From assembly GCA_902768125.1 (NCBI GenBank), contig CACXKA010000006.1, forward strand, positions 186,001 to 250,000: a stretch of 64,000 nt of DNA, read 5' to 3'. This document shows, piece by piece, positions 1 through 64,000 of this stretch; positions within the stretch are counted from its first letter, which is position 1, and each line of letters opens with the position of its first letter. Both the position numbers and the translations under genes were made by a program. Under the pieces are notes generated by a model that saw only the letters and a list, made by a program, of their open reading frames with translations, had not been told where the DNA came from and made no database searches. This DNA is from an uncultured Bacteroidales bacterium (GTDB taxonomy: Bacteria > Bacteroidota > Bacteroidia > Bacteroidales > Bacteroidaceae).

Positions 1-1
1 C

Positions 2-253
2 CTCACCCTGAAAGAGGCAGGCATCAACGTGCAACTCTCCGAAGTGTTCGCACTCAGCATCGACGACCAACCCGGACGTGCAGCTGAAGCCATCAAGGAA
101 ATCTCTGATGCCAACGTGAGCATCATGTACCTCTACTCCTTCCTCTGGCAAGGAAAAGGCGTGCTCGTGTTCCGTGCCGACCAGAGCGAAAAGGCAAAGG
201 AGGCCATCATGCTGAACAAGTTGTCGTTCATGACAGAAGAAGACTTTAAGTAA
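2..253 (+). CDS. ACT-domain protein, 3' end only
   Basis: The reading frame is open from base 2, so the true start lies before the window and only the last 83 residues are seen. The visible part contains the segment FALSIDDQPGRAAEAIKEIS followed by VSIMYLYSF, the beta-alpha-beta pattern of an ACT amino-acid-binding domain with the usual PGR-type turn after strand 1. The preceding LTLKEAGINV looks like the end of another ACT unit, so the whole protein is probably a tandem ACT protein of the kind found beside phenylacetate-CoA ligase genes in Bacteroidota. The next gene starts 2 nt after the stop, so the two are probably cotranscribed. The ligand cannot be told from sequence. Confidence 0.75.
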   Translation, partial: LTLKEAGINVQLSEVFALSIDDQPGRAAEAIKEISDANVSIMYLYSFLWQGKGVLVFRADQSEKAKEAIMLNKLSFMTEEDFK

Positions 254-255
254 AC

Positions 256-669
256 ATGACTTTACTGGAAGCACTCAATAAGGGTGACCGCTTTGCTGAA
301 AGCATTGGTGCACAGCTGACAGAGGTACGTGAAGGATATGCGAAAGCAGAACTGACCGTGGAGGAACGACACCTGAACGGGGCTGGCGTTTGTCAGGGAG
401 GTGTGATGTACACCCTTGCTGACCTCGCCTTCGCAGGAGTTGCCAACAGTCGGGGCATCCTCACTGTGGGGGTGAACAACACCATCACCTTCCTCAAATC
501 AGGACAGCTGGGCGACCACCTCACAGCGGAATGCACAGAAACCCTCAATCACCATAAACTGCCCTACTGCGACATCCAGGTGAAAAACCAGAATGGAGAA
601 CTCCTTGCAGCGGTCACAGGACTGGCTTATCGCACTAAAAGGGATTTCCCATTCGAGAGGTTGATGTAA
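256..669 (+). CDS. PaaI-family hotdog thioesterase
   Basis: A 137-residue hotdog-fold protein, the usual length for the PaaI/acyl-CoA thioesterase family. The HLNGAGVCQGGVMYTLADLA segment (about residues 39-58) corresponds to the family's HxNxxGxxHGG-type active-site region, with Gln in place of the common His (GVCQGGV) and an Asp (ADLAFAG) in the catalytic helix position. The family hydrolyses acyl-CoA thioesters, often aryl-CoA such as phenylacetyl-CoA derivatives; the substrate here is inferred only. It follows the ACT-domain gene by 2 nt, which fits a phenylacetate-CoA ligase/ACT/thioesterase operon. It is cytosolic, with no signal peptide. Confidence 0.85.
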   Translation: MTLLEALNKGDRFAESIGAQLTEVREGYAKAELTVEERHLNGAGVCQGGVMYTLADLAFAGVANSRGILTVGVNNTITFLKSGQLGDHLTAECTETLNHHKLPYCDIQVKNQNGELLAAVTGLAYRTKRDFPFERLM

Positions 670-715
670 GAAAAGGGACTTTTTTCGCCCCTCAAGCGAA
701 AAAAATGCGGAAAAG

Positions 716-747
716 TTTGGTCAGTTAGAAAAAAAGCCCTACCTTTG
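716..747 (+). promoter_or_regulatory. Promoter of tRNA-Phe
   Basis: TTTGG at 716-720 and TACCTTTG at 740-747 are separated by 19 nt, matching the Bacteroidota primary-sigma consensus. The tRNA starts 23 nt further on. Confidence 0.8.
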
Positions 748-770
748 CACTCGCTAAACAAAAGCACGAT

Positions 771-843
771 GGTGCCATAGCTCAGTTGGTAGAGCATCGG
801 ACTGAAAATCCGTGTGTCCCCGGTTCGAATCCTGGTGGTACCA
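771..843 (+). tRNA. tRNA-Phe (GAA)
   Basis: Full cloverleaf: acceptor GGTGCCA pairs with TGGTACC (one G-T pair), D arm GCTC...GAGC, anticodon stem TCGGA/TCCGT with loop CTGAAAA giving anticodon GAA, and T loop TTCGAAT. CCA is not encoded. The middle pair of the T stem (CCCGG/CCTGG) is a C-T mismatch. It has its own promoter and terminator. Confidence 0.95.
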
Positions 844-851
844 CAACAGAA

Positions 852-893
852 AGGACTCTTGACAAAATTCTTTGTTGAGAGTCCTCTTTTTTT
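852..893 (+). terminator. Rho-independent terminator after tRNA-Phe
   Basis: AGGACTCTTGAC at 852-863 pairs with GTTGAGAGTCCT at 874-885 and is followed by a run of T. Confidence 0.9.
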
Positions 894-978
894 GCTAAAA
901 ATAGAGGTAGAAACGCCCACAAATTATTTTTCTCGAAAAAAAAGTGACAAAAACTTTTTTCTTTCAAACTATTATTGC

Positions 979-986
979 TACTTTTG
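979..986 (+). promoter_or_regulatory. -7 promoter element of the symporter gene
   Basis: TACTTTTG fits TAnnTTTG. It lies downstream of an in-frame ATG at 944, so that upstream ATG cannot be the start of this transcript; the ATG at 1034 is favoured. The -33 region is only a T-rich stretch. Confidence 0.65.
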
Positions 987-1033
987 CAAATCATCTTAAC
1001 AACACAATAACAAAAACTATTACCTCTATCATT

Positions 1034-2986
1034 ATGAACACACAAATGAGTCTCACAGAGGCGCTCAGTCAGAGCGGACTTGAATCGATAGACTATGTCA
1101 TATTGTTCACATACCTCATCATGCTGATCAGCCTGGGCGTGTTTCTCAGTTTCAACCGAGAGACTAAGAACACCACAGACTACTTCCTGGCGGGCAACAC
1201 GCTGACTTGGTGGGCTGTGGGTGCATCCCTCATCTGTGCCAACATCTCTGCCGAGCAGTTCATTGGTATGTCAGGTACGGCCTATGCGGACGGAATCGCC
1301 ATTGCTGCCTATGAGTTCATGGCAGCCGTCAGCCTCATCATCGTTGGCAAATTCCTGCTGCCCATCATGATGGAGCAACGCATCTTCACCATGCCCCAGT
1401 TCCTGCGCAAACGCTATTCGGACAGGGTGGGTCTCGCTTTCTCCATTTTGTGGTTGTTCCTCTACATCTTCGTCAACCTGACCACTGTAGCATGGCTGGG
1501 TGCCCTCGCCATTGAGAAGATTTTGGGACTCCAAGGATTGTCAATTTCCATCGGAGGCATCGTCTTATCGGCACGCTTCATCATCATTTTTGCCCTCATT
1601 ACCATCTCAGGACTCTACTCCATTCATGGTGGTATGACTTCGGTAGCTTGGACTGACGTGATGCAGCTGACGTTCATCATTGGTGGTGGTCTCGCCACTG
1701 CCTACTACGCTTTGGTGGCTGTGGGAGGCGAAGATGGAGGTCTATCAGTAGGCCTAGAAAAACTGAGCCATTTCGCCATCGACCGCGAATATGCCAAAGA
1801 CGCCCATTTCCACCTCATCATTCAGGAAAGCCACGCTCCCGATGCCTTCAACAGCGTGCCTGGTATCGCTGCCATTGTGGGAGGTCTCTGGTTGACCAAT
1901 CTTAGTTATTGGGGATTCAACCAGTATATCACCCAAAAGGGACTCACTGCTTTCAGTACCCATGAGGCACAGAAAGGATTCTTGTTTGCAGGTCTCCTGA
2001 AACTCGTCATACCAATCATCGTCCTTGTCCCTGGTATTTGCGCTTTCTACATCACCCAATATGGTGACCCCAACCTGCAAGATGCTATTCATGTGTCGGA
2101 TGAAGCTTACCCTTGGTTCATCAAGAACTTTATCCCTACAGGCATCAAGGGACTCGCATTTGTGGCACTCTCAGCAGCTGTCATCTCCTCGCTGGCATCC
2201 ATGCTCATCAGTACTTCCACCATCTTCACCATCGACATCTACAGGAAATATATCAATCCTGAAGCAAACGATAAAAGGCTGGTGGCTATCGGACGTGGGT
2301 CGGCGGTCATTGCACTCCTCTTCGCGCTCTTTGCTGCGGCTCCACTGCTGGGAGAGCTTGACCAGGCATTCCTATACATTCAGGAATACTCAGGTTTCCT
2401 CTATCCAGGTATCGTCATCGTGTTCGGACTCGGACTGTTGTGGAAGCGGGCATCAGGAACGGCTGCCATTTGGGTCACCATCCTCACCATTCCATTAGGT
2501 GTGATGTTTAAGTTAATCTTTCCTGAGGTGGCTTTCCAATTCCGTGCAGGATACGTCTTTATATTGCTGCTCGTGCTGTTCGTCACCATCTCTATCAACA
2601 GCAAGAAAGCTGAAACAAGTCAAACCATCCCCAAATTGGGACGCGATTTGCTAAAGAGATGGGGTATCATCTTGGGTGTCATTTCCATTGCCTCTATCGT
2701 TGCTGCTGCTTTCGTGAGCTTCGGCTGTCGCCTGCTGCCCACAGAAGCCACGCCAGAGAACAATTTCATTGCTTATCTCCACGACATTGGCTTCCAGGCA
2801 TTCTACTTCTTTGGCTTCCTGACGGGTGCTTGCGCCATTGCCTCGTATTCCAATGCGAGAAGTCCATACCAAGACCCCAAGGCCTTGCCTATCAATCTCG
2901 CACTCTTCTCCTCCACACGAGGCTACACCTATGGTTCCATCGCCATCTGCATCATCTCACTGATCGTGTATATCATGTTCTGGTAA
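1034..2986 (+). CDS. Sodium/solute symporter (SSS family, SGLT-like)
   Basis: A 650-residue inner-membrane protein with about 14 hydrophobic segments. The early motif TTDYFLAGNTLTWWAVGASL followed by NISAEQFIGMSG is characteristic of the SSS family and closest in feel to SGLT-type sugar/sodium symporters. It would use the sodium gradient to import a small solute, probably a sugar or related compound; the substrate is not determinable. The ATG at 1034 is preferred over the in-frame ATG at 944 because the likely -7 promoter element (979-986) lies between them and the extra 30 residues are not family-like. It is monocistronic: tRNA-Phe's terminator precedes it and a hairpin follows at 3068. Confidence 0.9.
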   Translation: MNTQMSLTEALSQSGLESIDYVILFTYLIMLISLGVFLSFNRETKNTTDYFLAGNTLTWWAVGASLICANISAEQFIGMSGTAYADGIAIAAYEFMAAVSLIIVGKFLLPIMMEQRIFTMPQFLRKRYSDRVGLAFSILWLFLYIFVNLTTVAWLGALAIEKILGLQGLSISIGGIVLSARFIIIFALITISGLYSIHGGMTSVAWTDVMQLTFIIGGGLATAYYALVAVGGEDGGLSVGLEKLSHFAIDREYAKDAHFHLIIQESHAPDAFNSVPGIAAIVGGLWLTNLSYWGFNQYITQKGLTAFSTHEAQKGFLFAGLLKLVIPIIVLVPGICAFYITQYGDPNLQDAIHVSDEAYPWFIKNFIPTGIKGLAFVALSAAVISSLASMLISTSTIFTIDIYRKYINPEANDKRLVAIGRGSAVIALLFALFAAAPLLGELDQAFLYIQEYSGFLYPGIVIVFGLGLLWKRASGTAAIWVTILTIPLGVMFKLIFPEVAFQFRAGYVFILLLVLFVTISINSKKAETSQTIPKLGRDLLKRWGIILGVISIASIVAAAFVSFGCRLLPTEATPENNFIAYLHDIGFQAFYFFGFLTGACAIASYSNARSPYQDPKALPINLALFSSTRGYTYGSIAICIISLIVYIMFW

Positions 2987-3067
2987 TTGATGAATGAGGA
3001 GCTAAAATGGAAGTTAACTCGCTTTGCTCATAGGAGTTAAAGAGGAAGTAAAAAGGGAAATAAAGCA

Positions 3068-3098
3068 GGGGGATGAAACTCGAAAGTTTCACCCCCCT
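3068..3098. terminator. Hairpin between convergent genes
   Basis: A GGGGG-ATGAAACT / AGTTTCA-CCCCC stem with a CGAA loop lies between the stops of the symporter and the MaoC-like gene. It has no clear T tract but its position between converging genes suggests a bidirectional terminator. Confidence 0.55.
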
Positions 3099-3128
3099 TA
3101 AACATCCCCTGTAGTATAGTTATGCGTA

Positions 3129-3593
3129 TTATTCGAAGTAGTAGAGGAACGTAGCCAAGCCCTCAAGTGCCTGCTTCTTCTGGTTTTCAATCTCCAGCTT
3201 GAACTTGATCTGCGCCTTGCAGATGCCACGAATGTTGGAAATCTCATGCAAAGAAGCGGTGAGACGCACACGCTGACCAGAAAGAACGGGCTGACCGAAC
3301 TTCATCTGATCCATTCCATAGTTGACCAGCATCCTCACATTGTTCACCTGAATCAACTCCTGCCAAAGGTGAGGCAGCAAAGAAAGGGTCAGGTAGCCGT
3401 GAGCAATCGTCGATTTGTAAGGACTCTCCTCTTTGGCACGCTCTGTGTCTACGTGAATCCACTGATGGTCAAGAGTGGCATCAGCAAAAAGGTTGATGCG
3501 CTCCTGTGACACTTCGAGCCATTCACTCGTGCCAATCACTTCGCCCAGATGTGAGGCGAACTCATCGTATGAATTAACAATCAACTTTCCCAT
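3129..3593 (-). CDS. MaoC-like (R)-hydratase
   Basis: A 154-residue single-hotdog protein of the MaoC dehydratase family (often labelled NodN-like). The segment FADATLDHQWIHVD (about residues 36-49) holds the family's catalytic Asp and His with D-x(4)-H spacing, and STIAHGYLTLSLLP (about 60-73) is the conserved substrate-helix motif. The family hydrates trans-2-enoyl-CoA thioesters to (R)-3-hydroxyacyl-CoA. The length fits a stand-alone homodimeric enzyme. No operon partner is near: it converges on the symporter and has its own upstream gap. The physiological substrate is unknown. Confidence 0.85.
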   Translation of the reverse strand: MGKLIVNSYDEFASHLGEVIGTSEWLEVSQERINLFADATLDHQWIHVDTERAKEESPYKSTIAHGYLTLSLLPHLWQELIQVNNVRMLVNYGMDQMKFGQPVLSGQRVRLTASLHEISNIRGICKAQIKFKLEIENQKKQALEGLATFLYYFE

Positions 3594-3711
3594 AGAAATG
3601 CGATAGGTTTGAATTTGGATGCAAAGGTAAACAAAAAATGATGAATAAAGCAGGCTAACCCTCCATTTTCATACGTTTGGAACAAAAATATTTATTTTTC
3701 CTACATAAAGG

Positions 3712-3747
3712 ACAAAAAAGAGAGAACTGCAATAAGCAATTCTCTCT
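3712..3747 (-). terminator. Terminator of rplS
   Basis: On the minus strand AGAGAGAATTGC pairs with GCAGTTCTCTCT across a 5-nt loop and is followed by a T run (plus-strand A run at 3712-3718). Confidence 0.88.
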
Positions 3748-3772
3748 ATCTCCCGTAAGGTTCTGGAAAAGA

Positions 3773-4150
3773 TTAATCCTCCTTCTTTTTGCCAGAGAGC
3801 TTTTCCTTGATACGAGCCTTCTTACCTGTGAGCTTGCGCAGATAGTAGAGCTTAGCACGACGCACCTTACCTACCTTGTTCACCTCGATAGAATCGATGT
3901 TAGGTGAGTTGAGTGGGAAAATACGCTCCACACCAACGGTGCCAGACATCTTGCGAACTGTGAAACGCTTCTTCTCCTCGTGACCTGCAATCTTGATGAC
4001 CACACCACGATAGAGCTGGATACGCTCCTTTGAACCCTCGATAATCTTGTAAGCTACTGTTACAGTGTCACCAGCCTTGAACTCTGGAAACTGCTTTGAC
4101 TCAGAAGCCTTCATTGCTTCCTCAGCCACTTTAATTAAATTCACTGCCAT
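3773..4150 (-). CDS. rplS: 50S ribosomal protein L19
   Basis: A 125-residue protein aligned throughout with bacterial L19: the central [20 protein letters not shown] and [20 protein letters not shown] segments are diagnostic. L19 sits at the 30S-50S interface of the ribosome. The C-terminal lysine-rich tail is slightly longer than in E. coli (115 aa). The gene is transcribed alone from a TAnnTTTG promoter (4276-4283 on the minus strand) with a leader of roughly 120 nt and ends at a strong terminator. The leader's inverted GCGAAGC/GCTTCGC sequences may form a regulatory structure. Confidence 0.97.
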
Positions 4151-4275
4151 TTTGGTTGTTTATTGATAATTAAAGAGTTACAGCGAAGCATTCTCCTTTT
4201 CAGAATCGTGAAACCTGTTGTCTCTAATCCATGGGCTCTCTCCCTATCAGACAGCGGCTTCGCCAAAAACGGTTG

Positions 4276-4283
4276 CAAAGGTA
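4276..4283 (-). promoter_or_regulatory. -7 promoter element of rplS
   Basis: Minus-strand TACCTTTG, which puts the transcript start near 4269 and leaves a leader of about 120 nt before rplS. Confidence 0.7.
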
Positions 4284-4334
4284 CGAAAAAGTTTAGAGTT
4301 AGGGATGAAAAATGATGAGTTTTTTAAAGAAGAA

Positions 4335-4375
4335 GGGCGAAAAAGTGGATACGAAGCCTCTTTTTCGCCCTTTTT
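4335..4375. terminator. Terminator hairpin after the GH97 gene
   Basis: GGGCGAAAAAG (4335-4345) pairs with CTTTTTCGCCC (4360-4370). T-rich sequence follows on the plus strand and a TTCTTCTTT tract follows on the minus strand, which is the direction of the neighbouring gene. Confidence 0.75.
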
Positions 4376-4387
4376 GTTCAAGAAATA

Positions 4388-6325
4388 TTAATTATTGACG
4401 ATCACGAGACCACCATTCTTGGGGATGGTGACAGTAATTTGCTTTTTTGCCTTGATGGTGCTGACACTACCATTCAGTTCTGCATCGTCGCTATACACCT
4501 GCAGTTCTGCGTTCTTGTCGTACATCGGCAGGGCAATGGTCTTCTTCAAGGTTTCATCCTGTGCATTAACGCCGACCACAAACCACTTGTTGCCTGTGCG
4601 ACGAGCAATGATAGCATACTTGCCTGGATAGCCGTCGATGAACTTCACCTCGTCCCAAGTGGTGGGCACGCTCTTCATGAAGTCAATAGCCCAAACTGGA
4701 GCATCAGTGAGGTTGTTAGGTGCCAATGCAAAGTGCTGAACAGCACTCTGGAAGAGCACAGCCGTTGCGAGGGCATACACATCAGAAGTGACACGATGAG
4801 TGCCTCGCTTGTTGTCGGCATTGTAATACTTGTTGAGGGTGGAACCACCAAAATCCATCGAACCCACAGTGTTGCGAATGAAAGTGTGGAGGGTGGCGTT
4901 GTGTGCCTCAGCATCGCAAGAACCCTGTCCGAAGTGCAGGTTCTCAGAAGCCAAGACTGCCTCGCTGGCTGCATAGTTAGGATACATCTTCTCCCAACCA
5001 CGTGGCAGGGTACAACCGTGGAAAATCACGAGGATGCCAAAGTCGTTAGCATCAGAAAGGATGTCTTCGTAGAGCTGCATCATGTTCTGCTTGTCACCAC
5101 CAAAGAAATCGACTTTGATACCACGGATGCCAATGCTCTTCATCCAAGCCATCTCTGCACGGCGCTCACGACTCTTGTCCATCTTGCCGATAGGTGATTG
5201 AGGCGCATCGTTCCAAGTACCGTTGGAGTTGTACCACAAGAACAAGCTAACGCCCTTGCTCTTGCCATAGGCAGCAAGCTCTGCCATCTTCTCATAACCA
5301 ATCTGCTTGTCCCAAAGGGCATCAACGAGCACAGTCTGGTAACCCATTGCTGCAGAGAAATCGATGTAACGCTTCTGCTCATCGAAGTTACAGCTGGCAT
5401 CCATACCGATGATCCAACTCCAAGAGCCTTTACCATATATGTACTCCTGAGATGCTTTATACTTCTGTTCCACAAGGTCGAAAGGAACGGTAGTCTCCAC
5501 GATAGGAGCGAGTGTTGTGCCCAAGGTAATAGTGCGCCAAGGAGTCTCGCAAGGAAGTGCCACAGAGGCAGAAGTAGAGCCCCAGCCGTTGCACTCACCT
5601 GCTTGTGGGAAACCAATTTTATAGAGTCCGCCATTCACATTGAGGAGTCGGCTTGCCACATAGCTACCATCGACGCCCGTCTCACTGATGAGCACCCAAC
5701 CCTTGTCGCCCAAGTGGAAGAGACAGGGGAAGGAGTAACCTTCGCCCCAACCATTCTTACCCATCTGGTCATCGTCGGTATAGGATGTCTCGTAGCTGGG
5801 AGATGTACGTGCAAAGCCACCCATTGGACGAGACTGAGGACACATGAATGTAGTAGTACCCTCTGGCAACTGGAAACCACTCGCCTCACTCTCCACGATA
5901 CATACTTTGGTGTCGCGCTGAGGCAAAATACGATAGCGATATGCCACATCACGATTGCTCACACGGAAAATGACATCCAGCACTTTCTTGCCCTTCTGTT
6001 CAAAACTGCACACAGCCTCTGTGGCTTCGTAGTCCACATGGCTCTGCTTGATGTTGCGAAGTTGATACTGCTGCTTCACTTCCTTCACTTCACAGCCTGC
6101 CAAAGTCAATTCCTGCGTGTAATCAGCCATATTGGTCTTCACACCCAGCGGAGAACGTCCGATGAACTCGGTTGCGCCCAATGTGACACGATAAGTGGCA
6201 GCACCATTCTGGTCATCCACGACCACTGTCAGTTTACCATCAGGACTTGTAAAAGACTTCTCTGTCGCCCAGGCAGACGACCACACGCTTGCCAACGCAA
6301 GCATTCCTAAAATAATTTTCTTCAT
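4388..6325 (-). CDS. Glycoside hydrolase family 97, probably retaining type
   Basis: A 645-residue secreted enzyme with signal peptide (cleavage likely after AWA, residue 20). The N-terminal beta-sandwich (to about 280) is followed by a (beta/alpha)8 barrel starting near GSWSWI and a short C-terminal beta domain. Family signposts are GIKVDFFGGDKQ (around 400) and FHGCTLPRGWEKMYPN (around 437-452). In GH97, an Asp in the KVDF position is the nucleophile of retaining members such as the Bacteroides alpha-galactosidase BtGH97b, while inverting SusB-type alpha-glucosidases lack it; a retaining, possibly alpha-galactosidase, activity is therefore inferred. It acts in the periplasm on alpha-linked oligosaccharides. 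It is divergently placed from uxuA and has its own promoter at 6368-6375. Confidence 0.92.
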   Translation of the reverse strand: MKKIILGMLALASVWSSAWATEKSFTSPDGKLTVVVDDQNGAATYRVTLGATEFIGRSPLGVKTNMADYTQELTLAGCEVKEVKQQYQLRNIKQSHVDYEATEAVCSFEQKGKKVLDVIFRVSNRDVAYRYRILPQRDTKVCIVESEASGFQLPEGTTTFMCPQSRPMGGFARTSPSYETSYTDDDQMGKNGWGEGYSFPCLFHLGDKGWVLISETGVDGSYVASRLLNVNGGLYKIGFPQAGECNGWGSTSASVALPCETPWRTITLGTTLAPIVETTVPFDLVEQKYKASQEYIYGKGSWSWIIGMDASCNFDEQKRYIDFSAAMGYQTVLVDALWDKQIGYEKMAELAAYGKSKGVSLFLWYNSNGTWNDAPQSPIGKMDKSRERRAEMAWMKSIGIRGIKVDFFGGDKQNMMQLYEDILSDANDFGILVIFHGCTLPRGWEKMYPNYAASEAVLASENLHFGQGSCDAEAHNATLHTFIRNTVGSMDFGGSTLNKYYNADNKRGTHRVTSDVYALATAVLFQSAVQHFALAPNNLTDAPVWAIDFMKSVPTTWDEVKFIDGYPGKYAIIARRTGNKWFVVGVNAQDETLKKTIALPMYDKNAELQVYSDDAELNGSVSTIKAKKQITVTIPKNGGLVIVNN

Positions 6326-6367
6326 GTTGATTTGGTATATAATTAGTTTTATTCATGTTCGAGGGTA

Positions 6368-6375
6368 CAAAGGTA
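6368..6375 (-). promoter_or_regulatory. -7 promoter element of the GH97 gene
   Basis: Minus-strand TACCTTTG, about 40 nt before the start codon. Confidence 0.7.
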
Positions 6376-6525
6376 AGCATTATTGATGAAACAAATTGGC
6401 TCGATTGTTACACATTCTTTCGTATATGTTACAACAACGCACAAAATCTGCCCTAAAACGCCGAAATTGATACATCCTCAAACAAAAATGATACGGAGGA
6501 ACAAATAACAATCCCATTTTTTCCC

Positions 6526-6533
6526 TAACTTTG
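6526..6533 (+). promoter_or_regulatory. -7 promoter element of uxuA
   Basis: TAACTTTG in a typical CTAACTTTGCAC context, about 70 nt before uxuA. No good -33 element is seen, which may mean an activator is required. Confidence 0.65.
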
Positions 6534-6602
6534 CACCTGCACCAGCCCACGCGCTGGGCAATCTTTTCTAAACGATAAACATTAAACTCTAAACTAAATC
6601 AT

Positions 6603-7856
6603 ATGGAAAGAACATGGCGTTGGTTCGGCAAGAAGGATAAGATCACCCTTGCCCAACTGAAACAAATTGGTGTGGAGGGCATTGTGACCGCCCTGCACGA
6701 CGTGCCTCTTGGCGAGGTGTGGACGCGTGAGAAAATTCACGACCTGAAGACGTACATCGAGAGTTATGGTATGCGCTGGAGCGTGGTGGAGAGTTTGCCT
6801 GTGGTGGAGACCATCAAGTATGGCGGTCCTGATCGTGACCACCAGATTGAGGTGTACAAGGAGAGCCTGAGAAACCTTTCGGCTGAGGGCATCCACTGCA
6901 TCTGCTACAACTTCATGCCTGTGCTCGACTGGGCTCGCACCGACCTCCTGCACGTGAACCCCAACGGTTCCACCAACCTCTACTTCAACTATGCAGAATT
7001 TGCTTATTTCGATATTTACATCCTGAAGCGTGAAGGTGCACGTGAGGAATGGGCGAAGTTCGAGTTCCCTGCTGGGGTGGGTGCTGGTCGTAACGTATTG
7101 GCTGAGTGCGATGAATTGGCTAAGACGATGACACCAGAGAAAGACCACAAACTAGTGGAGACCATCATCATCAAGACCCAAGGCTTCGTGTCTGGTAATT
7201 TCAGCGAGAACGACGAGGCTCCTATCCAGAAGTTCCGTGACTTCCTCGCTCTCTACAAGGGTATCGACAAGGCACAGCTTCGTGCCAACATGAAGTACTT
7301 CCTCGAGGCAATCATGCCAACATGTGAGGAATATGGCATGAACATGTGTGTACATCCTGACGACCCACCTATCGAGGTGCTTGGCTTGCCACGCATCGTG
7401 CGTACAGAAGAGGACATCGAGTGGTTCCTCAATGCTGTTCCTAACAAACATAACGGACTCACGTTCTGTGCTGGCTCACTCTCTGCTGGTGCCTACAACA
7501 ACGTGGTGGAAATGGCAAAGAAGTTCGCTTCACGCACACACTTCGTTCATCTGCGCTCTTGCCACATCTTCCCCAACGGTGACTTCACAGAGGCTTCTCA
7601 CTTGGGGGGTCGTGCTGACCTCATCGAGCTTTGCCGCATCTTTGAGAAAGAGAACCCACAACTGCCTATGCGTGTGGATCACGGCATGACCTTCACAGAC
7701 GAGCCTGGTGGCATCATGGACGAGAGCAATCATGGTCACAATTCTGGCTACACGCTTTTGGGACGTATGTTCGCTATGGGGCAGGTGCAGGGCATCCTCG
7801 CCACTGTGGACAGAGAGTTAGGAATTGAATACAAACAACCAGGATTCTTTGACTAA
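6603..7856 (+). CDS. uxuA: Mannonate dehydratase
   Basis: A 417-residue cytosolic protein recognisable as UxuA: it starts MERTWRWFGKKDKITLAQLK, and carries the metal-binding segments MCVHPDDPP (Cys/His) and FVHLRSCHIFPNGDFTEASH, with the barrel end MRVDHG. UxuA dehydrates D-mannonate to 2-keto-3-deoxygluconate in glucuronate/fructuronate breakdown and uses Fe(II)/Mn(II). It is a little longer than the E. coli enzyme (394 aa). The uxuB gene follows after 92 nt, so the pair provides two consecutive steps. The start at 6603 fits the promoter at 6526. Confidence 0.95.
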   Translation: MERTWRWFGKKDKITLAQLKQIGVEGIVTALHDVPLGEVWTREKIHDLKTYIESYGMRWSVVESLPVVETIKYGGPDRDHQIEVYKESLRNLSAEGIHCICYNFMPVLDWARTDLLHVNPNGSTNLYFNYAEFAYFDIYILKREGAREEWAKFEFPAGVGAGRNVLAECDELAKTMTPEKDHKLVETIIIKTQGFVSGNFSENDEAPIQKFRDFLALYKGIDKAQLRANMKYFLEAIMPTCEEYGMNMCVHPDDPPIEVLGLPRIVRTEEDIEWFLNAVPNKHNGLTFCAGSLSAGAYNNVVEMAKKFASRTHFVHLRSCHIFPNGDFTEASHLGGRADLIELCRIFEKENPQLPMRVDHGMTFTDEPGGIMDESNHGHNSGYTLLGRMFAMGQVQGILATVDRELGIEYKQPGFFD

Positions 7857-7860
7857 ACAG

Positions 7861-7948
7861 AATTAAAAAATTGATGGATTGAAAAATTGAAGTTTTGCCG
7901 GATGGTCACTTCAATTCTTCAATTCTTCAACTCTTCAATTTTATAATT
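7861..7948 (+). repeat. Imperfect inverted and 8-bp tandem repeat between uxuA and uxuB
   Basis: The gap holds an AAAATTGAAG ... CTTCAATTTT-type inverted pair. The right arm is built from four 8-bp units (CAATTCTT, CAATTCTT, CAACTCTT, CAATTTTA). It could fold in the mRNA just before the uxuB start. Confidence 0.6.
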
Positions 7949-9535
7949 ATGAAACTGAATGATATTTTTTGTGGCAATTGCAATGCCGCTGAATGGGAAC
8001 AGAAAGGTTATGAGCTGCCCAAGTTCGACATCAAGGCTGTACGCGAGAAGACAGCGAAGGAACCTACATGGGTACACTTTGGTGGAGGCAACATCTTCCG
8101 TGCCTTCCCAGCCGCGATCCTCAACGATGCCCTCAACACGGGCAAGTATGACCGAGGTGTGATTGTGGCAGAAACTTTCGACTTTGAGGTGATTGACAAA
8201 GCGTATGCACCTTACAACAACCTTTCCCTCTGCGTGAACCTCTGCTCTGACGGTTCCATCGAGAAGAAGGTGATTGCCTCTGTAACTGAGGCACTGAAGG
8301 CTGATTACCAGTTTGCTGACTGGCAGCGACTCGTGGAGATTTTCCGAAACCCATCACTCCAGATGATTTCTTTCACCATCACAGAGAAGGGCTACACTTA
8401 TAACGAGGCCGACCTCGCAAGAGGACTCACTCCTGTTTTTGCAATGGGTAAGGTATGTGCTTTGCTGCTTGAACGCTTCAATGCAGGACAGCTACCTCTG
8501 ACGGTTCAGAGTATGGACAACTGCTCACACAATGGCGACAAGGTGAAGGCTGGCGTCTTTGCTTACGCAGAGAAATGGGTGGCTGACGGGCTTGTGCCTG
8601 CAGCCTTCCTCAACTACCTGAAAGACGAGAAGAAGGTGACCTTCCCTTGGTCGATGATTGACAAGATCACACCTCGTCCTCACGAGAAGGTGAAGGAGAT
8701 GCTGGCGGCTGATGGCTTCGAGGACAATGACTACATCGAGACAGAGAAGCACACTTTCACAGCACCTTTCGTGAACGCAGAGGAAGTGCAGTATCTTGTC
8801 ATCGAGGACAACTACACGAACGGTCGTCCCCCACTCGACTTGGGTGGTGCACTCTACACGACTCGTGAGACGGTGGACAAGGTGGAGACCATGAAGGTGA
8901 CCACTTGTCTGAACCCACTCCACACAGCGATGTCCATCTATGGCTGCATGCTGGGCTACACGCTAATTTCTGCCGAAATGGCTGATGAGGACTTGCGTCC
9001 ATTCATCCAGAAGATTGGTTATATGGAAGCAATGCCTGTAGTGACTGACCCAGGCGTGCTGAACCCTTACGAGTTCATTGGTGCTGTCATCAACCGTCGT
9101 CTGCCCAACCCATTCATGCCAGACGCTCCTCAGCGCATCGCGATGGACACCAGCCAGAAGCTGCCTATCCGCTTTGGCGAGACCATCAAGAAATACCTGG
9201 CTCGTGGACTTGACAAGTCGAACCTCATACTGATTCCACTCACGTTGGCTGGTTATGCCCGTTACCTCAAGGGCATCAAGGATGACGGTACTCCTTTCGA
9301 GCCATCACCCGACCCAATGCTGGCTGAATTACAAGCCATCGTGGCTCCTCTTGAAGTGGGTAAGACTGAGCAAGATTACAGCCGTCTGAAGCAACTTTAC
9401 AGCCGTGCTGACGTCTTTGGTGTGAACCTCTACGACGCTGGTCTTGGCGAACAAATTGAAGGTATGGTCAAGGAACTCTATGCAGGCAAGGGTGCTGTGC
9501 GCAAGACCCTTCACAAGTACGTAGCTGCAAGATAA
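7949..9535 (+). CDS. uxuB: Fructuronate reductase / mannitol dehydrogenase family
   Basis: A 528-residue member of the long-chain mannitol dehydrogenase family. The N-terminal Rossmann motif is VHFGGGNIFRAF (about residues 42-53), and LNPLHTAMSIYGCMLGY near the middle is the conserved C-terminal-domain helix start. Next to uxuA it most likely interconverts D-fructuronate and D-mannonate with NAD(H). The ATG at 7949 is chosen; an upstream in-frame ATG at 7895 lies inside the low-complexity intergenic repeat and adds residues not seen in the family. The gene ends before a strong terminator. Confidence 0.9.
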   Translation: MKLNDIFCGNCNAAEWEQKGYELPKFDIKAVREKTAKEPTWVHFGGGNIFRAFPAAILNDALNTGKYDRGVIVAETFDFEVIDKAYAPYNNLSLCVNLCSDGSIEKKVIASVTEALKADYQFADWQRLVEIFRNPSLQMISFTITEKGYTYNEADLARGLTPVFAMGKVCALLLERFNAGQLPLTVQSMDNCSHNGDKVKAGVFAYAEKWVADGLVPAAFLNYLKDEKKVTFPWSMIDKITPRPHEKVKEMLAADGFEDNDYIETEKHTFTAPFVNAEEVQYLVIEDNYTNGRPPLDLGGALYTTRETVDKVETMKVTTCLNPLHTAMSIYGCMLGYTLISAEMADEDLRPFIQKIGYMEAMPVVTDPGVLNPYEFIGAVINRRLPNPFMPDAPQRIAMDTSQKLPIRFGETIKKYLARGLDKSNLILIPLTLAGYARYLKGIKDDGTPFEPSPDPMLAELQAIVAPLEVGKTEQDYSRLKQLYSRADVFGVNLYDAGLGEQIEGMVKELYAGKGAVRKTLHKYVAAR

Positions 9536-9557
9536 GCCATCAGTTCATATATAAAGA

Positions 9558-9596
9558 GAAAGAGAGAATCGCAACAGCAATTCTCTCTTTCTTTTT
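9558..9596. terminator. Strong terminator after uxuB, probably bidirectional
   Basis: GAAAGAGAGAATCGC (9558-9572) pairs with GCAATTCTCTCTTTC (9577-9591) and is followed by T residues on the plus strand. On the minus strand it follows the 2140-aa gene. The stem resembles that of the rplS terminator. Confidence 0.88.
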
Positions 9597-9628
9597 CATT
9601 GCGATTAGTAGCGAATGCTACTTCAGAT

Positions 9629-12600
9629 TTACTTGATCACAATCTTTCTGCCATTTCGGATGTAGATACCCTTTTGTAGTTTGTCGGCATCGTTCACCTT
9701 GACACCTGTGAGGGTGTATGTAGAGGTTGGCACCTTATAGGTGACAGGTATGTCGCTAATGGCAGTGACGACAAATGCGAACTCACTGATATCACTGTCG
9801 GCATAGCCAGGAGCCATTGCAATGGCCTTGATAGTAAGGTCGTCGGTCAGTGCAATAGGACCTTCATACTTAATGACGCTGCTACTTCCAGTGGTACATG
9901 GACATGAACCATCGAGGGTGTAGTAAATGACTGCCTCGGGCAACTCGCAGCTAAGCTCAATAAGGGTTCCCGCCTTCAATTCGGTACCTGGCGAGTAATT
10001 AGCCACTGGCATTGGGCAGATGAAGTCGCCCTCGTCCTTGACATTGACGATGACTGTACGGCTGACGTCGGCATCGTCCTGCATCTGCAAGATGACACCA
10101 GTTGTGCCGTGAGCTTCACCGGTGAGGGTCAGCATAGCCTTTCCCTCGGCATCGAAGGTGATTTCGTTGGCATCGACAGAGGCGATGATGTCGCTCAATA
10201 CACGAACATTGGCCTTCTTACCGGCGGCAGCTGCTGCGGGCAGAGCCTGCACGGTGAACTGAGTACCCTGATCAAAGATAACGTGGACAGCCGAATCAGC
10301 TACAATCTGCTCTACTTCTGCCACAACGTCGAAGTCTTGAGTGTAAGTACTGCCCATAGCCACTCCCGCGTAGCTCTCAACGTCGCCCTTCACAGTGAGG
10401 GTGATTGTTTGTCCAGCAGGCAGCGGGGTGAATGGTACAAAGCGCGCCTTGTTGGATAGTGCAAAGTCTCCGTCACCCTGGGCATTAACGATCTCGACGG
10501 CTCCTTCAACCTTTTCGGTTCCCTTTGTCAACATGATGTTAGCATCGGTCAGGGTCTTCACACGCATATACTTGTCGAAGGTGAACTGTACGGCGTTCTG
10601 GGTAGCCTTGACGCTACTAACGACAGGCTGCGACATTTGTGTCATCGGCTGGTTTACGTCGAGTTGTGGTGGAGGAACGGGCAGCCAGTCGCTGTACTCA
10701 GTCTGATAGCCTGGTTTCTCGTATTTCACCTGCCAGAGACCTGTTGGCACCATCCATCCGTACTCACCGTTTTCATCGGTCAGCTGCGGGTTGATCTGTC
10801 CGTAGTTCTCGGCATCCCACATGATGGTTTTCTCAACATCGTCGCCAAACTGGTTCTTCGTGGTCTTCTTGTAGAATACAGTTGTAGTCACACCTTCGAG
10901 ACGGTTGGCAGCAATGCCTTCATAGACGAAACCTGATGGGTCGAGGGTGCCATCCGACTTAGGTGGGAACGGACCTTTCTTACGCTTAGGCCATTCCGGA
11001 CATTCGCCCGTATTCACACACTTCGGACAATCGCCGCGCTGCTTGCAGGTTTTCTTCTTATCGCACTCCAAGAACTTCAGACAATAGTTGATATCATCTA
11101 TATTTTCCTTGTATTTCGCGTCATAGTAGCCATCGCAAGCCAGAGAGAGTGCAATCTTTCCAATGCTCATAACACAAGCGACGAAAGATGCTCCACCGGT
11201 CTCAACCAGTCCCGCCATACCGGCAAGTCCAGCATATATTGAAACGAGATCGCCCGAAATAGTGGCTACATGATACCCTGCTGCCCAGAAAGCAAAGCTG
11301 TTGAGTGTAGAACGCAGTTGGTCTGCATCAGCCTGATCATCAGGGCACACTTCTGGCAACTGATGATAGATGCCCAGCAACTCGTAACCATGTTGACCGA
11401 ACTTGGCACAATTCTGCACATAGCTGATGAAACTGGCCAATGTGCATATGCCATCTCCCAACTTGAATTTCGTCAGCCATGTCTTAATTCTTGAGAAGGA
11501 TGCCATAGTAGAGCGGGTGGCTTCGTATTTAGCACAGGCTTCCCACCACTTTACGTAACCGCTAATACCTGGCAGTTTCTCGCACGCCTTGATCGTCGCC
11601 TGTTGTGCCTTCATCGTCTCGAGATAAGTTTCGCAAATTCCCTGGAAGAATTTGATGGCAGCATCAGTGGCATCAGAAAGTAAGCCAATCGTCTTCTGTA
11701 GTTTATCGAGCAGGTCGCTAGTAGTTTCTACCAAAGCCTGCCATTCCGGAGAACCGCTAATCTTCATCATTTTACGACTCAACTCTGCGGACTCAGCCGT
11801 CACGGAGAAGAGTATGTTTTGTTTGAAATCGACATAGCTCCATCCGCCATCCGTACGTAGGTACACCTTTGAGCCATCGTCAAGAAGCATTTCCATGTAT
11901 CCATCGGCCAGGAGTCCTTCTGGAGTGAGTCCGTCGGCTTTGCCGATAGTGAAGCCATCAACGAGTTTGTCCAGCTCGTTCACATTTAGCCCATTTTCCT
12001 TAAAGTAAGAACGCAAGACTGCTGTTTGTTCTTCGATTTCCTTGATGCGTTGTTCCAGCTCTGCAATATCTTCTTCGCTATAGGCGCGTGCAGGAGCTTT
12101 CCTAAAAGGACTTGCAGCAAAATCTGTTTCGATGTCAAGCCCGTCGTAGCGGAAGAGGGCATCGGTGGCAGCCGACAGCACATCCCAACTGGGTGCCAAT
12201 GTGATGTCGTTTTTGTCAATAGCAAGTTTCACCTGTGCCATCAGCTGCTCAAGCGTGCCTACACATTCTGGATCTTCTTTTGGCTTGAAGATTTCATCGA
12301 ACGTTTCGCTAAACGCCTCATCAAGACTCTCTCGCGAACCGATGATTTCCGAATGCCAGAACGGCTCAACAAAAACGCCCGTAGGGATATTGCGCGTATT
12401 GAACTTCTCGTATGCAATCCAACAGTTCTTACGTTCGTTGTAGTGAGCCATCGTGATGACCTCGCCACCATCGGGACCTTCCGTCCAAACGTGGAGTGCA
12501 ACGGCATACACCTTGCTGGGGTCGTTGTTCGAAAGGTTGATTTCGAAGGTAAAGTCGGTATTGTAACCTTCCTCATTGGAATAGCCATAACTGGAAGGTG

Positions 12601-15600
12601 TAGCCCTGTCATTGACGAAGTCGAAAAGAACTTCCTGATTGATCAGATGAACGGGGTGATGGTTGAAGAACGACATCTTAACTGAGAGAGGTATCACGCC
12701 ATTGGGGTCGTAAGTCAAATCTTTAGCCTCTGTATTGTAGGAGAAAGACGGATTCAGCTCTTGAGCACCCGATATGGCATGACCGCCCATTAACGTTTCC
12801 GAAAGCAGACCGCTCGGAGCGATTTTTGCCCAAATGTGGTGCTTACTTTGTGTCTTTGGGTTAGGAAGTGTACAGTCAGCCTTCCACTCACCATTGCTAT
12901 TAATCTGAGCCTTGCCTATCATTTGGCTTCCGTCCATTACAATGACTTGATACACTTTCTCTGTGTAAAATACAGCTGGCCGAGCCACAGCTGTACCATA
13001 ACTCCTTCGCAATCCACGTTCACTTGCGTTGTCGTCAGCCTCTTCTTCAAGATACATAGCTGTGCCGCTCACCTTGAACGTCGGTGTAACGATAAGCTCA
13101 GGGACGTTGATGCCCGATTTCGAAATCTCTATGGTGTTGCTCTCCAACATTTCACGATATTCCTTACCGTCAAGGGTATAAGTCAGGTACATCTCTGGCG
13201 TAAAGGAGTTCGATAGTGTAGGAATCATGCTTAGCTGCATTTTCCCACCCTCATCGTAGTGAGGCCAGTCAATGGTGAGCTTACGCTCTGTCTCATCCCA
13301 CTCGGAAGTGGCGGTTACCATATTAATAGAACTGCTGATAATAGGCAAAGGATTATTGATCAAATTGTCAGTGGTCTTATAATCCGCCTGAATCCAAACA
13401 TCGCCACTATGGTAAGAGCCCACCTTATAGATACGCTGGCTTCTATAGGCAGTGGGACAAGTGAAACCTTGAGGTACATAGAATTCCAGTTTGCAGTTGG
13501 TTGGATAGCTGCTGTCATTATAGTTTTGCCCAGCATAACGTTCCTTGAGTCCCTCGAAGGCCACCTTTACGTTGATGCCGATATTAGTGCCAACAGTAGC
13601 TGTAGTTTTGCCGAAACGGGCACTGCGCTCAGAGAGGTTGCTCTCCAGTTGGGTCATCGCCATCGGAACCTTGTAGAACGAAACCTCAGAAATCTGTCCG
13701 TCGTTGACACGCACTTCCTTGTATACATAGTCCTTGTCAGCATTGTACAGTTCCAATTGTGCCTTGCTGTTGATGCCCCTGTACTGCATGCCCTGCGACA
13801 TAGCTGCCACAAAATAGTTGCCGGTTGGCAGGCTGCCGATGTTCTGGGTCAAATAGTCACCAAAGGGCTGTTTCTTCATCAATTCACCTGTCTCATTGTT
13901 GAACACAAGCACAGCAGGCTTGTTACTCTCCGACTTGGTGTATTTGACACGAATGATGCCGCGCTCAACGATGGGGAGGGTCACTGCCACCTTGCCATTA
14001 GCATCTACCACGCCTTCTACTTCAACCGGCTCTATCGTGCCTGTAGGGCTGCTGGCCTTGATACCGACACGCGTTCCCTCAGGCAGGGCCTCATAGAGCG
14101 TATAGTTCGGATAGTTGGCAAGGAACTTGTCAATCTTCTCACCAGTGTTGAGATTCATAAACTCGTACTGCAAGCTGCGACCCTCGCTGTATGTCTGCTC
14201 TATCTTTGCCGTCTCTTCATCGACAACAGCAGGCTGCCATGTGTGTGAAAGCAGGATATTGGTGCCATCGGCAGGCGAGAAAACGACACTGACATCTGTG
14301 CTTTCAGTCATGTTGGCCAATACGCTGCGGTCGCCATACATCGAAGCACTTATTCTGATGTCGTTCCAAGTCTTCAGCACCTCGCCGGAGGCTTTTCCGT
14401 TGCTACCGGTCTTCAGCGTCACAGACTTGCCATACTCACCTGAAGCCAACACCTGTGTCACCTGAACGGTAGCACCTTCTATACCTCGTTGCGTTTGCGA
14501 GTCGGTGACTGTAATCGTAGCATTGGTCGTGGCTATCGGCTCCAATTCTATGGCAATGTTGTCAGCATTCTGTCCTACGATCGTTGTCAGCGTGTCGGGC
14601 TGCTGATACTTCATGGCGAGATCGCGTCCGAAGGAAAGAACATATCGAAGTTCCTCACCTTCAATCATATTGTCGATAGTGGCTCCGCGAGCGATGTATT
14701 CGCCAGTGGAAGTGAGCCAAGTGTTGTTGAAGAAAAAAGGATCTACGGGGGCGTTATCCTCCGTCAAGTTGACCGAAAGGTTGTGGATGGTCTTCAGACG
14801 GTCGAAGGTCAGCTCGACGTTCTTGTTCTCGATGAAGACATTGTCGATTTTGGCAATCTCTACGCCTCGGCTGTTGCGCAGTGCCACCGAATAGACGGTG
14901 TTCTCTGGCAGGTAGCGGAATTCATAGGTGTTGCGTCCGTTCATGAGCAGGCGCTTCGTCTGACCTGTGTTCCTGTTGGTCAGTTCCACACTCATGTTTT
15001 TGTATTGCGCCAGTGTAGCCTCATTGGGCGAAGCCATGAGGTTGAGCTTGAGGTCAACGTAATTCTGATCCATAGGCAGGATGGTGTAATTTTTCCATCC
15101 ATCGGCAATCTGATAGAGGGCTACGGCTTCGGCAGGCACGCGAACCACCATGTCGAGGTCTTTGTCAAAGACTTTTTGTTTGAATTCTTGCTTATACTCA
15201 CCTGTTGTTTCATCTACTATAATAAGCCACCCATTTTCATCGTACACGTACTCCATGTTTCCATACAATTCCGGTGGGGTGACGGCAAAGCAGGTGAGTG
15301 TCTGCACTTTTGTTCCCTCGAAGCTCCGAAGTCCAAGCTTCTGAATAGTGGAGGGCAATACAATCTCGTTAATGGTGATACCATTCAGCCTGAGGTAGCC
15401 GTAACCTCCAATTTCCGTGTGGGTGGTACGGCTCAAGTCATATACTTGACAATTCGTGAACTTCCCTATATAGTAAGTGTCTGACATAGTGCCCGCCAGG
15501 ACATAGCGTAGCACTTTGTCTTTATCTTCATCGATATTGAAGTTTGAAGGGAAGGTGGACCCTCCTTTTTCGTAGTCTCTCACCAGTGTTCCCGTTTCAG

Positions 15601-16051
15601 GATACCAGCCACCTGCACCAGGCTGGAAGGTTGGTGCTTGTGAGTCGTACTCGAATAGTCCAACAAGCTCTACGTCCTGCTCCGGCATCATATAATCGAA
15701 GGATTGATCATAGAAATAATTGATATTGAGGGGCGCATCGTTGGCTGTCCAGCTTTTCGTCTTATATCCCTGTAAATAAGGACTTATATTAATTCTTATA
15801 CCTGGGGCAACCATCGTTTCGATGACGTCGAGTGTGTCTGTCGCATACTTTTCGTAATTTAGTCTACCGAATCGATCATATCCACCAGTTTCCTGATAGA
15901 TGGTGACATATGTTGTTACCGCTCCTGCGGGAAGGATCTTTATGCGCAGACGATGCTTGACGGCAGACTGCTGTCCTTCGTTCTCACTGCTTTGTGCTAT
16001 TGCCATAAGTGTCATGAGGCACAACAGGCATAAACTGAATATCTTTTTCAT
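9629..16051 (-). CDS. Giant secreted multidomain surface protein, function unknown
   Basis: A 2140-residue protein with a clear signal peptide (MKKIFSLCLLCLMTLMAIAQ). A short BspA-like leucine-rich segment lies at about 195-330. Several beta-rich repeats with carboxypeptidase-regulatory flavour follow. A helical region (about 1400-1640) includes a long Ala/Gly-rich hydrophobic stretch. A Cys-rich patch (about 1655-1690) leads into a Cna/regulatory-like domain (about 1710-1790), a Big_5-like domain (about 1804-1910), and a chitobiase/FN3-associated-like domain (about 2015-2095, VIYYTLDGSCP). The tail ends GIYIRNGRKIVIK, nearly the same as in its upstream neighbour and typical of Prevotella exported proteins. 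It lies 28 nt downstream of the 1100-aa gene in the same operon. Adhesion or substrate binding is inferred only. Confidence 0.8.
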   Translation of the reverse strand: MKKIFSLCLLCLMTLMAIAQSSENEGQQSAVKHRLRIKILPAGAVTTYVTIYQETGGYDRFGRLNYEKYATDTLDVIETMVAPGIRINISPYLQGYKTKSWTANDAPLNINYFYDQSFDYMMPEQDVELVGLFEYDSQAPTFQPGAGGWYPETGTLVRDYEKGGSTFPSNFNIDEDKDKVLRYVLAGTMSDTYYIGKFTNCQVYDLSRTTHTEIGGYGYLRLNGITINEIVLPSTIQKLGLRSFEGTKVQTLTCFAVTPPELYGNMEYVYDENGWLIIVDETTGEYKQEFKQKVFDKDLDMVVRVPAEAVALYQIADGWKNYTILPMDQNYVDLKLNLMASPNEATLAQYKNMSVELTNRNTGQTKRLLMNGRNTYEFRYLPENTVYSVALRNSRGVEIAKIDNVFIENKNVELTFDRLKTIHNLSVNLTEDNAPVDPFFFNNTWLTSTGEYIARGATIDNMIEGEELRYVLSFGRDLAMKYQQPDTLTTIVGQNADNIAIELEPIATTNATITVTDSQTQRGIEGATVQVTQVLASGEYGKSVTLKTGSNGKASGEVLKTWNDIRISASMYGDRSVLANMTESTDVSVVFSPADGTNILLSHTWQPAVVDEETAKIEQTYSEGRSLQYEFMNLNTGEKIDKFLANYPNYTLYEALPEGTRVGIKASSPTGTIEPVEVEGVVDANGKVAVTLPIVERGIIRVKYTKSESNKPAVLVFNNETGELMKKQPFGDYLTQNIGSLPTGNYFVAAMSQGMQYRGINSKAQLELYNADKDYVYKEVRVNDGQISEVSFYKVPMAMTQLESNLSERSARFGKTTATVGTNIGINVKVAFEGLKERYAGQNYNDSSYPTNCKLEFYVPQGFTCPTAYRSQRIYKVGSYHSGDVWIQADYKTTDNLINNPLPIISSSINMVTATSEWDETERKLTIDWPHYDEGGKMQLSMIPTLSNSFTPEMYLTYTLDGKEYREMLESNTIEISKSGINVPELIVTPTFKVSGTAMYLEEEADDNASERGLRRSYGTAVARPAVFYTEKVYQVIVMDGSQMIGKAQINSNGEWKADCTLPNPKTQSKHHIWAKIAPSGLLSETLMGGHAISGAQELNPSFSYNTEAKDLTYDPNGVIPLSVKMSFFNHHPVHLINQEVLFDFVNDRATPSSYGYSNEEGYNTDFTFEINLSNNDPSKVYAVALHVWTEGPDGGEVITMAHYNERKNCWIAYEKFNTRNIPTGVFVEPFWHSEIIGSRESLDEAFSETFDEIFKPKEDPECVGTLEQLMAQVKLAIDKNDITLAPSWDVLSAATDALFRYDGLDIETDFAASPFRKAPARAYSEEDIAELEQRIKEIEEQTAVLRSYFKENGLNVNELDKLVDGFTIGKADGLTPEGLLADGYMEMLLDDGSKVYLRTDGGWSYVDFKQNILFSVTAESAELSRKMMKISGSPEWQALVETTSDLLDKLQKTIGLLSDATDAAIKFFQGICETYLETMKAQQATIKACEKLPGISGYVKWWEACAKYEATRSTMASFSRIKTWLTKFKLGDGICTLASFISYVQNCAKFGQHGYELLGIYHQLPEVCPDDQADADQLRSTLNSFAFWAAGYHVATISGDLVSIYAGLAGMAGLVETGGASFVACVMSIGKIALSLACDGYYDAKYKENIDDINYCLKFLECDKKKTCKQRGDCPKCVNTGECPEWPKRKKGPFPPKSDGTLDPSGFVYEGIAANRLEGVTTTVFYKKTTKNQFGDDVEKTIMWDAENYGQINPQLTDENGEYGWMVPTGLWQVKYEKPGYQTEYSDWLPVPPPQLDVNQPMTQMSQPVVSSVKATQNAVQFTFDKYMRVKTLTDANIMLTKGTEKVEGAVEIVNAQGDGDFALSNKARFVPFTPLPAGQTITLTVKGDVESYAGVAMGSTYTQDFDVVAEVEQIVADSAVHVIFDQGTQFTVQALPAAAAAGKKANVRVLSDIIASVDANEITFDAEGKAMLTLTGEAHGTTGVILQMQDDADVSRTVIVNVKDEGDFICPMPVANYSPGTELKAGTLIELSCELPEAVIYYTLDGSCPCTTGSSSVIKYEGPIALTDDLTIKAIAMAPGYADSDISEFAFVVTAISDIPVTYKVPTSTYTLTGVKVNDADKLQKGIYIRNGRKIVIK

Positions 16052-16079
16052 AACTCTTTATATTAATAAGGTGTATGAC

Positions 16080-19000
16080 TTACTTGATGACTATCCTGCC
16101 GTTCTCGATGTAGATGCCTCGTTGCGGCATGTTTACAGGTTGACCACTCAGGTTGAAGAGACCGCTGGCGCGCATGGGCTGTGCTGTCTCTACATTGTCA
16201 ATGGCAGTAGGATCGGCATTACCCAATTCGATGACGAAACGGTTCGTGAGGGTCGTGGGTTCGCTAACGGTAAAGGTATAGGGTTCAGAGAGGAGGGTGC
16301 GTATCTGCTCTTCGTTGTCGATGAGCCACACCTCTTCGCTGCTCTTCGTATCAAGCGTGAGGGTGTAGGTACCAGCCTCAGGCACTTTCATACCGAGACT
16401 GACGACACCATTGTCCAGTGGACGTTCGTTGATGGCGTATGCCAATCCGCCCGACTGGGTGTAGAACTCGATGGCCTGATCGTTCTCATTGCTCATCTTC
16501 GGTGCGTCGCGTCCGATGTCGTAGCGCAGCGTCGCCTCGGAATTGATGACGAAACGGGTGCGGTCTTTCTTCATGATTTTTTCCGGGTCTGCGGATTCGT
16601 CGGAATCTACAGCTCCCATAGAGAGAATGAGGTTATATACCGTACGGTTCATGTTCTTCTCGGCACGTCGGACGGCCTTGCGACCGTTGGCTTCTGCGTC
16701 CTTCACAAATGTCTTGCTGTTCTGTCGGCGGTCGGCACTGAAGGTGATGCTCTCCACACCGTCAGGTACCTGAATGAAGATGCCGTGCATAGGGTCGATT
16801 ACGGCCTCGTCGTCGAGGGCACTCCAGGCTTTCCATCCATAGTCCCAACTATCAGACATATAAACGAGCATGGGTCCGTCGTAGTCAACGCCACGAATGT
16901 CGAGGAAGGCGGGATAGGGCATTCCGATGAAGTTCCAGTTGCGGTTGTGTGGAAACTCTCCTGAATAGTGTTTCAGTGGCAAAGTTACGTCTTCGGCAGT
17001 GGTGAAGTAGTTGTTGCCACCCTCGTGTGAACGGAAGTGCAGAAAACTGTATTCTTTGCTCCATTCGTGTTTTTGTTCATTCCAATAGGGTGTCTGATCG
17101 CCTACGTAGGCATAGCCCTGACCAGCCAGAAGTGTCTCGTCGGGACCGATTTTCACCCAAGTATTGTCGAGATTGCCTGCCGCACGGGCTCCACTGTCGT
17201 AACGGTAGATGGCATAGGGCGTGTTGGGTCTTTCAGGGACGATGTCACTCATTCGAACATCAAAGGCAGGAGTAAAGAACTGACTTGCCTGAAACTTACA
17301 ATTCACATCGATCTGGTCAATCGTAGTCGTGCCTCGATTGATGAAAGTCTGGAACTTATAGGAGGTGAACCACCACTGGTCGGCGGGGTCGAATTCCATA
17401 TTGAACGTCCCCACGTGGAACGTGGCTCCTTCTTCCACGCTGAGTCGCGGGTGGTGGTCGCTTTGTGCAGTCACGTCGTAGTTACCCCAGGTTTCATACA
17501 TTTTCACATCATATTTCCCTGCTTGCAGTCCGCTTTCAGGAGTGATGGCCGACTGACCGGCAATAGTAAGCAGACCTGAGGATATTTCGCCTTCAAGAGG
17601 CAAGATTTCATTTGCCACTTTGAAGTCGTTGTGAGCCTTATAGGTCTCTACCGAGGGGGCTGGGACGTAAAGTGTGCGTTTGCGTGTACCTTCAAAGAAT
17701 ACGTTTCCCTTCACGTATGGCGGCATCAAAGCGCGGCAGATGAGGGTGGCATCTTTCTTGTTCCAACGCTCGTCGTCCATGGGAAGCCCCTCGAGGACAA
17801 TAATTGTGGAGGGCAAATCCAATAGCGTAAGGCTGTCGGAGCCGAAGGCACGTTCACCGATGCTTGTCACACCCTCGGGCACGACGACTTGCTTCAGCTT
17901 GGTGCCGCTGAAGGCGCGGTTATCAATTGTCTTCAGCTTCGAGGGGAGCTTTATCTCCTCCAAGGGTACACCGGAGAAACTGCCGAAGCCAATGAAGGTG
18001 ACGCCGTCTGGTATATCGACATGCGTGAGCGGGCATTGATTGAAGCAGCCTTCTACACCACGTCCTATGTAGATAACGGTGGAAGGGATGTTGACCTCCT
18101 TGAGGCTGGTGCAGCGGTTGAAGGTGCCCTTGAGGTAGCGTATGCCTTCAGGCAGATGGATGCTTTCGAGAGCTGTACAGTAGTAGAACGCATTTTCCTG
18201 AATACTGTCAACCGTCTCGGGTATCGTAACGCTTGTCAGATGTTTGCAGGCACGGAAAGCATCGTTGGGAATGATGTGGCAGTTCTTGGACCATACCACT
18301 TCTTCTATTTTCGATTCATAGAACACGTATTCGCCCACCTTCGTCACATGATCGGGGATGACGGCCTTGGTAAACGATTCAACACCTTCGTATGCATATT
18401 TACCTATCTCGGTGACTGTGGCCGGCAGGTCTATGCCAGGAATGCGAGTATGGCTGAAGAAGTAACTGGGTAACTCCGTGAGGTCTTGGGGCAGACGCAC
18501 CGATTCGAGCGATTCACAATGCCAGAACGTGCTGGTACCCACCTCTGTCTGGTCCTTTAATCCATCGGGAAAAATAAAGCTTTTCAACGACTTACACTCG
18601 CCAAAAGCAGCATCGCCCTCAATCTTCATGCCCACTGGAAGGGTGAACGATTCCAATCCTGTGTTGCGGAAACAGCCTTCACTGATGACACCAAGTCCCT
18701 TTGGTATCGTCACTTGCTTTAGCGCTGTACAGTTACGGAAGGCATGACTGCCCAATTTCTTCAACGAATCGGGCAGGACGACTGATTGAAAAGCAATGCA
18801 CTCATAGAACGCATAACTGCCAATCTCGGTCACTCCCTTGGGCAAAGTGATTTCCTTCAGACAATTGCAATATTGGAAAGCACAATACCCTACTTTAGTC
18901 ACCGTCTGCGGAATGTCGATGTGCTCCAACTGTTTACATCCATTAACGAAATAATCAGGGATAGACGTCAGAGCGGGCGGCATAACGATGTCTGTGAGGA

Positions 19001-19382
19001 TTTCACATTTCTCAATACACCCGTTTCTCAGTGCCGTAGCTGCCGTAGGAAGAACGACTTTCGTCAGCTTCTTCTGGTTGCTGATGTTCAGTTCGGGGCC
19101 ACATTCGGCGGCAAGCCCACTGACATCAAGCAGCTGCAAGTTGGTCAACTGGTTACGAATGACATTGTAGTCATCAACATTGAGTACACCTGAAATGGTG
19201 AGTTCTGTAATGTCTGAGAGCTCACCGACTTCCTCAATTTTCTCTTGGATTTTCACGAACAGTGTGCCGGCTTCTTCGACATTCACTGTCACCTTCAGCC
19301 CCAATTGGGCCATCGCCAGCCCTGGCATCATTGTCAGCAGGACGAGTAGCGCGACAAGTCGGGTTCTTCGTATCATACGCAT
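16080..19382 (-). CDS. BspA-like leucine-rich-repeat surface protein
   Basis: A 1100-residue exported protein with signal peptide (MRMIRRTRLVALLVLLTMMP). Residues about 60-570 are a run of LRR_5/BspA repeats of about 23 residues, with recurring I-P-x-x-V-T-x-I-G-x-x-A-F patterns and cap segments such as LYVPAPSVETYKAHNDFK. The C-terminal half is beta-rich. The tail GIYIENGRIVIK matches that of the downstream 2140-aa protein, suggesting a shared export or anchoring route (a type IX-like tail is possible but not shown). BspA relatives in oral Bacteroidota bind host proteins; a binding role here is inference. It is the first gene of a two-gene operon. Confidence 0.88.
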   Translation of the reverse strand: MRMIRRTRLVALLVLLTMMPGLAMAQLGLKVTVNVEEAGTLFVKIQEKIEEVGELSDITELTISGVLNVDDYNVIRNQLTNLQLLDVSGLAAECGPELNISNQKKLTKVVLPTAATALRNGCIEKCEILTDIVMPPALTSIPDYFVNGCKQLEHIDIPQTVTKVGYCAFQYCNCLKEITLPKGVTEIGSYAFYECIAFQSVVLPDSLKKLGSHAFRNCTALKQVTIPKGLGVISEGCFRNTGLESFTLPVGMKIEGDAAFGECKSLKSFIFPDGLKDQTEVGTSTFWHCESLESVRLPQDLTELPSYFFSHTRIPGIDLPATVTEIGKYAYEGVESFTKAVIPDHVTKVGEYVFYESKIEEVVWSKNCHIIPNDAFRACKHLTSVTIPETVDSIQENAFYYCTALESIHLPEGIRYLKGTFNRCTSLKEVNIPSTVIYIGRGVEGCFNQCPLTHVDIPDGVTFIGFGSFSGVPLEEIKLPSKLKTIDNRAFSGTKLKQVVVPEGVTSIGERAFGSDSLTLLDLPSTIIVLEGLPMDDERWNKKDATLICRALMPPYVKGNVFFEGTRKRTLYVPAPSVETYKAHNDFKVANEILPLEGEISSGLLTIAGQSAITPESGLQAGKYDVKMYETWGNYDVTAQSDHHPRLSVEEGATFHVGTFNMEFDPADQWWFTSYKFQTFINRGTTTIDQIDVNCKFQASQFFTPAFDVRMSDIVPERPNTPYAIYRYDSGARAAGNLDNTWVKIGPDETLLAGQGYAYVGDQTPYWNEQKHEWSKEYSFLHFRSHEGGNNYFTTAEDVTLPLKHYSGEFPHNRNWNFIGMPYPAFLDIRGVDYDGPMLVYMSDSWDYGWKAWSALDDEAVIDPMHGIFIQVPDGVESITFSADRRQNSKTFVKDAEANGRKAVRRAEKNMNRTVYNLILSMGAVDSDESADPEKIMKKDRTRFVINSEATLRYDIGRDAPKMSNENDQAIEFYTQSGGLAYAINERPLDNGVVSLGMKVPEAGTYTLTLDTKSSEEVWLIDNEEQIRTLLSEPYTFTVSEPTTLTNRFVIELGNADPTAIDNVETAQPMRASGLFNLSGQPVNMPQRGIYIENGRIVIK

Positions 19383-19413
19383 TAGGTTTTAGAAAAAAGT
19401 AAATTGTCGGCGA

Positions 19414-19421
19414 CAAAGTTA
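19414..19421 (-). promoter_or_regulatory. -7 promoter element of the BspA operon
   Basis: Minus-strand TAACTTTG about 32 nt before the start of the 1100-aa gene. Confidence 0.65.
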
Positions 19422-19559
19422 AAAATTATTACGCCATTTGATGTTTCATATTCACAAAAATAGTGTCTCATATTCACAGAAACCCCATTTTTTCTCTCTC
19501 AAAGAGCGATATACTCATAGAAAAAGGAAGAAAACAGACGATGTTTGGAAAGAATGCAG

Positions 19560-19567
19560 TATCTTTG
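19560..19567 (+). promoter_or_regulatory. -7 promoter element abutting the AraC-type gene
   Basis: TATCTTTG ends only 4 nt before the ATG at 19572, so transcription would begin at or very near that codon. Either the mRNA is leaderless or translation starts at the next ATG (19596). Confidence 0.55.
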
Positions 19568-19571
19568 CAAC

Positions 19572-20741
19572 ATGATTAACATCTTCGTTGCATCTATGCC
19601 GATGCTGGTATGTTTATTCTGGTCGGCGATACTGCTTTTGGATTGGTGGGAACAGCGCACCAAGGCAAAGGCAAGGATGTTAGTCTATATGTTGGTAGCA
19701 ACGATTCTCTATCTGGGTCACTTCATCTTCTTCAGACATTTGTACGAGCTGATGCCCGTTACAGACACGCTCTATTGTATGGCAAATCTGGCGGTGTTCC
19801 CTCTATACTATATTTATATCAAGGAGGTGACGGAAGAGGAGTGGAAGCGACATTGGCAAGTGACGTTGCTGGTACCTTCCCTGCTGGCTGGTTTGGTTAC
19901 AGGCACACTCTATTTCCTGATGGACGACCAACAGACTCGCACTTTCATTGACGCATTTCTCTATCAGAACACCATCGAGGGGCTCAGCGGACTTCCCCAA
20001 GTACAAGCTATCGCTCACCTCTCTTTCAAGTTCATCTTTGCCCTCCAAATCCCGTTCGTTCTCGTGAAGGGACTCCAGAAAATCAAGCGATACGACAAGA
20101 TGGTGGAGGCAAATTATGCAGACATCGGACTTCGCAAGATGTATATGGTGAAGACCATTCTCGTGCTGCTCGTGGTGGCTTCGATCATCAGTTTCATCGC
20201 CAACATTCTTGGCAGAGAATGCTTTGATCATGTTCGCTGGCTCGTGCTCATTCCTTCACTCACATTCTCTGTCCTGTTGTTCCTGTTGGGTTACGCTGGG
20301 CATCGCCAAAACTTCACCATCCACGAGCTGACACTCGAAAACTCGAATGTCAATCTCCCCTCAGAGCCTATTGCCGAGCCTCAAACGACGGAGGAGAATA
20401 AAAGCACCATCGAAAAGTTGAAAGATGAAATCGAGAGAGTTATCGAGCAGGAACAGATGTTCTTGCAGCAAGACCTGAAAATCAACGATGTGGCAATGCG
20501 ACTGAACACCAATCGCGACTATATCTACCAAGCCATCAATGTGAGAATGGGGTTGTCTTTCTCCGAATACATCAACCGCCTGCGCATCAACTATGCCATT
20601 CAGCTGAAGGAAAAGAATCCCGACCTGTCATCTTCTGACATCGCTTTTCGTTCCGGATTCTCCTCCAGAGCTTCTTTCTACAGGAACTTCAAGCTCTATC
20701 AGAATTGTCCCCCCCTCACCTACCGTCAACAAAACAAATAG
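19572..20741 (+). CDS. Membrane-anchored AraC-family regulator
   Basis: A 389-residue protein (from 19572) with about six hydrophobic helices in the first 240 residues, a linker rich in Glu/Thr (about 255-285), and a C-terminal AraC-type double helix-turn-helix (about 290-389: INDVAMRLNTNRDYIYQAIN, then DIAFRSGFSSRASFYRNFK). Proteins of this architecture in Bacteroidota are thought to sense at the membrane and regulate nearby genes; neither signal nor target is visible. The in-frame ATG at 19545 would precede the probable promoter and is rejected; 19572 or 19596 is preferred. It is divergent from the BspA operon, so that operon is a possible target. Confidence 0.88.
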   Translation: MINIFVASMPMLVCLFWSAILLLDWWEQRTKAKARMLVYMLVATILYLGHFIFFRHLYELMPVTDTLYCMANLAVFPLYYIYIKEVTEEEWKRHWQVTLLVPSLLAGLVTGTLYFLMDDQQTRTFIDAFLYQNTIEGLSGLPQVQAIAHLSFKFIFALQIPFVLVKGLQKIKRYDKMVEANYADIGLRKMYMVKTILVLLVVASIISFIANILGRECFDHVRWLVLIPSLTFSVLLFLLGYAGHRQNFTIHELTLENSNVNLPSEPIAEPQTTEENKSTIEKLKDEIERVIEQEQMFLQQDLKINDVAMRLNTNRDYIYQAINVRMGLSFSEYINRLRINYAIQLKEKNPDLSSSDIAFRSGFSSRASFYRNFKLYQNCPPLTYRQQNK

Positions 20742-20850
20742 GACTCATGCTCTATCTGCTGATGGGGTTACTGCGTCCTAGTGAAGGACAAATTCTGGTG
20801 GATGGTGCTGACATGAGCTTTCGGCAACGCAAGGCATGGAAAGGCTTCTT
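20742..20850 (+). pseudogene. Fragment of an ABC-transporter ATPase gene
   Basis: Directly after the AraC stop, one frame encodes LMLYLLMGLLRPSEG followed by ILVDGADM and RQRKA. This is nearly the same as the stretch just after the Walker A motif of the intact ATPase at 22125-22958 (LLYLLMGLLRPSEG, ILVDGFDM, RQRKA). The fragment has no Walker A, start or Walker B and lies on the opposite strand from the intact gene. It is a truncated relic of a duplicated or replaced ABC gene, not a functional gene. Confidence 0.85.
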
Positions 20851-20900
20851 TGCGAAAGATGTCGCAAAGGTACATCAACACGCTGGTTCTCACAACTTTT

Positions 20901-21296
20901 TTATTCTTCTTTAGCACTCTCCCCCAGGCTTTTAAGGTCTTTTAGACTCGTATCCCAAGCCTGCGCCACATCTTCTATTGATAAGTCCAACAAACGGAGG
21001 CGACGGAAGAACTCAGGCATTTCGTTTTGCAGAAATGCCTTTTTTCGTGCCGAACGGATGCGTCGCAAGGCTCCATGCGAGACAAATACGCCAATGCCTC
21101 GTTTCTGATAGATAATCTCGTCGCGTTGCAAGATGTCGAAGGTCCGCAAGACGGTGTTAGTGTTCACCTCGTATTCGGCAGCCAGTTCGCGAATGCTCGG
21201 CACCCGTTCCTCCTCCTTGTACTTACCCGAGAGAATATCGTCGCACAAGCGGTCGGCAATCTTCACGTAGATGGCTCTTTCGTTCTGGTAAATCAT
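20901..21296 (-). CDS. GntR-family regulator (YtrA type)
   Basis: A 131-residue protein with an N-terminal winged helix (about 8-75; PSIRELAAEYEVNTNTVLRT is the GntR recognition region) and a short C-terminal helical part, the size of YtrA-subfamily GntR proteins. It overlaps the permease gene by 4 nt (ATGA) and is the last gene of the ATPase-permease-regulator operon. YtrA-type regulators usually repress their own ABC operon; the 24-bp palindrome over the operon's transcription start (22974-22997) is the obvious operator candidate. Confidence 0.92.
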   Translation of the reverse strand: MIYQNERAIYVKIADRLCDDILSGKYKEEERVPSIRELAAEYEVNTNTVLRTFDILQRDEIIYQKRGIGVFVSHGALRRIRSARKKAFLQNEMPEFFRRLRLLDLSIEDVAQAWDTSLKDLKSLGESAKEE

Positions 21297-22105
21297 AGGG
21301 TGAAGAATTTATGAGTGACTACTTGGGCACGGCAGAAGGAATGGTAGGCAAGGTAGGTGTAGAGGATGGTGAATAAGATAGAGCCATATTTGAAGATGGA
21401 GATGGCTATTCGAGGTGTTGGCTGGTTGCCTGTTCCTGTGACTTCTAAGAAGAACACAAGCAATGCAGCAGTCACAAAAATAGCGATGAAAGCATATACC
21501 CATCCAGCCTTGCGGAAGGCGGTGCCGAACCAAATAAAGAATGAGATGAAAGTCAATAAGACGATATAATTCCAAATGGTGACAACAAGAAAGGTGCTGA
21601 CGGGATAGTAGCCCTTGAGGACATCTCTGAATCCCACCCAAGAGTAGGGGTCATAATAGTAGTTGAAAATGGTTTCCCATCCTGATGGTTGGTGACTAAG
21701 AAGGACATCAATGGAGTTGAGCACGAGGGTAACGACACAAGCCGCTGCCAACAAACTGAGATTGACCAAGAGGGGAACACCCATAATGCCTAAAAGGTAA
21801 CGAGAGAAGAACTTCTCGCCGTTGCTGGCAGGCAGGCTAAGGAAGTCAATGGCTCGTTGTTTTTGGTGGATGGAATCGAAAAGACGGGAGACTGTGATAA
21901 GGATGCCACCCATACAGATATAGGTATGGAGGGTGTTGTGTGTCCAGGCATATATTTCACTATCGCCGTGCATGAAGATGAAGTCGATAACAGCTATCTT
22001 GACGAGGAATATTGCCCAGAACATGAAGAAAAGTCTCAAGTATATTTTTTTCTCTGTGCGCCAATAGAAGCGCCACAGTTGCAGGATGTTTTTTATCGTA
22101 TCCAT
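21293..22105 (-). CDS. ABC transporter permease (6 TM)
   Basis: A 270-residue integral membrane protein with about six hydrophobic helices and no ATPase or substrate-binding domain. It is recognised by position: 19 nt downstream of the ATP-binding gene and overlapping the GntR gene by 4 nt. The sequence SLPASNGEKFFSRYLLGIMG in the first cytosolic loop resembles the P-A-x-x-x-E coupling segment of ABC-2-type permeases. It probably works as a homodimer with the ATPase in export or in resistance to a membrane-active compound. The substrate is unknown. Confidence 0.8.
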   Translation of the reverse strand: MDTIKNILQLWRFYWRTEKKIYLRLFFMFWAIFLVKIAVIDFIFMHGDSEIYAWTHNTLHTYICMGGILITVSRLFDSIHQKQRAIDFLSLPASNGEKFFSRYLLGIMGVPLLVNLSLLAAACVVTLVLNSIDVLLSHQPSGWETIFNYYYDPYSWVGFRDVLKGYYPVSTFLVVTIWNYIVLLTFISFFIWFGTAFRKAGWVYAFIAIFVTAALLVFFLEVTGTGNQPTPRIAISIFKYGSILFTILYTYLAYHSFCRAQVVTHKFFTL

Positions 22106-22124
22106 AATAATAAAATTCGTTTAA

Positions 22125-22958
22125 TTAGAGAAATTCGCCGTTGATGGAATCTGATGTAACGGCATTGAACAATAATTCGAGGTTCAGTTGGGTCTCTTCA
22201 TCATCGGGTTGACGGAGGGAGAGTGTGGCATTGCCCTGTGGGGTGCGCTCTGTGTAGAGCACATCGTCAGTTAGGGCCTCGTTGGAACGGACATCGAAGG
22301 TGTATTTCTCACAAAGTGCTTCCACCGACGCATTGAGCAGGAGTTGGGAACGCTGCAGGATAAGCACGTGGTCGAGCAGCGACTCCACATCGTGCAACTG
22401 GTGTGTGGCGATGATGAGGGTGCGTTCTTCCGTCATCGTAGTGGCAATAACCTTGCGGAATTGCTTCTTCGAGGGTACATCAAGTCCGTTGGTCGGCTCG
22501 TCCATCAGCAGGTAGCGCACATTGGTGGCGAGAGCAAAACTCATCAGCACCTTCTTCTTGTCACCCATTGACAGTTGGTCAACTCGAACATCGAGCGGCA
22601 GATGAAACTCTTCCATACAACGACGCAGGATTTCATCGCTGAAGGCAGGATAGAAGGGACGATAGGTTTCCACATAGTCGGCAAAGCGCATCTGCGGCAA
22701 AGTGAATTCCTCTGGCACAATGTACATCTGCTGCAAAGCCTTGCGCTGGCGACGCCTCATGTCAAAGCCATCCACCAGAATGCGTCCCTCACTGGGGCGC
22801 AACAATCCCATCAGCAAATAGAGCAGGGTTGATTTGCCCGTACCGTTCTCGCCAAGCAGCCCATACACCTTGTTCTGCTCCAATTGAAGACAAAAACGCT
22901 CAAAAACCTTTTTATCTTTGTCTCCGTAGTAAAACGTAACATCTTGAACCTGAATCAT
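22125..22958 (-). CDS. ABC transporter ATP-binding protein
   Basis: A 277-residue ATPase with Walker A GENGTGKSTL (about 36-45), signature LSMGDKKKV (about 131-139; LSxGx form), Walker B YLLMDEPTNGLD (about 151-162) and the H-loop ATHQ (about 188). Length and motifs fit ABC-2/antibiotic exporters rather than importers. The C-terminal 60 residues form a small regulatory tail. It heads the operon with a permease and a GntR regulator. A partial second copy of this gene is present on the opposite strand at 20742. Confidence 0.95.
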   Translation of the reverse strand: MIQVQDVTFYYGDKDKKVFERFCLQLEQNKVYGLLGENGTGKSTLLYLLMGLLRPSEGRILVDGFDMRRRQRKALQQMYIVPEEFTLPQMRFADYVETYRPFYPAFSDEILRRCMEEFHLPLDVRVDQLSMGDKKKVLMSFALATNVRYLLMDEPTNGLDVPSKKQFRKVIATTMTEERTLIIATHQLHDVESLLDHVLILQRSQLLLNASVEALCEKYTFDVRSNEALTDDVLYTERTPQGNATLSLRQPDDEETQLNLELLFNAVTSDSINGEFL

Positions 22959-22973
22959 ATTCTTTCCTTTTTA

Positions 22974-22997
22974 GGTGTCTTAGTTACTTAAGACACC
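22974..22997. promoter_or_regulatory. Perfect palindromic operator of the ABC-GntR operon
   Basis: GGTGTCTTA and TAAGACACC form a perfect 9-bp inverted repeat with a 6-nt centre. It lies one base from the -7 element and covers the expected transcription start, a classical repressor position. The encoded GntR protein is the likely ligand. Confidence 0.75.
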
Positions 22998-22998
22998 G

Positions 22999-23006
22999 CA
23001 AAGGTA
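22999..23006 (-). promoter_or_regulatory. -7 promoter element of the ABC-GntR operon
   Basis: Minus-strand TACCTTTG, immediately upstream of the palindrome. Confidence 0.75.
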
Positions 23007-23074
23007 AGACTTTCTCCAAATATGCGCCAAATGTTTCTCAAAGAAAAAGCGTGCTCATTAGGATTATTTAACAA

Positions 23075-23803
23075 CTATGAGTACAGTTCCTGCAAAACTT
23101 CCAAGGACTTCAGTTCTGGGAAGTTGGGAACGTGCAGGCGATAGTACTCGTTGAGCACTTGCAGGATGCGCATACGCTCCTGGCGTGAAAAGCGAAAAAG
23201 AAACAGATTTGGATAATCCATACGGAAAAGGATGGGAAGCGCCTGCGCCTCTTGGCGTTTCAGGAAATGTGCATGATAAGGTTGGCGGTCACAATACGTA
23301 CCAGCCAGCAAGTCGAAGTAATGGTCAGGATGTTCCAGATTGGGATAGATGCCCATGAAACGGCTGAGGTGCATGAGGAAAGCTAGATGGAAGTTTGCCA
23401 TTGATGCCGGCGATTCTACCATATCGAGCCATTGAAGGGAGGACTCGATGTAGCGATAAAGAGGCTGATTCTCTTTCTCTTCACGCAGGGCAGCACTGAG
23501 GAACTCAGCCAAGAAGAGCGCCAACGTAGATTTGATGGGCGAGAAGGGCAAATCTGTATAATTATAATAGGTACGCACATCGTTGGGACGGGGTAGTTTG
23601 CCCGCATTCGGCTTCGTCTCTGCACTAAACTCCACCATTGACAAAGGTTGCCAGAACGAAACACTCCTGACCGACCGTTTAGCACGCATAGTGGAGGTCA
23701 TGAACGACTGGCGTCCACGACTCTCTGTGAAGAGGTCCACAATCAATGAATTGTCCCCATACTTCACCGTTCTCAACACTATGCCACGAAGCGTTTCCTG
23801 CAT
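23075..23803 (-). CDS. recO: DNA repair protein RecO
   Basis: A 242-residue protein starting LRGIVLRTVKYGDNSLIVDLFT, the OB-fold opening typical of RecO, followed by a helical domain. RecO loads RecA on SSB-coated DNA with RecR in the RecF pathway. Bacteroidota RecO proteins have this length. It begins 3 nt after the stop of the frameshifted TlpA-like gene, so the two share a transcript. The Cys ladder of some RecO zinc fingers is not seen. Confidence 0.9.
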   Translation of the reverse strand: MQETLRGIVLRTVKYGDNSLIVDLFTESRGRQSFMTSTMRAKRSVRSVSFWQPLSMVEFSAETKPNAGKLPRPNDVRTYYNYTDLPFSPIKSTLALFLAEFLSAALREEKENQPLYRYIESSLQWLDMVESPASMANFHLAFLMHLSRFMGIYPNLEHPDHYFDLLAGTYCDRQPYHAHFLKRQEAQALPILFRMDYPNLFLFRFSRQERMRILQVLNEYYRLHVPNFPELKSLEVLQELYS

Positions 23804-23806
23804 TCC

Positions 23807-25652
23807 CTATTGCATTGCTTTCTCTATTTCTGTCTTGATGGGTTCGAGACCAGGGAAGCCGATGGTCTTATTTGTCTGATTGCCATTTTTGTCGTAAATG
23901 GCATAAGTGGGAATACCCTCTGATTCATACTTGTTGAGGATGTAGCTATACTGCTCCTTGGTCAAATAATAGTGGTCGCCATCAATCTCCTTAATCATCT
24001 CCCGCCAAGTATTAAGGGGAGAGGTAGGAGAAGTGATATAGACAAACTGGATATTCTTGCCCTTCATCTCTTCCTTCATCGGCTTCATTGCCTGATGACC
24101 TGCACGACAAGGACCGCACCAAGTTGCCCAGATATCTATCACCACTGCCTTGCCCTTATATTTGTCAAGAATGGTTTGGAGAATGTTTTCAGGAGCCACA
24201 TCGTCGTACTTTTGGAAGAATACGCTCTCCTGACTGGTCAGCTGCTGAGCAATACGTTGCTGTTCTGCCTGATACTCGAGAACAACAGCCTTGCAGTCCT
24301 CATGCTTCATCGTTTGAAGCACACGATTAACGAATTGTTCATCATCATTCTCCAAAAGCGTTGGTACCAACTGAAGTTCCAAATTATAATTGGGTTGTTT
24401 TACCAGCTGCTTATCATAAGCACTCAGAGCGGTATCCCAGAACGCGCTGCTACATGGGGAGCCAGGTTCATTCAGATACTTCCATGTATAAGCACTTTCT
24501 TCTTCTGACAAAGCAAGAAGATCCTTGTTCTTCTGATAATTCTCTTCGAAGTCCATACTGGTCATATAGACTGTTCCGTCTTCATCCAATCTGAATTGGC
24601 TATAATTGGTAGCAAACTGGCGTGACCATTTGATGTAGTTTTCTTCTGCTGCCATACAGAGCAGGTCTTTGGCAGCTGTAGTGTATTTGGCCTTCTTGAA
24701 AGCAGCCACCCGTTGGTTGAAGAGATCCGTCAGGCATTGTCTTGCACTCCCTGACTTTGAGGAAATTTTCATCGTCCATACTATATGGTTCGAAAGTGTT
24801 GCCGGCATCGATTAAGTCCAAGTTTGTCTTAGCAAGATAGCCTTTGAAAGCGATGAACGGACGATTGTCTGTGGCAACCTTCATCAAGATGGAGGTTTCT
24901 TGACCTGGGGCGATCACGATATTGGAGAATGCCATACCTTGAACACCAACAGCTACCTCACGAGTCAGCCACAGGGGCATTTCAACCTTCAGGGTACCAT
25001 CGTTGGCAAACGTGTAGAACTTATCCACACGCTCTCTGGAACCTAATGGTTTGAAACCGCCCACATAAAACTCCAGTTTCATGCCAGGCTTATAGCCGAG
25101 CATCTTCACTTTGATGGTTGCTACACCTTTATTAATCTTAGCGACAGGCAGCGTCTCGTCTTTGGCATAGGTCACATTTTGCCAATCAGCAGGCAGTTCC
25201 AGTTTCTTCTTAGTCTTGGCGTCGCAGATGTTCCAGAACTGGAAAGATCCTTCGAAATCACCTTCTGAGAAATCCATCTCCTTCGTGTCGAGCGGTACGG
25301 GTTGGAAGTGAAGGGCAAGACTTGCCTTTCCACTTTGGGGCATCCAAAAGAGGGAATCAGGCACCAAGTCGAACTCCTTCTCTGTGGTAGCCTCGCCACC
25401 TGTAATGACATACTTCTTCCCGTCAGGTGCCTGCAAGAACGAATTTTTGTCAAAGCGAATCCAACTGCCAGGATTATAATTGACATCGACATGCAGCACC
25501 GTTTCCGTCTGCTTCATCTCCACTTTAGTGATGACAAACTCCGAGTTATAAATTCCCATAAATGCCGATGGATTCTCCCATACGACCGATTTCTGTGCCA
25601 TTGCCATCAATGCGACAAGGGCAAACAGCATTGTGATGATGGTTTTCTTCAT
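23807..25652 (-). pseudogene. TlpA-like thioredoxin-domain lipoprotein/secreted protein, frameshifted
   Basis: Two overlapping frames on the minus strand together encode one protein. The first (from 25652) has signal peptide MKKTIITMLFALVALMAMAQ and a beta-rich N-terminal domain up to about DDENFLKVRE. The second resumes at QCLTDLFNQRVAAFKKAKY and ends with a thioredoxin fold containing WATWCGPC (near 24110). The switch lies within about 24735-24765 and corresponds to one extra base or two missing bases. No slippery homopolymer is present there, so programmed frameshifting is unlikely; a mutation or a sequencing error is more plausible. An intact paralogue lies at 26660. Without the frameshift the product would be about 615 aa, a periplasmic thiol-disulfide protein. 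Confidence 0.85.
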
Positions 25653-25720
25653 TGCTCTTTTTTTTCTCTCTATATGTATAAACGTGGAATAGGGCTGTTT
25701 TGTGACGCAAACAGCGTTAA
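25604..25720 (-). repeat. Left copy of inverted leader/signal-peptide duplication
   Basis: Read on the minus strand, this leader, start codon and signal-peptide region matches 26591-26708 on the plus strand over about 117 nt at roughly 85%. It includes identical stretches such as TATACATATAGAGA and GAAGAAAACCATCATCACAA. Confidence 0.85.
25694..25715. promoter_or_regulatory. Inverted repeat in the TlpA-like gene leader
   Basis: GCTGTTT and AAACAGC flank 8 nt as a perfect 7-bp inverted repeat. The other leader copy keeps a related symmetric TTTTGT-GTG-ACAAAA. This suggests a regulator site shared by the two TlpA-like genes. Confidence 0.45.
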
Positions 25721-25765
25721 ATATTACTAAAGAGACTCTTTTTTTTATGGGAGGAGGCATTTTTG

Positions 25766-25796
25766 TTGCGAGTGTTAAGGGAAATTCTTATTTTTG
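25766..25796 (+). promoter_or_regulatory. Probable promoter of the HU-like gene
   Basis: TTG at 25766-25768, 20 nt, then TATTTTTG at 25789-25796. The 21-bp repeats would then lie inside the 5' leader. Confidence 0.5.
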
Positions 25797-25819
25797 TACT
25801 GGATTTATTATATTTCAAG

Positions 25820-25904
25820 ATTTGGAACATACATTCCAAAACTTGGAACGTAAGTTTCAAACTTTGGAACGTATGTTTCGCGATTTGGAATATAAAAATC
25901 CACG
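25820..25904 (+). repeat. Four tandem 21-bp repeats before the HU-like gene
   Basis: The word TTGGAA occurs at 25822, 25843, 25864 and 25885, exactly 21 bp apart. Unit 1 is TTGGAA-CATACA-TTCCAA (palindromic) and unit 2 is TTGGAAC-GTAA-GTTTCAA. Read as protein they give the heptad pattern DLEHTFQ-NLERKFQ-TLERMFR-DLEYKNP within a small open frame, but no independent sign of translation is seen. Confidence 0.8.
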
Positions 25905-25952
25905 TATGCTGAAATAAAAAACAACATTATATCACAAAAAAAGAAACGAAGT

Positions 25953-26576
25953 ATGGCAAATTATATCTTGAAGGAAATGCCCGACATGCAGAAGAAGGGC
26001 AAACGGAAAGTGTATCCCAAAATGGAAACCTATACGCTGAAGACGCTGGATGACCTTGCAAAATACATTCAAGATCTTGGATCACCATATAATCCAAGCA
26101 TCATCAAGAGTGTGATGGACATATTGGCAGATGCAGCCGTCACGTGGCTCTCAAACGGACACACCGTAAAGATTGACGGCTTGGGCACTTTTTCTCTCTC
26201 GCTGGGCTTCGACGATAAGAAGGGGAACGAACTAACGGACAATCGTGATAAAATGGGATACCGCCACGTAAAGGTGAAGTCGTTGAACTTCCGTCCCGAC
26301 GAGGAAATCATGCAGAAACTGCGTGTTAAAACAGAGCTGAGCCGTGTGGAGGGAGGCGTCGTGCAAGTCACCAAAGAGCGCTACACCAAGGAAGAACGTT
26401 TGCTGCGTGCCATCAATCACATCGAGCAACACGGATTCATCACTCTGACTGAGTATGCCAACATGAACGGGTTGTCTCGTTCCGTTGCCTCGCGAGAACT
26501 GAAAGCTTTCACCAACGACCCTTTCTGCCTTATCAAAGCAAAAGGGGTAGCACCACACAAAACGTGGGTAATATAA
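25953..26576 (+). CDS. HU-related DNA-binding protein with extra C-terminal winged-helix-like part
   Basis: A 207-residue basic protein. Residues about 25-125 resemble the Bacteroidota HU-like family (helical start TLDDLAKYIQDLG, then GHTVKIDGLGTFSLSLGF and the arm region). Residues about 135-207 (KEERLLRAINHIEQHGFITL, then YANMNGLSRSVASRELKAF) look like a small winged helix. Canonical HU is about 90 aa, so this is an enlarged relative of unknown target. It sits between two inverted copies of a leader that drive the flanking TlpA-like genes, and behind four palindromic 21-bp repeats that could be its own operators. Confidence 0.8.
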   Translation: MANYILKEMPDMQKKGKRKVYPKMETYTLKTLDDLAKYIQDLGSPYNPSIIKSVMDILADAAVTWLSNGHTVKIDGLGTFSLSLGFDDKKGNELTDNRDKMGYRHVKVKSLNFRPDEEIMQKLRVKTELSRVEGGVVQVTKERYTKEERLLRAINHIEQHGFITLTEYANMNGLSRSVASRELKAFTNDPFCLIKAKGVAPHKTWVI

Positions 26577-26590
26577 GCCCTTATGTTTTT

Positions 26591-26708
26591 TTAACACTGT
26601 TTTGTGTGACAAAATGGCCCTGTTTCACGTATATACATATAGAGAATAAAACAAGAACAATGAAGAAAACCATCATCACAACGCTGTTTGCCCTTGTCGC
26701 AATGATGG
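26591..26708 (+). repeat. Right copy of inverted leader/signal-peptide duplication
   Basis: Plus-strand partner of 25604-25720. It spans the leader, the ATG at 26660 and the first 16 codons of the intact TlpA-like gene. Confidence 0.85.
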
Positions 26709-28153
26709 GGCAAGCACAAGTGTCGCCAGACACAATCACTGTATGTTTCCAGTTATCCAGCAAGGCAAAGGGCGAGACAGCCACATTCGTTTATCCAGAT
26801 TTCTTGACTTGTGACATCGTCGCACTGAAGCCAATCACAGACAGCAATGGATGTTGGATGGTGAAGGTTCCCGCCTTTCGAACGCTCCATATTCAGATTT
26901 GGGATGAGAACAAGATTCAAGGTGTGGTATGGGGAGCAATCAACCTTTTCTGTCGTCCCGGGACAAGAACTGACATCTTGCTTGATGACGTGAACGACCG
27001 TTGCATCTTCACAGGAGAAAATGCAGAGGCTCATCAGGCACAAATAACACATCCATTGAAGATAGAGAACTTCCACGGACAGATGTTCGGCATAAACTTG
27101 CAAGAAGCTGCTCAAGCAATCCGCAGCATCCATCAGCAGAACCTTTATCGCATAGACACGCTCAGCACGGCTCACCCCGACCTGCCAAGCGGTTATGTGG
27201 AGGCTCTTCGTACAATGGCTGACTATGGCTTTGGGATGGATATGACGCAGAATATCAAGGGACATCTTTTCGATTCTATGGCAAAGATTCTTGAACAGGG
27301 GGACACGGTGCCGCAAGAATATCTCAACTTGTTGCATGAGGTGAAAACGCACGATCTGTTGCATCCCCAAGGATTGCTCCCACGCGAAGCGATAACCTAT
27401 TTTACCGATATTATAAACATTGAAGATCTCGTCAAGAATGGTTTCGTGCGCGAAGCCAAGAAGCAGAAGGGGGACTATCAGCTGAAGGAATTCCAGCAAA
27501 ACTGTTCGTTGATTGATGCCATAGATGCATCGGACGATGTGAGACAGATCATGAAATCCCACCGTTTCCTGAAGGATTGTAATCTGGAAATGACGCCAGA
27601 ACGTGAGAAGTTCTTGCGTAAACAACTCACAGCAAACGCGTTTGGTCAGTTGCAAAGCTACATCAACGGCATGAAAGCCAAGTTTGAGGCTATTTCTGTG
27701 GAAGAAGCCCAAGTGCTGGACGAAACGCCGATTGACAGCCTTGTTGACGGCAAGGACATTTTCCAGAAACTCATTGCTCCTTATCGTGGTCGCGTGGTTT
27801 ATGTGGACTTCTGGGGCACTTGGTGTGGCCCTTGCATGAAAGAAATGGAATATGTGAACCAACTGCACGAAACCCTCAAAGGACTGCCCGTCACCTATAT
27901 GTATCTTGCCAACAATTCTCCTGAAGAGCTTTGGCAGAAGACCGCCAAGCGATTCGGACTTGAAGGTGACGACTGCCAGAACCTGCACCTGCCAAATCAG
28001 CAGCAGCATGCTGTGGAAGAATTTCTTGGTGTGATTGGTTTCCCAACTTTTGTACTCGTTGCCCCCGATGGCACAATCGTAACCAAAGAAGCCCCTCGTC
28101 CCAGTCAGCCAGACGCTGTCCGCGAAGCTGTTCTAAAGCTGATAGAGAAATGA
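26660..28153 (+). CDS. TlpA-like thioredoxin-domain secreted protein
   Basis: A 497-residue protein with signal peptide MKKTIITTLFALVAMMGQAQ, an N-terminal beta-rich domain of the kind that precedes TlpA domains in Bacteroidota (DUF4369-like), a helical middle, and a C-terminal thioredoxin fold with VDFWGTWCGPCMKEME and the cis-Pro segment GFPTFVLV. It probably acts in the periplasm as a thiol-disulfide reductase. The start at 26660 is fixed by the signal peptide; upstream in-frame codons belong to the duplicated leader. It is a paralogue of the frameshifted gene at 23807-25652 and shares its leader sequence in inverted orientation. Confidence 0.88.
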   Translation: MKKTIITTLFALVAMMGQAQVSPDTITVCFQLSSKAKGETATFVYPDFLTCDIVALKPITDSNGCWMVKVPAFRTLHIQIWDENKIQGVVWGAINLFCRPGTRTDILLDDVNDRCIFTGENAEAHQAQITHPLKIENFHGQMFGINLQEAAQAIRSIHQQNLYRIDTLSTAHPDLPSGYVEALRTMADYGFGMDMTQNIKGHLFDSMAKILEQGDTVPQEYLNLLHEVKTHDLLHPQGLLPREAITYFTDIINIEDLVKNGFVREAKKQKGDYQLKEFQQNCSLIDAIDASDDVRQIMKSHRFLKDCNLEMTPEREKFLRKQLTANAFGQLQSYINGMKAKFEAISVEEAQVLDETPIDSLVDGKDIFQKLIAPYRGRVVYVDFWGTWCGPCMKEMEYVNQLHETLKGLPVTYMYLANNSPEELWQKTAKRFGLEGDDCQNLHLPNQQQHAVEEFLGVIGFPTFVLVAPDGTIVTKEAPRPSQPDAVREAVLKLIEK

Positions 28154-28220
28154 ATATAATGAATATAAAGCGGAAAAACATCGAAAAAGTGGGGCAAGAA
28201 GAAAAAAAGTGGTGAAAAGT

Positions 28221-28251
28221 TTTGGTGGTCGGCGAAAAAGTCGTACCTTTG
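28221..28251 (+). promoter_or_regulatory. Promoter of tRNA-Glu and rpsT
   Basis: TTTGG at 28221-28225 and TACCTTTG at 28244-28251 with 18 nt between them. Confidence 0.75.
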
Positions 28252-28281
28252 CACTCGCAATTGAAAAATTGCTGTTAGGTT

Positions 28282-28356
28282 GGCCCGTTCGTCTATCGGC
28301 TAGGACGAGAGATTTTCATTCTCTAAAGAGGAGTTCGACTCTCCTACGGGCTACCA
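28282..28356 (+). tRNA. tRNA-Glu (TTC)
   Basis: Acceptor GGCCCGT pairs with ACGGGCT (first pair G-T). The anticodon stem AGAGA/TCTCT carries loop TTTTCAT, giving anticodon TTC. The T arm is GAGGAG-type with loop TTCGACT, and ACCA follows the acceptor, so CCA appears encoded. rpsT follows 108 nt later with no terminator between, suggesting a joint transcript. Confidence 0.94.
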
Positions 28357-28464
28357 TTTTTATGGAGATGGGTGCGAGGTCATAGCGCCATACCACATCG
28401 GACTCCAGCCCACAAGATGGGCAAAACTCAAAACAATTACAAACAATTAAAAACTTACAAACAA

Positions 28465-28719
28465 ATGGCACACCACAAGTCATGTCTGAAGCGCATCCGT
28501 CAGAACGAGAAGCGCAGACTTCACAACCGCTACTACGCAAAGACAATGCGTAACTTCCTCCGCGACATCCGCAACGAGAAGGACAAGGCAACTGCTCAGG
28601 GTATGTTCCCAACTCTCCAGAAGATGCTCGACAAGCTCGCAAAGCAGAACATTATCCACTGGAAGAAGGCAGCCAACCTCAAGTCCAACACTGCCAAGAT
28701 GATTGCAAAACTCGCTTAA
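28465..28719 (+). CDS. rpsT: 30S ribosomal protein S20
   Basis: An 84-residue basic helical protein beginning [20 protein letters not shown], the normal S20 size and pattern, with [20 protein letters not shown] at the C-terminus (the conserved K-x-A-A-R/N-x-K-S region). S20 binds 16S rRNA early in 30S assembly. The start at 28465 is the family start; the longer in-frame extension would run into tRNA-Glu. It is followed by a perfect terminator and then gyrB. Confidence 0.97.
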
Positions 28720-28778
28720 ACGAAAAGCAACCCTAAAAACATAGGAACATAGCTATAAACATTCGTTAGAGATAATGG

Positions 28779-28810
28779 GGTCAGAATTCCATCGAATTCT
28801 GACCTTTTTT
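28779..28810 (+). terminator. Terminator of rpsT
   Basis: GGTCAGAATTC (28779-28789) and GAATTCTGACC (28794-28804) form a perfect 11-bp stem with a 4-nt loop, followed by six T. Confidence 0.95.
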
Positions 28811-28918
28811 ATGCCCTTTTTCAGGTCAAAAACAGGGTCAAAAACCATCCTTTTCAAGTTTTTTCCCCTACGGGGAACTTTTCTTTGATTTTTCTTTCGA
28901 TATATCAAGAATTTTTCG

Positions 28919-28926
28919 TAACTTTG
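28919..28926 (+). promoter_or_regulatory. -7 promoter element of gyrB
   Basis: TAACTTTG 25 nt before the gyrB ATG. Confidence 0.65.
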
Positions 28927-28951
28927 TAACGTATAAATGAGAATATAAACA

Positions 28952-30875
28952 ATGGATGAAACATTAACCAACGGGGCGAATTACTCCGCCAGTAACATCC
29001 AAGTCCTCGAGGGCTTGGAGGCAGTAAGAAAACGCCCCGCCATGTACATCGGCGACATCAGCGAGAAGGGTCTGATTCTGCACGCACATCGAAGTGACAA
29101 TCAACGAAGACAATTCCATCACGGTTCAAGACAACGGACGCGGTATCCCTGTGGACATGCACGAGAAGGAGCATCGTAGCGCCCTCGAAGTGGTGATGAC
29201 TGTGCTGCACGCCGGTGGTAAGTTCGACAAGGGCTCCTACAAGGTGTCGGGCGGTCTACATGGTGTGGGTGTGAGCTGTGTGAACGCACTCTCCACACAC
29301 ATGACCTCTCAGGTGTTCCGCGACGGCAAGGTCTATCAGCAGGAATATGAGAAAGGAAAGCCTCTCTACGACGTGAAGGTGGTGGGTGAGACAGATCTGC
29401 GAGGCACACGCCAGCAGTTCTGGCCAGACAAGACCATTTTCATCACTACGACATACAAGTACGACATCTTGGCAAACCGTATGCGCGAGCTTGCCTACCT
29501 GAATGCAGGCATCAAGATCACGCTGACCGACATGCGTCTGGACAAGAACGCCGAGGTGGGCATCGAAGGTGTGCGTCAGGAGGTGTTCTACAGCGAAGGC
29601 GGTCTGAAGGACTTCGTGCGCTACATTGACTCAACCCGCACTTGTCTCTTCGACGACGTGATTTATCTGAACACAGAGAAGCAGAACACGCCTATCGAGG
29701 TGGCAATCATGTACAACACTTCGTACAACGAGAACATCCACTCTTACGTCAACAACATCAACACCATCGAAGGTGGTACGCACCTGCAGGGTTTCCGTAC
29801 GGCATTGACCCGCGTGCTGAAGAAGTATGCTGACGACAACAAGATTACAGAGAAACTTGAGAAACAAAAGATAGAAATCAGCGGTGAGGACTTCCGCGAG
29901 GGTCTCACGGCGGTCATCAGCGTGAAGGTGGCTGAGCCTCAGTTTGAGGGCCAGACGAAGACCAAACTGGGTAACAGCGAGGTGGCTGGTGCCGTTCAGC
30001 AAGCTGTGGGTGAAGCACTCACCTACTATCTGGAAGAGCACCCCAAGGAGGCCAAGATGGTCATCGACAAGGTGGTGCTGGCAGCAGAGGCTCGTGTGGC
30101 TGCCCGTACAGCCCGTGAGAAGGTGCAGCGCAAGAACCCAATGACAGGCGGTGGTCTGCCGGGCAAACTGGCTGACTGCTCCGACAAGGATGCCGCTAAC
30201 TGCGAGATGTTCATTGTCGAGGGTGATTCTGCAGGTGGTTCAGCCAAACAGGGCCGCGACCGTCACTTCCAGGCCATCCTTCCTATCCGTGGTAAGATCT
30301 TCAACGTGGAGCGCGTAAAATGGCATCAGGCATTCGAGCACGAGGAGGTGAACAACATCTTCCAGGCACTCGGCGTGAAGTTCGGATTAAACCCCGAAGA
30401 CCAGAAGGAAGCCAACTACGACAAGCTGCGCTACTACAAGACCATCATCATGACCGATGCCGATGTCGATGGTTCTCACATCGACACCCTTCTGATGACG
30501 CTCTTCTTCCGCTTCTTGCCACAGCTGATTCGCGACGGCCGTCTGTACATCGCCACTCCCCCACTCTACAAGTGCACTAAGGGTAAGATTAGCGAGTACT
30601 GCTACGACGAGTCCGCCCTCCAGCGTTTCATTGACACCTATGGCGAGGGTTCTGAGGACAAGATCAAGGTGCAGCGATACAAAGGTCTTGGTGAGATGAA
30701 TCCAGAACAGCTCTGGGAGACCACCATGAACCCAGAAACGCGCCTCTTGAAGCAGGTGACCATTGATGATGCCGCAGAGGCTGACTACACCTTCTCCATG
30801 CTGATGGGTGAGGATGTAGGTCCTCGTCGCGAATTCATCGAGAAGAACGCCACCTACGCGAACATTGACGCGTAA
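28952..30875 (+). pseudogene. gyrB: DNA gyrase subunit B with internal deletion
   Basis: The N-terminus (from 28952: [20 protein letters not shown], then DISEKGL) is in one frame and the rest ([20 protein letters not shown] onward to 30875) in another. The join is at about 29074-29076. Compared with the family, about 18 residues between KGL and the GFC/GYC-THIEV segment are missing, about 53 nt. That stretch is the ATP-binding N-box (E-x-x-D-N-S-x-D-E-A), including the catalytic Glu and the Mg-binding Asn. The remainder is normal: DNGRGIP, GGLHGVG, the TOPRIM segment VEGDSAGGSAKQGRDR, DADVDGSHI and a C-terminus ending KNATYANID. GyrB is essential, so an assembly or sequencing error, or a mixed population, is more likely than true loss. 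Confidence 0.88.
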
Positions 30876-30969
30876 GACCTAGGAGAACCAGTCAAGCTAG
30901 CACAACTAGCCACACTCGTTCAAACTAGCTCAAATACGAATATTTCATTCAATTCTTACATATATTCTC

Positions 30970-31018
30970 GTGCCGACCATCCAGAAGTGATTCTAACCGA
31001 GTCGGCACATCTTTTTTT
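30970..31018 (+). terminator. Terminator of gyrB
   Basis: GTGCCGAC (30970-30977) pairs with GTCGGCAC (31001-31008) around a 23-nt loop and is followed by a seven-T run. Confidence 0.85.
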
Positions 31019-31041
31019 ATGCCCAGCAAAACATAAAACGA

Positions 31042-31069
31042 AGGGGCTGCACCAATTGGTACAGCCCCT
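31042..31069 (-). terminator. Terminator of ftsZ / dcw cluster
   Basis: AGGGGCTG...CAGCCCCT with a self-complementary ACCAATTGGT inside. T-rich sequence follows on the minus strand. Confidence 0.75.
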
Positions 31070-31110
31070 ACTATTTGTAGCTTCCTGGAAGCGGATTCTT
31101 CTTTCAACGA

Positions 31111-32424
31111 TTAGCTGAACAGGATGGTGGCACCAGGCTCAATCGCATTGTTTCGATTCGTGCCGATGTCTGTAAGTTGACGAAGCGTCTCCTTTGAACG
31201 CTTGTAGGTAGGAGAAGTCTCCACCATGCTGATGACATCCTCGTTGTCAAGGTCTTCCTCCCTGAAGATATAACTATACAATGGGCGGAGAATTCGACTA
31301 TGATTCTTACCTGGACCATAAATGGTCTCACGACGATGAGCACGTTCAGCCTCCTGCTCAGCACGCTCAGCATCACGCTGCTGCTGCTCCTTGTCACGTG
31401 CCATCAGACGATTGCTCATATCTTCAGAGTCAATGTCCTCAACGCCAAAGCCTGTCGCAAGAATGGTAATCTTCACCTGATCAGTCAACGAAGGATCGAC
31501 AGAAAGTCCCCACTTCGTCTCCACATCATCACGCTTGATCTTTGCCATAAACTCATGCACCTCGTTCATTTCATCCATCATCAAGGCGCTATTGCCCTCA
31601 CCTGCCTCATCTGGCACAGAGATACGAAGCAAAATCTTATTGGCACGATAGATGTCTCTATCATTCAGCAGCGGAGAATTCAAGGCATCCTCGATACCCT
31701 TGGTGACACGTCCTTCACCTGAGCCATAACCCGTACTCATAATAGCGACACCACCATCTTTCAGCACCGTGCTGACATCATTGAAGTCGAGGTTGATGAC
31801 ACCATGCATCGTAATAATCTCAGCGATAGAACGGGCTGCATTACAAAGGGTGTCATCTGCTTTGGCAAAGGCCTTAATGACGGTGAAGTCCTGATAAATC
31901 TCACGCAGACGTTCGTTGTTGATGACCAGCAAGGCATCCACATTCTTGCTCATCTCCTCCACACCATCAAGTGCCTGGTCAATCTTTTTGTTTCCCTCCC
32001 AACGGAAAGGAATCGTGACGATACCGACGGTGAGGATACCCATATCCTTGGCGGTCTTGGCAATAAGTGGAGCGGCACCAGTACCTGTTCCACCACCCAT
32101 ACCAGCTGTGATGAACGCCATCTTCGTACCATCAGAGAGCATGCTCTTGATCGCATCTATGGACTCCTCAGTTGCTTTTCTGGCACGTTCTGGCCGGTTA
32201 CCAGCACCAAGTCCTTCACTACCCAACTGAATCTTTTCAGGCACAGGTGAGTCTTGAAGAGCCTTGTTGTCCGTGTTACATACTACAAATGTGACATCGT
32301 GAATGCCCTCATTATACATATGGTTGACAGCATTGCTACCACCGCCGCCAACGCCAATCACCTTGATAATGCTTGTGGCGCCTTTCGTAAAGTTGAAAAC
32401 ACCAATATCATCGTTTTCTGCCAT
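31111..32424 (-). CDS. ftsZ: Cell division protein FtsZ
   Basis: A 437-residue tubulin-like GTPase. The nucleotide-binding VGGGGSNAVNHM (about 25-36), the tubulin signature GGGTGTG (110-116) and the T7 loop NLDFNDV (211-217) are intact. The C-terminal linker is Arg/Glu-rich (about 320-390), followed by a region with SPTYKRS that resembles the conserved C-terminal peptide, and a further tail. FtsZ polymerises into the Z ring at midcell. It is the last gene of the dcw cluster, 25 nt after ftsA, and ends at a terminator convergent with gyrB. Confidence 0.97.
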   Translation of the reverse strand: MAENDDIGVFNFTKGATSIIKVIGVGGGGSNAVNHMYNEGIHDVTFVVCNTDNKALQDSPVPEKIQLGSEGLGAGNRPERARKATEESIDAIKSMLSDGTKMAFITAGMGGGTGTGAAPLIAKTAKDMGILTVGIVTIPFRWEGNKKIDQALDGVEEMSKNVDALLVINNERLREIYQDFTVIKAFAKADDTLCNAARSIAEIITMHGVINLDFNDVSTVLKDGGVAIMSTGYGSGEGRVTKGIEDALNSPLLNDRDIYRANKILLRISVPDEAGEGNSALMMDEMNEVHEFMAKIKRDDVETKWGLSVDPSLTDQVKITILATGFGVEDIDSEDMSNRLMARDKEQQQRDAERAEQEAERAHRRETIYGPGKNHSRILRPLYSYIFREEDLDNEDVISMVETSPTYKRSKETLRQLTDIGTNRNNAIEPGATILFS

Positions 32425-32449
32425 ATCTTATCTGGGTTTTAATGAGTTA

Positions 32450-34078
32450 TTATCCTTCATCATCGCTCACCAAGTCAGTAAGGGTACGCTTGAAACGTCC
32501 CCATGCACTATTTTCCTTGGTCGCGCTATTCACATGGTCTGTCAATTCGTCAACAGCATCCTTGAGCATTTCTGCCAATTCTGAGCCTTCCTTGAGGCTT
32601 TGCTTGAACTTATCCTTGCCTTCCAATGCCTTGACTGCCTTCTCATACTTCTCGCCGATAGTTGCGTCAAGAATCGTAAGAGAAAGTTCCTTTGCTCTCT
32701 GACGAACTTTCTTGTCACTACCGTACTTCTTCACCTCATCATTCTGCTTTCTCACCTTGTCGATAGCAGTACGGATTTCTGACTTGATATTGTCAAATGT
32801 CACTGCATCCTGCTCCTCTGCCTTAGCAGCAGCCTCAACTTCCTCTTGGCGCTTGCGACGCTCTTCATCCTTCAGCTGTTGGTCAAACATGTCCGGAGCA
32901 CGTCCTATGTCTTCTCCACCACAAGAAACTGTGCCTGCGAGGAGGAGAGATACAATCGTAGTTGCATCAGCACTATCCAGAGAAATGCCCGTAGCATTCG
33001 ACGTCTTGACAACCACCTGATTGACTTTGTTGGCAATGCGAACCTTATCAATCTTCGTGTTCTTCGTGAGCGCCCTGACAATGTTCTTCATGTTGCTACC
33101 GCCACCAGTAATAACCAAACCTGCCAACAACTTGCCGCTATAGTCGGAATTAATAATCTGGCTGCTAATGTTCGCGATGATCTCGCCCATACGTGCTTCT
33201 GCCACATTCCTAATGACGGACACATCGATTTGGCGACCGTCTGAAGTGGTGTAATATTGCGTTTCCGATTCCTCAGAAGTTTCAAACTCCTGACACGCAT
33301 CACCATACTTCAGCTTCACGTCTTCCGTCTCAGCCTCATCAATTGGCAAAGTGGAAAGGTCTTTGTTGATATTGTTGCTTCCCAGTGGAATAGTCACAAG
33401 ATAACGGACAATGTTGTTCTTGTAAACCACCAGTGTTGTTGTATCTGCACCCAAATCAATCAACGCACAACCCGAACGCTTCTCCGCATCAGTCAGCACA
33501 TTGTTTGCCAACTGAAGTGGAGAAATCAACCCTTCCACAATATCCACACCCACATTGGCAAATACCGTTTCAATATTTGTACGGAGGTTATTCTTCGCAA
33601 TCACATCCAAGAACTCACCTTCAATGTTGGTTCCCATCACACCCACGGGATCGGCAATCACGCTCGAATCCACCACATATTCCTGTGGAAAGTTCTCCAG
33701 CACCTCATAGTCGTTGAAAGGAATCTCGTAGCTTTCCTGACGAATCGCATCAATGGCCTCATTCGTGATGTAACTTTGTGTCAGTAAATTACGCTTGATG
33801 ATGCACTTGTAAGAGCGCATCGACTGACCGCCCAAGCCCACATAGGCACGAGTGATTTTCGTCTTGAGCACTGCCTCCAACTTCGCGATGATGGTATTCA
33901 CACTCTGATAGGTCTTCTCGATGTTATAAACGACACCTCTCTTCACGCAACCCGCCGTCTTTTCCTCAGCGTATGCGAGAATCTGCATCGTTCCATCTTT
34001 CTTCTTACCTGCTATGCCCGAAATCTTGGAAGAACCAAGTTCGATTGCAACGATGAAATCTTTATCAGAATTTGTCAT
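32450..34078 (-). CDS. ftsA: Cell division protein FtsA, with long C-terminal extension
   Basis: A 542-residue actin-like protein. The N-terminal IVAIELGSSKISGIAG phosphate-binding loop, the SHS2-type domain 1C region (about 80-165) and the second phosphate loop ALIDLGADTTTLVVY (about 206-220) with ITGGGSNMKNI (about 310-320) identify FtsA, which anchors FtsZ to the membrane. E. coli FtsA is 420 aa. Here a charged, helical linker of about 130 residues (from about 400) separates the ATPase from the C-terminal amphipathic helix WGRFKRTLTDLVSDDE, the expected membrane-targeting element. Large extensions at this place occur in Bacteroidota relatives. It lies between ftsQ and ftsZ. Confidence 0.94.
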   Translation of the reverse strand: MTNSDKDFIVAIELGSSKISGIAGKKKDGTMQILAYAEEKTAGCVKRGVVYNIEKTYQSVNTIIAKLEAVLKTKITRAYVGLGGQSMRSYKCIIKRNLLTQSYITNEAIDAIRQESYEIPFNDYEVLENFPQEYVVDSSVIADPVGVMGTNIEGEFLDVIAKNNLRTNIETVFANVGVDIVEGLISPLQLANNVLTDAEKRSGCALIDLGADTTTLVVYKNNIVRYLVTIPLGSNNINKDLSTLPIDEAETEDVKLKYGDACQEFETSEESETQYYTTSDGRQIDVSVIRNVAEARMGEIIANISSQIINSDYSGKLLAGLVITGGGSNMKNIVRALTKNTKIDKVRIANKVNQVVVKTSNATGISLDSADATTIVSLLLAGTVSCGGEDIGRAPDMFDQQLKDEERRKRQEEVEAAAKAEEQDAVTFDNIKSEIRTAIDKVRKQNDEVKKYGSDKKVRQRAKELSLTILDATIGEKYEKAVKALEGKDKFKQSLKEGSELAEMLKDAVDELTDHVNSATKENSAWGRFKRTLTDLVSDDEG

Positions 34079-34143
34079 ACTTTATTATGATTTACATTTG
34101 TAATTCTAATCGCTAATCTCTTACTGCTAACCCTCCATCCACC

Positions 34144-34905
34144 TCAACGTTTCGTACAGATAATCTGGTTGTCATATTCAAGGTTCACCCTTGCATATTT
34201 TTTCCACCCCACTGTTCCTACGGCTTTGTCGTAGAAAGTTCTGAGCTTACGGAGTTTCTTCTGGTAGTTCTCCAATGTTCCCAGATAGACAATCTGGTCA
34301 CCCACCCTCGGAACAATCTCCACCACACGCTTTCCCTTCCTGTCTTTCGTCACATAAATCTGCTCTATCTGGTTGTTCCAAAACTCGTCCGTCTGCAAAA
34401 ACTGACCGAATTCTGCCAATTCCTTACTGGCATACTTTTCATCGATATTGCCTGAAGCCACCACGAGATTTGTGGGACTATTCCTATTAGGGATGATTTT
34501 CCCTTGCGCATCCACAAAGTAGCCATCTTTTCCTTCTGGAATCACGAAGATAACGGGAACTCTCTGTTCCACATTCACACAAAGTTTTCCGTTGGCAGAT
34601 TTATAGCATTCCACCTTTGAGATGAACTCATTGCCTCGTATGGTTTCCTCTATCTTCTCCGTGTCCACATCCTTCATCAGCATACCCTTCGGATACACAT
34701 TGGCATTTTTCAGTATCTTTTCGATGTCCCCAGCGTCCACAAACATAGAGGAACCATTGTCCTTCTCCACCGTCAGTTCCACAGCCGTGCAGCGTTCCTC
34801 CTCATCAGGTCCCGATAAGAAAAACATCGCATATACGACATAAGTCATCAATCCCAAGGAGAGCAATGACAGTACCGTAAACTTGACGATTTTGGACATC
34901 CTCAT
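34144..34905 (-). CDS. ftsQ: Cell division protein FtsQ/DivIB
   Basis: A 253-residue bitopic membrane protein: a short cytosolic N-terminus, one TM helix (about 8-30), then a POTRA-like domain and the FtsQ beta domain (segments VDTEKIEETIRGNEFISKVE and VEQRVPVIFV, then YFVDAQGKIIP). It bridges FtsA/FtsZ to the periplasmic FtsL-FtsB and FtsW-FtsI enzymes. It starts 10 nt after the murC stop. The sequence is diverged, as usual for FtsQ, but position and topology leave little doubt. Confidence 0.9.
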   Translation of the reverse strand: MRMSKIVKFTVLSLLSLGLMTYVVYAMFFLSGPDEEERCTAVELTVEKDNGSSMFVDAGDIEKILKNANVYPKGMLMKDVDTEKIEETIRGNEFISKVECYKSANGKLCVNVEQRVPVIFVIPEGKDGYFVDAQGKIIPNRNSPTNLVVASGNIDEKYASKELAEFGQFLQTDEFWNNQIEQIYVTKDRKGKRVVEIVPRVGDQIVYLGTLENYQKKLRKLRTFYDKAVGTVGWKKYARVNLEYDNQIICTKR

Positions 34906-34915
34906 GATTCTTCTC

Positions 34916-36289
34916 TTATTTTGAAAGTATTTCTGTTATCTGAGGAACATAGTTCTCTATATCTCCAGCACCCAACGACATCAACACATCGAAGTTCTTA
35001 CCACGAGCCACATCGAGTATATCCTCTTTATGAATGAGATGCTTCTCAATGCCTGGACGCAAATTGTCGTAGATGAGTTTGCTGGTCACTCCCTCAATCG
35101 GCAACTCACGAGCAGGATAAATGTCACAGAGATAAACACAATCCAGCAGCGACAAAGCCGAAGCAAACTCCTTGTAGAAGTCACGAGTACGAGTGTACAA
35201 ATGGGGTTGGAAAATGGCTGCAATCTTCTTGTCTTGATACAACTCCCTCACAGATTTCACACTCTGCTCAATCTCGTTTGGATGATGAGCGTAATCGCTG
35301 AGGAACACCATCTTGTCGTTCTTCACCTTAAAGTCAAAACGACGATCAACACCCTTAAAGCTCTTCATGCCTTCCCGCAGTTCTTCTTCATTCACCCCAT
35401 TCAAGATTGCCAACGCCATCGCTGCGATGCCATTCTCTATGTTAATGCTCACAGGCACTCCCAACTGGATGTCCTTCACCACACCCTGAGGATGCACAAA
35501 GTCGAACACGATTTCACCGCCACCGATACGGATATTCTCTGCATGGAAATCACCTTCCTCTCGAGCATATTCATACACTTTCACTCCCTCCTGCACATCA
35601 GCCTTCATCTCCAATCCCTTATGGATAATCAATGCACCACCTGGCTGAATGAGGGTCGTATATTTACGGAAACTCTCCAAGTAAGCCTCTTTGGTTCCGT
35701 AGATGTCCAAATGATCGGGGTCTGTTGCTGTAATGACAGTCATGTAGGGACGCAACCAATGGAAAGAACGGTCGAACTCATCTGCCTCAATCACCACATA
35801 GTCACTATCGCTAAGGATATAATTCGTTCCGTAGTTCTTAGAGATGCCTCCCAAGAAAGCATTGCAATCTATTTTGCTCTGGTGGAGCAGATGGGCTGCC
35901 ATCGTCGAAGTGGTAGTCTTTCCGTGAGTACCAGCCACACACAGTCCCTTATGTGATTGTGTCAGGAATCCCAACACCTGTGCACGCTTCTGAATGTCAA
36001 ATCCCTGTTCACGGAAATAAACCATTTCTTTATGTTCCGTTGGAATGGCTGGCGTATATACCACCAACGTGCTGTCTTTATCCTTGAAACAAGCATCAAT
36101 TGCCTCTACATTCTCCTCATAGTGGATTTTGGCACCCTCTTCAATCAACTTTTCCGTCAACTCACTTGGTGTCTTGTCATAACCACCCACGTTATAACCT
36201 TTCGTCAGGAAATAACGAACCAATGCGCTCATGCCAATGCCACCAGCACCTACAAAATACACGGATTTCAACGCTTTTGTTTTCATCAA
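34916..36289 (-). CDS. murC: UDP-N-acetylmuramate-L-alanine ligase
   Basis: A 457-residue Mur ligase. The N-terminal Rossmann motif is FVGAGGIGMSALVRYF, the ATP loop is VAGTHGKTTTSTM (about 118-130), and the catalytic EADEFDRSF and HLDIYG segments follow. MurC adds L-Ala to UDP-MurNAc in the cytosol. It overlaps the murG gene by 4 nt (ATGA), and ftsQ follows closely, so all are cotranscribed. Confidence 0.96.
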   Translation of the reverse strand: MMKTKALKSVYFVGAGGIGMSALVRYFLTKGYNVGGYDKTPSELTEKLIEEGAKIHYEENVEAIDACFKDKDSTLVVYTPAIPTEHKEMVYFREQGFDIQKRAQVLGFLTQSHKGLCVAGTHGKTTTSTMAAHLLHQSKIDCNAFLGGISKNYGTNYILSDSDYVVIEADEFDRSFHWLRPYMTVITATDPDHLDIYGTKEAYLESFRKYTTLIQPGGALIIHKGLEMKADVQEGVKVYEYAREEGDFHAENIRIGGGEIVFDFVHPQGVVKDIQLGVPVSINIENGIAAMALAILNGVNEEELREGMKSFKGVDRRFDFKVKNDKMVFLSDYAHHPNEIEQSVKSVRELYQDKKIAAIFQPHLYTRTRDFYKEFASALSLLDCVYLCDIYPARELPIEGVTSKLIYDNLRPGIEKHLIHKEDILDVARGKNFDVLMSLGAGDIENYVPQITEILSK

Positions 36290-37422
36290 TTTCGTTTGTT
36301 TTTATATTCTGCAGCCAACTTATAAACTTCCTCGGCAATCACATCTGCCGCATTGTGCAAAGCAAGTATCTTCACATTGCCGCTCAACGACTCCAACTTT
36401 ATATCATCCATCACTGTATTGAGTGCAACACTTATCAACTTGTCCTTCGCATCCTTGTCCTTCACCAAGATAGCAGCACCTCTATTCGAAAGTGCCATCG
36501 CATTCTTCGTCTGATGATCTTCTGCCACATTGGGCGATGGTACCAAGATACAGGGCTTGCCCAACAAGCAAAGCTCCGAAATGGAACTTGCTCCCGCACG
36601 GCTCACCACGATGTCTGCTGCAGCATACGCATTGTCCATACTGCCAATGAAGTCCATCACCTTCAGGTTCTCTATCGGTGCCACCTTGCCCAATTCCTCG
36701 GCAATCTGCTCACTGTAATATTTACCTGTCTGCCAAATAAACTGCACATCGCTGTTACGAATCACATCCAAATGAGCAAGCACACTTTCATTCATCGTTC
36801 TTGCACCCAAGCTACCACCTACAATCAGCACCGTCTTCTTGTTGGGATCCAATCCAAAACTCTTTCGGGCTTCTTCCCTCGAGATATTATTCTCCAACAG
36901 ATTTTGACGCACTGGATTGCCAGTCATGATAATCTTTTTGGCTGGGAAGAAACGCGACATGCCGCTATATGCCACACAAATCACCTTCGCTTTCTTTGCC
37001 AAAGACTTATTAGTCACTCCTGCGTAAGAGTTTTGTTCCTGAATCAGACAAGGGATACCCATTGAGTAAGCGGCATTCAACGTGGGAGCAGAAGCATAGC
37101 CACCTACACCAACAGCCACCTGGGGTTTGAAGTCACGAATAATCTTCTTCACCATTTTCTTGCTCTTCAGGAAATCCATCATGACGCCAATATTCTTGGG
37201 ACTCCACAACGGACGAACAAGTCCTCTGACAGGAAGTCCTTCTATCTTGTAACCTGCAGCTGGAACTCGCTGCATCTCCATACGTCCCAAAGCACCCACA
37301 AACAGGATCTCTGCTTCTGGATGATGTTTCTTAATCGCATTTGCTATCGACACCGCCGGAAAGATGTGTCCACCCGTTCCACCGCCACTGATAATCACTC
37401 TCAAAGGCTTGTTTTGTTCCAT
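36286..37422 (-). CDS. murG: UDP-GlcNAc transferase MurG (lipid II synthesis)
   Basis: A 378-residue GT-B glycosyltransferase with the G-loop SGGGTGGHIFPAVSIA (about 10-25), VGVGGYASAP and the donor-binding VSRAGASSISEL (about 273-284). MurG transfers GlcNAc to lipid I on the inner membrane face to form lipid II. It is preceded by a 131-nt gap with an apparent promoter (37461-37468), so murG-murC-ftsQ-ftsA-ftsZ may be expressed separately from the upstream genes. Confidence 0.96.
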   Translation of the reverse strand: MEQNKPLRVIISGGGTGGHIFPAVSIANAIKKHHPEAEILFVGALGRMEMQRVPAAGYKIEGLPVRGLVRPLWSPKNIGVMMDFLKSKKMVKKIIRDFKPQVAVGVGGYASAPTLNAAYSMGIPCLIQEQNSYAGVTNKSLAKKAKVICVAYSGMSRFFPAKKIIMTGNPVRQNLLENNISREEARKSFGLDPNKKTVLIVGGSLGARTMNESVLAHLDVIRNSDVQFIWQTGKYYSEQIAEELGKVAPIENLKVMDFIGSMDNAYAAADIVVSRAGASSISELCLLGKPCILVPSPNVAEDHQTKNAMALSNRGAAILVKDKDAKDKLISVALNTVMDDIKLESLSGNVKILALHNAADVIAEEVYKLAAEYKNKRN

Positions 37423-37460
37423 TTCCCGTTACTTGCTTTCTGTATAGTATTTTATTGTGG

Positions 37461-37468
37461 CAAAGATA
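37461..37468 (-). promoter_or_regulatory. Internal dcw promoter before murG
   Basis: Minus-strand TATCTTTG in the 131-nt ftsW-murG gap, about 40 nt before murG. No convincing -33 element. Confidence 0.55.
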
Positions 37469-37553
37469 CAAAAATTTGATGGATGGGCAAGCATAAATAC
37501 CCATAATTTATCAAAAAACCCTGCTTTTTTTTCGTCCGAATGTCCTTTTGACT

Positions 37554-38888
37554 TTAAGACATCGCTCCGTCAGTATAATACTCACTGGTTTCGCCATCAG
37601 GAACAGCCTCCACCAGAGGTGCTTTCATCTCTTTTTTCTCAGCATAACGGCTCACACTCAATATCACACCAATATAGAAACTTGTGATGAGAATGGATGT
37701 TCCACCCTTGCTGATCAAAGGCAATGTTTGTCCTGTAACGGGGATCAAACCCACAGCCACACTCATATTCACAAACGCTTGCAAAACCATCATGATGCCA
37801 AATCCCAGCACCAGATAGGCAGGGAAAAAGCTCGTACATCGCTGCGCTATTCGTCCCACACGGATGAGCAACGCCAAATAAAGGAAGGCGACGAAAAACG
37901 CCCCCACAATGCCCATCTCTTCCACGATGATGGCATAGATGAAATCCGACTCTGCATGTTGCAGGAAGTCACGCTGGATGGAGTTACCCGGTCCTAAACC
38001 AATCACGTCCGAATTGGCGATGGCAATAGAGGCATAAGTTGTCTGTGAATTGTCATCGTCCAACAGAATCTCTATCTCGCTTTTGCTCGCCTTCTTCTTG
38101 TCATCATCCGAACCCAGATTGAATTTACGCATCACACGATGTTTCACCGTCACCAGACGCTTTGTCATCGAGGTCTCGTTGAGCACCTTTTCAGGAGTCA
38201 CCATTGCCACCATTCCGACAACAGCCCCCGTGAACACCAACGCCATGATCCCCTTGAACATCAAATCTTGCGGCACATGACCGATAAACATCATCACCAG
38301 CACAACAAAGAACAACATCAATCCTGTTGACATATTGTCCATCATGATGAGCCCACAAACCAACAGCGCAGCACCGCCAACAATAGCGAAAGCCAGATAG
38401 CGGCGCCCCTTGATGGCACCCACCACCTTCCGCTTTCGTCCACGCACCCATTCCTCCTTTTCTGTCTGCGTCTTGGCAAGTACCATCGCTGCAGTCATCA
38501 GGAGGGCTGCTTTTGCAATCTCTGAAGGCTGGAAACGGATACCAAAGAAGTCCACCCAGCGATTGGTGGCATTCACCATACTACCACCACCAAACACCGC
38601 CGTATAGAGCAACAGAATCACAGCAACGGGCAGCAAAACAAATGGGAGAAGCATGAACCACTTGCAAGGGATGCGATGCACCAAAAGAATGATGACAAAG
38701 CCTAACAACAGGAATCCTGCCTGGCTCACCATCGGTGCCCAGTGATGACCTCCTTCGAACGTCAGACGGCTCGAAGCACTATATACTTCCACCAGCGAAA
38801 TCATACACAGGAAGAAGTAGATCATCCACACTCCTTTGTCACCTTTGAAAAGGTTCCCTCCGAACAAGGCGTTCACAAATTTTCCCAT
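37554..38888 (-). CDS. ftsW: Peptidoglycan polymerase FtsW
   Basis: A 444-residue SEDS-family membrane protein with about ten TM helices and the family segments RWVDFFGIRFQPSEIAKAAL (about 100-120), LLEQPDLG-like MDNMSTGLMLF, IVEEMGIVGAFFV and PVTGQTLPLISKGGTSI. FtsW polymerises lipid II at the septum together with FtsI. Compared with the E. coli protein it has a long periplasmic insert (about 215-260, KKKASKSEIEILLDDDNS). It lies between murD (15 nt) and murG. Confidence 0.95.
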   Translation of the reverse strand: MGKFVNALFGGNLFKGDKGVWMIYFFLCMISLVEVYSASSRLTFEGGHHWAPMVSQAGFLLLGFVIILLVHRIPCKWFMLLPFVLLPVAVILLLYTAVFGGGSMVNATNRWVDFFGIRFQPSEIAKAALLMTAAMVLAKTQTEKEEWVRGRKRKVVGAIKGRRYLAFAIVGGAALLVCGLIMMDNMSTGLMLFFVVLVMMFIGHVPQDLMFKGIMALVFTGAVVGMVAMVTPEKVLNETSMTKRLVTVKHRVMRKFNLGSDDDKKKASKSEIEILLDDDNSQTTYASIAIANSDVIGLGPGNSIQRDFLQHAESDFIYAIIVEEMGIVGAFFVAFLYLALLIRVGRIAQRCTSFFPAYLVLGFGIMMVLQAFVNMSVAVGLIPVTGQTLPLISKGGTSILITSFYIGVILSVSRYAEKKEMKAPLVEAVPDGETSEYYTDGAMS

Positions 38889-38903
38889 ATATCATCCATG
38901 CTT

Positions 38904-40235
38904 TTACAGATTCTTCACACACTCCTTGAATTGCTCGCCACGATCTTCCATATTCTTGAACAAATCAAAGCTTGCACAACAAGGGCTCAACAGCACAGTG
39001 CTACCAGGTTTTGCCATCTTATAGCACTCATCCACACAGTCTTTCATGCTCTTCACATCAGCAATCGGAATACCAAATCCATCGAATGCTGCATGTAGTT
39101 TCGAATTGTCAACACCAAGGAAGACAAGTCCGATACACTTCTCCTTCACCAAGTCAAATATCTCCGAATAGTCATTTCCCTTGTCCTTACCGCCCAGGAT
39201 GAGAACGACTGGGGTGCGCATACTATCCAACGCATACCAACAAGCATTGACGTTCGTGGCTTTCGAGTCATTGATGAAATCCACGCCACGCACCCTACCT
39301 GCTTTCTCCAGGCGATGTTCCACGCCCTCAAAGGTCTTCAAACCCTCACGAATCTGTTCCTTGCTCACACCCGCCAAATCAGCTGTGATACCAGCAGCAA
39401 GAGAGTTGTAGAGATTATGTTTGCCACGAAGTGCCAGTTCTTCTTGCTCCATGTTGAATGGTGTAGGACCTTCGATCACATATTCATCCTTATCCACATA
39501 ACCAATCACGCTGTTGCTCTTGAACTCGCTGAAGGGGCAAAGTCTTGCTTTGATGTTATATTTCTTCAGTTCCTCCGTCACGATGGGGTCATCATTCCAG
39601 AAGACGAATGCATCATCAGGGGTCTGATTCTGGATGATGCGCATCTTTGAATCGACATAATTCTGCATCTTGAAGTCGTAACGGTCAAGGTGGTCAGGCG
39701 TGATGTTCATCAACACAGCAATATCTGCCTTGAAGTCATACATATTGTCCAGTTGGAAACTGCTCAACTCAATCACATAGTAATCATGCTGTTCTTCAGC
39801 CACTTGCAAAGCAAGACTACTACCGATATTACCAGCCAATCCCACGTTGTAGCCCGCATTCTTCAGGATGTGGTAGATGAGCGATGTGGTGGTCGTCTTA
39901 CCATTACTACCTGTGATACAAATCATCTTCGCTTGGGTGTATCTGCCCGCAAATTCTATCTCGGAGATGATGGGAATATTCTTCTCCTTGATCTTCAGAA
40001 TCATTGGCGCATTCTCTGGAATGCCAGGACTCTTGATCACCTCATCGGCATTGAGAATCAGCTCCTCCGTATGATGTCCTTCCTCCCAGACAATCTCATG
40101 ACTGTTCAGAAGTTCCTTATACTTGTCTTTGATGGTTGACATATCGCTGACAAACACATCAAAACCTTTTTTCTTTGCCAACACTGCAGCTCCAGCACCG
40201 CTTTCAGCTGCACCCAATACAACAATTCTTTTCAT
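38904..40235 (-). CDS. murD: UDP-MurNAc-L-Ala-D-glutamate ligase
   Basis: A 443-residue Mur ligase with N-terminal VLGAAESGAGAAVLAKKKG, ATP loop ITGSNGKTTTTSLI (about 108-121), NITPDHLDRYD and the C-terminal domain motif FINDSKATN. MurD adds D-Glu to UDP-MurNAc-L-Ala. It overlaps mraY by 4 nt. Confidence 0.96.
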   Translation of the reverse strand: MKRIVVLGAAESGAGAAVLAKKKGFDVFVSDMSTIKDKYKELLNSHEIVWEEGHHTEELILNADEVIKSPGIPENAPMILKIKEKNIPIISEIEFAGRYTQAKMICITGSNGKTTTTSLIYHILKNAGYNVGLAGNIGSSLALQVAEEQHDYYVIELSSFQLDNMYDFKADIAVLMNITPDHLDRYDFKMQNYVDSKMRIIQNQTPDDAFVFWNDDPIVTEELKKYNIKARLCPFSEFKSNSVIGYVDKDEYVIEGPTPFNMEQEELALRGKHNLYNSLAAGITADLAGVSKEQIREGLKTFEGVEHRLEKAGRVRGVDFINDSKATNVNACWYALDSMRTPVVLILGGKDKGNDYSEIFDLVKEKCIGLVFLGVDNSKLHAAFDGFGIPIADVKSMKDCVDECYKMAKPGSTVLLSPCCASFDLFKNMEDRGEQFKECVKNL

Positions 40236-41491
40236 CTGATTTTCAAAGTTATAATTGTAATAGCGGCAAGCAGGATTGTGACAATCCAGAATCTTGTCGT
40301 AATCATCGATTCAAACAACAATCCATGTGGACGCTTGATGAGGTATTTCACGCCGTCCTCCATACGATGACGATAGTGATCATGGAAAGGAGCCCGTTTG
40401 AACACTCTCCATTTCTCACCCCTCGCATTACCCTTCTTGGCGTATGCCACCTGAAGCATCACGGAAACGCTCTCCATCAGGAAAATACCACACATGATGG
40501 GCAGCAGCAGCTCCTTGTGAATGATAATCGCCGTCACAGCAATCACGCCACCAATGGCAAGACTACCCGTATCACCCATGAACACCTTAGCTGGATAGGC
40601 ATTGTACCAAAGGAAACCAACCAAGGCGCCCACAAAGGCACTCAGGAACACCATCACCTCTTCCGTACCCGGTATATACATGACATTCAAATAGCTGGCG
40701 AATTGGATATGACCACTCACATACGCCAAAATACCCAACGTCACACCGATAATGGCAGAGTTGCCAGCACACATTCCGTCCATACCGTCATTCAGATTCG
40801 CACCATTGCTGACTGCAGCAATCACGAAAGTGGTGACCAACACAAACAAAATCCAGCCACACGCACGCTTGGTCTTACCATCCTGAATAAAACTGAACAC
40901 CTCGTAATAGTCAATGTTGTTACTCTTCACAAACGGCACCGTCGTCACCGTGCTCTTTCTGGATTCACTCATGTGGTACACTTCCACCTTATCTCCAATC
41001 TCACGTTCCACATTCTCGCGCACCACCGCGTCAGGACTCAGCCAAAGCGTCAAACCCACACAGATACCGAACATCAATTGCGCCAGCATCTTCCATCGGG
41101 GTGCAAGACCATCCTTGTTGCCCCCCAACTTGATCTTATCGTCCAAGAAGCCAATCACGCCGAAAAAGGCAATGGTGGCAATCAGCAGCACCATATAGAC
41201 ATTGCTCAGCTTACCCAACAGTAAGGCTGGCACCAACACCGCTGCCAAGATGACCACACCACCCATCGAAGGAACGCCCTTCTTCTGCACCCCATAAGGG
41301 TCAATAGAAGCATCGCGCGCCTCTTCTATATGCTTCTTCTTACGCATATACTTGATGAAGTACTCACCTGCCACCATCGAAATAACCAGTGAAAGGATCA
41401 ATGATGTCAAAGCCCTGAAAGACACATAACTGAACATACCTGCACCAGGAATGTCAAGTCCGTCCAAATATTTGAAGAATTCGTATAACAT
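40232..41491 (-). CDS. mraY: Phospho-MurNAc-pentapeptide transferase
   Basis: A 419-residue polytopic membrane enzyme. GVPSMGGVVILAAVLVPALL and FLDDKIK-type loop, NDGMDGMCAGNS (catalytic Asp loop) and FMGDTGSLAIGG are all present, as is the HHHxE-like AFHDHYRHRMEDG loop near the C-terminus (first positions diverged). MraY makes lipid I from UDP-MurNAc-pentapeptide and undecaprenyl phosphate. It is longer than E. coli MraY (360 aa) because of a periplasmic insert around 165-215, usual in Bacteroidota. The 112-nt gap before it is filled by 7-bp repeats. Confidence 0.96.
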   Translation of the reverse strand: MLYEFFKYLDGLDIPGAGMFSYVSFRALTSLILSLVISMVAGEYFIKYMRKKKHIEEARDASIDPYGVQKKGVPSMGGVVILAAVLVPALLLGKLSNVYMVLLIATIAFFGVIGFLDDKIKLGGNKDGLAPRWKMLAQLMFGICVGLTLWLSPDAVVRENVEREIGDKVEVYHMSESRKSTVTTVPFVKSNNIDYYEVFSFIQDGKTKRACGWILFVLVTTFVIAAVSNGANLNDGMDGMCAGNSAIIGVTLGILAYVSGHIQFASYLNVMYIPGTEEVMVFLSAFVGALVGFLWYNAYPAKVFMGDTGSLAIGGVIAVTAIIIHKELLLPIMCGIFLMESVSVMLQVAYAKKGNARGEKWRVFKRAPFHDHYRHRMEDGVKYLIKRPHGLLFESMITTRFWIVTILLAAITIITLKIR

Positions 41492-41540
41492 ATTTTATCT
41501 GTCAAATAAATCTCAACCTTCAGCTCGGCGGAGCCAAACC

Positions 41541-41608
41541 TCAAATCTCAAACCTCAAATCTCAAACCTCAAATCTCAAACCTCAAATCTCAAATCTCAA
41601 ATCTCAAA
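41541..41608 (-). repeat. Nearly ten 7-bp tandem repeats, murE-mraY gap
   Basis: Plus-strand units TCAAATC and TCAAACC alternate with exact 7-bp period; in the mRNA sense they read GATTTGA/GGTTTGA. The murE stop codon (TGA at 41604-41606) is part of the array. Confidence 0.9.
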
Positions 41609-43049
41609 AGCAAGCTCTCACCTCTTCCTTATCATCGAAATGATGCTTCACACCCTTCACGTCTTGATAATCCTCATGTCCCTTGCCAGCAATGAGAATC
41701 ACATCACCACTCTTCGCCATCATGCAAGCAGTCTTGATGGCCTGACGACGATCCACGATGGCAATCACCTTCTTCATCTGCTCCTCATCCAACCCTGCCA
41801 GCATATCATTGATGATATCCTGAGGCTCCTCAAATCGGGGATTATCACTGGTGATGATGACGCGGTCACTCTGCTTCACTGCCTCACGCGCCATCAATGG
41901 ACGCTTGCCCTTGTCACGATTGCCACCAGCACCACAGACGGTGATGACTTCACCCTTTCCTTCCAACACGCCATGAATGGCATTCAGCACATTCTCCAAC
42001 GCATCAGGAGTATGGGCATAATCCACAATCGCCGTGTAGCCAGAAGGAGAGCGGAGCGCCTCAAAACGGCCGTTCACAGGCTTCATCGCACTCAATGCCA
42101 CCAGCACATCCTGTTCATCCTTACCCAACATGATGGCAGCACCATACACCGCCAGCAGGTTGCTCACATTGAACTTGCCGATGAACTGCACGCCCACCTC
42201 TTTCCCGTTGATATTGAGATACATGCCCTCAAAGTGGCATTCAACAATCTTTGCCTTGAAGTCGGCAGGACTTTGTACAGAATAGGTCTTCACTTGCGCC
42301 TTCGTGTTCTGCACCATCACCATACCATTCTTGTCATCAGCATTGGTGATGGCAAAAGCTTCTTTGGGCAGATTGTCAAAGAAAAGTTTCTTAGCCTTGA
42401 TATAGTTCTCAAACGTCTTGTGATAATCAAGGTGGTCACGCGTAATGTTGGTGAACAAGCCACCAGCAAACGTCAAACCACCGATACGATTCTGTACGAT
42501 ACTATGGCTGCTCACCTCCATGAAGGCATATTCACATCCTGCCTCCACCATCCGAGCCAAGAGGGCATTGAGCGTGATAGGGTCAGGCGTTGTATGTTCT
42601 GTCGGAATGGCTTCACCATCCACATAGTTGCACACTGTGGAGAGCAATCCAGCTTTATGTCCCATGTGACGGAACATTTCGTAAAGCACAGTGGCAATGG
42701 TAGTCTTTCCATTGGTTCCCGTCACACCCACCAGTTTCAGCTTCTTGGTTGGGTCACCATAGAAAGTGGTTGCCACCTGTCCGACGCTCTGTTCTGTGTT
42801 TGCCACTCGCACATAAGTCACGTTTGCATCCGCATCCGCTGGAATCGTCTCACACAACACAGCGCAGGCTCCCAGTTCCTGTGCCTTACCAATGTAGTTG
42901 TGTCCGTCAGCTGCTGTGCCTCTAACAGCCATAAAGAGATGACCTGCAGCCACCTGACGGGAATCAATCTGCACACCACAGATTTCTCGCTCCAGATCGC
43001 CCTTGACTTCAAGGACATCGAGCTTACTTACGAGTGTCTTTAATTTCAT
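41604..43049 (-). CDS. murE: UDP-MurNAc-tripeptide synthetase, meso-DAP adding
   Basis: A 481-residue Mur ligase with ATP loop [17 protein letters not shown] (about 110-126), [20 protein letters not shown] and the C-terminal [16 protein letters not shown]. The DNPR signature is the meso-diaminopimelate recognition motif, so the cell wall stem peptide should contain meso-DAP, as in other Gram-negatives. It sits after ftsI, and both gaps flanking it hold 7-bp repeats; its stop codon lies within the downstream array. Confidence 0.96.
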
Positions 43050-43074
43050 ATCTTAAACCATTTTCTTATCCAAG

Positions 43075-43102
43075 CTCTAAACTCTAAACCCTAAACTCTC
43101 CA
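43075..43102 (-). repeat. Four 7-bp tandem repeats, ftsI-murE gap
   Basis: Plus-strand CTCTAAA, CTCTAAA, CCCTAAA, CTCTCCA directly after the ftsI stop codon. Confidence 0.8.
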
Positions 43103-45307
43103 CTAATTCAACACCAACGTCACCGTCTGTCCCTTCACCACCTTGCTGCCACTCGACAGACTCTGACTCGTCACTTTTCCTCGTCCACTCATCCTCACCT
43201 TCAAACCCCTGCTGCTCAAGGCGCAAACGGCATCCTTCGCACCCATACCTAACACATTGGGAACAATGTTGTCGCTCACTTTGACCGGTTGGAACTCCAC
43301 GCCTGAATGGCCTGACGAAGCCACGCCCCATTCATAGCCCTTTCCGCCTTCTGATTTCAAACCCAGCTCATGCAACACATATTGTGCCGACACCACATTG
43401 CCATTCTTCACGTCGGGTACATACACCGCTGTGGAATCCTTTGCCAAGTTGATGTCAGTCGTCACATTCTTCGAATAGATTCTTTGTGCAATCTTCGAGA
43501 ACACAGGACCGGCCTGACCACCACCACTTGCTACATAGTAAGCATGGCGAATCGCCACGATGCAAGTATATTTCGGGTCTTCCGAAGGATAGTATCCACA
43601 GAAGCTCACCAAGTGTTCATTGTGTCCAGCCTTATAGCCGCCACCTGTTGCCACCTGTGCCGTACCCGTCTTTCCGCTCACATGGAAATAAGGATTTCCT
43701 GCTCGCTTTCCAAGACCATCCTTGTCATTCACCACTCGATAGAGGATGGCACGAATATCATCCAACGCCTGCTGGCGGCAGATGCGTGGTTTGATGACTT
43801 CTACAGGGAACTCTTCCACCATCTCGCCATTCTTTGAGATACCCTTCACGAAGCGTGGGCGCACCATCTTTCCGTTGTTGGCAATTGCATTGTAGAAGCT
43901 CACCGTGCTGATAGGAGGAATCTGTGTTTCATATCCAATGGACATCCAAGCCAACGCTGTTGCCGACCAGTTGTCCGACATTCTGTAACCACCTGTATGG
44001 TCTTTGTGAGGCATACGGATATTCGGATTGGCTGCACCATCGAATGGCAATCCCAGCGGAGTGCCAATACCCACTCGGCGCAGGCCCTCCACAAACTTCT
44101 CGGGCTGGTTGTGATAGTATTTGTCAATGAGTTTGCTCACACCCACGTTACTGGACACCATCAATACGTGCGGCACATCAATGGTTCCGTAGCCACCTCT
44201 ATGCCAGTTGTGGTCTTTCATCATCGCTCCATACATATTGCAGATACCGCCACCCGTCTCCACATAATCCGTTGGCTTGATGTATCCGTCATCGAGCGCC
44301 ACCAGAATGGAAGCCGTCTTGAACGTGGAACCTGGCTCCATCAAGGCTGCCAGCGCATAGTTTCGTGCCTCATAATATTCGCCATCGTCGTAGCGCATCA
44401 GATTCACGATTGCCTTCACATCACCCGTCTTCACTTCCATCAGCACCACCACACCCATCTCGGCATTCAGTTCATGCAGTTTCTCACGAAGCGCACTCTC
44501 ACAGATATCCTGCATGCTCACGTCGATGGTGCTCACCAAGTCATAACCATCCACAGGCTCCTTGTCCACGATAGACAGATATTTCGACAGCACCTTCTTG
44601 TTGTGCACCTTACCCGGCACACCTCTCAGCAACGAGTCGTATGCCAGTTCCAGACCCGAACGGGCAGAGTCCTTGGCACCAAACATTTCTCCTAATGTGC
44701 GTCGAGCCAGAGAGCCGAAAGGCTTGTTGCGGTTGTTGCGCTCCTCTGCCACCATACCGCTCCTGTTCTTGTTCTTCAGGTTGAAGATAGGCAACTTCGC
44801 AATCTCATGATACTGAATGAAGTTCAGCACAGTATGCGGACACACCTCCCAATAGCGTTTGCGCTTCTCCAAACCTTCTGTCAGGTGCGATTTATATTCT
44901 TCAAAAGTGAATTTTGGACAGATTTCCACCAACCCACGACAGATCGTGTCCATATTCACCATCCACATCGAATCCTTCTCTGCCAACTGCTCAGGGTCAT
45001 AGATTTTCTGCTTCGGTCCTGTCCCTATCGAATCATACCACCACTCGATGCCTGAAAGGAAATCCACATAGACCTTATAGTCAGGAAGGCTGCTCGCCAT
45101 CAGCTGGCCGTCAGCACTCAGGATGTTGCCTCTGTTGGGCTTCAGGAGCATCGTGTCACTCACACTCACGGCGCCCACTTTCTTCCACTCCCTGTTCTCC
45201 ACCGTGGCGGTCAGGATGGCCTTCACGATGATGGCGATCATCACCAAAGCTGCAATCACCACAATGCCCGTGATACGAGTGTTGATATATTTCTTGTCAA
45301 ACTTCAT
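43103..45307 (-). CDS. ftsI: Septal transpeptidase FtsI (PBP3) with C-terminal PASTA domain
   Basis: A 734-residue class B penicillin-binding protein: one N-terminal TM helix (about 12-31), a dimerisation domain, and a transpeptidase domain with SxxK in EPGSTFKTASIL, SxN in MVSSNVGVSKL, and KTG in VSGKTGTAQVA. The last 60 residues (IVPNVLGMGAKDAVCALSSR then GLKVRMSG) form a PASTA domain, normal for Bacteroidota FtsI but absent from E. coli. It crosslinks septal peptidoglycan with FtsW. It overlaps the ftsL-like gene by 4 nt. Confidence 0.95.
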   Translation of the reverse strand: MKFDKKYINTRITGIVVIAALVMIAIIVKAILTATVENREWKKVGAVSVSDTMLLKPNRGNILSADGQLMASSLPDYKVYVDFLSGIEWWYDSIGTGPKQKIYDPEQLAEKDSMWMVNMDTICRGLVEICPKFTFEEYKSHLTEGLEKRKRYWEVCPHTVLNFIQYHEIAKLPIFNLKNKNRSGMVAEERNNRNKPFGSLARRTLGEMFGAKDSARSGLELAYDSLLRGVPGKVHNKKVLSKYLSIVDKEPVDGYDLVSTIDVSMQDICESALREKLHELNAEMGVVVLMEVKTGDVKAIVNLMRYDDGEYYEARNYALAALMEPGSTFKTASILVALDDGYIKPTDYVETGGGICNMYGAMMKDHNWHRGGYGTIDVPHVLMVSSNVGVSKLIDKYYHNQPEKFVEGLRRVGIGTPLGLPFDGAANPNIRMPHKDHTGGYRMSDNWSATALAWMSIGYETQIPPISTVSFYNAIANNGKMVRPRFVKGISKNGEMVEEFPVEVIKPRICRQQALDDIRAILYRVVNDKDGLGKRAGNPYFHVSGKTGTAQVATGGGYKAGHNEHLVSFCGYYPSEDPKYTCIVAIRHAYYVASGGGQAGPVFSKIAQRIYSKNVTTDINLAKDSTAVYVPDVKNGNVVSAQYVLHELGLKSEGGKGYEWGVASSGHSGVEFQPVKVSDNIVPNVLGMGAKDAVCALSSRGLKVRMSGRGKVTSQSLSSGSKVVKGQTVTLVLN

Positions 45308-45954
45308 TGTCCTTCTGTTTTCTTAGAGTTTTCATTCGCCTCCTTCTTCTCTCCTTCTTCCTCTTTTTTCTTGTCACTCACTTCTTCTTTCTTCACCTCC
45401 TCGGTTGGTTCTTCGGGTGCCACCAGATCTTGCGAATCCACCAGCACCTCCTCAGGCGCCTCCTCTTCTGCCGCACTACGTCCGTTTTGCTTCCTGATCA
45501 AGAAGGGAGGCGTGATGGAATTGTGCAACAGGCTGTCGGGAGTGCCTCGAAGACTCTTCTCCACATTCGACTGCCTCGTCAGGTTCATCAATTCACTCGA
45601 CTGGGTGAGCACGTTGTACTTCACCTCCTGCAAGCGACCACGCAAACTGTCTATGAGGATTGTGTCCTGCTGACTGTCATAACGGTTGCCCGTGTAGATA
45701 ATCATCAGCAGTACACAGAACATCACAAACATGATTTGCTTCACCATGAATTTGCTCATCAGGAAATCGCCACCGAGGATCGATTTAATCGATATTTCAC
45801 CTAAGTCGTCTTGATTCTCATCGGTGAATTTTCGAATCGCCTCAATTGCTTCCTGTTCCTCTGTTTTCAGTTCATCGTCAGCCCCAAAATCATCTGGAGG
45901 GGTCATCTTCGACTCTTCCAAATCCATTTTCTGTTTTTCTTCTTTTTTCGACAT
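45304..45954 (-). CDS. ftsL: FtsL-like division protein
   Basis: A 216-residue bitopic protein: an acidic cytosolic N-terminus (about 1-70), one TM helix (about 73-95, IMFVMFCVLLMIIYTG) and a helical periplasmic part (DSQQDTILIDSLRGRLQEVK) as in FtsL, then a highly charged Glu/Lys tail. Sequence identity to E. coli FtsL is not obvious; the call rests on topology and on its fixed place between rsmH and ftsI. FtsL pairs with FtsB and activates FtsWI. Confidence 0.82.
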   Translation of the reverse strand: MSKKEEKQKMDLEESKMTPPDDFGADDELKTEEQEAIEAIRKFTDENQDDLGEISIKSILGGDFLMSKFMVKQIMFVMFCVLLMIIYTGNRYDSQQDTILIDSLRGRLQEVKYNVLTQSSELMNLTRQSNVEKSLRGTPDSLLHNSITPPFLIRKQNGRSAAEEEAPEEVLVDSQDLVAPEEPTEEVKKEEVSDKKKEEEGEKKEANENSKKTEGQ

Positions 45955-46065
45955 ACAAATCTGTTGGGCTTCTTCTTAAAAAACTTTTCTTTAAATAAAT
46001 AATGTGTAACTCACTTTATCGCCTTACGTTGGCGTGGATAACCTCTGTGTTTATAAAAATTATTT

Positions 46066-46986
46066 TCAGATTCTTTCTGCTATTCTCAGTTTCGCACTCC
46101 TGCTTCGAGGGTTTCTTGTCATTTCCTCGTCGCTCGGAACGATGATTTGTCGGTTCACCAGACGGTATGGGGTGTTCACCCTGCCAAAAAAGTCCTTGTC
46201 TTCCTCTCCTTCCACATTGCCCGTCTTCATCAGGTTCTTCACGATGCGGTCTTCCAGCGAGTGGTATGTGATCACCACCAATCTTCCTCCTGGCTTCAGC
46301 ATCTGCGTCGCACCTTTCAGCATGTCGCGCAGGGCCTCCATCTCATGATTCACCTCGATCCTCAGCGCCTGAAACACCTTCGCCATCTCTTTCTTCTCCC
46401 TCTCATTGCGGAAGAAAGGCTTCACGATGTCCAAGAAATCACCTATCGTCTCCACTTTCTTCGTCTGTCTTGCCTTCACAATCGCTGAGGCTATCTTTCT
46501 GCTTTGCTTCAGTTCTCCATACAAATAGAAAACATCCGCCAACCGCTTTTCTTCATACGTGTTCACCACATCCGCTGCCGTCTTGCCTGCCCGCTGATTC
46601 ATCCGCATGTCAAGTTTCCCTTCGAAACGGAACGAAAAACCTCGTTCGCTGTCGTCGAAATGATGGGAACTCACGCCCAAGTCTGCCAGCAACCCGTCAA
46701 TCTGCTCCACTCCATGATATTTGAGGAAATTCTTCAGGAATCGAAAATTGCTCCTCACAAACGTGAACTTCTCCGCATCAAACCCCTCCGCATTCTTCTC
46801 CGCATCGGCATCTTGGTCAAAGCTGTACAGATGCCCACCAGCACCCAATCTCGACAAGATTTCTCGGCTATGACCGCCACCACCGAATGTTACATCCACA
46901 TAGACACCACCCTCACCGATATTCAACCCATCCACACTCTCCTTCAGCAGCACCGGCACGTGATATGTCATCTCCTGTTCACCCAT
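46066..46986 (-). CDS. rsmH: 16S rRNA m4C1402 methyltransferase
   Basis: A 306-residue SAM-dependent methyltransferase (MraW). HVPVLLKESVDGLNI, YVDVTFGGGGHSREIL (SAM loop), LADLGVSSHHFDDSERGFSF and VVITYHSLEDRIVKN are diagnostic. It methylates N4 of C1402 in the 30S decoding centre. Second gene of the dcw cluster; the 36-nt gap to mraZ consists of 7-bp repeats. Translation could also begin at the internal Met at codon 6. Confidence 0.96.
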   Translation of the reverse strand: MGEQEMTYHVPVLLKESVDGLNIGEGGVYVDVTFGGGGHSREILSRLGAGGHLYSFDQDADAEKNAEGFDAEKFTFVRSNFRFLKNFLKYHGVEQIDGLLADLGVSSHHFDDSERGFSFRFEGKLDMRMNQRAGKTAADVVNTYEEKRLADVFYLYGELKQSRKIASAIVKARQTKKVETIGDFLDIVKPFFRNEREKKEMAKVFQALRIEVNHEMEALRDMLKGATQMLKPGGRLVVITYHSLEDRIVKNLMKTGNVEGEEDKDFFGRVNTPYRLVNRQIIVPSDEEMTRNPRSRSAKLRIAERI

Positions 46987-46991
46987 TACAT

Positions 46992-47019
46992 CTCTAAACT
47001 CTAAACTCTCAACTCTACA
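46992..47019 (-). repeat. Four 7-bp tandem repeats, mraZ-rsmH gap
   Basis: Plus-strand CTCTAAA, CTCTAAA, CTCTCAA, CTCTACA fill the gap between mraZ and rsmH. Confidence 0.8.
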
Positions 47020-47022
47020 CTA

Positions 47023-47475
47023 TCACCCATTCCCAAACGCCTCTTCCAACTCACTGCCCAGGTCAGCGCTGTCGTTGATGACTTCCTCAAGTGCCTGCTT
47101 GCTCCATATCTCTATTCTGTCCACCATCGCCAGGAAACGCACATCACCCTCAATCCCCGCATATTGCAACTTCCTCTTCGAGATGAGCAACCTGCCGTTA
47201 CTGTCCAACTCCACAGGCTCCGCATCAGCTTCAAACTTTCTCAACATCATCTGCTGCTTGCTGTTAAACTGGTTCACCTGAGCACGCAAACTGTCCAGTT
47301 GAGCATTCCACACCGATTCTGGATACAGCACCAGACATTTCTGGAACACATCGTTGCGCAGCACGAGACTCGTCTCGCCCTCCGCCTCGAGGATCTTCCT
47401 GAACTGCGCCGGCAGGAAAACCCTACCCTTCGCGTCAGTCTTTGCTCCGTAATCACCTATGAATCGCATTGTCAT
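47023..47475 (-). CDS. mraZ: Transcriptional regulator MraZ
   Basis: A 150-residue protein with two AbrB-like swapped-hairpin MraZ repeats, each with the D-x-x-x-R motif: TDAKGRVFLP (about 14-23) and LDSNGRLLIS (about 93-102). MraZ forms a ring oligomer, binds tandem TGGGN boxes and represses its own dcw operon. Such a box (two GTGGGGAATT units) lies upstream at 47551-47570. First gene of the cluster. Confidence 0.95.
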   Translation of the reverse strand: MTMRFIGDYGAKTDAKGRVFLPAQFRKILEAEGETSLVLRNDVFQKCLVLYPESVWNAQLDSLRAQVNQFNSKQQMMLRKFEADAEPVELDSNGRLLISKRKLQYAGIEGDVRFLAMVDRIEIWSKQALEEVINDSADLGSELEEAFGNG

Positions 47476-47538
47476 TTTCTCGTTATCGTTTGAACTTGTT
47501 TTTCAGCCGATTTTTGATGTCAGCCAATAAATAATGTG

Positions 47539-47546
47539 CAAATATA
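47539..47546 (-). promoter_or_regulatory. -7 promoter element of the dcw cluster
   Basis: Minus-strand TATATTTG about 64 nt before mraZ. The MraZ box occupies the -33 position. Confidence 0.7.
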
Positions 47547-47550
47547 CATA

Positions 47551-47570
47551 AATTCCCCACAATTCCCCAC
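47551..47570 (-). promoter_or_regulatory. MraZ box
   Basis: Two direct repeats GTGGGGAATT (minus strand) with 10-bp period place TGGGG cores one helical turn apart, matching the TGGGN-N5-TGGGN form known for MraZ in E. coli. They overlap the -33 region of the mraZ promoter. Confidence 0.7.
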
Positions 47571-47918
47571 TTTTTTATTATTTTTTTTCAAAAAAGTTAT
47601 CAACACCCTTGTTAATAACTATATAACTCACTGATTTTCTATAATTTAGTAAAATTACCCATTTGGTGGGGGAACCTCATTTTGTAAGCCCGACTTTACA
47701 ATCGCCTTCCGTTTTTGCGCTTCCATCCCTCCCCCACCTTCCAACTCCGTTCTCATCCATTCCCATTTTTTGTTCCCCCACGAGAGAAAATTTGCGCCCC
47801 CCCGTGAGGAAAATATTTTTCTCTAACTAGCCAGCAAAAATTGTCCTTCATGGAGTCCGCTTGGCACTCTCTGGTAGTCCGCTTGGCTCGGGCTCCCCTT
47901 CCGCTTGGCTTGGACTCC

Positions 47919-48002
47919 CAATAACCTGCCTCTGCTGAATAATAAGCGTTCCTTATTGAACAATAACCTGCCATTATTCAGGAATAAGTGCCACTTATTG
48001 AG
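47919..48002. repeat. 42-bp imperfect tandem duplication with nested hairpins
   Basis: CAATAACCTGCC begins at 47919 and again at 47961. Each 42-bp unit also holds an AATAAG...CTTATT inverted pair (AATAAG-CGTTC-CTTATT; AATAAGTG-C-CACTTATT). Confidence 0.8.
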
Positions 48003-48098
48003 AAATGGTCGGCATATGTTTGAAAAAGATTTGGGAAACTGTTAGCGTATCTGTAGGTTAGAGAGAACTATAGGTTAAGCTTGGTTTTTCAAACGCAA

Positions 48099-48153
48099 GG
48101 TAACCTTGAGGTAATCTTGAGGTAATCTTGAGGTAACCTTGAGGTAATCTTGA
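48099..48153. repeat. Five 11-bp tandem repeats
   Basis: GGTAACCTTGA and GGTAATCTTGA units in the order C-T-T-C-T, exact 11-bp period, 27 nt before the tracrRNA terminator. The period equals about one helical turn. Confidence 0.9.
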
Positions 48154-48179
48154 GGCACACAACGAGCTGATCATACATC

Positions 48180-48262
48180 AAAAATGCCCCCGTTAAGGAC
48201 GAGGGCAAAACCTGAATGTTTTCACAACGGAATAATCCTTATTGTGATTTGCTTCAAATTAG
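48180..48262 (-). ncRNA. tracrRNA of the type II-C CRISPR system
   Basis: On the minus strand CCTAATTTGAAGCAAATCAC pairs with the first 23 nt of the crRNA-sense repeat, with a single bulged U. A CACAA...TTGTG stem with an inner GGA/TCC nexus follows, and then a GCCCTCGT/ACGGGGGC hairpin (48186-48206) with a run of T as terminator. Length is about 83 nt. Its promoter (48268-48299) has perfect TTTGG-N19-TAAATTTG form and directs a start right at the anti-repeat. The gene is divergent from cas9, the arrangement expected for a Cas9 guide cofactor. Confidence 0.93.
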
Positions 48263-48267
48263 GATGG

Positions 48268-48299
48268 CAAATTTACTACGTTTTTTGAATTTCTCCAAA
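48268..48299 (-). promoter_or_regulatory. Promoter of tracrRNA
   Basis: Minus-strand TTTGG (48295-48299), 19 nt, TAAATTTG (48268-48275). An exact consensus promoter. Confidence 0.88.
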
Positions 48300-48306
48300 T
48301 TTTTCT

Positions 48307-48337
48307 TGACAAAATCATTGCTTTTCCGTAATTTTGG
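48307..48337 (+). promoter_or_regulatory. Promoter of cas9-cas1-cas2
   Basis: TTG (48307-48309), 20 nt, TAATTTTG (48330-48337). It lies back to back with the tracrRNA promoter, 7 nt between the two -33 elements. The expected start is near 48343, giving a leader of about 32 nt. Confidence 0.78.
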
Positions 48338-48348
48338 CGTCAAATAAC

Positions 48349-48359
48349 TTCAAATTAGA
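48349..48359 (+). promoter_or_regulatory. tracrRNA-complementary 11-mer in the cas9 leader
   Basis: CTTCAAATTAG is identical to 48252-48262, the DNA complement of the tracrRNA anti-repeat. The cas9 mRNA could thus pair over 11 nt with tracrRNA, 15 nt before its start codon. A regulatory role is inference. Confidence 0.5.
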
Positions 48360-48374
48360 AAAACCAAAACCGTT

Positions 48375-51300
48375 ATGAAAAAGATTTTAGGCCTCGATTT
48401 AGGAACAACAAGCATTGGTTGGGCTGTAGTGAATGAAGCCACAAACAATGAAGAAAAATCTTCTATTGTCAAGTTGGGCGTTCGTGTGAATCCGCTAACC
48501 GTTGATGAACAGACCAACTTTGAAAAAGGCAGACCCATAACAACCAATGCCGATAGAACTTTGAAACGTAGTATGCGTCGCAATTTACAACGTTATAAAC
48601 TACGTAGAGAGAACTTGATAAATTGTTTGAAAGAGCATGGTTTTATCAATAACGATTCCATCTTATGCGAGAATGGTAATAGAACCACCTTCGAGACCTA
48701 TCGTCTTCGTGCTAAAGCAGCAACCGAAAAGATTAGTTTACAAGAACTGGCACGTGTTCTCCTAATGATTAACAAGAAACGTGGTTACAAAAGTAGCAGA
48801 AAGGCAAAATCCACCGATGAAGGCGAACTTGTGGACGGGATGACCGTTGCTAAAACACTCTATGAAGAAAACCTTACTCCAGGACAATACTCGCTCCTGC
48901 TTCTTCGTAACGGAAAGAAATATCTTCCTGATTATTACCAATCGGATCTTCATGCCGAGATGCTAAAAATATGGCACAAGCAACAGACATTTTATCCTGG
49001 CATCTTGACACCAGATTTCATGAAAGCACTTGAAGGCAAAAGCAAAACGAACACTTCCAAAATATTCTATGCGCGTTTTGGCATTCACACGGCTGACAAT
49101 AAAAGCAAGGACAAGAAACTACAAGCATACGAATGGCGTGTTGATGCCTTAAACCGACAATTAACTATTGAAGAAGTCGCATACGTTATTAGCGACCTAA
49201 ACGGACTTATCAATGGTTCAAGTGGCTATTTAGGAAGAATCAGCGATAGGAGTAAGAATTTGTACTTCAACAAGCAAACCGTCGGGCAGTATCTGATGCA
49301 GGAATTAGATAAGAATCCTAACTACAGCTTGAAGAACTCTGTCTTTTATCGGCAGGACTATCTTGATGAGTTTGAAGCCATTTGGAACACACAATCCCAA
49401 TATCACCCAGAACTCACGCCTGAACTAAAGAAAGAGCTGGGCAACATCATCATTTTCTATCAACGTCCTTTGAAAAGTCAAAAGGGCTTGGTGGCAATAT
49501 GTGAATTGGAGAACGAAAAACGGGAAGTAGAAGTGGATGGCGCTAAGAAACAGATTACAATCGGATGCAAAGTCTGTCCAAAGTCCTCACCCCTGTTTCA
49601 AGAGTTCCGCATGTGGCAACGCTTGAATGATATTGTAATCTATGATTCCAATGCAATGCCCGACCTTTTCGGAAATGGCAGAGCCACAAAACGGCGTTTG
49701 ACAGAAGAGGAGATGAACACTCTTGCTTTTGAACTAAGCATTAAAGGTAAAATGACCAAACAGCAAATGTTGAAGTGTCTGTTTGGAAAGACGGCTGGGC
49801 TTGACATGAACTTCAAGGACATTGACGGCAACGAAACGCAAGCAAAATTATTCGAAGCCTACCTCAAAATTGTAGAAATGTCTGGACATGAAGGATATGA
49901 CCTTGCCAAGTTAAATGCTTCTCAAATTTTAGATGTTGTTGAAAAAGTTTTCACAGGATTAGGTTTTAACACAGCACCACTCTATTTCGATGTATCCATT
50001 GAAGGGAAACAATTCGACAAACAGCCCATGTACCAGCTGTGGCATCTACTCTATTCGTATGAAAGCGATAATTCTAAAACCGGTGATGCCAGCCTTGTGA
50101 AGAAAATACGAGATATCTTCAATTTCGACAACGATGACTATGCCAAAGTCATTGCTGCTGTTTCTTTTAAGCCCGATTATGGAAGTCTCAGCGCAAAGGC
50201 TATTCGCAATCTTCTCCCAATCATGAAAAAAGGGATTGAATATAGCGAAGCCTGCAAATCAAAATATGGCACCCACTCTAAACGTTCGCTGACAAAAGAA
50301 GAACTTGATCAAAAAGAACTGAAAGGTTATCTGGATTTGTTGCCCAAGAATAGCCTTCGAAACCCAGTTGTTGAGAAGATATTGAATCAGATGATAAACG
50401 TGGTGAATGAAGTAGTCACAACATATGGTCCTATTGATGAAATCCGTATTGAAATGGCTCGTGACTTAAAGCAAAGTGCAAAAAAGCGTGAGGATAAAAC
50501 AAACGACATCAATGCGATGAATGCCTATCATGAGCAAATCAAAAAAATTCTCCAAGCCGCTCCTTTCAATATAGAGCATGTAAGTCGTAACGACATTATA
50601 CGTTACAAATTATATGAAGAGCTGAAAGAGAATGGATATAAAACCCTTTATTCCAACAAGTATATTCCCAAAGAAAAGTTATTCAGCCGCGAGATTGACA
50701 TAGAGCATATCATACCACAGGCGCGTTTGTTTGATGATTCTTTCTCAAACAAAACGCTGGAATGGCGTAGCATCAATCAAGAGAAAAGTAATGCCACAGC
50801 CTTCGACTATGTAAAAGGAAAATATGGAGAAGCTGGGGCGAAGGAATACAAACAACGTGTTGACGAATTACTCAAGCAGAAAGTTATCAGCAAGGCAAAA
50901 CACGCCTATTTGCTGATGTCAGTGGAAGGTATTCCAAGCAACATTCTTAATAGAGAACTAAATGACACACAATATATCGCAAGAAAAGCACGCGAAATAT
51001 TAGAGCAGGTTGCCAAAGTCGTTGTGCCAACTACTGGCAAAATTACAAAGCGGTTGCGAGAAGACTGGCAGTTAGTGAATGTCATGCAAGAACTAAACTA
51101 CCCTAAGTATCAGCAATTAGGATTGGCTGAAACTTTCGAAAAAGAATGGACAAAGCGTAATGACCACCGACATCATGCAATGGACGCATTGACTATCGCT
51201 TTCACGAAACTGAGCATTATTCAATATTTAAATAATCTGAACGCACGAAGCGACAAATCAAGTAGCATCTACGGCATTGAACAGAATGAACTGTATCGCG

Positions 51301-52505
51301 ACAAACATGGCTCTCTTAGATTTTTACCACCAATCCCATTGGATGAATTCCGAGCAGAAGCCAAACAGCACTTGGAACAGATTCTTGTATCCATCAAATC
51401 CAAAACAAAAGTGGTTACGCGCAACACCAACAAATCAAAATCCAAGAAAGTAGAGAAAGGCTATAACAAACGAGTACAATTGACTCCGCGTGGGCAATTA
51501 CACAATGAAACCATCTATGGCAGCAGCCAACGATATGTGACTAAAGAAGAAAAAGTTGGTTCTTCCTTTGATGTAGCGAAGATTTCCACCGTCGCGAACA
51601 AAGCCTATAGAGAGGCATTACAACGTCGTCTTGATACATATAATGGTGACGTGAAGAAAGCATTTACGGGCAAGAACTCTTTGGAAAAGACACCCATTTG
51701 GTTGGACGATTTGCACACACGCGCCGTTCCTATTAAGGTAAAGTGTGTAACTATGGAAACCATCTATACCATACGCAAACTAATCTCTAAAGATTTGAGA
51801 ATCGACAAAGTGATTGATAAGCATATTCAAGATATCCTCCGTACACGTCTCGAAGAATATGAAGGTGATGCTAATAAAGCGTTCTCTAACTTGGACGAAA
51901 ATCCCATCTGGTTGAATGAGGAGAAAGGTATTTGCATTAAGAGTGTTGCCATCAATGCCGGATTGAGTAAACCTGAGGCCATTCACGAGAAGCGAGACCA
52001 TCGTGGACAACTGATATTTAACAAAAAAGGGAACAAACAAGCTGCAGACTTTGTTCAAACAGCCAACAACCATCATGTTGCCATTTTCCGCGATGCAGAA
52101 GGGAAACTACAAGAGCACATCGTATCATTCTACGAGGCGGCCATGCGCGCCAACCAGGGATTACCCATCATTGACAAAGAATACAACAAGGCGGAAGGGT
52201 GGGAATTTCTTTTTACAATGAAACAGAATGAATACTTTGTATTCCCTGATAAAAACTTCTGTCCTTCAGAATATGACTTGATGAATCCAGAAAATAACGC
52301 CATCATTAGCCCACATTTGTTCCGAGTACAGAAACTCACCACCAAAGATTATTTCTTTAGACACCATCTTGAAACAACAGTTGAAGACAAAAATGAACTC
52401 AGAGAAATGACATGGAAGCGGATTCGAAACTGTGATGGACTAAAAGGTATTATAAAAGTTAGAGTCAACCACATTGGTCAAATCGTAGCTGTAGGAGAAT
52501 ATTAA
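48375..52505 (+). CDS. cas9: CRISPR-associated endonuclease Cas9 (type II-C)
   Basis: A 1376-residue RNA-guided nuclease. RuvC-I is LGLDLGTTSIGWAV with catalytic Asp8, followed by an Arg-rich bridge helix (RTLKRSMRRNLQRYKLRREN). RuvC-II is IEMARD with Glu693, the HNH core is DIEHIIPQ with His778 and LEWRSINQEKSN, and RuvC-III is HHAMDA with His934 and Asp937. All catalytic residues are present, so it should cut both strands. Size and gene set (cas9-cas1-cas2, no csn2 or cas4) place it in II-C. The C-terminal 440 residues would form the wedge and PAM-interacting region. The codon use is more AT-rich than in the neighbouring dcw genes, in line with horizontal acquisition. cas1 begins 1 nt after its stop. 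Confidence 0.98.
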   Translation: MKKILGLDLGTTSIGWAVVNEATNNEEKSSIVKLGVRVNPLTVDEQTNFEKGRPITTNADRTLKRSMRRNLQRYKLRRENLINCLKEHGFINNDSILCENGNRTTFETYRLRAKAATEKISLQELARVLLMINKKRGYKSSRKAKSTDEGELVDGMTVAKTLYEENLTPGQYSLLLLRNGKKYLPDYYQSDLHAEMLKIWHKQQTFYPGILTPDFMKALEGKSKTNTSKIFYARFGIHTADNKSKDKKLQAYEWRVDALNRQLTIEEVAYVISDLNGLINGSSGYLGRISDRSKNLYFNKQTVGQYLMQELDKNPNYSLKNSVFYRQDYLDEFEAIWNTQSQYHPELTPELKKELGNIIIFYQRPLKSQKGLVAICELENEKREVEVDGAKKQITIGCKVCPKSSPLFQEFRMWQRLNDIVIYDSNAMPDLFGNGRATKRRLTEEEMNTLAFELSIKGKMTKQQMLKCLFGKTAGLDMNFKDIDGNETQAKLFEAYLKIVEMSGHEGYDLAKLNASQILDVVEKVFTGLGFNTAPLYFDVSIEGKQFDKQPMYQLWHLLYSYESDNSKTGDASLVKKIRDIFNFDNDDYAKVIAAVSFKPDYGSLSAKAIRNLLPIMKKGIEYSEACKSKYGTHSKRSLTKEELDQKELKGYLDLLPKNSLRNPVVEKILNQMINVVNEVVTTYGPIDEIRIEMARDLKQSAKKREDKTNDINAMNAYHEQIKKILQAAPFNIEHVSRNDIIRYKLYEELKENGYKTLYSNKYIPKEKLFSREIDIEHIIPQARLFDDSFSNKTLEWRSINQEKSNATAFDYVKGKYGEAGAKEYKQRVDELLKQKVISKAKHAYLLMSVEGIPSNILNRELNDTQYIARKAREILEQVAKVVVPTTGKITKRLREDWQLVNVMQELNYPKYQQLGLAETFEKEWTKRNDHRHHAMDALTIAFTKLSIIQYLNNLNARSDKSSSIYGIEQNELYRDKHGSLRFLPPIPLDEFRAEAKQHLEQILVSIKSKTKVVTRNTNKSKSKKVEKGYNKRVQLTPRGQLHNETIYGSSQRYVTKEEKVGSSFDVAKISTVANKAYREALQRRLDTYNGDVKKAFTGKNSLEKTPIWLDDLHTRAVPIKVKCVTMETIYTIRKLISKDLRIDKVIDKHIQDILRTRLEEYEGDANKAFSNLDENPIWLNEEKGICIKSVAINAGLSKPEAIHEKRDHRGQLIFNKKGNKQAADFVQTANNHHVAIFRDAEGKLQEHIVSFYEAAMRANQGLPIIDKEYNKAEGWEFLFTMKQNEYFVFPDKNFCPSEYDLMNPENNAIISPHLFRVQKLTTKDYFFRHHLETTVEDKNELREMTWKRIRNCDGLKGIIKVRVNHIGQIVAVGEY

Positions 52506-52506
52506 C

Positions 52507-53430
52507 ATGATCAAGAAGACCCTCTATTTCGGAAATCCCATCTACCTCAGTCTCCGCAATTCACAGCTGGTACTGAAGACGCCAGATGCGGATAAATTGG
52601 AAGAGTCGTTCAAACGGGAAGCAGAACGGACGATTCCAATTGAGGATATCGGTGTGGTGGTGCTCGACAACAGACGCATCACCATCACAACAGGAGCAAT
52701 GGAAGCATTACTTGACAACAATTGTGCCATCATCACATGTAACAGCACAAATCTGCCGGTGGGGCTGATGCTGCCTCTGAGTGGAAACACCACACAGAGC
52801 GAACGTTTCCGCAACCAGATAGATGCGTCGTTGCCACTTAAGAAACAACTTTGGCAACAAACCGTCCGACAAAAAATCTTGAACCAGGCTACAGTATTGA
52901 ACAAGAACACAGGAGCAATCGTCAAGAATATGCAGGTATGGGCAAACGAGGTGAAAAGTGGCGACCCAGACAACTTCGAAGCCCGTGCTGCCACTTATTA
53001 TTGGCGCAACCTCTTCCCCACGCTGCCTAACTTCGTGCGTGGACGTGAAGGTGAGCCTCCCAACAATCTTCTTAATTATGGTTATGCCATCCTACGGGCT
53101 TGTGTGGCTCGTGGTTTAGTGGGAAGTGGACTCTTGCCAACCTTGGGCATCCATCACCACAATCGCTACAATGCCTATTGTCTGGCTGATGACATCATGG
53201 AACCATATCGTCCTTTTGTAGACGATCTGGTCATCAACATCATGCAACAATATCCCGATTACAGTGAACTGACACTTAGCATCAAGGCAGCCCTACTCAC
53301 CATTCCTTCACTTGACGTGATGCTAGATGGTAAACGCAGCCCGTTAATGATTGCTGTAGGTCAAACGACCGCAAGCCTCGCCAAATGCTTTAACGGCGAG
53401 TTGCGGAAAATCTCATACCCTGAATTATAA
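52507..53430 (+). CDS. cas1: CRISPR integrase Cas1
   Basis: A 307-residue type II Cas1. The active-site Glu lies in GREGEPPNNLLNYGYAILRA (about 179-198), and the His and Asp in GIHHHNRYNAYCLADDIMEP (about 216-235). With Cas2 it inserts new spacers at the leader end of the array. It starts 1 nt after cas9 and ends 9 nt before cas2, so it belongs to the same operon. Confidence 0.97.
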   Translation: MIKKTLYFGNPIYLSLRNSQLVLKTPDADKLEESFKREAERTIPIEDIGVVVLDNRRITITTGAMEALLDNNCAIITCNSTNLPVGLMLPLSGNTTQSERFRNQIDASLPLKKQLWQQTVRQKILNQATVLNKNTGAIVKNMQVWANEVKSGDPDNFEARAATYYWRNLFPTLPNFVRGREGEPPNNLLNYGYAILRACVARGLVGSGLLPTLGIHHHNRYNAYCLADDIMEPYRPFVDDLVINIMQQYPDYSELTLSIKAALLTIPSLDVMLDGKRSPLMIAVGQTTASLAKCFNGELRKISYPEL

Positions 53431-53439
53431 ATAAAGAAT

Positions 53440-53781
53440 ATGAGTAGTCTGTCACGTCTTACTGAATACCGAGTTATGTGGATTTTAGTATTCTTCGACT
53501 TGCCCACTGAAACCAAGAAGGACAAAAAACGATACACGGATTTTCGCAAGAAACTCCAATGTGACGGATTCACCATGTTCCAGTTCTCCATCTACATTCG
53601 GCACTGTGCCAGCAGCGAGAATGCAGAGGTACATTTAAAAAGAGTTAAATCTTTCCTTCCTGAGTTCGGAAAGGTCGGATTGCTAACTATAACTGACAAA
53701 CAGTTCGGAAATATGCAACTTTTTTATGGACAGAAACCAACCGAACCGAAAGCACCAGGTGTACAGTTAGAATTATTCTAA
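53440..53781 (+). CDS. cas2: CRISPR adaptation protein Cas2
   Basis: A 113-residue ferredoxin-fold protein with VMWILVFFDLPTETKKDKKR near the N-terminus (Asp in the FFDLP position) and the FQFSIYIRHC strand, as in type II Cas2. It bridges two Cas1 dimers in the integration complex. It ends just before a compact terminator that separates the cas operon from the array. Confidence 0.96.
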   Translation: MSSLSRLTEYRVMWILVFFDLPTETKKDKKRYTDFRKKLQCDGFTMFQFSIYIRHCASSENAEVHLKRVKSFLPEFGKVGLLTITDKQFGNMQLFYGQKPTEPKAPGVQLELF

Positions 53782-53787
53782 AAATAG

Positions 53788-53813
53788 AAAAACCAGCCGT
53801 CAAGCTGGTTTTT
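53788..53813 (+). terminator. Terminator of the cas operon
   Basis: AAAAACCAGC and GCTGGTTTTT form a perfect 10-bp stem with a 6-nt loop; the arms supply the A and T tracts, so it may work from both sides and also stop minus-strand array transcripts. Confidence 0.88.
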
Positions 53814-53890
53814 CCATGCCATATTCCCTTCTTTTTTATTTTCTAATTTCACCTACAACATCTTGTTAATCTGCAATTTACAAAGATTGT

Positions 53891-56240
53891 GGTGTATATG
53901 ACTCTGCAAAGATACTAATTTGAAAGCAAATCACAACCAGAGTGGCTCTCCATCGCATCACGGATGCGGTGTATATGACTCTGCAAAGATACTAATTTGA
54001 AAGCAAATCACAACGTCAGAGCCATACGGCTCACCAGTTAGTGGGGTGTATATGACTCTGCAAAGATACTAATTTGAAAGCAAATCACAACTCCCAACAT
54101 TCAGCTGAGCGTGAAGGACACGGTGTATATGACTCTGCAAAGATACTAATTTGAAAGCAAATCACAACTGACCGAGGTGGATATGGAGCGCACCTATTGG
54201 TGTATATGACTCTGCAAAGATACTAATTTGAAAGCAAATCACAACTGGTGTCTTGTTGCCCTTGCTGTCGGTCATGGTGTATATGACTCTGCAAAGATAC
54301 TAATTTGAAAGCAAATCACAACGGCATAATGCTAATCTTTTAACTGTTAAAGGTGTATATGACTCTGCAAAGATACTAATTTGAAAGCAAATCACAACAC
54401 GTTTCATTTTGTTATCTCGATTGTTTATGGTGTATATGACTCTGCAAAGATACTAATTTGAAAGCAAATCACAACAAGACAGTTCTTGACATTCGCTACG
54501 AAATTGGTGTATATGACTCTGCAAAGATACTAATTTGAAAGCAAATCACAACGGCTGCTTGTGCCACACGCAGCCTTACATCGGTGTATATGACTCTGCA
54601 AAGATACTAATTTGAAAGCAAATCACAACTTCGTTCAGGACAATCTCTTGTGAGGATACGGTGTATATGACTCTGCAAAGATACTAATTTGAAAGCAAAT
54701 CACAACTTGCGGCTAAAACCAAAGCGGAGGCACGGCGGTGTATATGACTCTGCAAAGATACTAATTTGAAAGCAAATCACAACTCTCCTTACACTCCTGT
54801 TTGGCAACAGTCAGGTGTATATGACTCTGCAAAGATACTAATTTGAAAGCAAATCACAACGGTTATTAAATGTCGCTGCTGGATGGTGTTGGTGTATATG
54901 ACTCTGCAAAGATACTAATTTGAAAGCAAATCACAACGGAATCCGTTCATCGCCACCAGTTCAAAGGGTGTATATGACTCTGCAAAGATACTAATTTGAA
55001 AGCAAATCACAACAGGGTAGCCTCTGTTCAGATTAAAACATTCGGTGTATATGACTCTGCAAAGATACTAATTTGAAAGCAAATCACAACCTGCTTGCCA
55101 TCGCTATGCTCATTGCGGTGGTGTATATGACTCTGCAAAGATACTAATTTGAAAGCAAATCACAACACCCAGTCCGCAGTCCTCGAAGAGTGCGAAGGTG
55201 TATATGACTCTGCAAAGATACTAATTTGAAAGCAAATCACAACGATGATGCCGATACATTAAACGGACGGTTGGGTGTATATGACTCTGCAAAGATACTA
55301 ATTTGAAAGCAAATCACAACAGCAGCCGCCAACAGGTCTTGCGTTTCCTGGTGTATATGACTCTGCAAAGATACTAATTTGAAAGCAAATCACAACGCAT
55401 CGACGTGGATTGTGGCTGCACCAACCGGTGTATATGACTCTGCAAAGATACTAATTTGAAAGCAAATCACAACAAATGTTAAAAAGTACCAAATATTACA
55501 CTTGGTGTATATGACTCTGCAAAGATACTAATTTGAAAGCAAATCACAACGGCCCGTTCACCGTCCCCTTGTTTTCCATGGGTGTATATGACTCTGCAAA
55601 GATACTAATTTGAAAGCAAATCACAACGCATCGTTTTTGATGAACGAAAGTGATAAGGGTGTATATGACTCTGCAAAGATACTAATTTGAAAGCAAATCA
55701 CAACGAGATGCCTCGGCTATACAACCTAAGCTTGGTGTATATGACTCTGCAAAGATACTAATTTGAAAGCAAATCACAACGTTAAGATTAAATCAGCTCC
55801 ATATTTCACGGTGTATATGACTCTGCAAAGATACTAATTTGAAAGCAAATCACAACAGAAGCCACCCCACTTGTTGGTCAAGCCGTGGTGTATATGACTC
55901 TGCAAAGATACTAATTTGAAAGCAAATCACAACTCCGTGCTCGAACACCGTCACCCACCGGTCGGTGTATATGACTCTGCAAAGATACTAATTTGAAAGC
56001 AAATCACAACATGTTTGGCATACAACTTATCCACATCATAGGTGTATATGACTCTGCAAAGATACTAATTTGAAAGCAAATCACAACTACGTATGCTACG
56101 ATGAAGATGCAACAGGGGGTGTATATGACTCTGCAAAGATACTAATTTGAAAGCAAATCACAACAGTGGCGACTCTGCTAAAATCGGTTCAAGGGTGTAT
56201 ATGACTCTGCAAAGATACTAATTTGAAAGCAAATCACAAC
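53891..56240 (-). CRISPR. CRISPR array, 31 repeats of 47 nt, 30 spacers
   Basis: Plus-strand repeats begin GGTGTATATGACTCTGC and end GAAAGCAAATCACAAC. I count 31 repeats, apparently all identical; 23 spacers are 30 nt and 7 are 29 nt. The crRNA sense is the minus strand, because that orientation (GTTGTGATTTGCTTTCAAAT at the repeat start) pairs with the tracrRNA anti-repeat. The repeat matches the 47-nt Bacteroides II-C repeat in its first 31 nt. Within it, TTG at positions 2-4, 19 nt, and TATCTTTG at 24-31 make a full promoter. Neither end repeat is degenerate, so the leader end is not obvious; by crRNA sense it should be the high-coordinate end. Spacer sources cannot be determined here. Confidence 0.98.
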
Positions 56241-56242
56241 AC

Positions 56243-56271
56243 GGTTCTTTGTGCACTTAATCGTAACGTTG
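56243..56271 (+). repeat. Degenerate copy of the porin promoter region beside the array
   Basis: GGTTCTTT, 3 nt, CACTTAATCGTAAC and TTG match 61128-61156 at 25 of 29 positions. Here the -7 element reads TAACGTTG and is probably inactive. The site touches the last repeat and would be the array's leader-side flank. Confidence 0.6.
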
Positions 56272-56342
56272 AATTACGCTCGTTATCGCTTGCGCTTTCG
56301 TAACAACGTGGAGAAAGAACGTAGGATGCGCCTCAACAATTA

Positions 56343-56391
56343 AAATAAAAGTGTTTTTATTTTGTATTGTCTTCAGCTTTCACTACCTTTG
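56343..56391 (+). promoter_or_regulatory. Promoter cassette of the DUF6922/AbiEii-like pair
   Basis: TTTG (56361-56364), 19 nt, TACCTTTG (56384-56391). The 49-nt block, including an A/T inverted repeat upstream, is 46/49 identical to 61033-61081 before the outer-membrane gene. Confidence 0.88.
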
Positions 56392-56410
56392 CATTGTAAA
56401 TCAAGAAATC

Positions 56411-56716
56411 ATGAGCAATACAGATTGTTTAAGCAAGTTTTCCAAAAATCTGTTTTGGGATGTCGATACATCTCAACTACAGATGAATGCTCATGCTGCC
56501 TATATCATCCAAAGAGTGATGGAATATGGACAGATGGATGATTGGCGACTCATTAATCGCTTTTATGGTCTTGACAAGATTGTGAATGTGTGTCAACAAT
56601 TACGAACGCTGGATCCCGTTTGTCTCTCTTTTCTTTGCACCATATCACACACTAAACCAGAACAATATCGATGCTATCACTTCAGACAGTCTACCCCAAC
56701 ACCTTGGAACTCCTGA
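56411..56716 (+). CDS. DUF6922-like protein, probable antitoxin partner
   Basis: A 101-residue protein (from the ATG at 56411, 20 nt after the -7 element; an ATG at 56351 precedes the promoter and is rejected). The sequence LSKFSKNLFWDVDTSQLQMN followed by AAYIIQRVMEYGQMDDWRLI resembles small Bacteroidota proteins (DUF6922) that stand before AbiEii-type nucleotidyltransferase genes. It overlaps the next gene by 46 nt, a sign of translational coupling. By position it should be the antitoxin or a regulatory partner; no biochemical role is known to me. Confidence 0.75.
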   Translation: MSNTDCLSKFSKNLFWDVDTSQLQMNAHAAYIIQRVMEYGQMDDWRLINRFYGLDKIVNVCQQLRTLDPVCLSFLCTISHTKPEQYRCYHFRQSTPTPWNS

Positions 56717-57297
56717 AAACCCTCATGCAGTTACCCATATTGAGCGACATGAGATTAGTGGGTGGAACATCACTTGCCTTACAATATGGGCACAGAAGGT
56801 CTGTCGATTTGGATTTCTTCGGAACGACAACCAGTGACGTTGATGAACTGACTGAAACGCTGCGGGAAAACGTTGGGGAATTAACTATGCTTTCAGCATC
56901 AAAAACGATAAGAGTTTATAATATCTCCAATGTCAAAGTTGATATTGTCAACTATATCTACCCTTGGATAGATGAACCCATCAAGGAGAATGGACTCATT
57001 CTGGCTTCTCCAATAGATATTGCAGCCATGAAGGTTAATGCGGTCATCGGTAGGGGTACAAAAAAGGATTTTGTTGACATTTATTACTTGTTGCAGCATT
57101 TCTCGTTTGACGATCTGATGCATTTTTACTTGAAGAAGTATTCTGACGGCTCTGAGTATAGAGCCTTGTTGAGCATGACCTATTTTGATGACGCTGACCC
57201 TCACCCCATGCCTTATATGTTCGAAGATATTAGTTGGGAAAGAATGAAGGAGTGCATCTGTATGGAAGTGGAAAAATACAATCAGCAACACGGCTAG
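56671..57297 (+). CDS. AbiEii/AbiGii-family nucleotidyltransferase (toxin-like)
   Basis: A 208-residue protein with the nucleotidyltransferase core MRLVGGTSLALQYGHRRSVD followed by LDFF (about 27-50), where GGTxLAL and DLDFF are the family's catalytic motifs, then KVDIVNY and IDIAAMKVNAVIGRGTKKDFVDIYYLL. Members include the toxin of type IV AbiE systems and MenT-like tRNA nucleotidyltransferases. With the small upstream gene it forms a compact toxin-antitoxin-like unit immediately beside the CRISPR array, consistent with a second layer of phage defence. Confidence 0.85.
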   Translation: MLSLQTVYPNTLELLKTLMQLPILSDMRLVGGTSLALQYGHRRSVDLDFFGTTTSDVDELTETLRENVGELTMLSASKTIRVYNISNVKVDIVNYIYPWIDEPIKENGLILASPIDIAAMKVNAVIGRGTKKDFVDIYYLLQHFSFDDLMHFYLKKYSDGSEYRALLSMTYFDDADPHPMPYMFEDISWERMKECICMEVEKYNQQHG

Positions 57298-57342
57298 ATA
57301 CCGAACGGTCACCTAAAGTTTTCCCCAAAAGTCTCGATGTAA

Positions 57343-57370
57343 TGACACTAACTTGAAAACAAATCATAAC
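57343..57370. repeat. Orphan degenerate CRISPR repeat
   Basis: ACTAACTTGAAAACAAATCATAAC matches the last 24 nt of the plus-strand repeat at 21 positions, 1.1 kb past the array end. The remaining repeat sequence, including the promoter motif, has decayed. Confidence 0.8.
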
Positions 57371-57401
57371 GCCACCAATGTCTTTCCATCGGTGGCGTTA
57401 T
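57366..57401. terminator. Hairpin after the AbiEii-like gene
   Basis: ATAACGCCACC and GGTGGCGTTAT form a perfect 11-bp stem with a 14-nt loop overlapping the end of the orphan repeat. There is no T run, so terminator function is uncertain; it could also be part of a repeat-derived RNA. Confidence 0.5.
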
Positions 57402-57433
57402 AGATGATTGTATTTGAGGGGAGGGTCAAAAAG

Positions 57434-59359
57434 TCAATGGTTCAATGGAAGGCTCACGACGAAACGAGTGCCGCTGGTGTATTGGGTGTCGAGCGTGAGG
57501 GTGCCGTCCATCAGCATGACGACTCGGCGGCAAAGGAACAGACCGAGACCCAACCCTTCTGTGAACATATCGACTTTGGTAAATTTATCAAAGATGAATT
57601 CGGCTTTGTCGGATGGGATGCCAGGTCCTGTGTCTTCAACGGTGAAGTTCACAACATCGTCAGTCGTTTCGATGCGCAGGGTGATGCTGCCTTCGCTGGT
57701 GAAGTGGAGGGCGTTGACGAGCAACTCTGTGAGGACGATGAGCAGATGGTGACGGTTCGTCTGAAGGGTCAGTTCATCATCTACATGGCTGTCGAGGTGC
57801 ATCTCTACGGTATGAGGTATCAAACTGCTGGCGGTTTCGACGGCTTCGTGTGCCAACATATTGCAGCCCACCGTTTCGTTGGTGATGATGGTCTGACGGC
57901 TCTCGACAAGCGATGCTGTGAGCAGTTTGTTCACCATATAGTCGAGGGCATTGGTCTGCACATACATGGTCTCTGCCATCTCCTTTTTCTCGTCATCAGA
58001 CATCGCGTCACTTTCGCACAATATCTGCGAGAATCCATGAACGATGTTGAGTGGTGTATGTATCTGATGCGTAATGTCTTGCATGAACTGCGTCTTCTGC
58101 TCACTTGCCCGTCGTGCCAGCAGGGTGGCTTGCTCGAGTTCCTTGGTGCGTTGCTCGGTCTCCAACTTCGTCTTCTCTGCGTCGTTGATGTGCTGACTGA
58201 TACTCTGTCGCATCTGGCAGAAACTGTTCTGCAACTGTCCTATCAAGTCGGTGCGCTGGCTGTGTGGCAGAATCTTCTCATAGTCGCCATGACCTATCTG
58301 TCTCAGTTCGGCTGCCAGCAGTCCCAAAGGCTGTGTGAAGTGCTTCACAATGCGGTGGCAACCCATCGCCAGCAGCAACAATCCGATAATGAGCAGAGGC
58401 AACAGAATATAGTTCAGCCTGTTGTATCCACGCAGCAGTTCGTTGGAGGGGCAGACGAGTGCTATGCTCCACTGGGTGCCTTCGAGCGGTCGGTAGAGCA
58501 CGATGTGTGAGGTACCATTTATTTTGACATCCATGTGTCCTGTTCGTCCGTTGGTCATCTCATATCCCAATGCCACAATATCGGTGTGATCTCTGGGGTC
58601 CACGCCTGTGAAGATGGTCTGCTTGAGCAGTTTCGTGGTGTCGGGGTGCACAAAATAGTGTCCGTCGGCACCCAGCAACATAAAGTAGGAGTTTTGGTAT
58701 GGATGCTCTGCTGTGATGGTCTCTGTCAGCCTCTTCAGCGACAAGTCAGTGGAGATGACGCCCACGAACTTTCCCTTTCGGTCGTTGAGTGGCATGCAGT
58801 AGGATGCTATCATCTCTGGGCTTGAGAGCGTTCCTGCATTGTAGTCATCGAAGGGATCCACCCAGCAAGCGGTCTTTTTTTGGCGTGGCGTCTTATACCA
58901 CACCTTATCATAATAGTCGTAATCGGCTTCACGGACGGTGGCCACAGAGTCTTTTCCTGGTTTTGAATTTTCAAGGCGAACGGAATAGGCAGAGAAACCA
59001 TATTCTTCATCAGGGAAGAAATCGGGTTCCATCGTGATGGAGCAGCCGTTTGTGTTGGGATGGTTGGCAACGATTCGGTGGGTGTACTTCAGCAGGGAGT
59101 CCTTCTCGTTGTGAAGGTTGACGAGCCAAATGATGTTGCGCGTGGCAGTTTCCAACTCCACCATATATCCCTTGACACGCAATGCCGTATTGTCGAGGAC
59201 GTGCGACGCCTCATCGATGGACTCTTCACGGATGATGTTGCGTGACTGCCAATAGAGGAATCCGAGTGACAGCGAGAATATCAGTAGCACGACAAACAAG
59301 ATGTCGAGACAGAGCCTGGTGGAGAGCGACTGGCGAATATTTTTCCTCATCTCTATCAT
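57434..59359 (-). CDS. Cache-HAMP sensor histidine kinase
   Basis: A 641-residue membrane kinase: TM helix (about 18-37), a periplasmic Cache-type double sensor (about 45-300, VDPFDDYNAGTLSSPEMIAS), TM helix (about 310-330), HAMP, coiled coil, DHp domain with the H-box DITHQIHTPLN (His431 by count), and an HATPase domain with N-box TELLVNALHF, G1 EDTGPGIP, F box FDKFTK and G2 GLGLGLF. All catalytic boxes are intact. It overlaps the upstream gene by 4 nt; that product shares its sensor and HAMP parts but lacks kinase function. No response regulator is in the window. Confidence 0.93.
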   Translation of the reverse strand: MIEMRKNIRQSLSTRLCLDILFVVLLIFSLSLGFLYWQSRNIIREESIDEASHVLDNTALRVKGYMVELETATRNIIWLVNLHNEKDSLLKYTHRIVANHPNTNGCSITMEPDFFPDEEYGFSAYSVRLENSKPGKDSVATVREADYDYYDKVWYKTPRQKKTACWVDPFDDYNAGTLSSPEMIASYCMPLNDRKGKFVGVISTDLSLKRLTETITAEHPYQNSYFMLLGADGHYFVHPDTTKLLKQTIFTGVDPRDHTDIVALGYEMTNGRTGHMDVKINGTSHIVLYRPLEGTQWSIALVCPSNELLRGYNRLNYILLPLLIIGLLLLAMGCHRIVKHFTQPLGLLAAELRQIGHGDYEKILPHSQRTDLIGQLQNSFCQMRQSISQHINDAEKTKLETEQRTKELEQATLLARRASEQKTQFMQDITHQIHTPLNIVHGFSQILCESDAMSDDEKKEMAETMYVQTNALDYMVNKLLTASLVESRQTIITNETVGCNMLAHEAVETASSLIPHTVEMHLDSHVDDELTLQTNRHHLLIVLTELLVNALHFTSEGSITLRIETTDDVVNFTVEDTGPGIPSDKAEFIFDKFTKVDMFTEGLGLGLFLCRRVVMLMDGTLTLDTQYTSGTRFVVSLPLNH

Positions 59360-60825
59360 AGGCGTCCTCCTCTCTTCTTGTCAGCGATGTCGAGCAGATT
59401 GTCCAACAGAGCCGTGGTTATTTCGGTATGTTCCTGTATCTTGTCAGCCATCTGGCGGAATTCGTCGGCTTTCATGTCGGTTGCACGCTGACGGAAATCG
59501 GCGATGGTATTGTGGATGACCTTGACGGATTGCTCCATCCGGTCGCTCATGTTCAGAATGACGGCATCTTTCATGCGATCTGCCTCACGCGCCTGCTCAT
59601 AAGCTATTTCAAGGTCTTTATTACGCTGGCTGAGCACGTCGGTCAGATGGGTGATATGAGCGATGTGTTGACTGATACTCTGCTGCATCTGGCGGAATGT
59701 ATTCTGCACGTAACCCACCTCGTCAGGACGATTACTTTTCTTCACCAATTCATCCATCTGACCCTCGGCCATACGATGAGCTTCATCTACCAACTTCTGC
59801 AACGGCTTCAACTGGCGATGGGTGATGAAGAAACAGAACAGCGCCAGCAGCAACAGGCCGATGAAACTGATGATGATTGTATAGCGCAAAAGTGAGTTGT
59901 AGGAACTGAAAATGTCACTCTCAGGACATACAATCGCCACGCTCCATCCTGCATTCTCAAAGGGGTGGTAAAAGATGAAGTCCTGCTTGCCGTCCATGTG
60001 AATCTCGCTATGTCCGATATGGCCAGTCTTCATGGATATGGCTGCCAGATGTCCTTCGTTGGTCGGTTCGTTGAAAGCCTCCGTAAAGAAGGCTTCATGC
60101 TCTTCGAGCGTGCTGTCAGGGTGGATAATCAGGTGTCCGTCAGTACCCATCACTGAGGCATGCGAGTTGGGGAATGGTCGAAGCGAGAGCACCAAGTCGG
60201 CAAACCACTTCATCGAGATGTGTACCGACAAAACGCCCACCAGTTCACCCTCTTTGTTGTGCAGCGGCATACCATAGGACGTGATGATGGAGGTCTCTCC
60301 ATGTTCAACATCGACATAAGGGTCTATCCAGATGGGCTGGCCGTGGTGCAGGGGTATGAAGTACCATTTCTCACGAGTATAGAGTTTCTTTCCACCATTC
60401 ACCATTACTTGTATCTGTGTCGAATCAGTAGGGTCGCGGTGGGCATACACCTCGTAATAGATGCCGTATTGCGGATAGACACCTGGTTCGAAAGCGATGG
60501 TACAACTCTGGATGTGAGGGTTCTCTCTCAACAACTGCTGACAAAGACTGTCCATGATTTCAGGCTTGTTCAAACGCTTCTCAATGGTCCAGTGCCAGCT
60601 GCGCGTGGCAGTCTCCACCTCGTTCAGGGTGTTGTCAATGCGCAATTCTGTCGTGCGCAGCGTCTGACGAGCTTTCTCCATGGCCTCCTGATAGATAGAA
60701 TTACGGGCATGGTGGAACATGATGAAGAGGGCAGCGACGAAGAGAATTGACACGAATCCGACCACCCACAGCACAACTTGCGTGGTCAACGAATGACGGG
60801 ATTGTTTTTCAGTTACTCTCTTCAT
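59356..60825 (-). CDS. Cache-HAMP sensor with kinase-dead DHp-like end
   Basis: A 489-residue membrane protein paralogous to the kinase downstream: TM (about 15-37), Cache sensor (WIDPYVDVEHGETSIITSYG), TM (about 315-335), HAMP, the shared MQQSISQHI coiled-coil segment, then READRMKDAVILNMSDRMEQ. In active kinases this last position reads NMSHE-type with the phosphoacceptor His; here Asp replaces it, and no HATPase domain follows. It therefore cannot autophosphorylate and may form heterodimers with, or modulate, the kinase, to which it is coupled by a 4-nt overlap. Its promoter is at 60854-60884. Confidence 0.85.
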   Translation of the reverse strand: MKRVTEKQSRHSLTTQVVLWVVGFVSILFVAALFIMFHHARNSIYQEAMEKARQTLRTTELRIDNTLNEVETATRSWHWTIEKRLNKPEIMDSLCQQLLRENPHIQSCTIAFEPGVYPQYGIYYEVYAHRDPTDSTQIQVMVNGGKKLYTREKWYFIPLHHGQPIWIDPYVDVEHGETSIITSYGMPLHNKEGELVGVLSVHISMKWFADLVLSLRPFPNSHASVMGTDGHLIIHPDSTLEEHEAFFTEAFNEPTNEGHLAAISMKTGHIGHSEIHMDGKQDFIFYHPFENAGWSVAIVCPESDIFSSYNSLLRYTIIISFIGLLLLALFCFFITHRQLKPLQKLVDEAHRMAEGQMDELVKKSNRPDEVGYVQNTFRQMQQSISQHIAHITHLTDVLSQRNKDLEIAYEQAREADRMKDAVILNMSDRMEQSVKVIHNTIADFRQRATDMKADEFRQMADKIQEHTEITTALLDNLLDIADKKRGGRL

Positions 60826-60853
60826 CAGATATAGATTTGGTCTTCATCGATTG

Positions 60854-60884
60854 CAAATTTAGATAATTATTTATATATCACAAA
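60854..60884 (-). promoter_or_regulatory. Promoter of the Cache sensor operon
   Basis: Minus-strand TTTG (60881-60884), 19 nt, TAAATTTG (60854-60861). Confidence 0.82.
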
Positions 60885-61032
60885 CAAATCGAGATAAAAA
60901 TATAAACAATTTGCCTCGAAAAAGTGAGAAAGTACAATATCAACACCGCCCTATATGACATCGTTACAAGAATTTGCCCCATTTCTATACTTCCATCATA
61001 CTACGCCCTTCTTACGATAGCAGAAAAAATAA

Positions 61033-61081
61033 AAATAAAAGCGATTTTATTTTGTATTGTCTTCAGCTTTCACTAACTTTG
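61033..61081 (+). promoter_or_regulatory. Distal promoter cassette of the outer-membrane gene
   Basis: TTTG (61051-61054), 19 nt, TAACTTTG (61074-61081). Nearly identical over 49 nt to the promoter at 56343. Confidence 0.82.
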
Positions 61082-61124
61082 ACTATGTCGAAATTACTCA
61101 CGCTCGAAAAAACTCAAATAAATA

Positions 61125-61156
61125 TTTGGTTCTTTCCTCACTTAATCGTAACTTTG
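61125..61156 (+). promoter_or_regulatory. Proximal promoter of the outer-membrane gene
   Basis: TTTGG (61125-61129), 19 nt, TAACTTTG (61149-61156). A degenerate copy flanks the CRISPR array at 56243. Confidence 0.82.
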
Positions 61157-61202
61157 TCCCCGAAAATCTATTTACATTTATTTTATCTAAAACTACAAAC
61201 GT

Positions 61203-61826
61203 ATGAAAAAGAACATTTTGAGTCTTGCTGTTCTCGTTGCAGCGCTCTGTTTTGCTCTGCCTTCTCAGGCACAAGTTAAGTTTGGTGTTAAGGCTGGTTT
61301 GAATGTTGACAACATCAACCTGAAAGATTCTTACGGCACTCTCAAAGCCAAAAACCGCACAGGTTTCTTTGCTGGTGTAACAGCTGACGTAACGATTCCA
61401 CTCGCAGGTCTGGGTGCAGACATCGCTGTGCTCTACGATAACAAGGTGGTGGGCATTTCAGACGGAGTCAATGAAGCCAACAAGACATTGCACTACATCG
61501 ACATGCCTATCAACGCAAAATACACCGTTGGTCTCAGCAGCTTGGCAAGCGTGTATGTCGCAACGGGACCTCAGTTCTCTTGGAACATTGGCGACCGTCA
61601 CTGGACTCCTCAGTATATCACACAGGATTGGGAGATCAAGAAGTCTGAGTTTTCTTGGAACATCGGTTGTGGTGTGACTGCTCTCAGCCATCTTCGCGTA
61701 GGCTACAACTACAACATTGCTATCGGCAAGACAGCCGAGTTCGACCTCCTTGCTGTTGGCGTAGCAGGTGCTAAGGGTAAACTGAAGAACAACACGCACC
61801 AGATCTCTCTGACTTATCTCTTCTAA
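61203..61826 (+). CDS. Outer-membrane beta-barrel protein (PorT-like)
   Basis: A 207-residue exported protein: signal peptide MKKNILSLAVLVAALCFALP (cleavage near SQA-QV), then alternating hydrophobic strands ending in the aromatic LTYLF, the C-terminal signature of outer-membrane barrels. The opening QVKFGVKAGLNVDNINL is typical of PorT/OMP_b-brl_2 proteins, which have about eight strands. Two tandem consensus promoters suggest strong expression. Function is unknown; priA follows after 3 nt. Confidence 0.88.
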   Translation: MKKNILSLAVLVAALCFALPSQAQVKFGVKAGLNVDNINLKDSYGTLKAKNRTGFFAGVTADVTIPLAGLGADIAVLYDNKVVGISDGVNEANKTLHYIDMPINAKYTVGLSSLASVYVATGPQFSWNIGDRHWTPQYITQDWEIKKSEFSWNIGCGVTALSHLRVGYNYNIAIGKTAEFDLLAVGVAGAKGKLKNNTHQISLTYLF

Positions 61827-61829
61827 TTG

Positions 61830-63851
61830 ATGTTCGCAGACATCATACTTCCTATACCATTCGACAGCTTCACATACCTCGTTCCTCCCTCGATGGAGGC
61901 AAGAGTGATGCGAGGCTGTCGAGTTGTTGTGCCCCTTGGCAAGAACAAAATCTACACAGGCGTGGTGGCTCGCACACACGACAATGCCCCACAGGGCGTG
62001 GAGATGAAATCGGTGATGGAAGTACTTGATGAACAGCCTGTTGTCAACGAGCAGCAGTTCACTTTCTGGCAATGGATTGCAAACTATTATCTCTGCCCTA
62101 TCGGCGATGTGATGAAAGCTGCCCTGCCTGGTGCAATGAAACCAAAGGATGAAGCTGCCCTGAAGGAATCCACTCGCAAACGAAGAGGTTCCAATACCCT
62201 CTTTCAAACCTCAAACCTTCCATCTCAAATCTCAAACCTTTCTCCTGCCCAGCAGAAGGCATACGAGGAGATTGAGCACTCTTTCTTGACGAAAAACGTC
62301 ACTTTGCTGCATGGGGTCACCTCCTCTGGCAAGACCGAACTTTATATCCACCTCATCAGTAAATATCTTGCTGAAGGCAAGCAAGTGCTTTATCTCTTGC
62401 CTGAAATTGCGCTGACCACGCAAATCACAGAAAGGCTTCGTCGTTTCTTTGGGGAAAAGATGGGGGTGTATCACTCCAAATTCACTGATATACAACGTCT
62501 GGAGGTGTACAAGCGTCAAGCCTCCACAGAACCCTACCAACTCATCTTGGGTGTGCGTTCCAGCATCTTCCTCCCTTTTCAGAATCTTGGTCTTGTCATT
62601 GTGGATGAGGAACATGAGCAGAGCTACAAACAGCAGGAACCTGCCCCACGCTACCACGCAAGGAATGCTGGCATCATGCTGGCAAAGATGTTTGGCGCCA
62701 AGACCTTGCTCGGCACAGCCACTCCCTCCTTCGAAGTATATCATCTGGCACACAAGGGACAATATGGCTATGTGCAGCTCACCCAACGATACCGAGACAT
62801 GCAACTGCCTACCATTGAGGTGGTTGACACCAAGGAAGCCAAGCGCAAGAAATTGATGAAGGGCGTCTTCTCGCCCCGTCTGATCGAGGTGATGCAAGGG
62901 GCATTGGAACGGAAAGAGCAAATCATCCTGTTCCAGAACCGACGAGGCTTTTCATCCTTCATCGAATGCAAGACCTGCGGTTGGGTGCCCAGTTGTCCGC
63001 ATTGCGACGTGACGCTGACGCTCCACAAGAAGACCTCCACCCTCATCTGCCACTATTGCGGCTACACCACCCAGATTCCAGGGAAATGTCCTGCCTGCGA
63101 GGAAAGCAAGTTCACCGACATCGGTACTGGAACGGAAAAGATTGAGGAGCAGATTCAACAGCTGTTTCCTGATGCCACCACCTTGAGGATGGACCTTGAC
63201 ACCGCACAGACACGCCTGCAAGCCGAACGCATCATCAGCGACTTCTCTGTCCACAAAGCCGACATCCTCATCGGCACCCAGATGGTAACCAAGGGATTGG
63301 ATTTCGATCGAGTGTCGGTGGTGGGTATCCTCGATGCCGACACGATGCTGAACCTGCCCGATTTCCGCAGTCATGAACGCACTTTCCAGACACTCAGTCA
63401 AGTGGCTGGACGTGCCGGACGCAACCAGACATCGGGATACGTCATCCTCCAAACACGCTCTGCTGACAGCGACATCATCCGTCAAATCACCCAAGGTGAC
63501 TATTGGCAGATGTTCTACACACAAATGCTTGAACGCCAAGCATTTCATTATCCTCCCTTCCAACGCCTCATCTATGTGTATCTGCGCCACAAAGATGACG
63601 AACTGTTGGAGCACCTTGCAGACGATATGGCAGACAAGCTCCGCAAGGTGTTTGGAGAAAGGGTGCTGGGTCCTGACCGCCCTCCTGTGGCACGCATCCA
63701 CTCCCTCTACATTCGCAAGATCATGCTCAAGATTGAGCCACACACCTCGACCGACAAAGTGCGCCAACATCTCATTGCCATCCAGCAGCAAATGCTCGCG
63801 ATGCCCATCGCCAAAAACCTCAACATTTACTACGACGTTGACCCCCTGTAA
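61830..63851 (+). CDS. priA: Primosomal replication restart helicase PriA
   Basis: A 673-residue superfamily 2 helicase. The N-terminal 3'-end-binding domain (about 1-110) is followed by Walker A HGVTSSGKTELY, DEEH in VIVDEEHEQSYKQ, GTATPS, and eight Cys of the two zinc sites (CKTCGWVPSCPHCD and CHYCGY, CPACEE), then QMVTKGLDF and QVAGRAGR. PriA restarts stalled forks. Between the DNA-binding and helicase domains the linker QTSNLPSQISNLSP is encoded by 7-bp repeats like those between dcw genes. An in-frame TTG at 61827 is possible, but ATG at 61830 is preferred. Confidence 0.96.
   Translation: MFADIILPIPFDSFTYLVPPSMEARVMRGCRVVVPLGKNKIYTGVVARTHDNAPQGVEMKSVMEVLDEQPVVNEQQFTFWQWIANYYLCPIGDVMKAALPGAMKPKDEAALKESTRKRRGSNTLFQTSNLPSQISNLSPAQQKAYEEIEHSFLTKNVTLLHGVTSSGKTELYIHLISKYLAEGKQVLYLLPEIALTTQITERLRRFFGEKMGVYHSKFTDIQRLEVYKRQASTEPYQLILGVRSSIFLPFQNLGLVIVDEEHEQSYKQQEPAPRYHARNAGIMLAKMFGAKTLLGTATPSFEVYHLAHKGQYGYVQLTQRYRDMQLPTIEVVDTKEAKRKKLMKGVFSPRLIEVMQGALERKEQIILFQNRRGFSSFIECKTCGWVPSCPHCDVTLTLHKKTSTLICHYCGYTTQIPGKCPACEESKFTDIGTGTEKIEEQIQQLFPDATTLRMDLDTAQTRLQAERIISDFSVHKADILIGTQMVTKGLDFDRVSVVGILDADTMLNLPDFRSHERTFQTLSQVAGRAGRNQTSGYVILQTRSADSDIIRQITQGDYWQMFYTQMLERQAFHYPPFQRLIYVYLRHKDDELLEHLADDMADKLRKVFGERVLGPDRPPVARIHSLYIRKIMLKIEPHTSTDKVRQHLIAIQQQMLAMPIAKNLNIYYDVDPL
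62204..62238 (+). repeat. Five 7-bp repeats inside priA
   Basis: TCAAACC, TCAAACC, TTCCATC, TCAAATC, TCAAACC in register. They are the same units as the murE-mraY array, here translated as the interdomain linker. Confidence 0.85.
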
Positions 63852-63913
63852 ACAAGCACACCCGCTTTTTGCACTCTTTTCGCGTTTTTGAGCATTAAAA
63901 TATCTATATTTTA

Positions 63914-63943
63914 TTGTGGAACGGGAAAAAAGTCGTACCTTTG
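63914..63943 (+). promoter_or_regulatory. Promoter leading out of the window
   Basis: TTG (63914-63916), 19 nt, TACCTTTG (63936-63943). The gene it serves is beyond 64000. Confidence 0.75.
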
Positions 63944-64000
63944 TAACCGTTTCCACAATCGTTGCGATTTTTACCTGATTGCAAAACTGACCAATAACGG

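Follow-up and report, generated by a model that had tools for sequence, protein, structure and literature searches.

Does a type II-C CRISPR array in the Bacteroidota depend on a single promoter outside it, or does each of its repeats bring a promoter of its own? The question is raised by an array in a 64,000-nucleotide stretch of DNA from an uncultured Bacteroidales bacterium (hereafter the window), whose repeats resemble the promoters around them. Zhang and co-workers are said to have found in 2013 that Neisseria meningitidis makes crRNAs from promoters in its 36-nt repeats, with a start inside the spacer. We propose that each repeat of the window's II-C array acts as a promoter for the Bacteroidota housekeeping sigma factor, with transcripts that start near repeat position 36 and run towards the leader. 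From sequence comparison, we put the probability of this reading at roughly 0.8. Each spacer probably has its own on-switch.

A promoter-like motif in every repeat

The locus combines cas9, cas1 and cas2, recognized by profile matches, with a tracrRNA (Table 1), and the stretch from cas9 to the array holds no other gene; this is the composition of type II-C, which excludes csn2 and cas4. The tracrRNA, encoded on the minus strand with its own promoter and a hairpin-plus-T terminator, establishes that strand as the crRNA sense. Two genes follow the array and point away from it, a gene for an AbiEii-type nucleotidyltransferase toxin (56671-57297) and its DUF6922 partner (56411-56716). Just beyond the tracrRNA terminator, an 11-bp tandem repeat, AGGTAATCTTG, is present in 5.3 copies (window 48098-48155).

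Table 1. Features of the II-C locus, in window coordinates.
Feature	Position	Strand	Remarks
CRISPR array, 31 identical 47-nt repeats, spacers 29-30 nt	53891..56240	- (crRNA sense)	predicted transcription towards cas2
Candidate promoter motif, first repeat of transcript: TTG (56239-56237), N19, TATCTTTG (56217-56210)	56210..56239	-	
Candidate promoter motif, last (leader-proximal) repeat	53907..53936	-	motif search
tracrRNA	48186..48265	-	anti-repeat ~48242-48265; terminator hairpin ~48186-48206
Predicted tracrRNA promoter, TTG-N20-TAAATTTG	48268..48298	-	box ends just 5' of anti-repeat
Predicted cas operon promoter, TTG-N20-TAATTTTG	48306..48336	+	
cas9 (1376 aa)	48375..52505	+	profile TIGR01865, 529.5 bits
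cas1, type II family	52507..53430	+	profile TIGR03639, 312.6 bits
cas2	53440..53781	+	profile TIGR01573
Bidirectional terminator-like hairpin, cas2/array interval	53788..53813	.	-18.6 kcal/mol, z -6.5
Putative leader (spacer-integration end), 3' of array in crRNA sense	53814..53890	.	from array polarity in related loci and position

The reverse complement of the repeat is GTTGTGATTTGCTTTCAAATTAGTATCTTTGCAGAGTCATATACACC. In all 31 repeats it has TTG at positions 2-4, then 19 nt, then TATCTTTG at 24-31, exactly as the preliminary description of this DNA had placed them. Bacteroidota sigma-A promoters have their -33 and -7 elements 19-21 apart. The -7 element is TAnnTTTG and the element near -33 is TTTG or TTG, as described in passages of PMC7366714 and PMC9723704. 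The repeat offers TATCTTTG preceded by TTG at N19; the base before TTG is G, so the upstream element is TTG and not TTTG. The layout had also been likened to that of the window's tRNA, tracrRNA and other promoters, and we found it 5' of five genes: tRNA-Glu and the gene at 56411 (N19 each), and tRNA-Phe, cas9 and the tracrRNA (N20 each). With both strands counted, TTG-N19-TAnnTTTG has six matches in the window beyond those of the array; the whole genome has 206, of which the array supplies 31, and the backward pattern has 27.

By sequence, then, every repeat contains a complete promoter motif in crRNA sense. It is of the TAnnTTTG type and its box stands 16 nt from the repeat end, whereas the Neisseria and Campylobacter pattern of a sigma70-type -10 at the repeat 3' end was not found. 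With a box that occupies -12 to -5, the position given in a section of PMC9723704, the predicted start falls near repeat position 36 and leaves 12 nt of repeat before the spacer. The start had earlier been put about ten bases ahead of the spacer; our prediction puts it at 12. The base at the predicted start is a purine in 35 of 51 repeats, which is weakly consistent with this position.

The motif is kept in related arrays

We compared three sets of Cas9 loci: (i) 80 Cas9-related loci, the best 80 of 180 found; (ii) 64 loci obtained by sampling 395 genomes of the GTDB phylum, in which 65 genomes lay above the Cas9 cut-off and 63 were used, the other two being the window's own genome and G200; and (iii) loci from the phylum of L085, a Chitinispirillia bacterium of the Fibrobacterota (150, later 167 genomes). 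Loci with no usable array, or that failed the II-C start filter, were dropped: 16 of 80 in the Cas9-related set (to which the window belongs, L085 being assigned to the Fibrobacterota), 10 of 64 in the phylum sample and 7 of 19 from the Fibrobacterota phylum. L231 was left out of the counts. We counted distinct repeats of at least 41 nt and called the motif perfect if TTG-N18-22-TAnnTTTG was present with any TTG in the first 12 nt.

The motif is perfect in 49 of the 60 distinct long repeats of the first set (with the window), in 5 of 24 from the phylum sample and in none of 8 from the Fibrobacterota phylum; L234 and L235, outside the counts, are also without the box. The 11 misses of the first set include L045 and L069, shortened consensus sequences that do hold the box. 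With only the first TTG allowed and repeats of at least 44 nt, 47 of 58 carried the motif against a mean of 0.3 in shuffles (maximum 3 for mononucleotide, 4 for Markov shuffles), and the box was on the opposite strand in none of these 58. Kept in so many Cas9-related repeats, and so far above shuffles, the motif is, as a pattern, not due to chance. Among the 30 repeats with a spacing of 19, the box is fixed and the nine positions past it carry 0.03-0.57 bits; because the selection of these repeats required the six defining positions of the box, what is informative is the contrast with the flank alone.

In L071 and L082 (and, with one mismatch, in L073, L083 and L084) the box lies further on and fits a second TTG, at positions 9-11, at N19-20 and not the first. 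L030 and L036 have an array that is inverted relative to cas9, in contrast to the other Cas9-related loci.

How far does the motif extend? As a measure of host promoter dialect we divided the genome-wide motif count by the count of the reversed pattern, after subtraction of array copies, and called ratios of at least 2.5 strong; ratios cover 76 of the 84 distinct long repeats outside the Fibrobacterota set. The motif is perfect in 38 of 42 of these repeats at ratios of at least 2.5 and in 10 of 34 below (Fisher p 4e-8), the ratio being only a rough measure because genomes of the Fibrobacterota set reach 1.0-2.9. The four exceptions in strong-dialect hosts are L066, L086, L174 and L140, the last of which has the box but CTG in place of TTG. 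The preliminary description had suggested a survey of Bacteroidota II-C repeats and expected the motif to be lineage-wide. The survey bears this out for most Cas9-related repeats but not strictly for the lineage, given its scarcity in hosts with a weak signal. What that description says of Bacteroides repeats is right for B. fragilis: the II-C repeat that PMC9367070 lists (Table 1) has the same first 31 nt.

Is the box kept for transcription or for integration?

At its two free positions, the box reads TC in 39 of 51 repeats; among tracrRNA promoter boxes the figure is 12 of 50. Among 76 non-array motif matches listed for the window's own genome, which are motif matches and not verified promoters, we counted by eye 7 with TATCTTTG and 28 with TACCTTTG. 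The free positions are thus more conserved than a promoter needs, which makes a second role possible, for example in integration, or else a tuning of promoter strength. The TATCTTTG block could be mainly a mid-repeat site that the Cas1-Cas2 integration complex recognizes or measures from, its promoter likeness being secondary, or it could do both jobs. Such a site would account for the over-conserved TC and would suit repeats that stay near 47 nt when they bear the motif (40 of 51). In addition, the Cas1 proteins of the Fibrobacterota phylum, which go with boxless repeats, group together on the Cas1 tree (3 changes), so that the box goes with the Cas1 lineage. We nevertheless consider this explanation unlikely. 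In the 42 strong-dialect hosts, a perfect box not being required, the TA..TTTG positions agree in 41, 42, 42, 42, 40 and 41 and the two n positions vary more (the compared segment was placed to maximise the match, which favours agreement). The distance from the box to the leader-side repeat end (12-17 nt, sd 1.02) is no tighter than the distance to TTG (sd 0.98), and the displaced box of L071 and L082 fits the second TTG at N20.

Predicted transcription towards the leader

Where would a promoter outside the array have to lie? Of 85 arrays complete at both ends, 38 have a degenerate terminal repeat at the crRNA 5' end alone and none has one at the 3' end alone (regular spacing required); by a looser count, 39 of 94 5' ends and 3 of 118 3' ends are degenerate. 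Since the degenerate, old end is the crRNA 5' end, the leader is downstream and cannot hold the array promoter. Both end repeats of the window's array are intact and its polarity was therefore read from these related arrays, which place the acquisition end in the direction of transcription. In 62 of 86 arrays, the 200 nt past the leader-side end contain a terminator-like hairpin that faces in crRNA direction (3.7% in shuffles), in 49 of the 62 at a distance of 51-57 or 64-78 nt; in the window it is ~74 nt beyond that end. The leader-side hairpin also occurs in the cas direction (53 of 86 arrays; 51 in both directions) and could serve the cas operon. A perfect promoter is found in the 150 nt upstream of the array in 1 of 28 cases, with a background of 4.7% per block, and the nearest minus-strand TAnnTTTG upstream of the window's array starts at 60861.

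These observations weigh against a second explanation, that the array is one long precursor from an outside promoter that is cut later, with the in-repeat motif unused. Its precedents are Riemerella anatipestifer, with 47-nt repeats, for which the relevant passage of PMC5006608 reports no promoter in the repeats and predicts one in the leader, and the introduction of a B. fragilis survey (PMC5704556), which has arrays in general transcribed from the leader. With a leader that lies downstream in crRNA direction, a terminator-like hairpin there that faces the transcript and upstream promoters at background, we regard a single precursor as very improbable. For the B. fragilis II-C type itself, the same survey states in a passage on this type that the leader could not be assigned, and CRISPR orientation tools are reported, in part of PMC12638026, to disagree on II-C arrays. 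The in-repeat motif would provide a rule for reading crRNA direction in such arrays.

We also considered degenerate 5'-terminal repeats as a natural experiment, as the first repeat needs only its promoter. They proved uninformative. Their 5' part is lost together with TTG (31 of 63 TTG positions differ) and their whole 3' half is kept, within which the box is preserved to much the same degree as its surroundings; selection for promoter function therefore cannot be read from them.

The box starts at the edge of the tracrRNA duplex

The window's anti-repeat pairs with repeat positions 2 to ~24-26. Over 61 loci, pairing ends at position 24 (median), where the box begins, and thus fails to explain the box. 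Of the 48 box-bearing loci, 31 have no more than one of the 8 box bases within the duplex, 43 have at most 3, and the other 5 have more than 3. It is hardly credible that the motif is a by-product of the repeat's common descent and of tracrRNA pairing, with no promoter function: the repeats are all alike at the 5' end and TTG is inside the pairing region, but the box is mostly outside the duplex and stays while its flank diverges, and the homologous Fibrobacterota-phylum repeats have kept the pairing region without the box.

The tracrRNAs of these loci have the same type of promoter. A box that points in the tracrRNA direction lies within 15 nt of the anti-repeat in 50 of 61 loci (window included), and none of the 61 has one that points the opposite way. 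For 43 of those 50 boxes the last base is 1-4 nt ahead of the anti-repeat, which would make the tracrRNA 5' end nearly that of the anti-repeat itself. A terminator-like hairpin follows the anti-repeat in 59 of 60 loci.

A model for expression of the array

How might crRNAs be made from such an array? RNA polymerase would bind TTG (-33) and TATCTTTG (-7) in every repeat, start near position 36 and copy the remaining 12 nt of that repeat, the spacer and then another repeat, of which the first ~24 nt would pair with tracrRNA. The tracrRNA itself would be made from a separate promoter that borders the anti-repeat, and RNase III or another nuclease may set the crRNA 3' end. Transcription would proceed towards the leader and end at the hairpin beside cas2. 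Conservation of box and spacing, the position of the box mostly outside the duplex, the direction, the hairpin and the lack of any excess of upstream promoters all support the per-repeat promoters of the preliminary description; use of the motif by RNA polymerase, the exact start and the processing are what we infer from them.

Promoters in each repeat are already known in other bacteria, and the TAnnTTTG version seems not to have been described before: in open-licence full texts, we found no description of the -33/-7 pair in these repeats. For N. meningitidis II-C, which had been invoked as a parallel, per-repeat promoters are indeed reported, as cited in passages of PMC7038990 and PMC5006608. 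The likeness would lie in a promoter in each repeat, short primary crRNAs and a streamlined II-C locus. However, the Neisseria element is of sigma70 type, an extended -10 within the final nine nt of the repeat (PMC7038990, same passages), whereas the window has a -33/-7 pair in the middle of a 47-nt repeat and a predicted start before the spacer. In Campylobacter jejuni II-C, dRNA-seq showed that crRNAs start at individual promoters whose -10 box lies in the repeat upstream (excerpt of PMC3656092); individual promoters are what we propose for the window, but the C. jejuni box is in the 3' part of the repeat and in another sigma dialect. Clostridium cellulolyticum transcribes its II-C array against the cas genes, and the repeat end is like an extended -10 (PMC7038990, in the section concerned); this sigma70-type element at the repeat end, active in E. 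coli, differs from the mid-repeat TAnnTTTG of the window.

In the same phylum, Hoikkala 2021 proposed TTG in the II-C repeats of Flavobacterium columnare as a promoter, and eight array reads support transcription towards the leader (passages of PMC8092290). A TTG promoter was likewise proposed for Flavobacterium psychrophilum, in which both halves of an IS-split array of 46-bp repeats are transcribed according to RNA-seq (passages of PMC10309648). Transcription towards the leader and a repeat-encoded promoter proposed from TTG are common ground with the window; however, those passages name TTG alone, 33 or 35 bp ahead of the spacer, and point out no in-repeat -7 box or TAnnTTTG.

If our reading is correct, many Bacteroidales II-C arrays express every spacer independently, in conflict with the prediction of a leader promoter in Riemerella. 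Expression of old spacers would not weaken as they come to lie further from a promoter, and an insertion that splits an array would leave it active.

Repeats and the promoter dialect of the host

Does the repeat follow the promoters of its host? The homologous long repeats of the Fibrobacterota phylum keep GTTGTGAATTG, the pairing region and, in 8 of 8, TTG, with the box in 0 of 8; TTG at positions 2-4 is thus undiagnostic on its own. At the sigma70 -10 slot, all 8 have TAnnnT (shuffle mean 2.9; 8 reached in 0 of 1000), these being few and related repeats. The presence of the box on one side and a sigma70-like TAnnnT in the Fibrobacterota on the other suggests a host-matched promoter. The Cas9 tree shows 7 changes of Fibrobacterota membership, with the box absent from every member (independent-pairs median p 0.125); host dialect versus box also gives p 0.125. 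On the Cas1 tree, membership changes 3 times, which leaves no power, and dialect versus box gives p 0.375. In both trees L069 was labelled box-free, its consensus being shortened. The host link is confounded with Cas1 ancestry, and the tree-corrected tests are not significant.

We therefore offer only tentatively, and at somewhat less than even odds, the idea that II-C repeats track the promoter dialect of the host. A strong TAnnTTTG genome would have the box ~19 nt past TTG; in the Fibrobacterota, where no TAnnTTTG was seen in repeats, the slot would be a sigma70-like TAnnnT; and in some 36-nt repeats it would stand at the repeat end behind a second TTG. A move to another phylum would thus be followed by a rewriting of the repeat, and this would restrict the bacteria in which a given CRISPR system can settle. 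Per-repeat promoters, if real, would let one test whether the sigma factors of the host hold back the spread of CRISPR systems from phylum to phylum.

Some 36-nt II-C repeats of the phylum sample (for example L155, L163 and L156) end in TACATT or TAGATT, 16 nt past a TTGnnn at positions 9-14, a sigma70-like layout; others end in GATATT. As a general feature of 36-nt repeats this layout was not convincing (10 of 24; shuffle mean 4.6, maximum 12). TAnnTTAG was tried as a second dialect in 22 genomes and rejected: once the array copies of G399 (42) and G154 (34) were subtracted, host use did not exceed the reversed control. The TAnnTTAG repeats are weak matches and no second dialect; the comparison genomes G400 and G597, without TTAG repeats, are above control for TAnnTTAG.

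Two loci of the window's family, L138 and L140, have 47-nt repeats with TATCTTTG and a Cas9 from a distant clade, beside one of the Fibrobacterota set. The L138 repeat differs from that of L017 at 2 positions, and in L138 and L140 Cas9 appears to have been exchanged under a nearly constant repeat.
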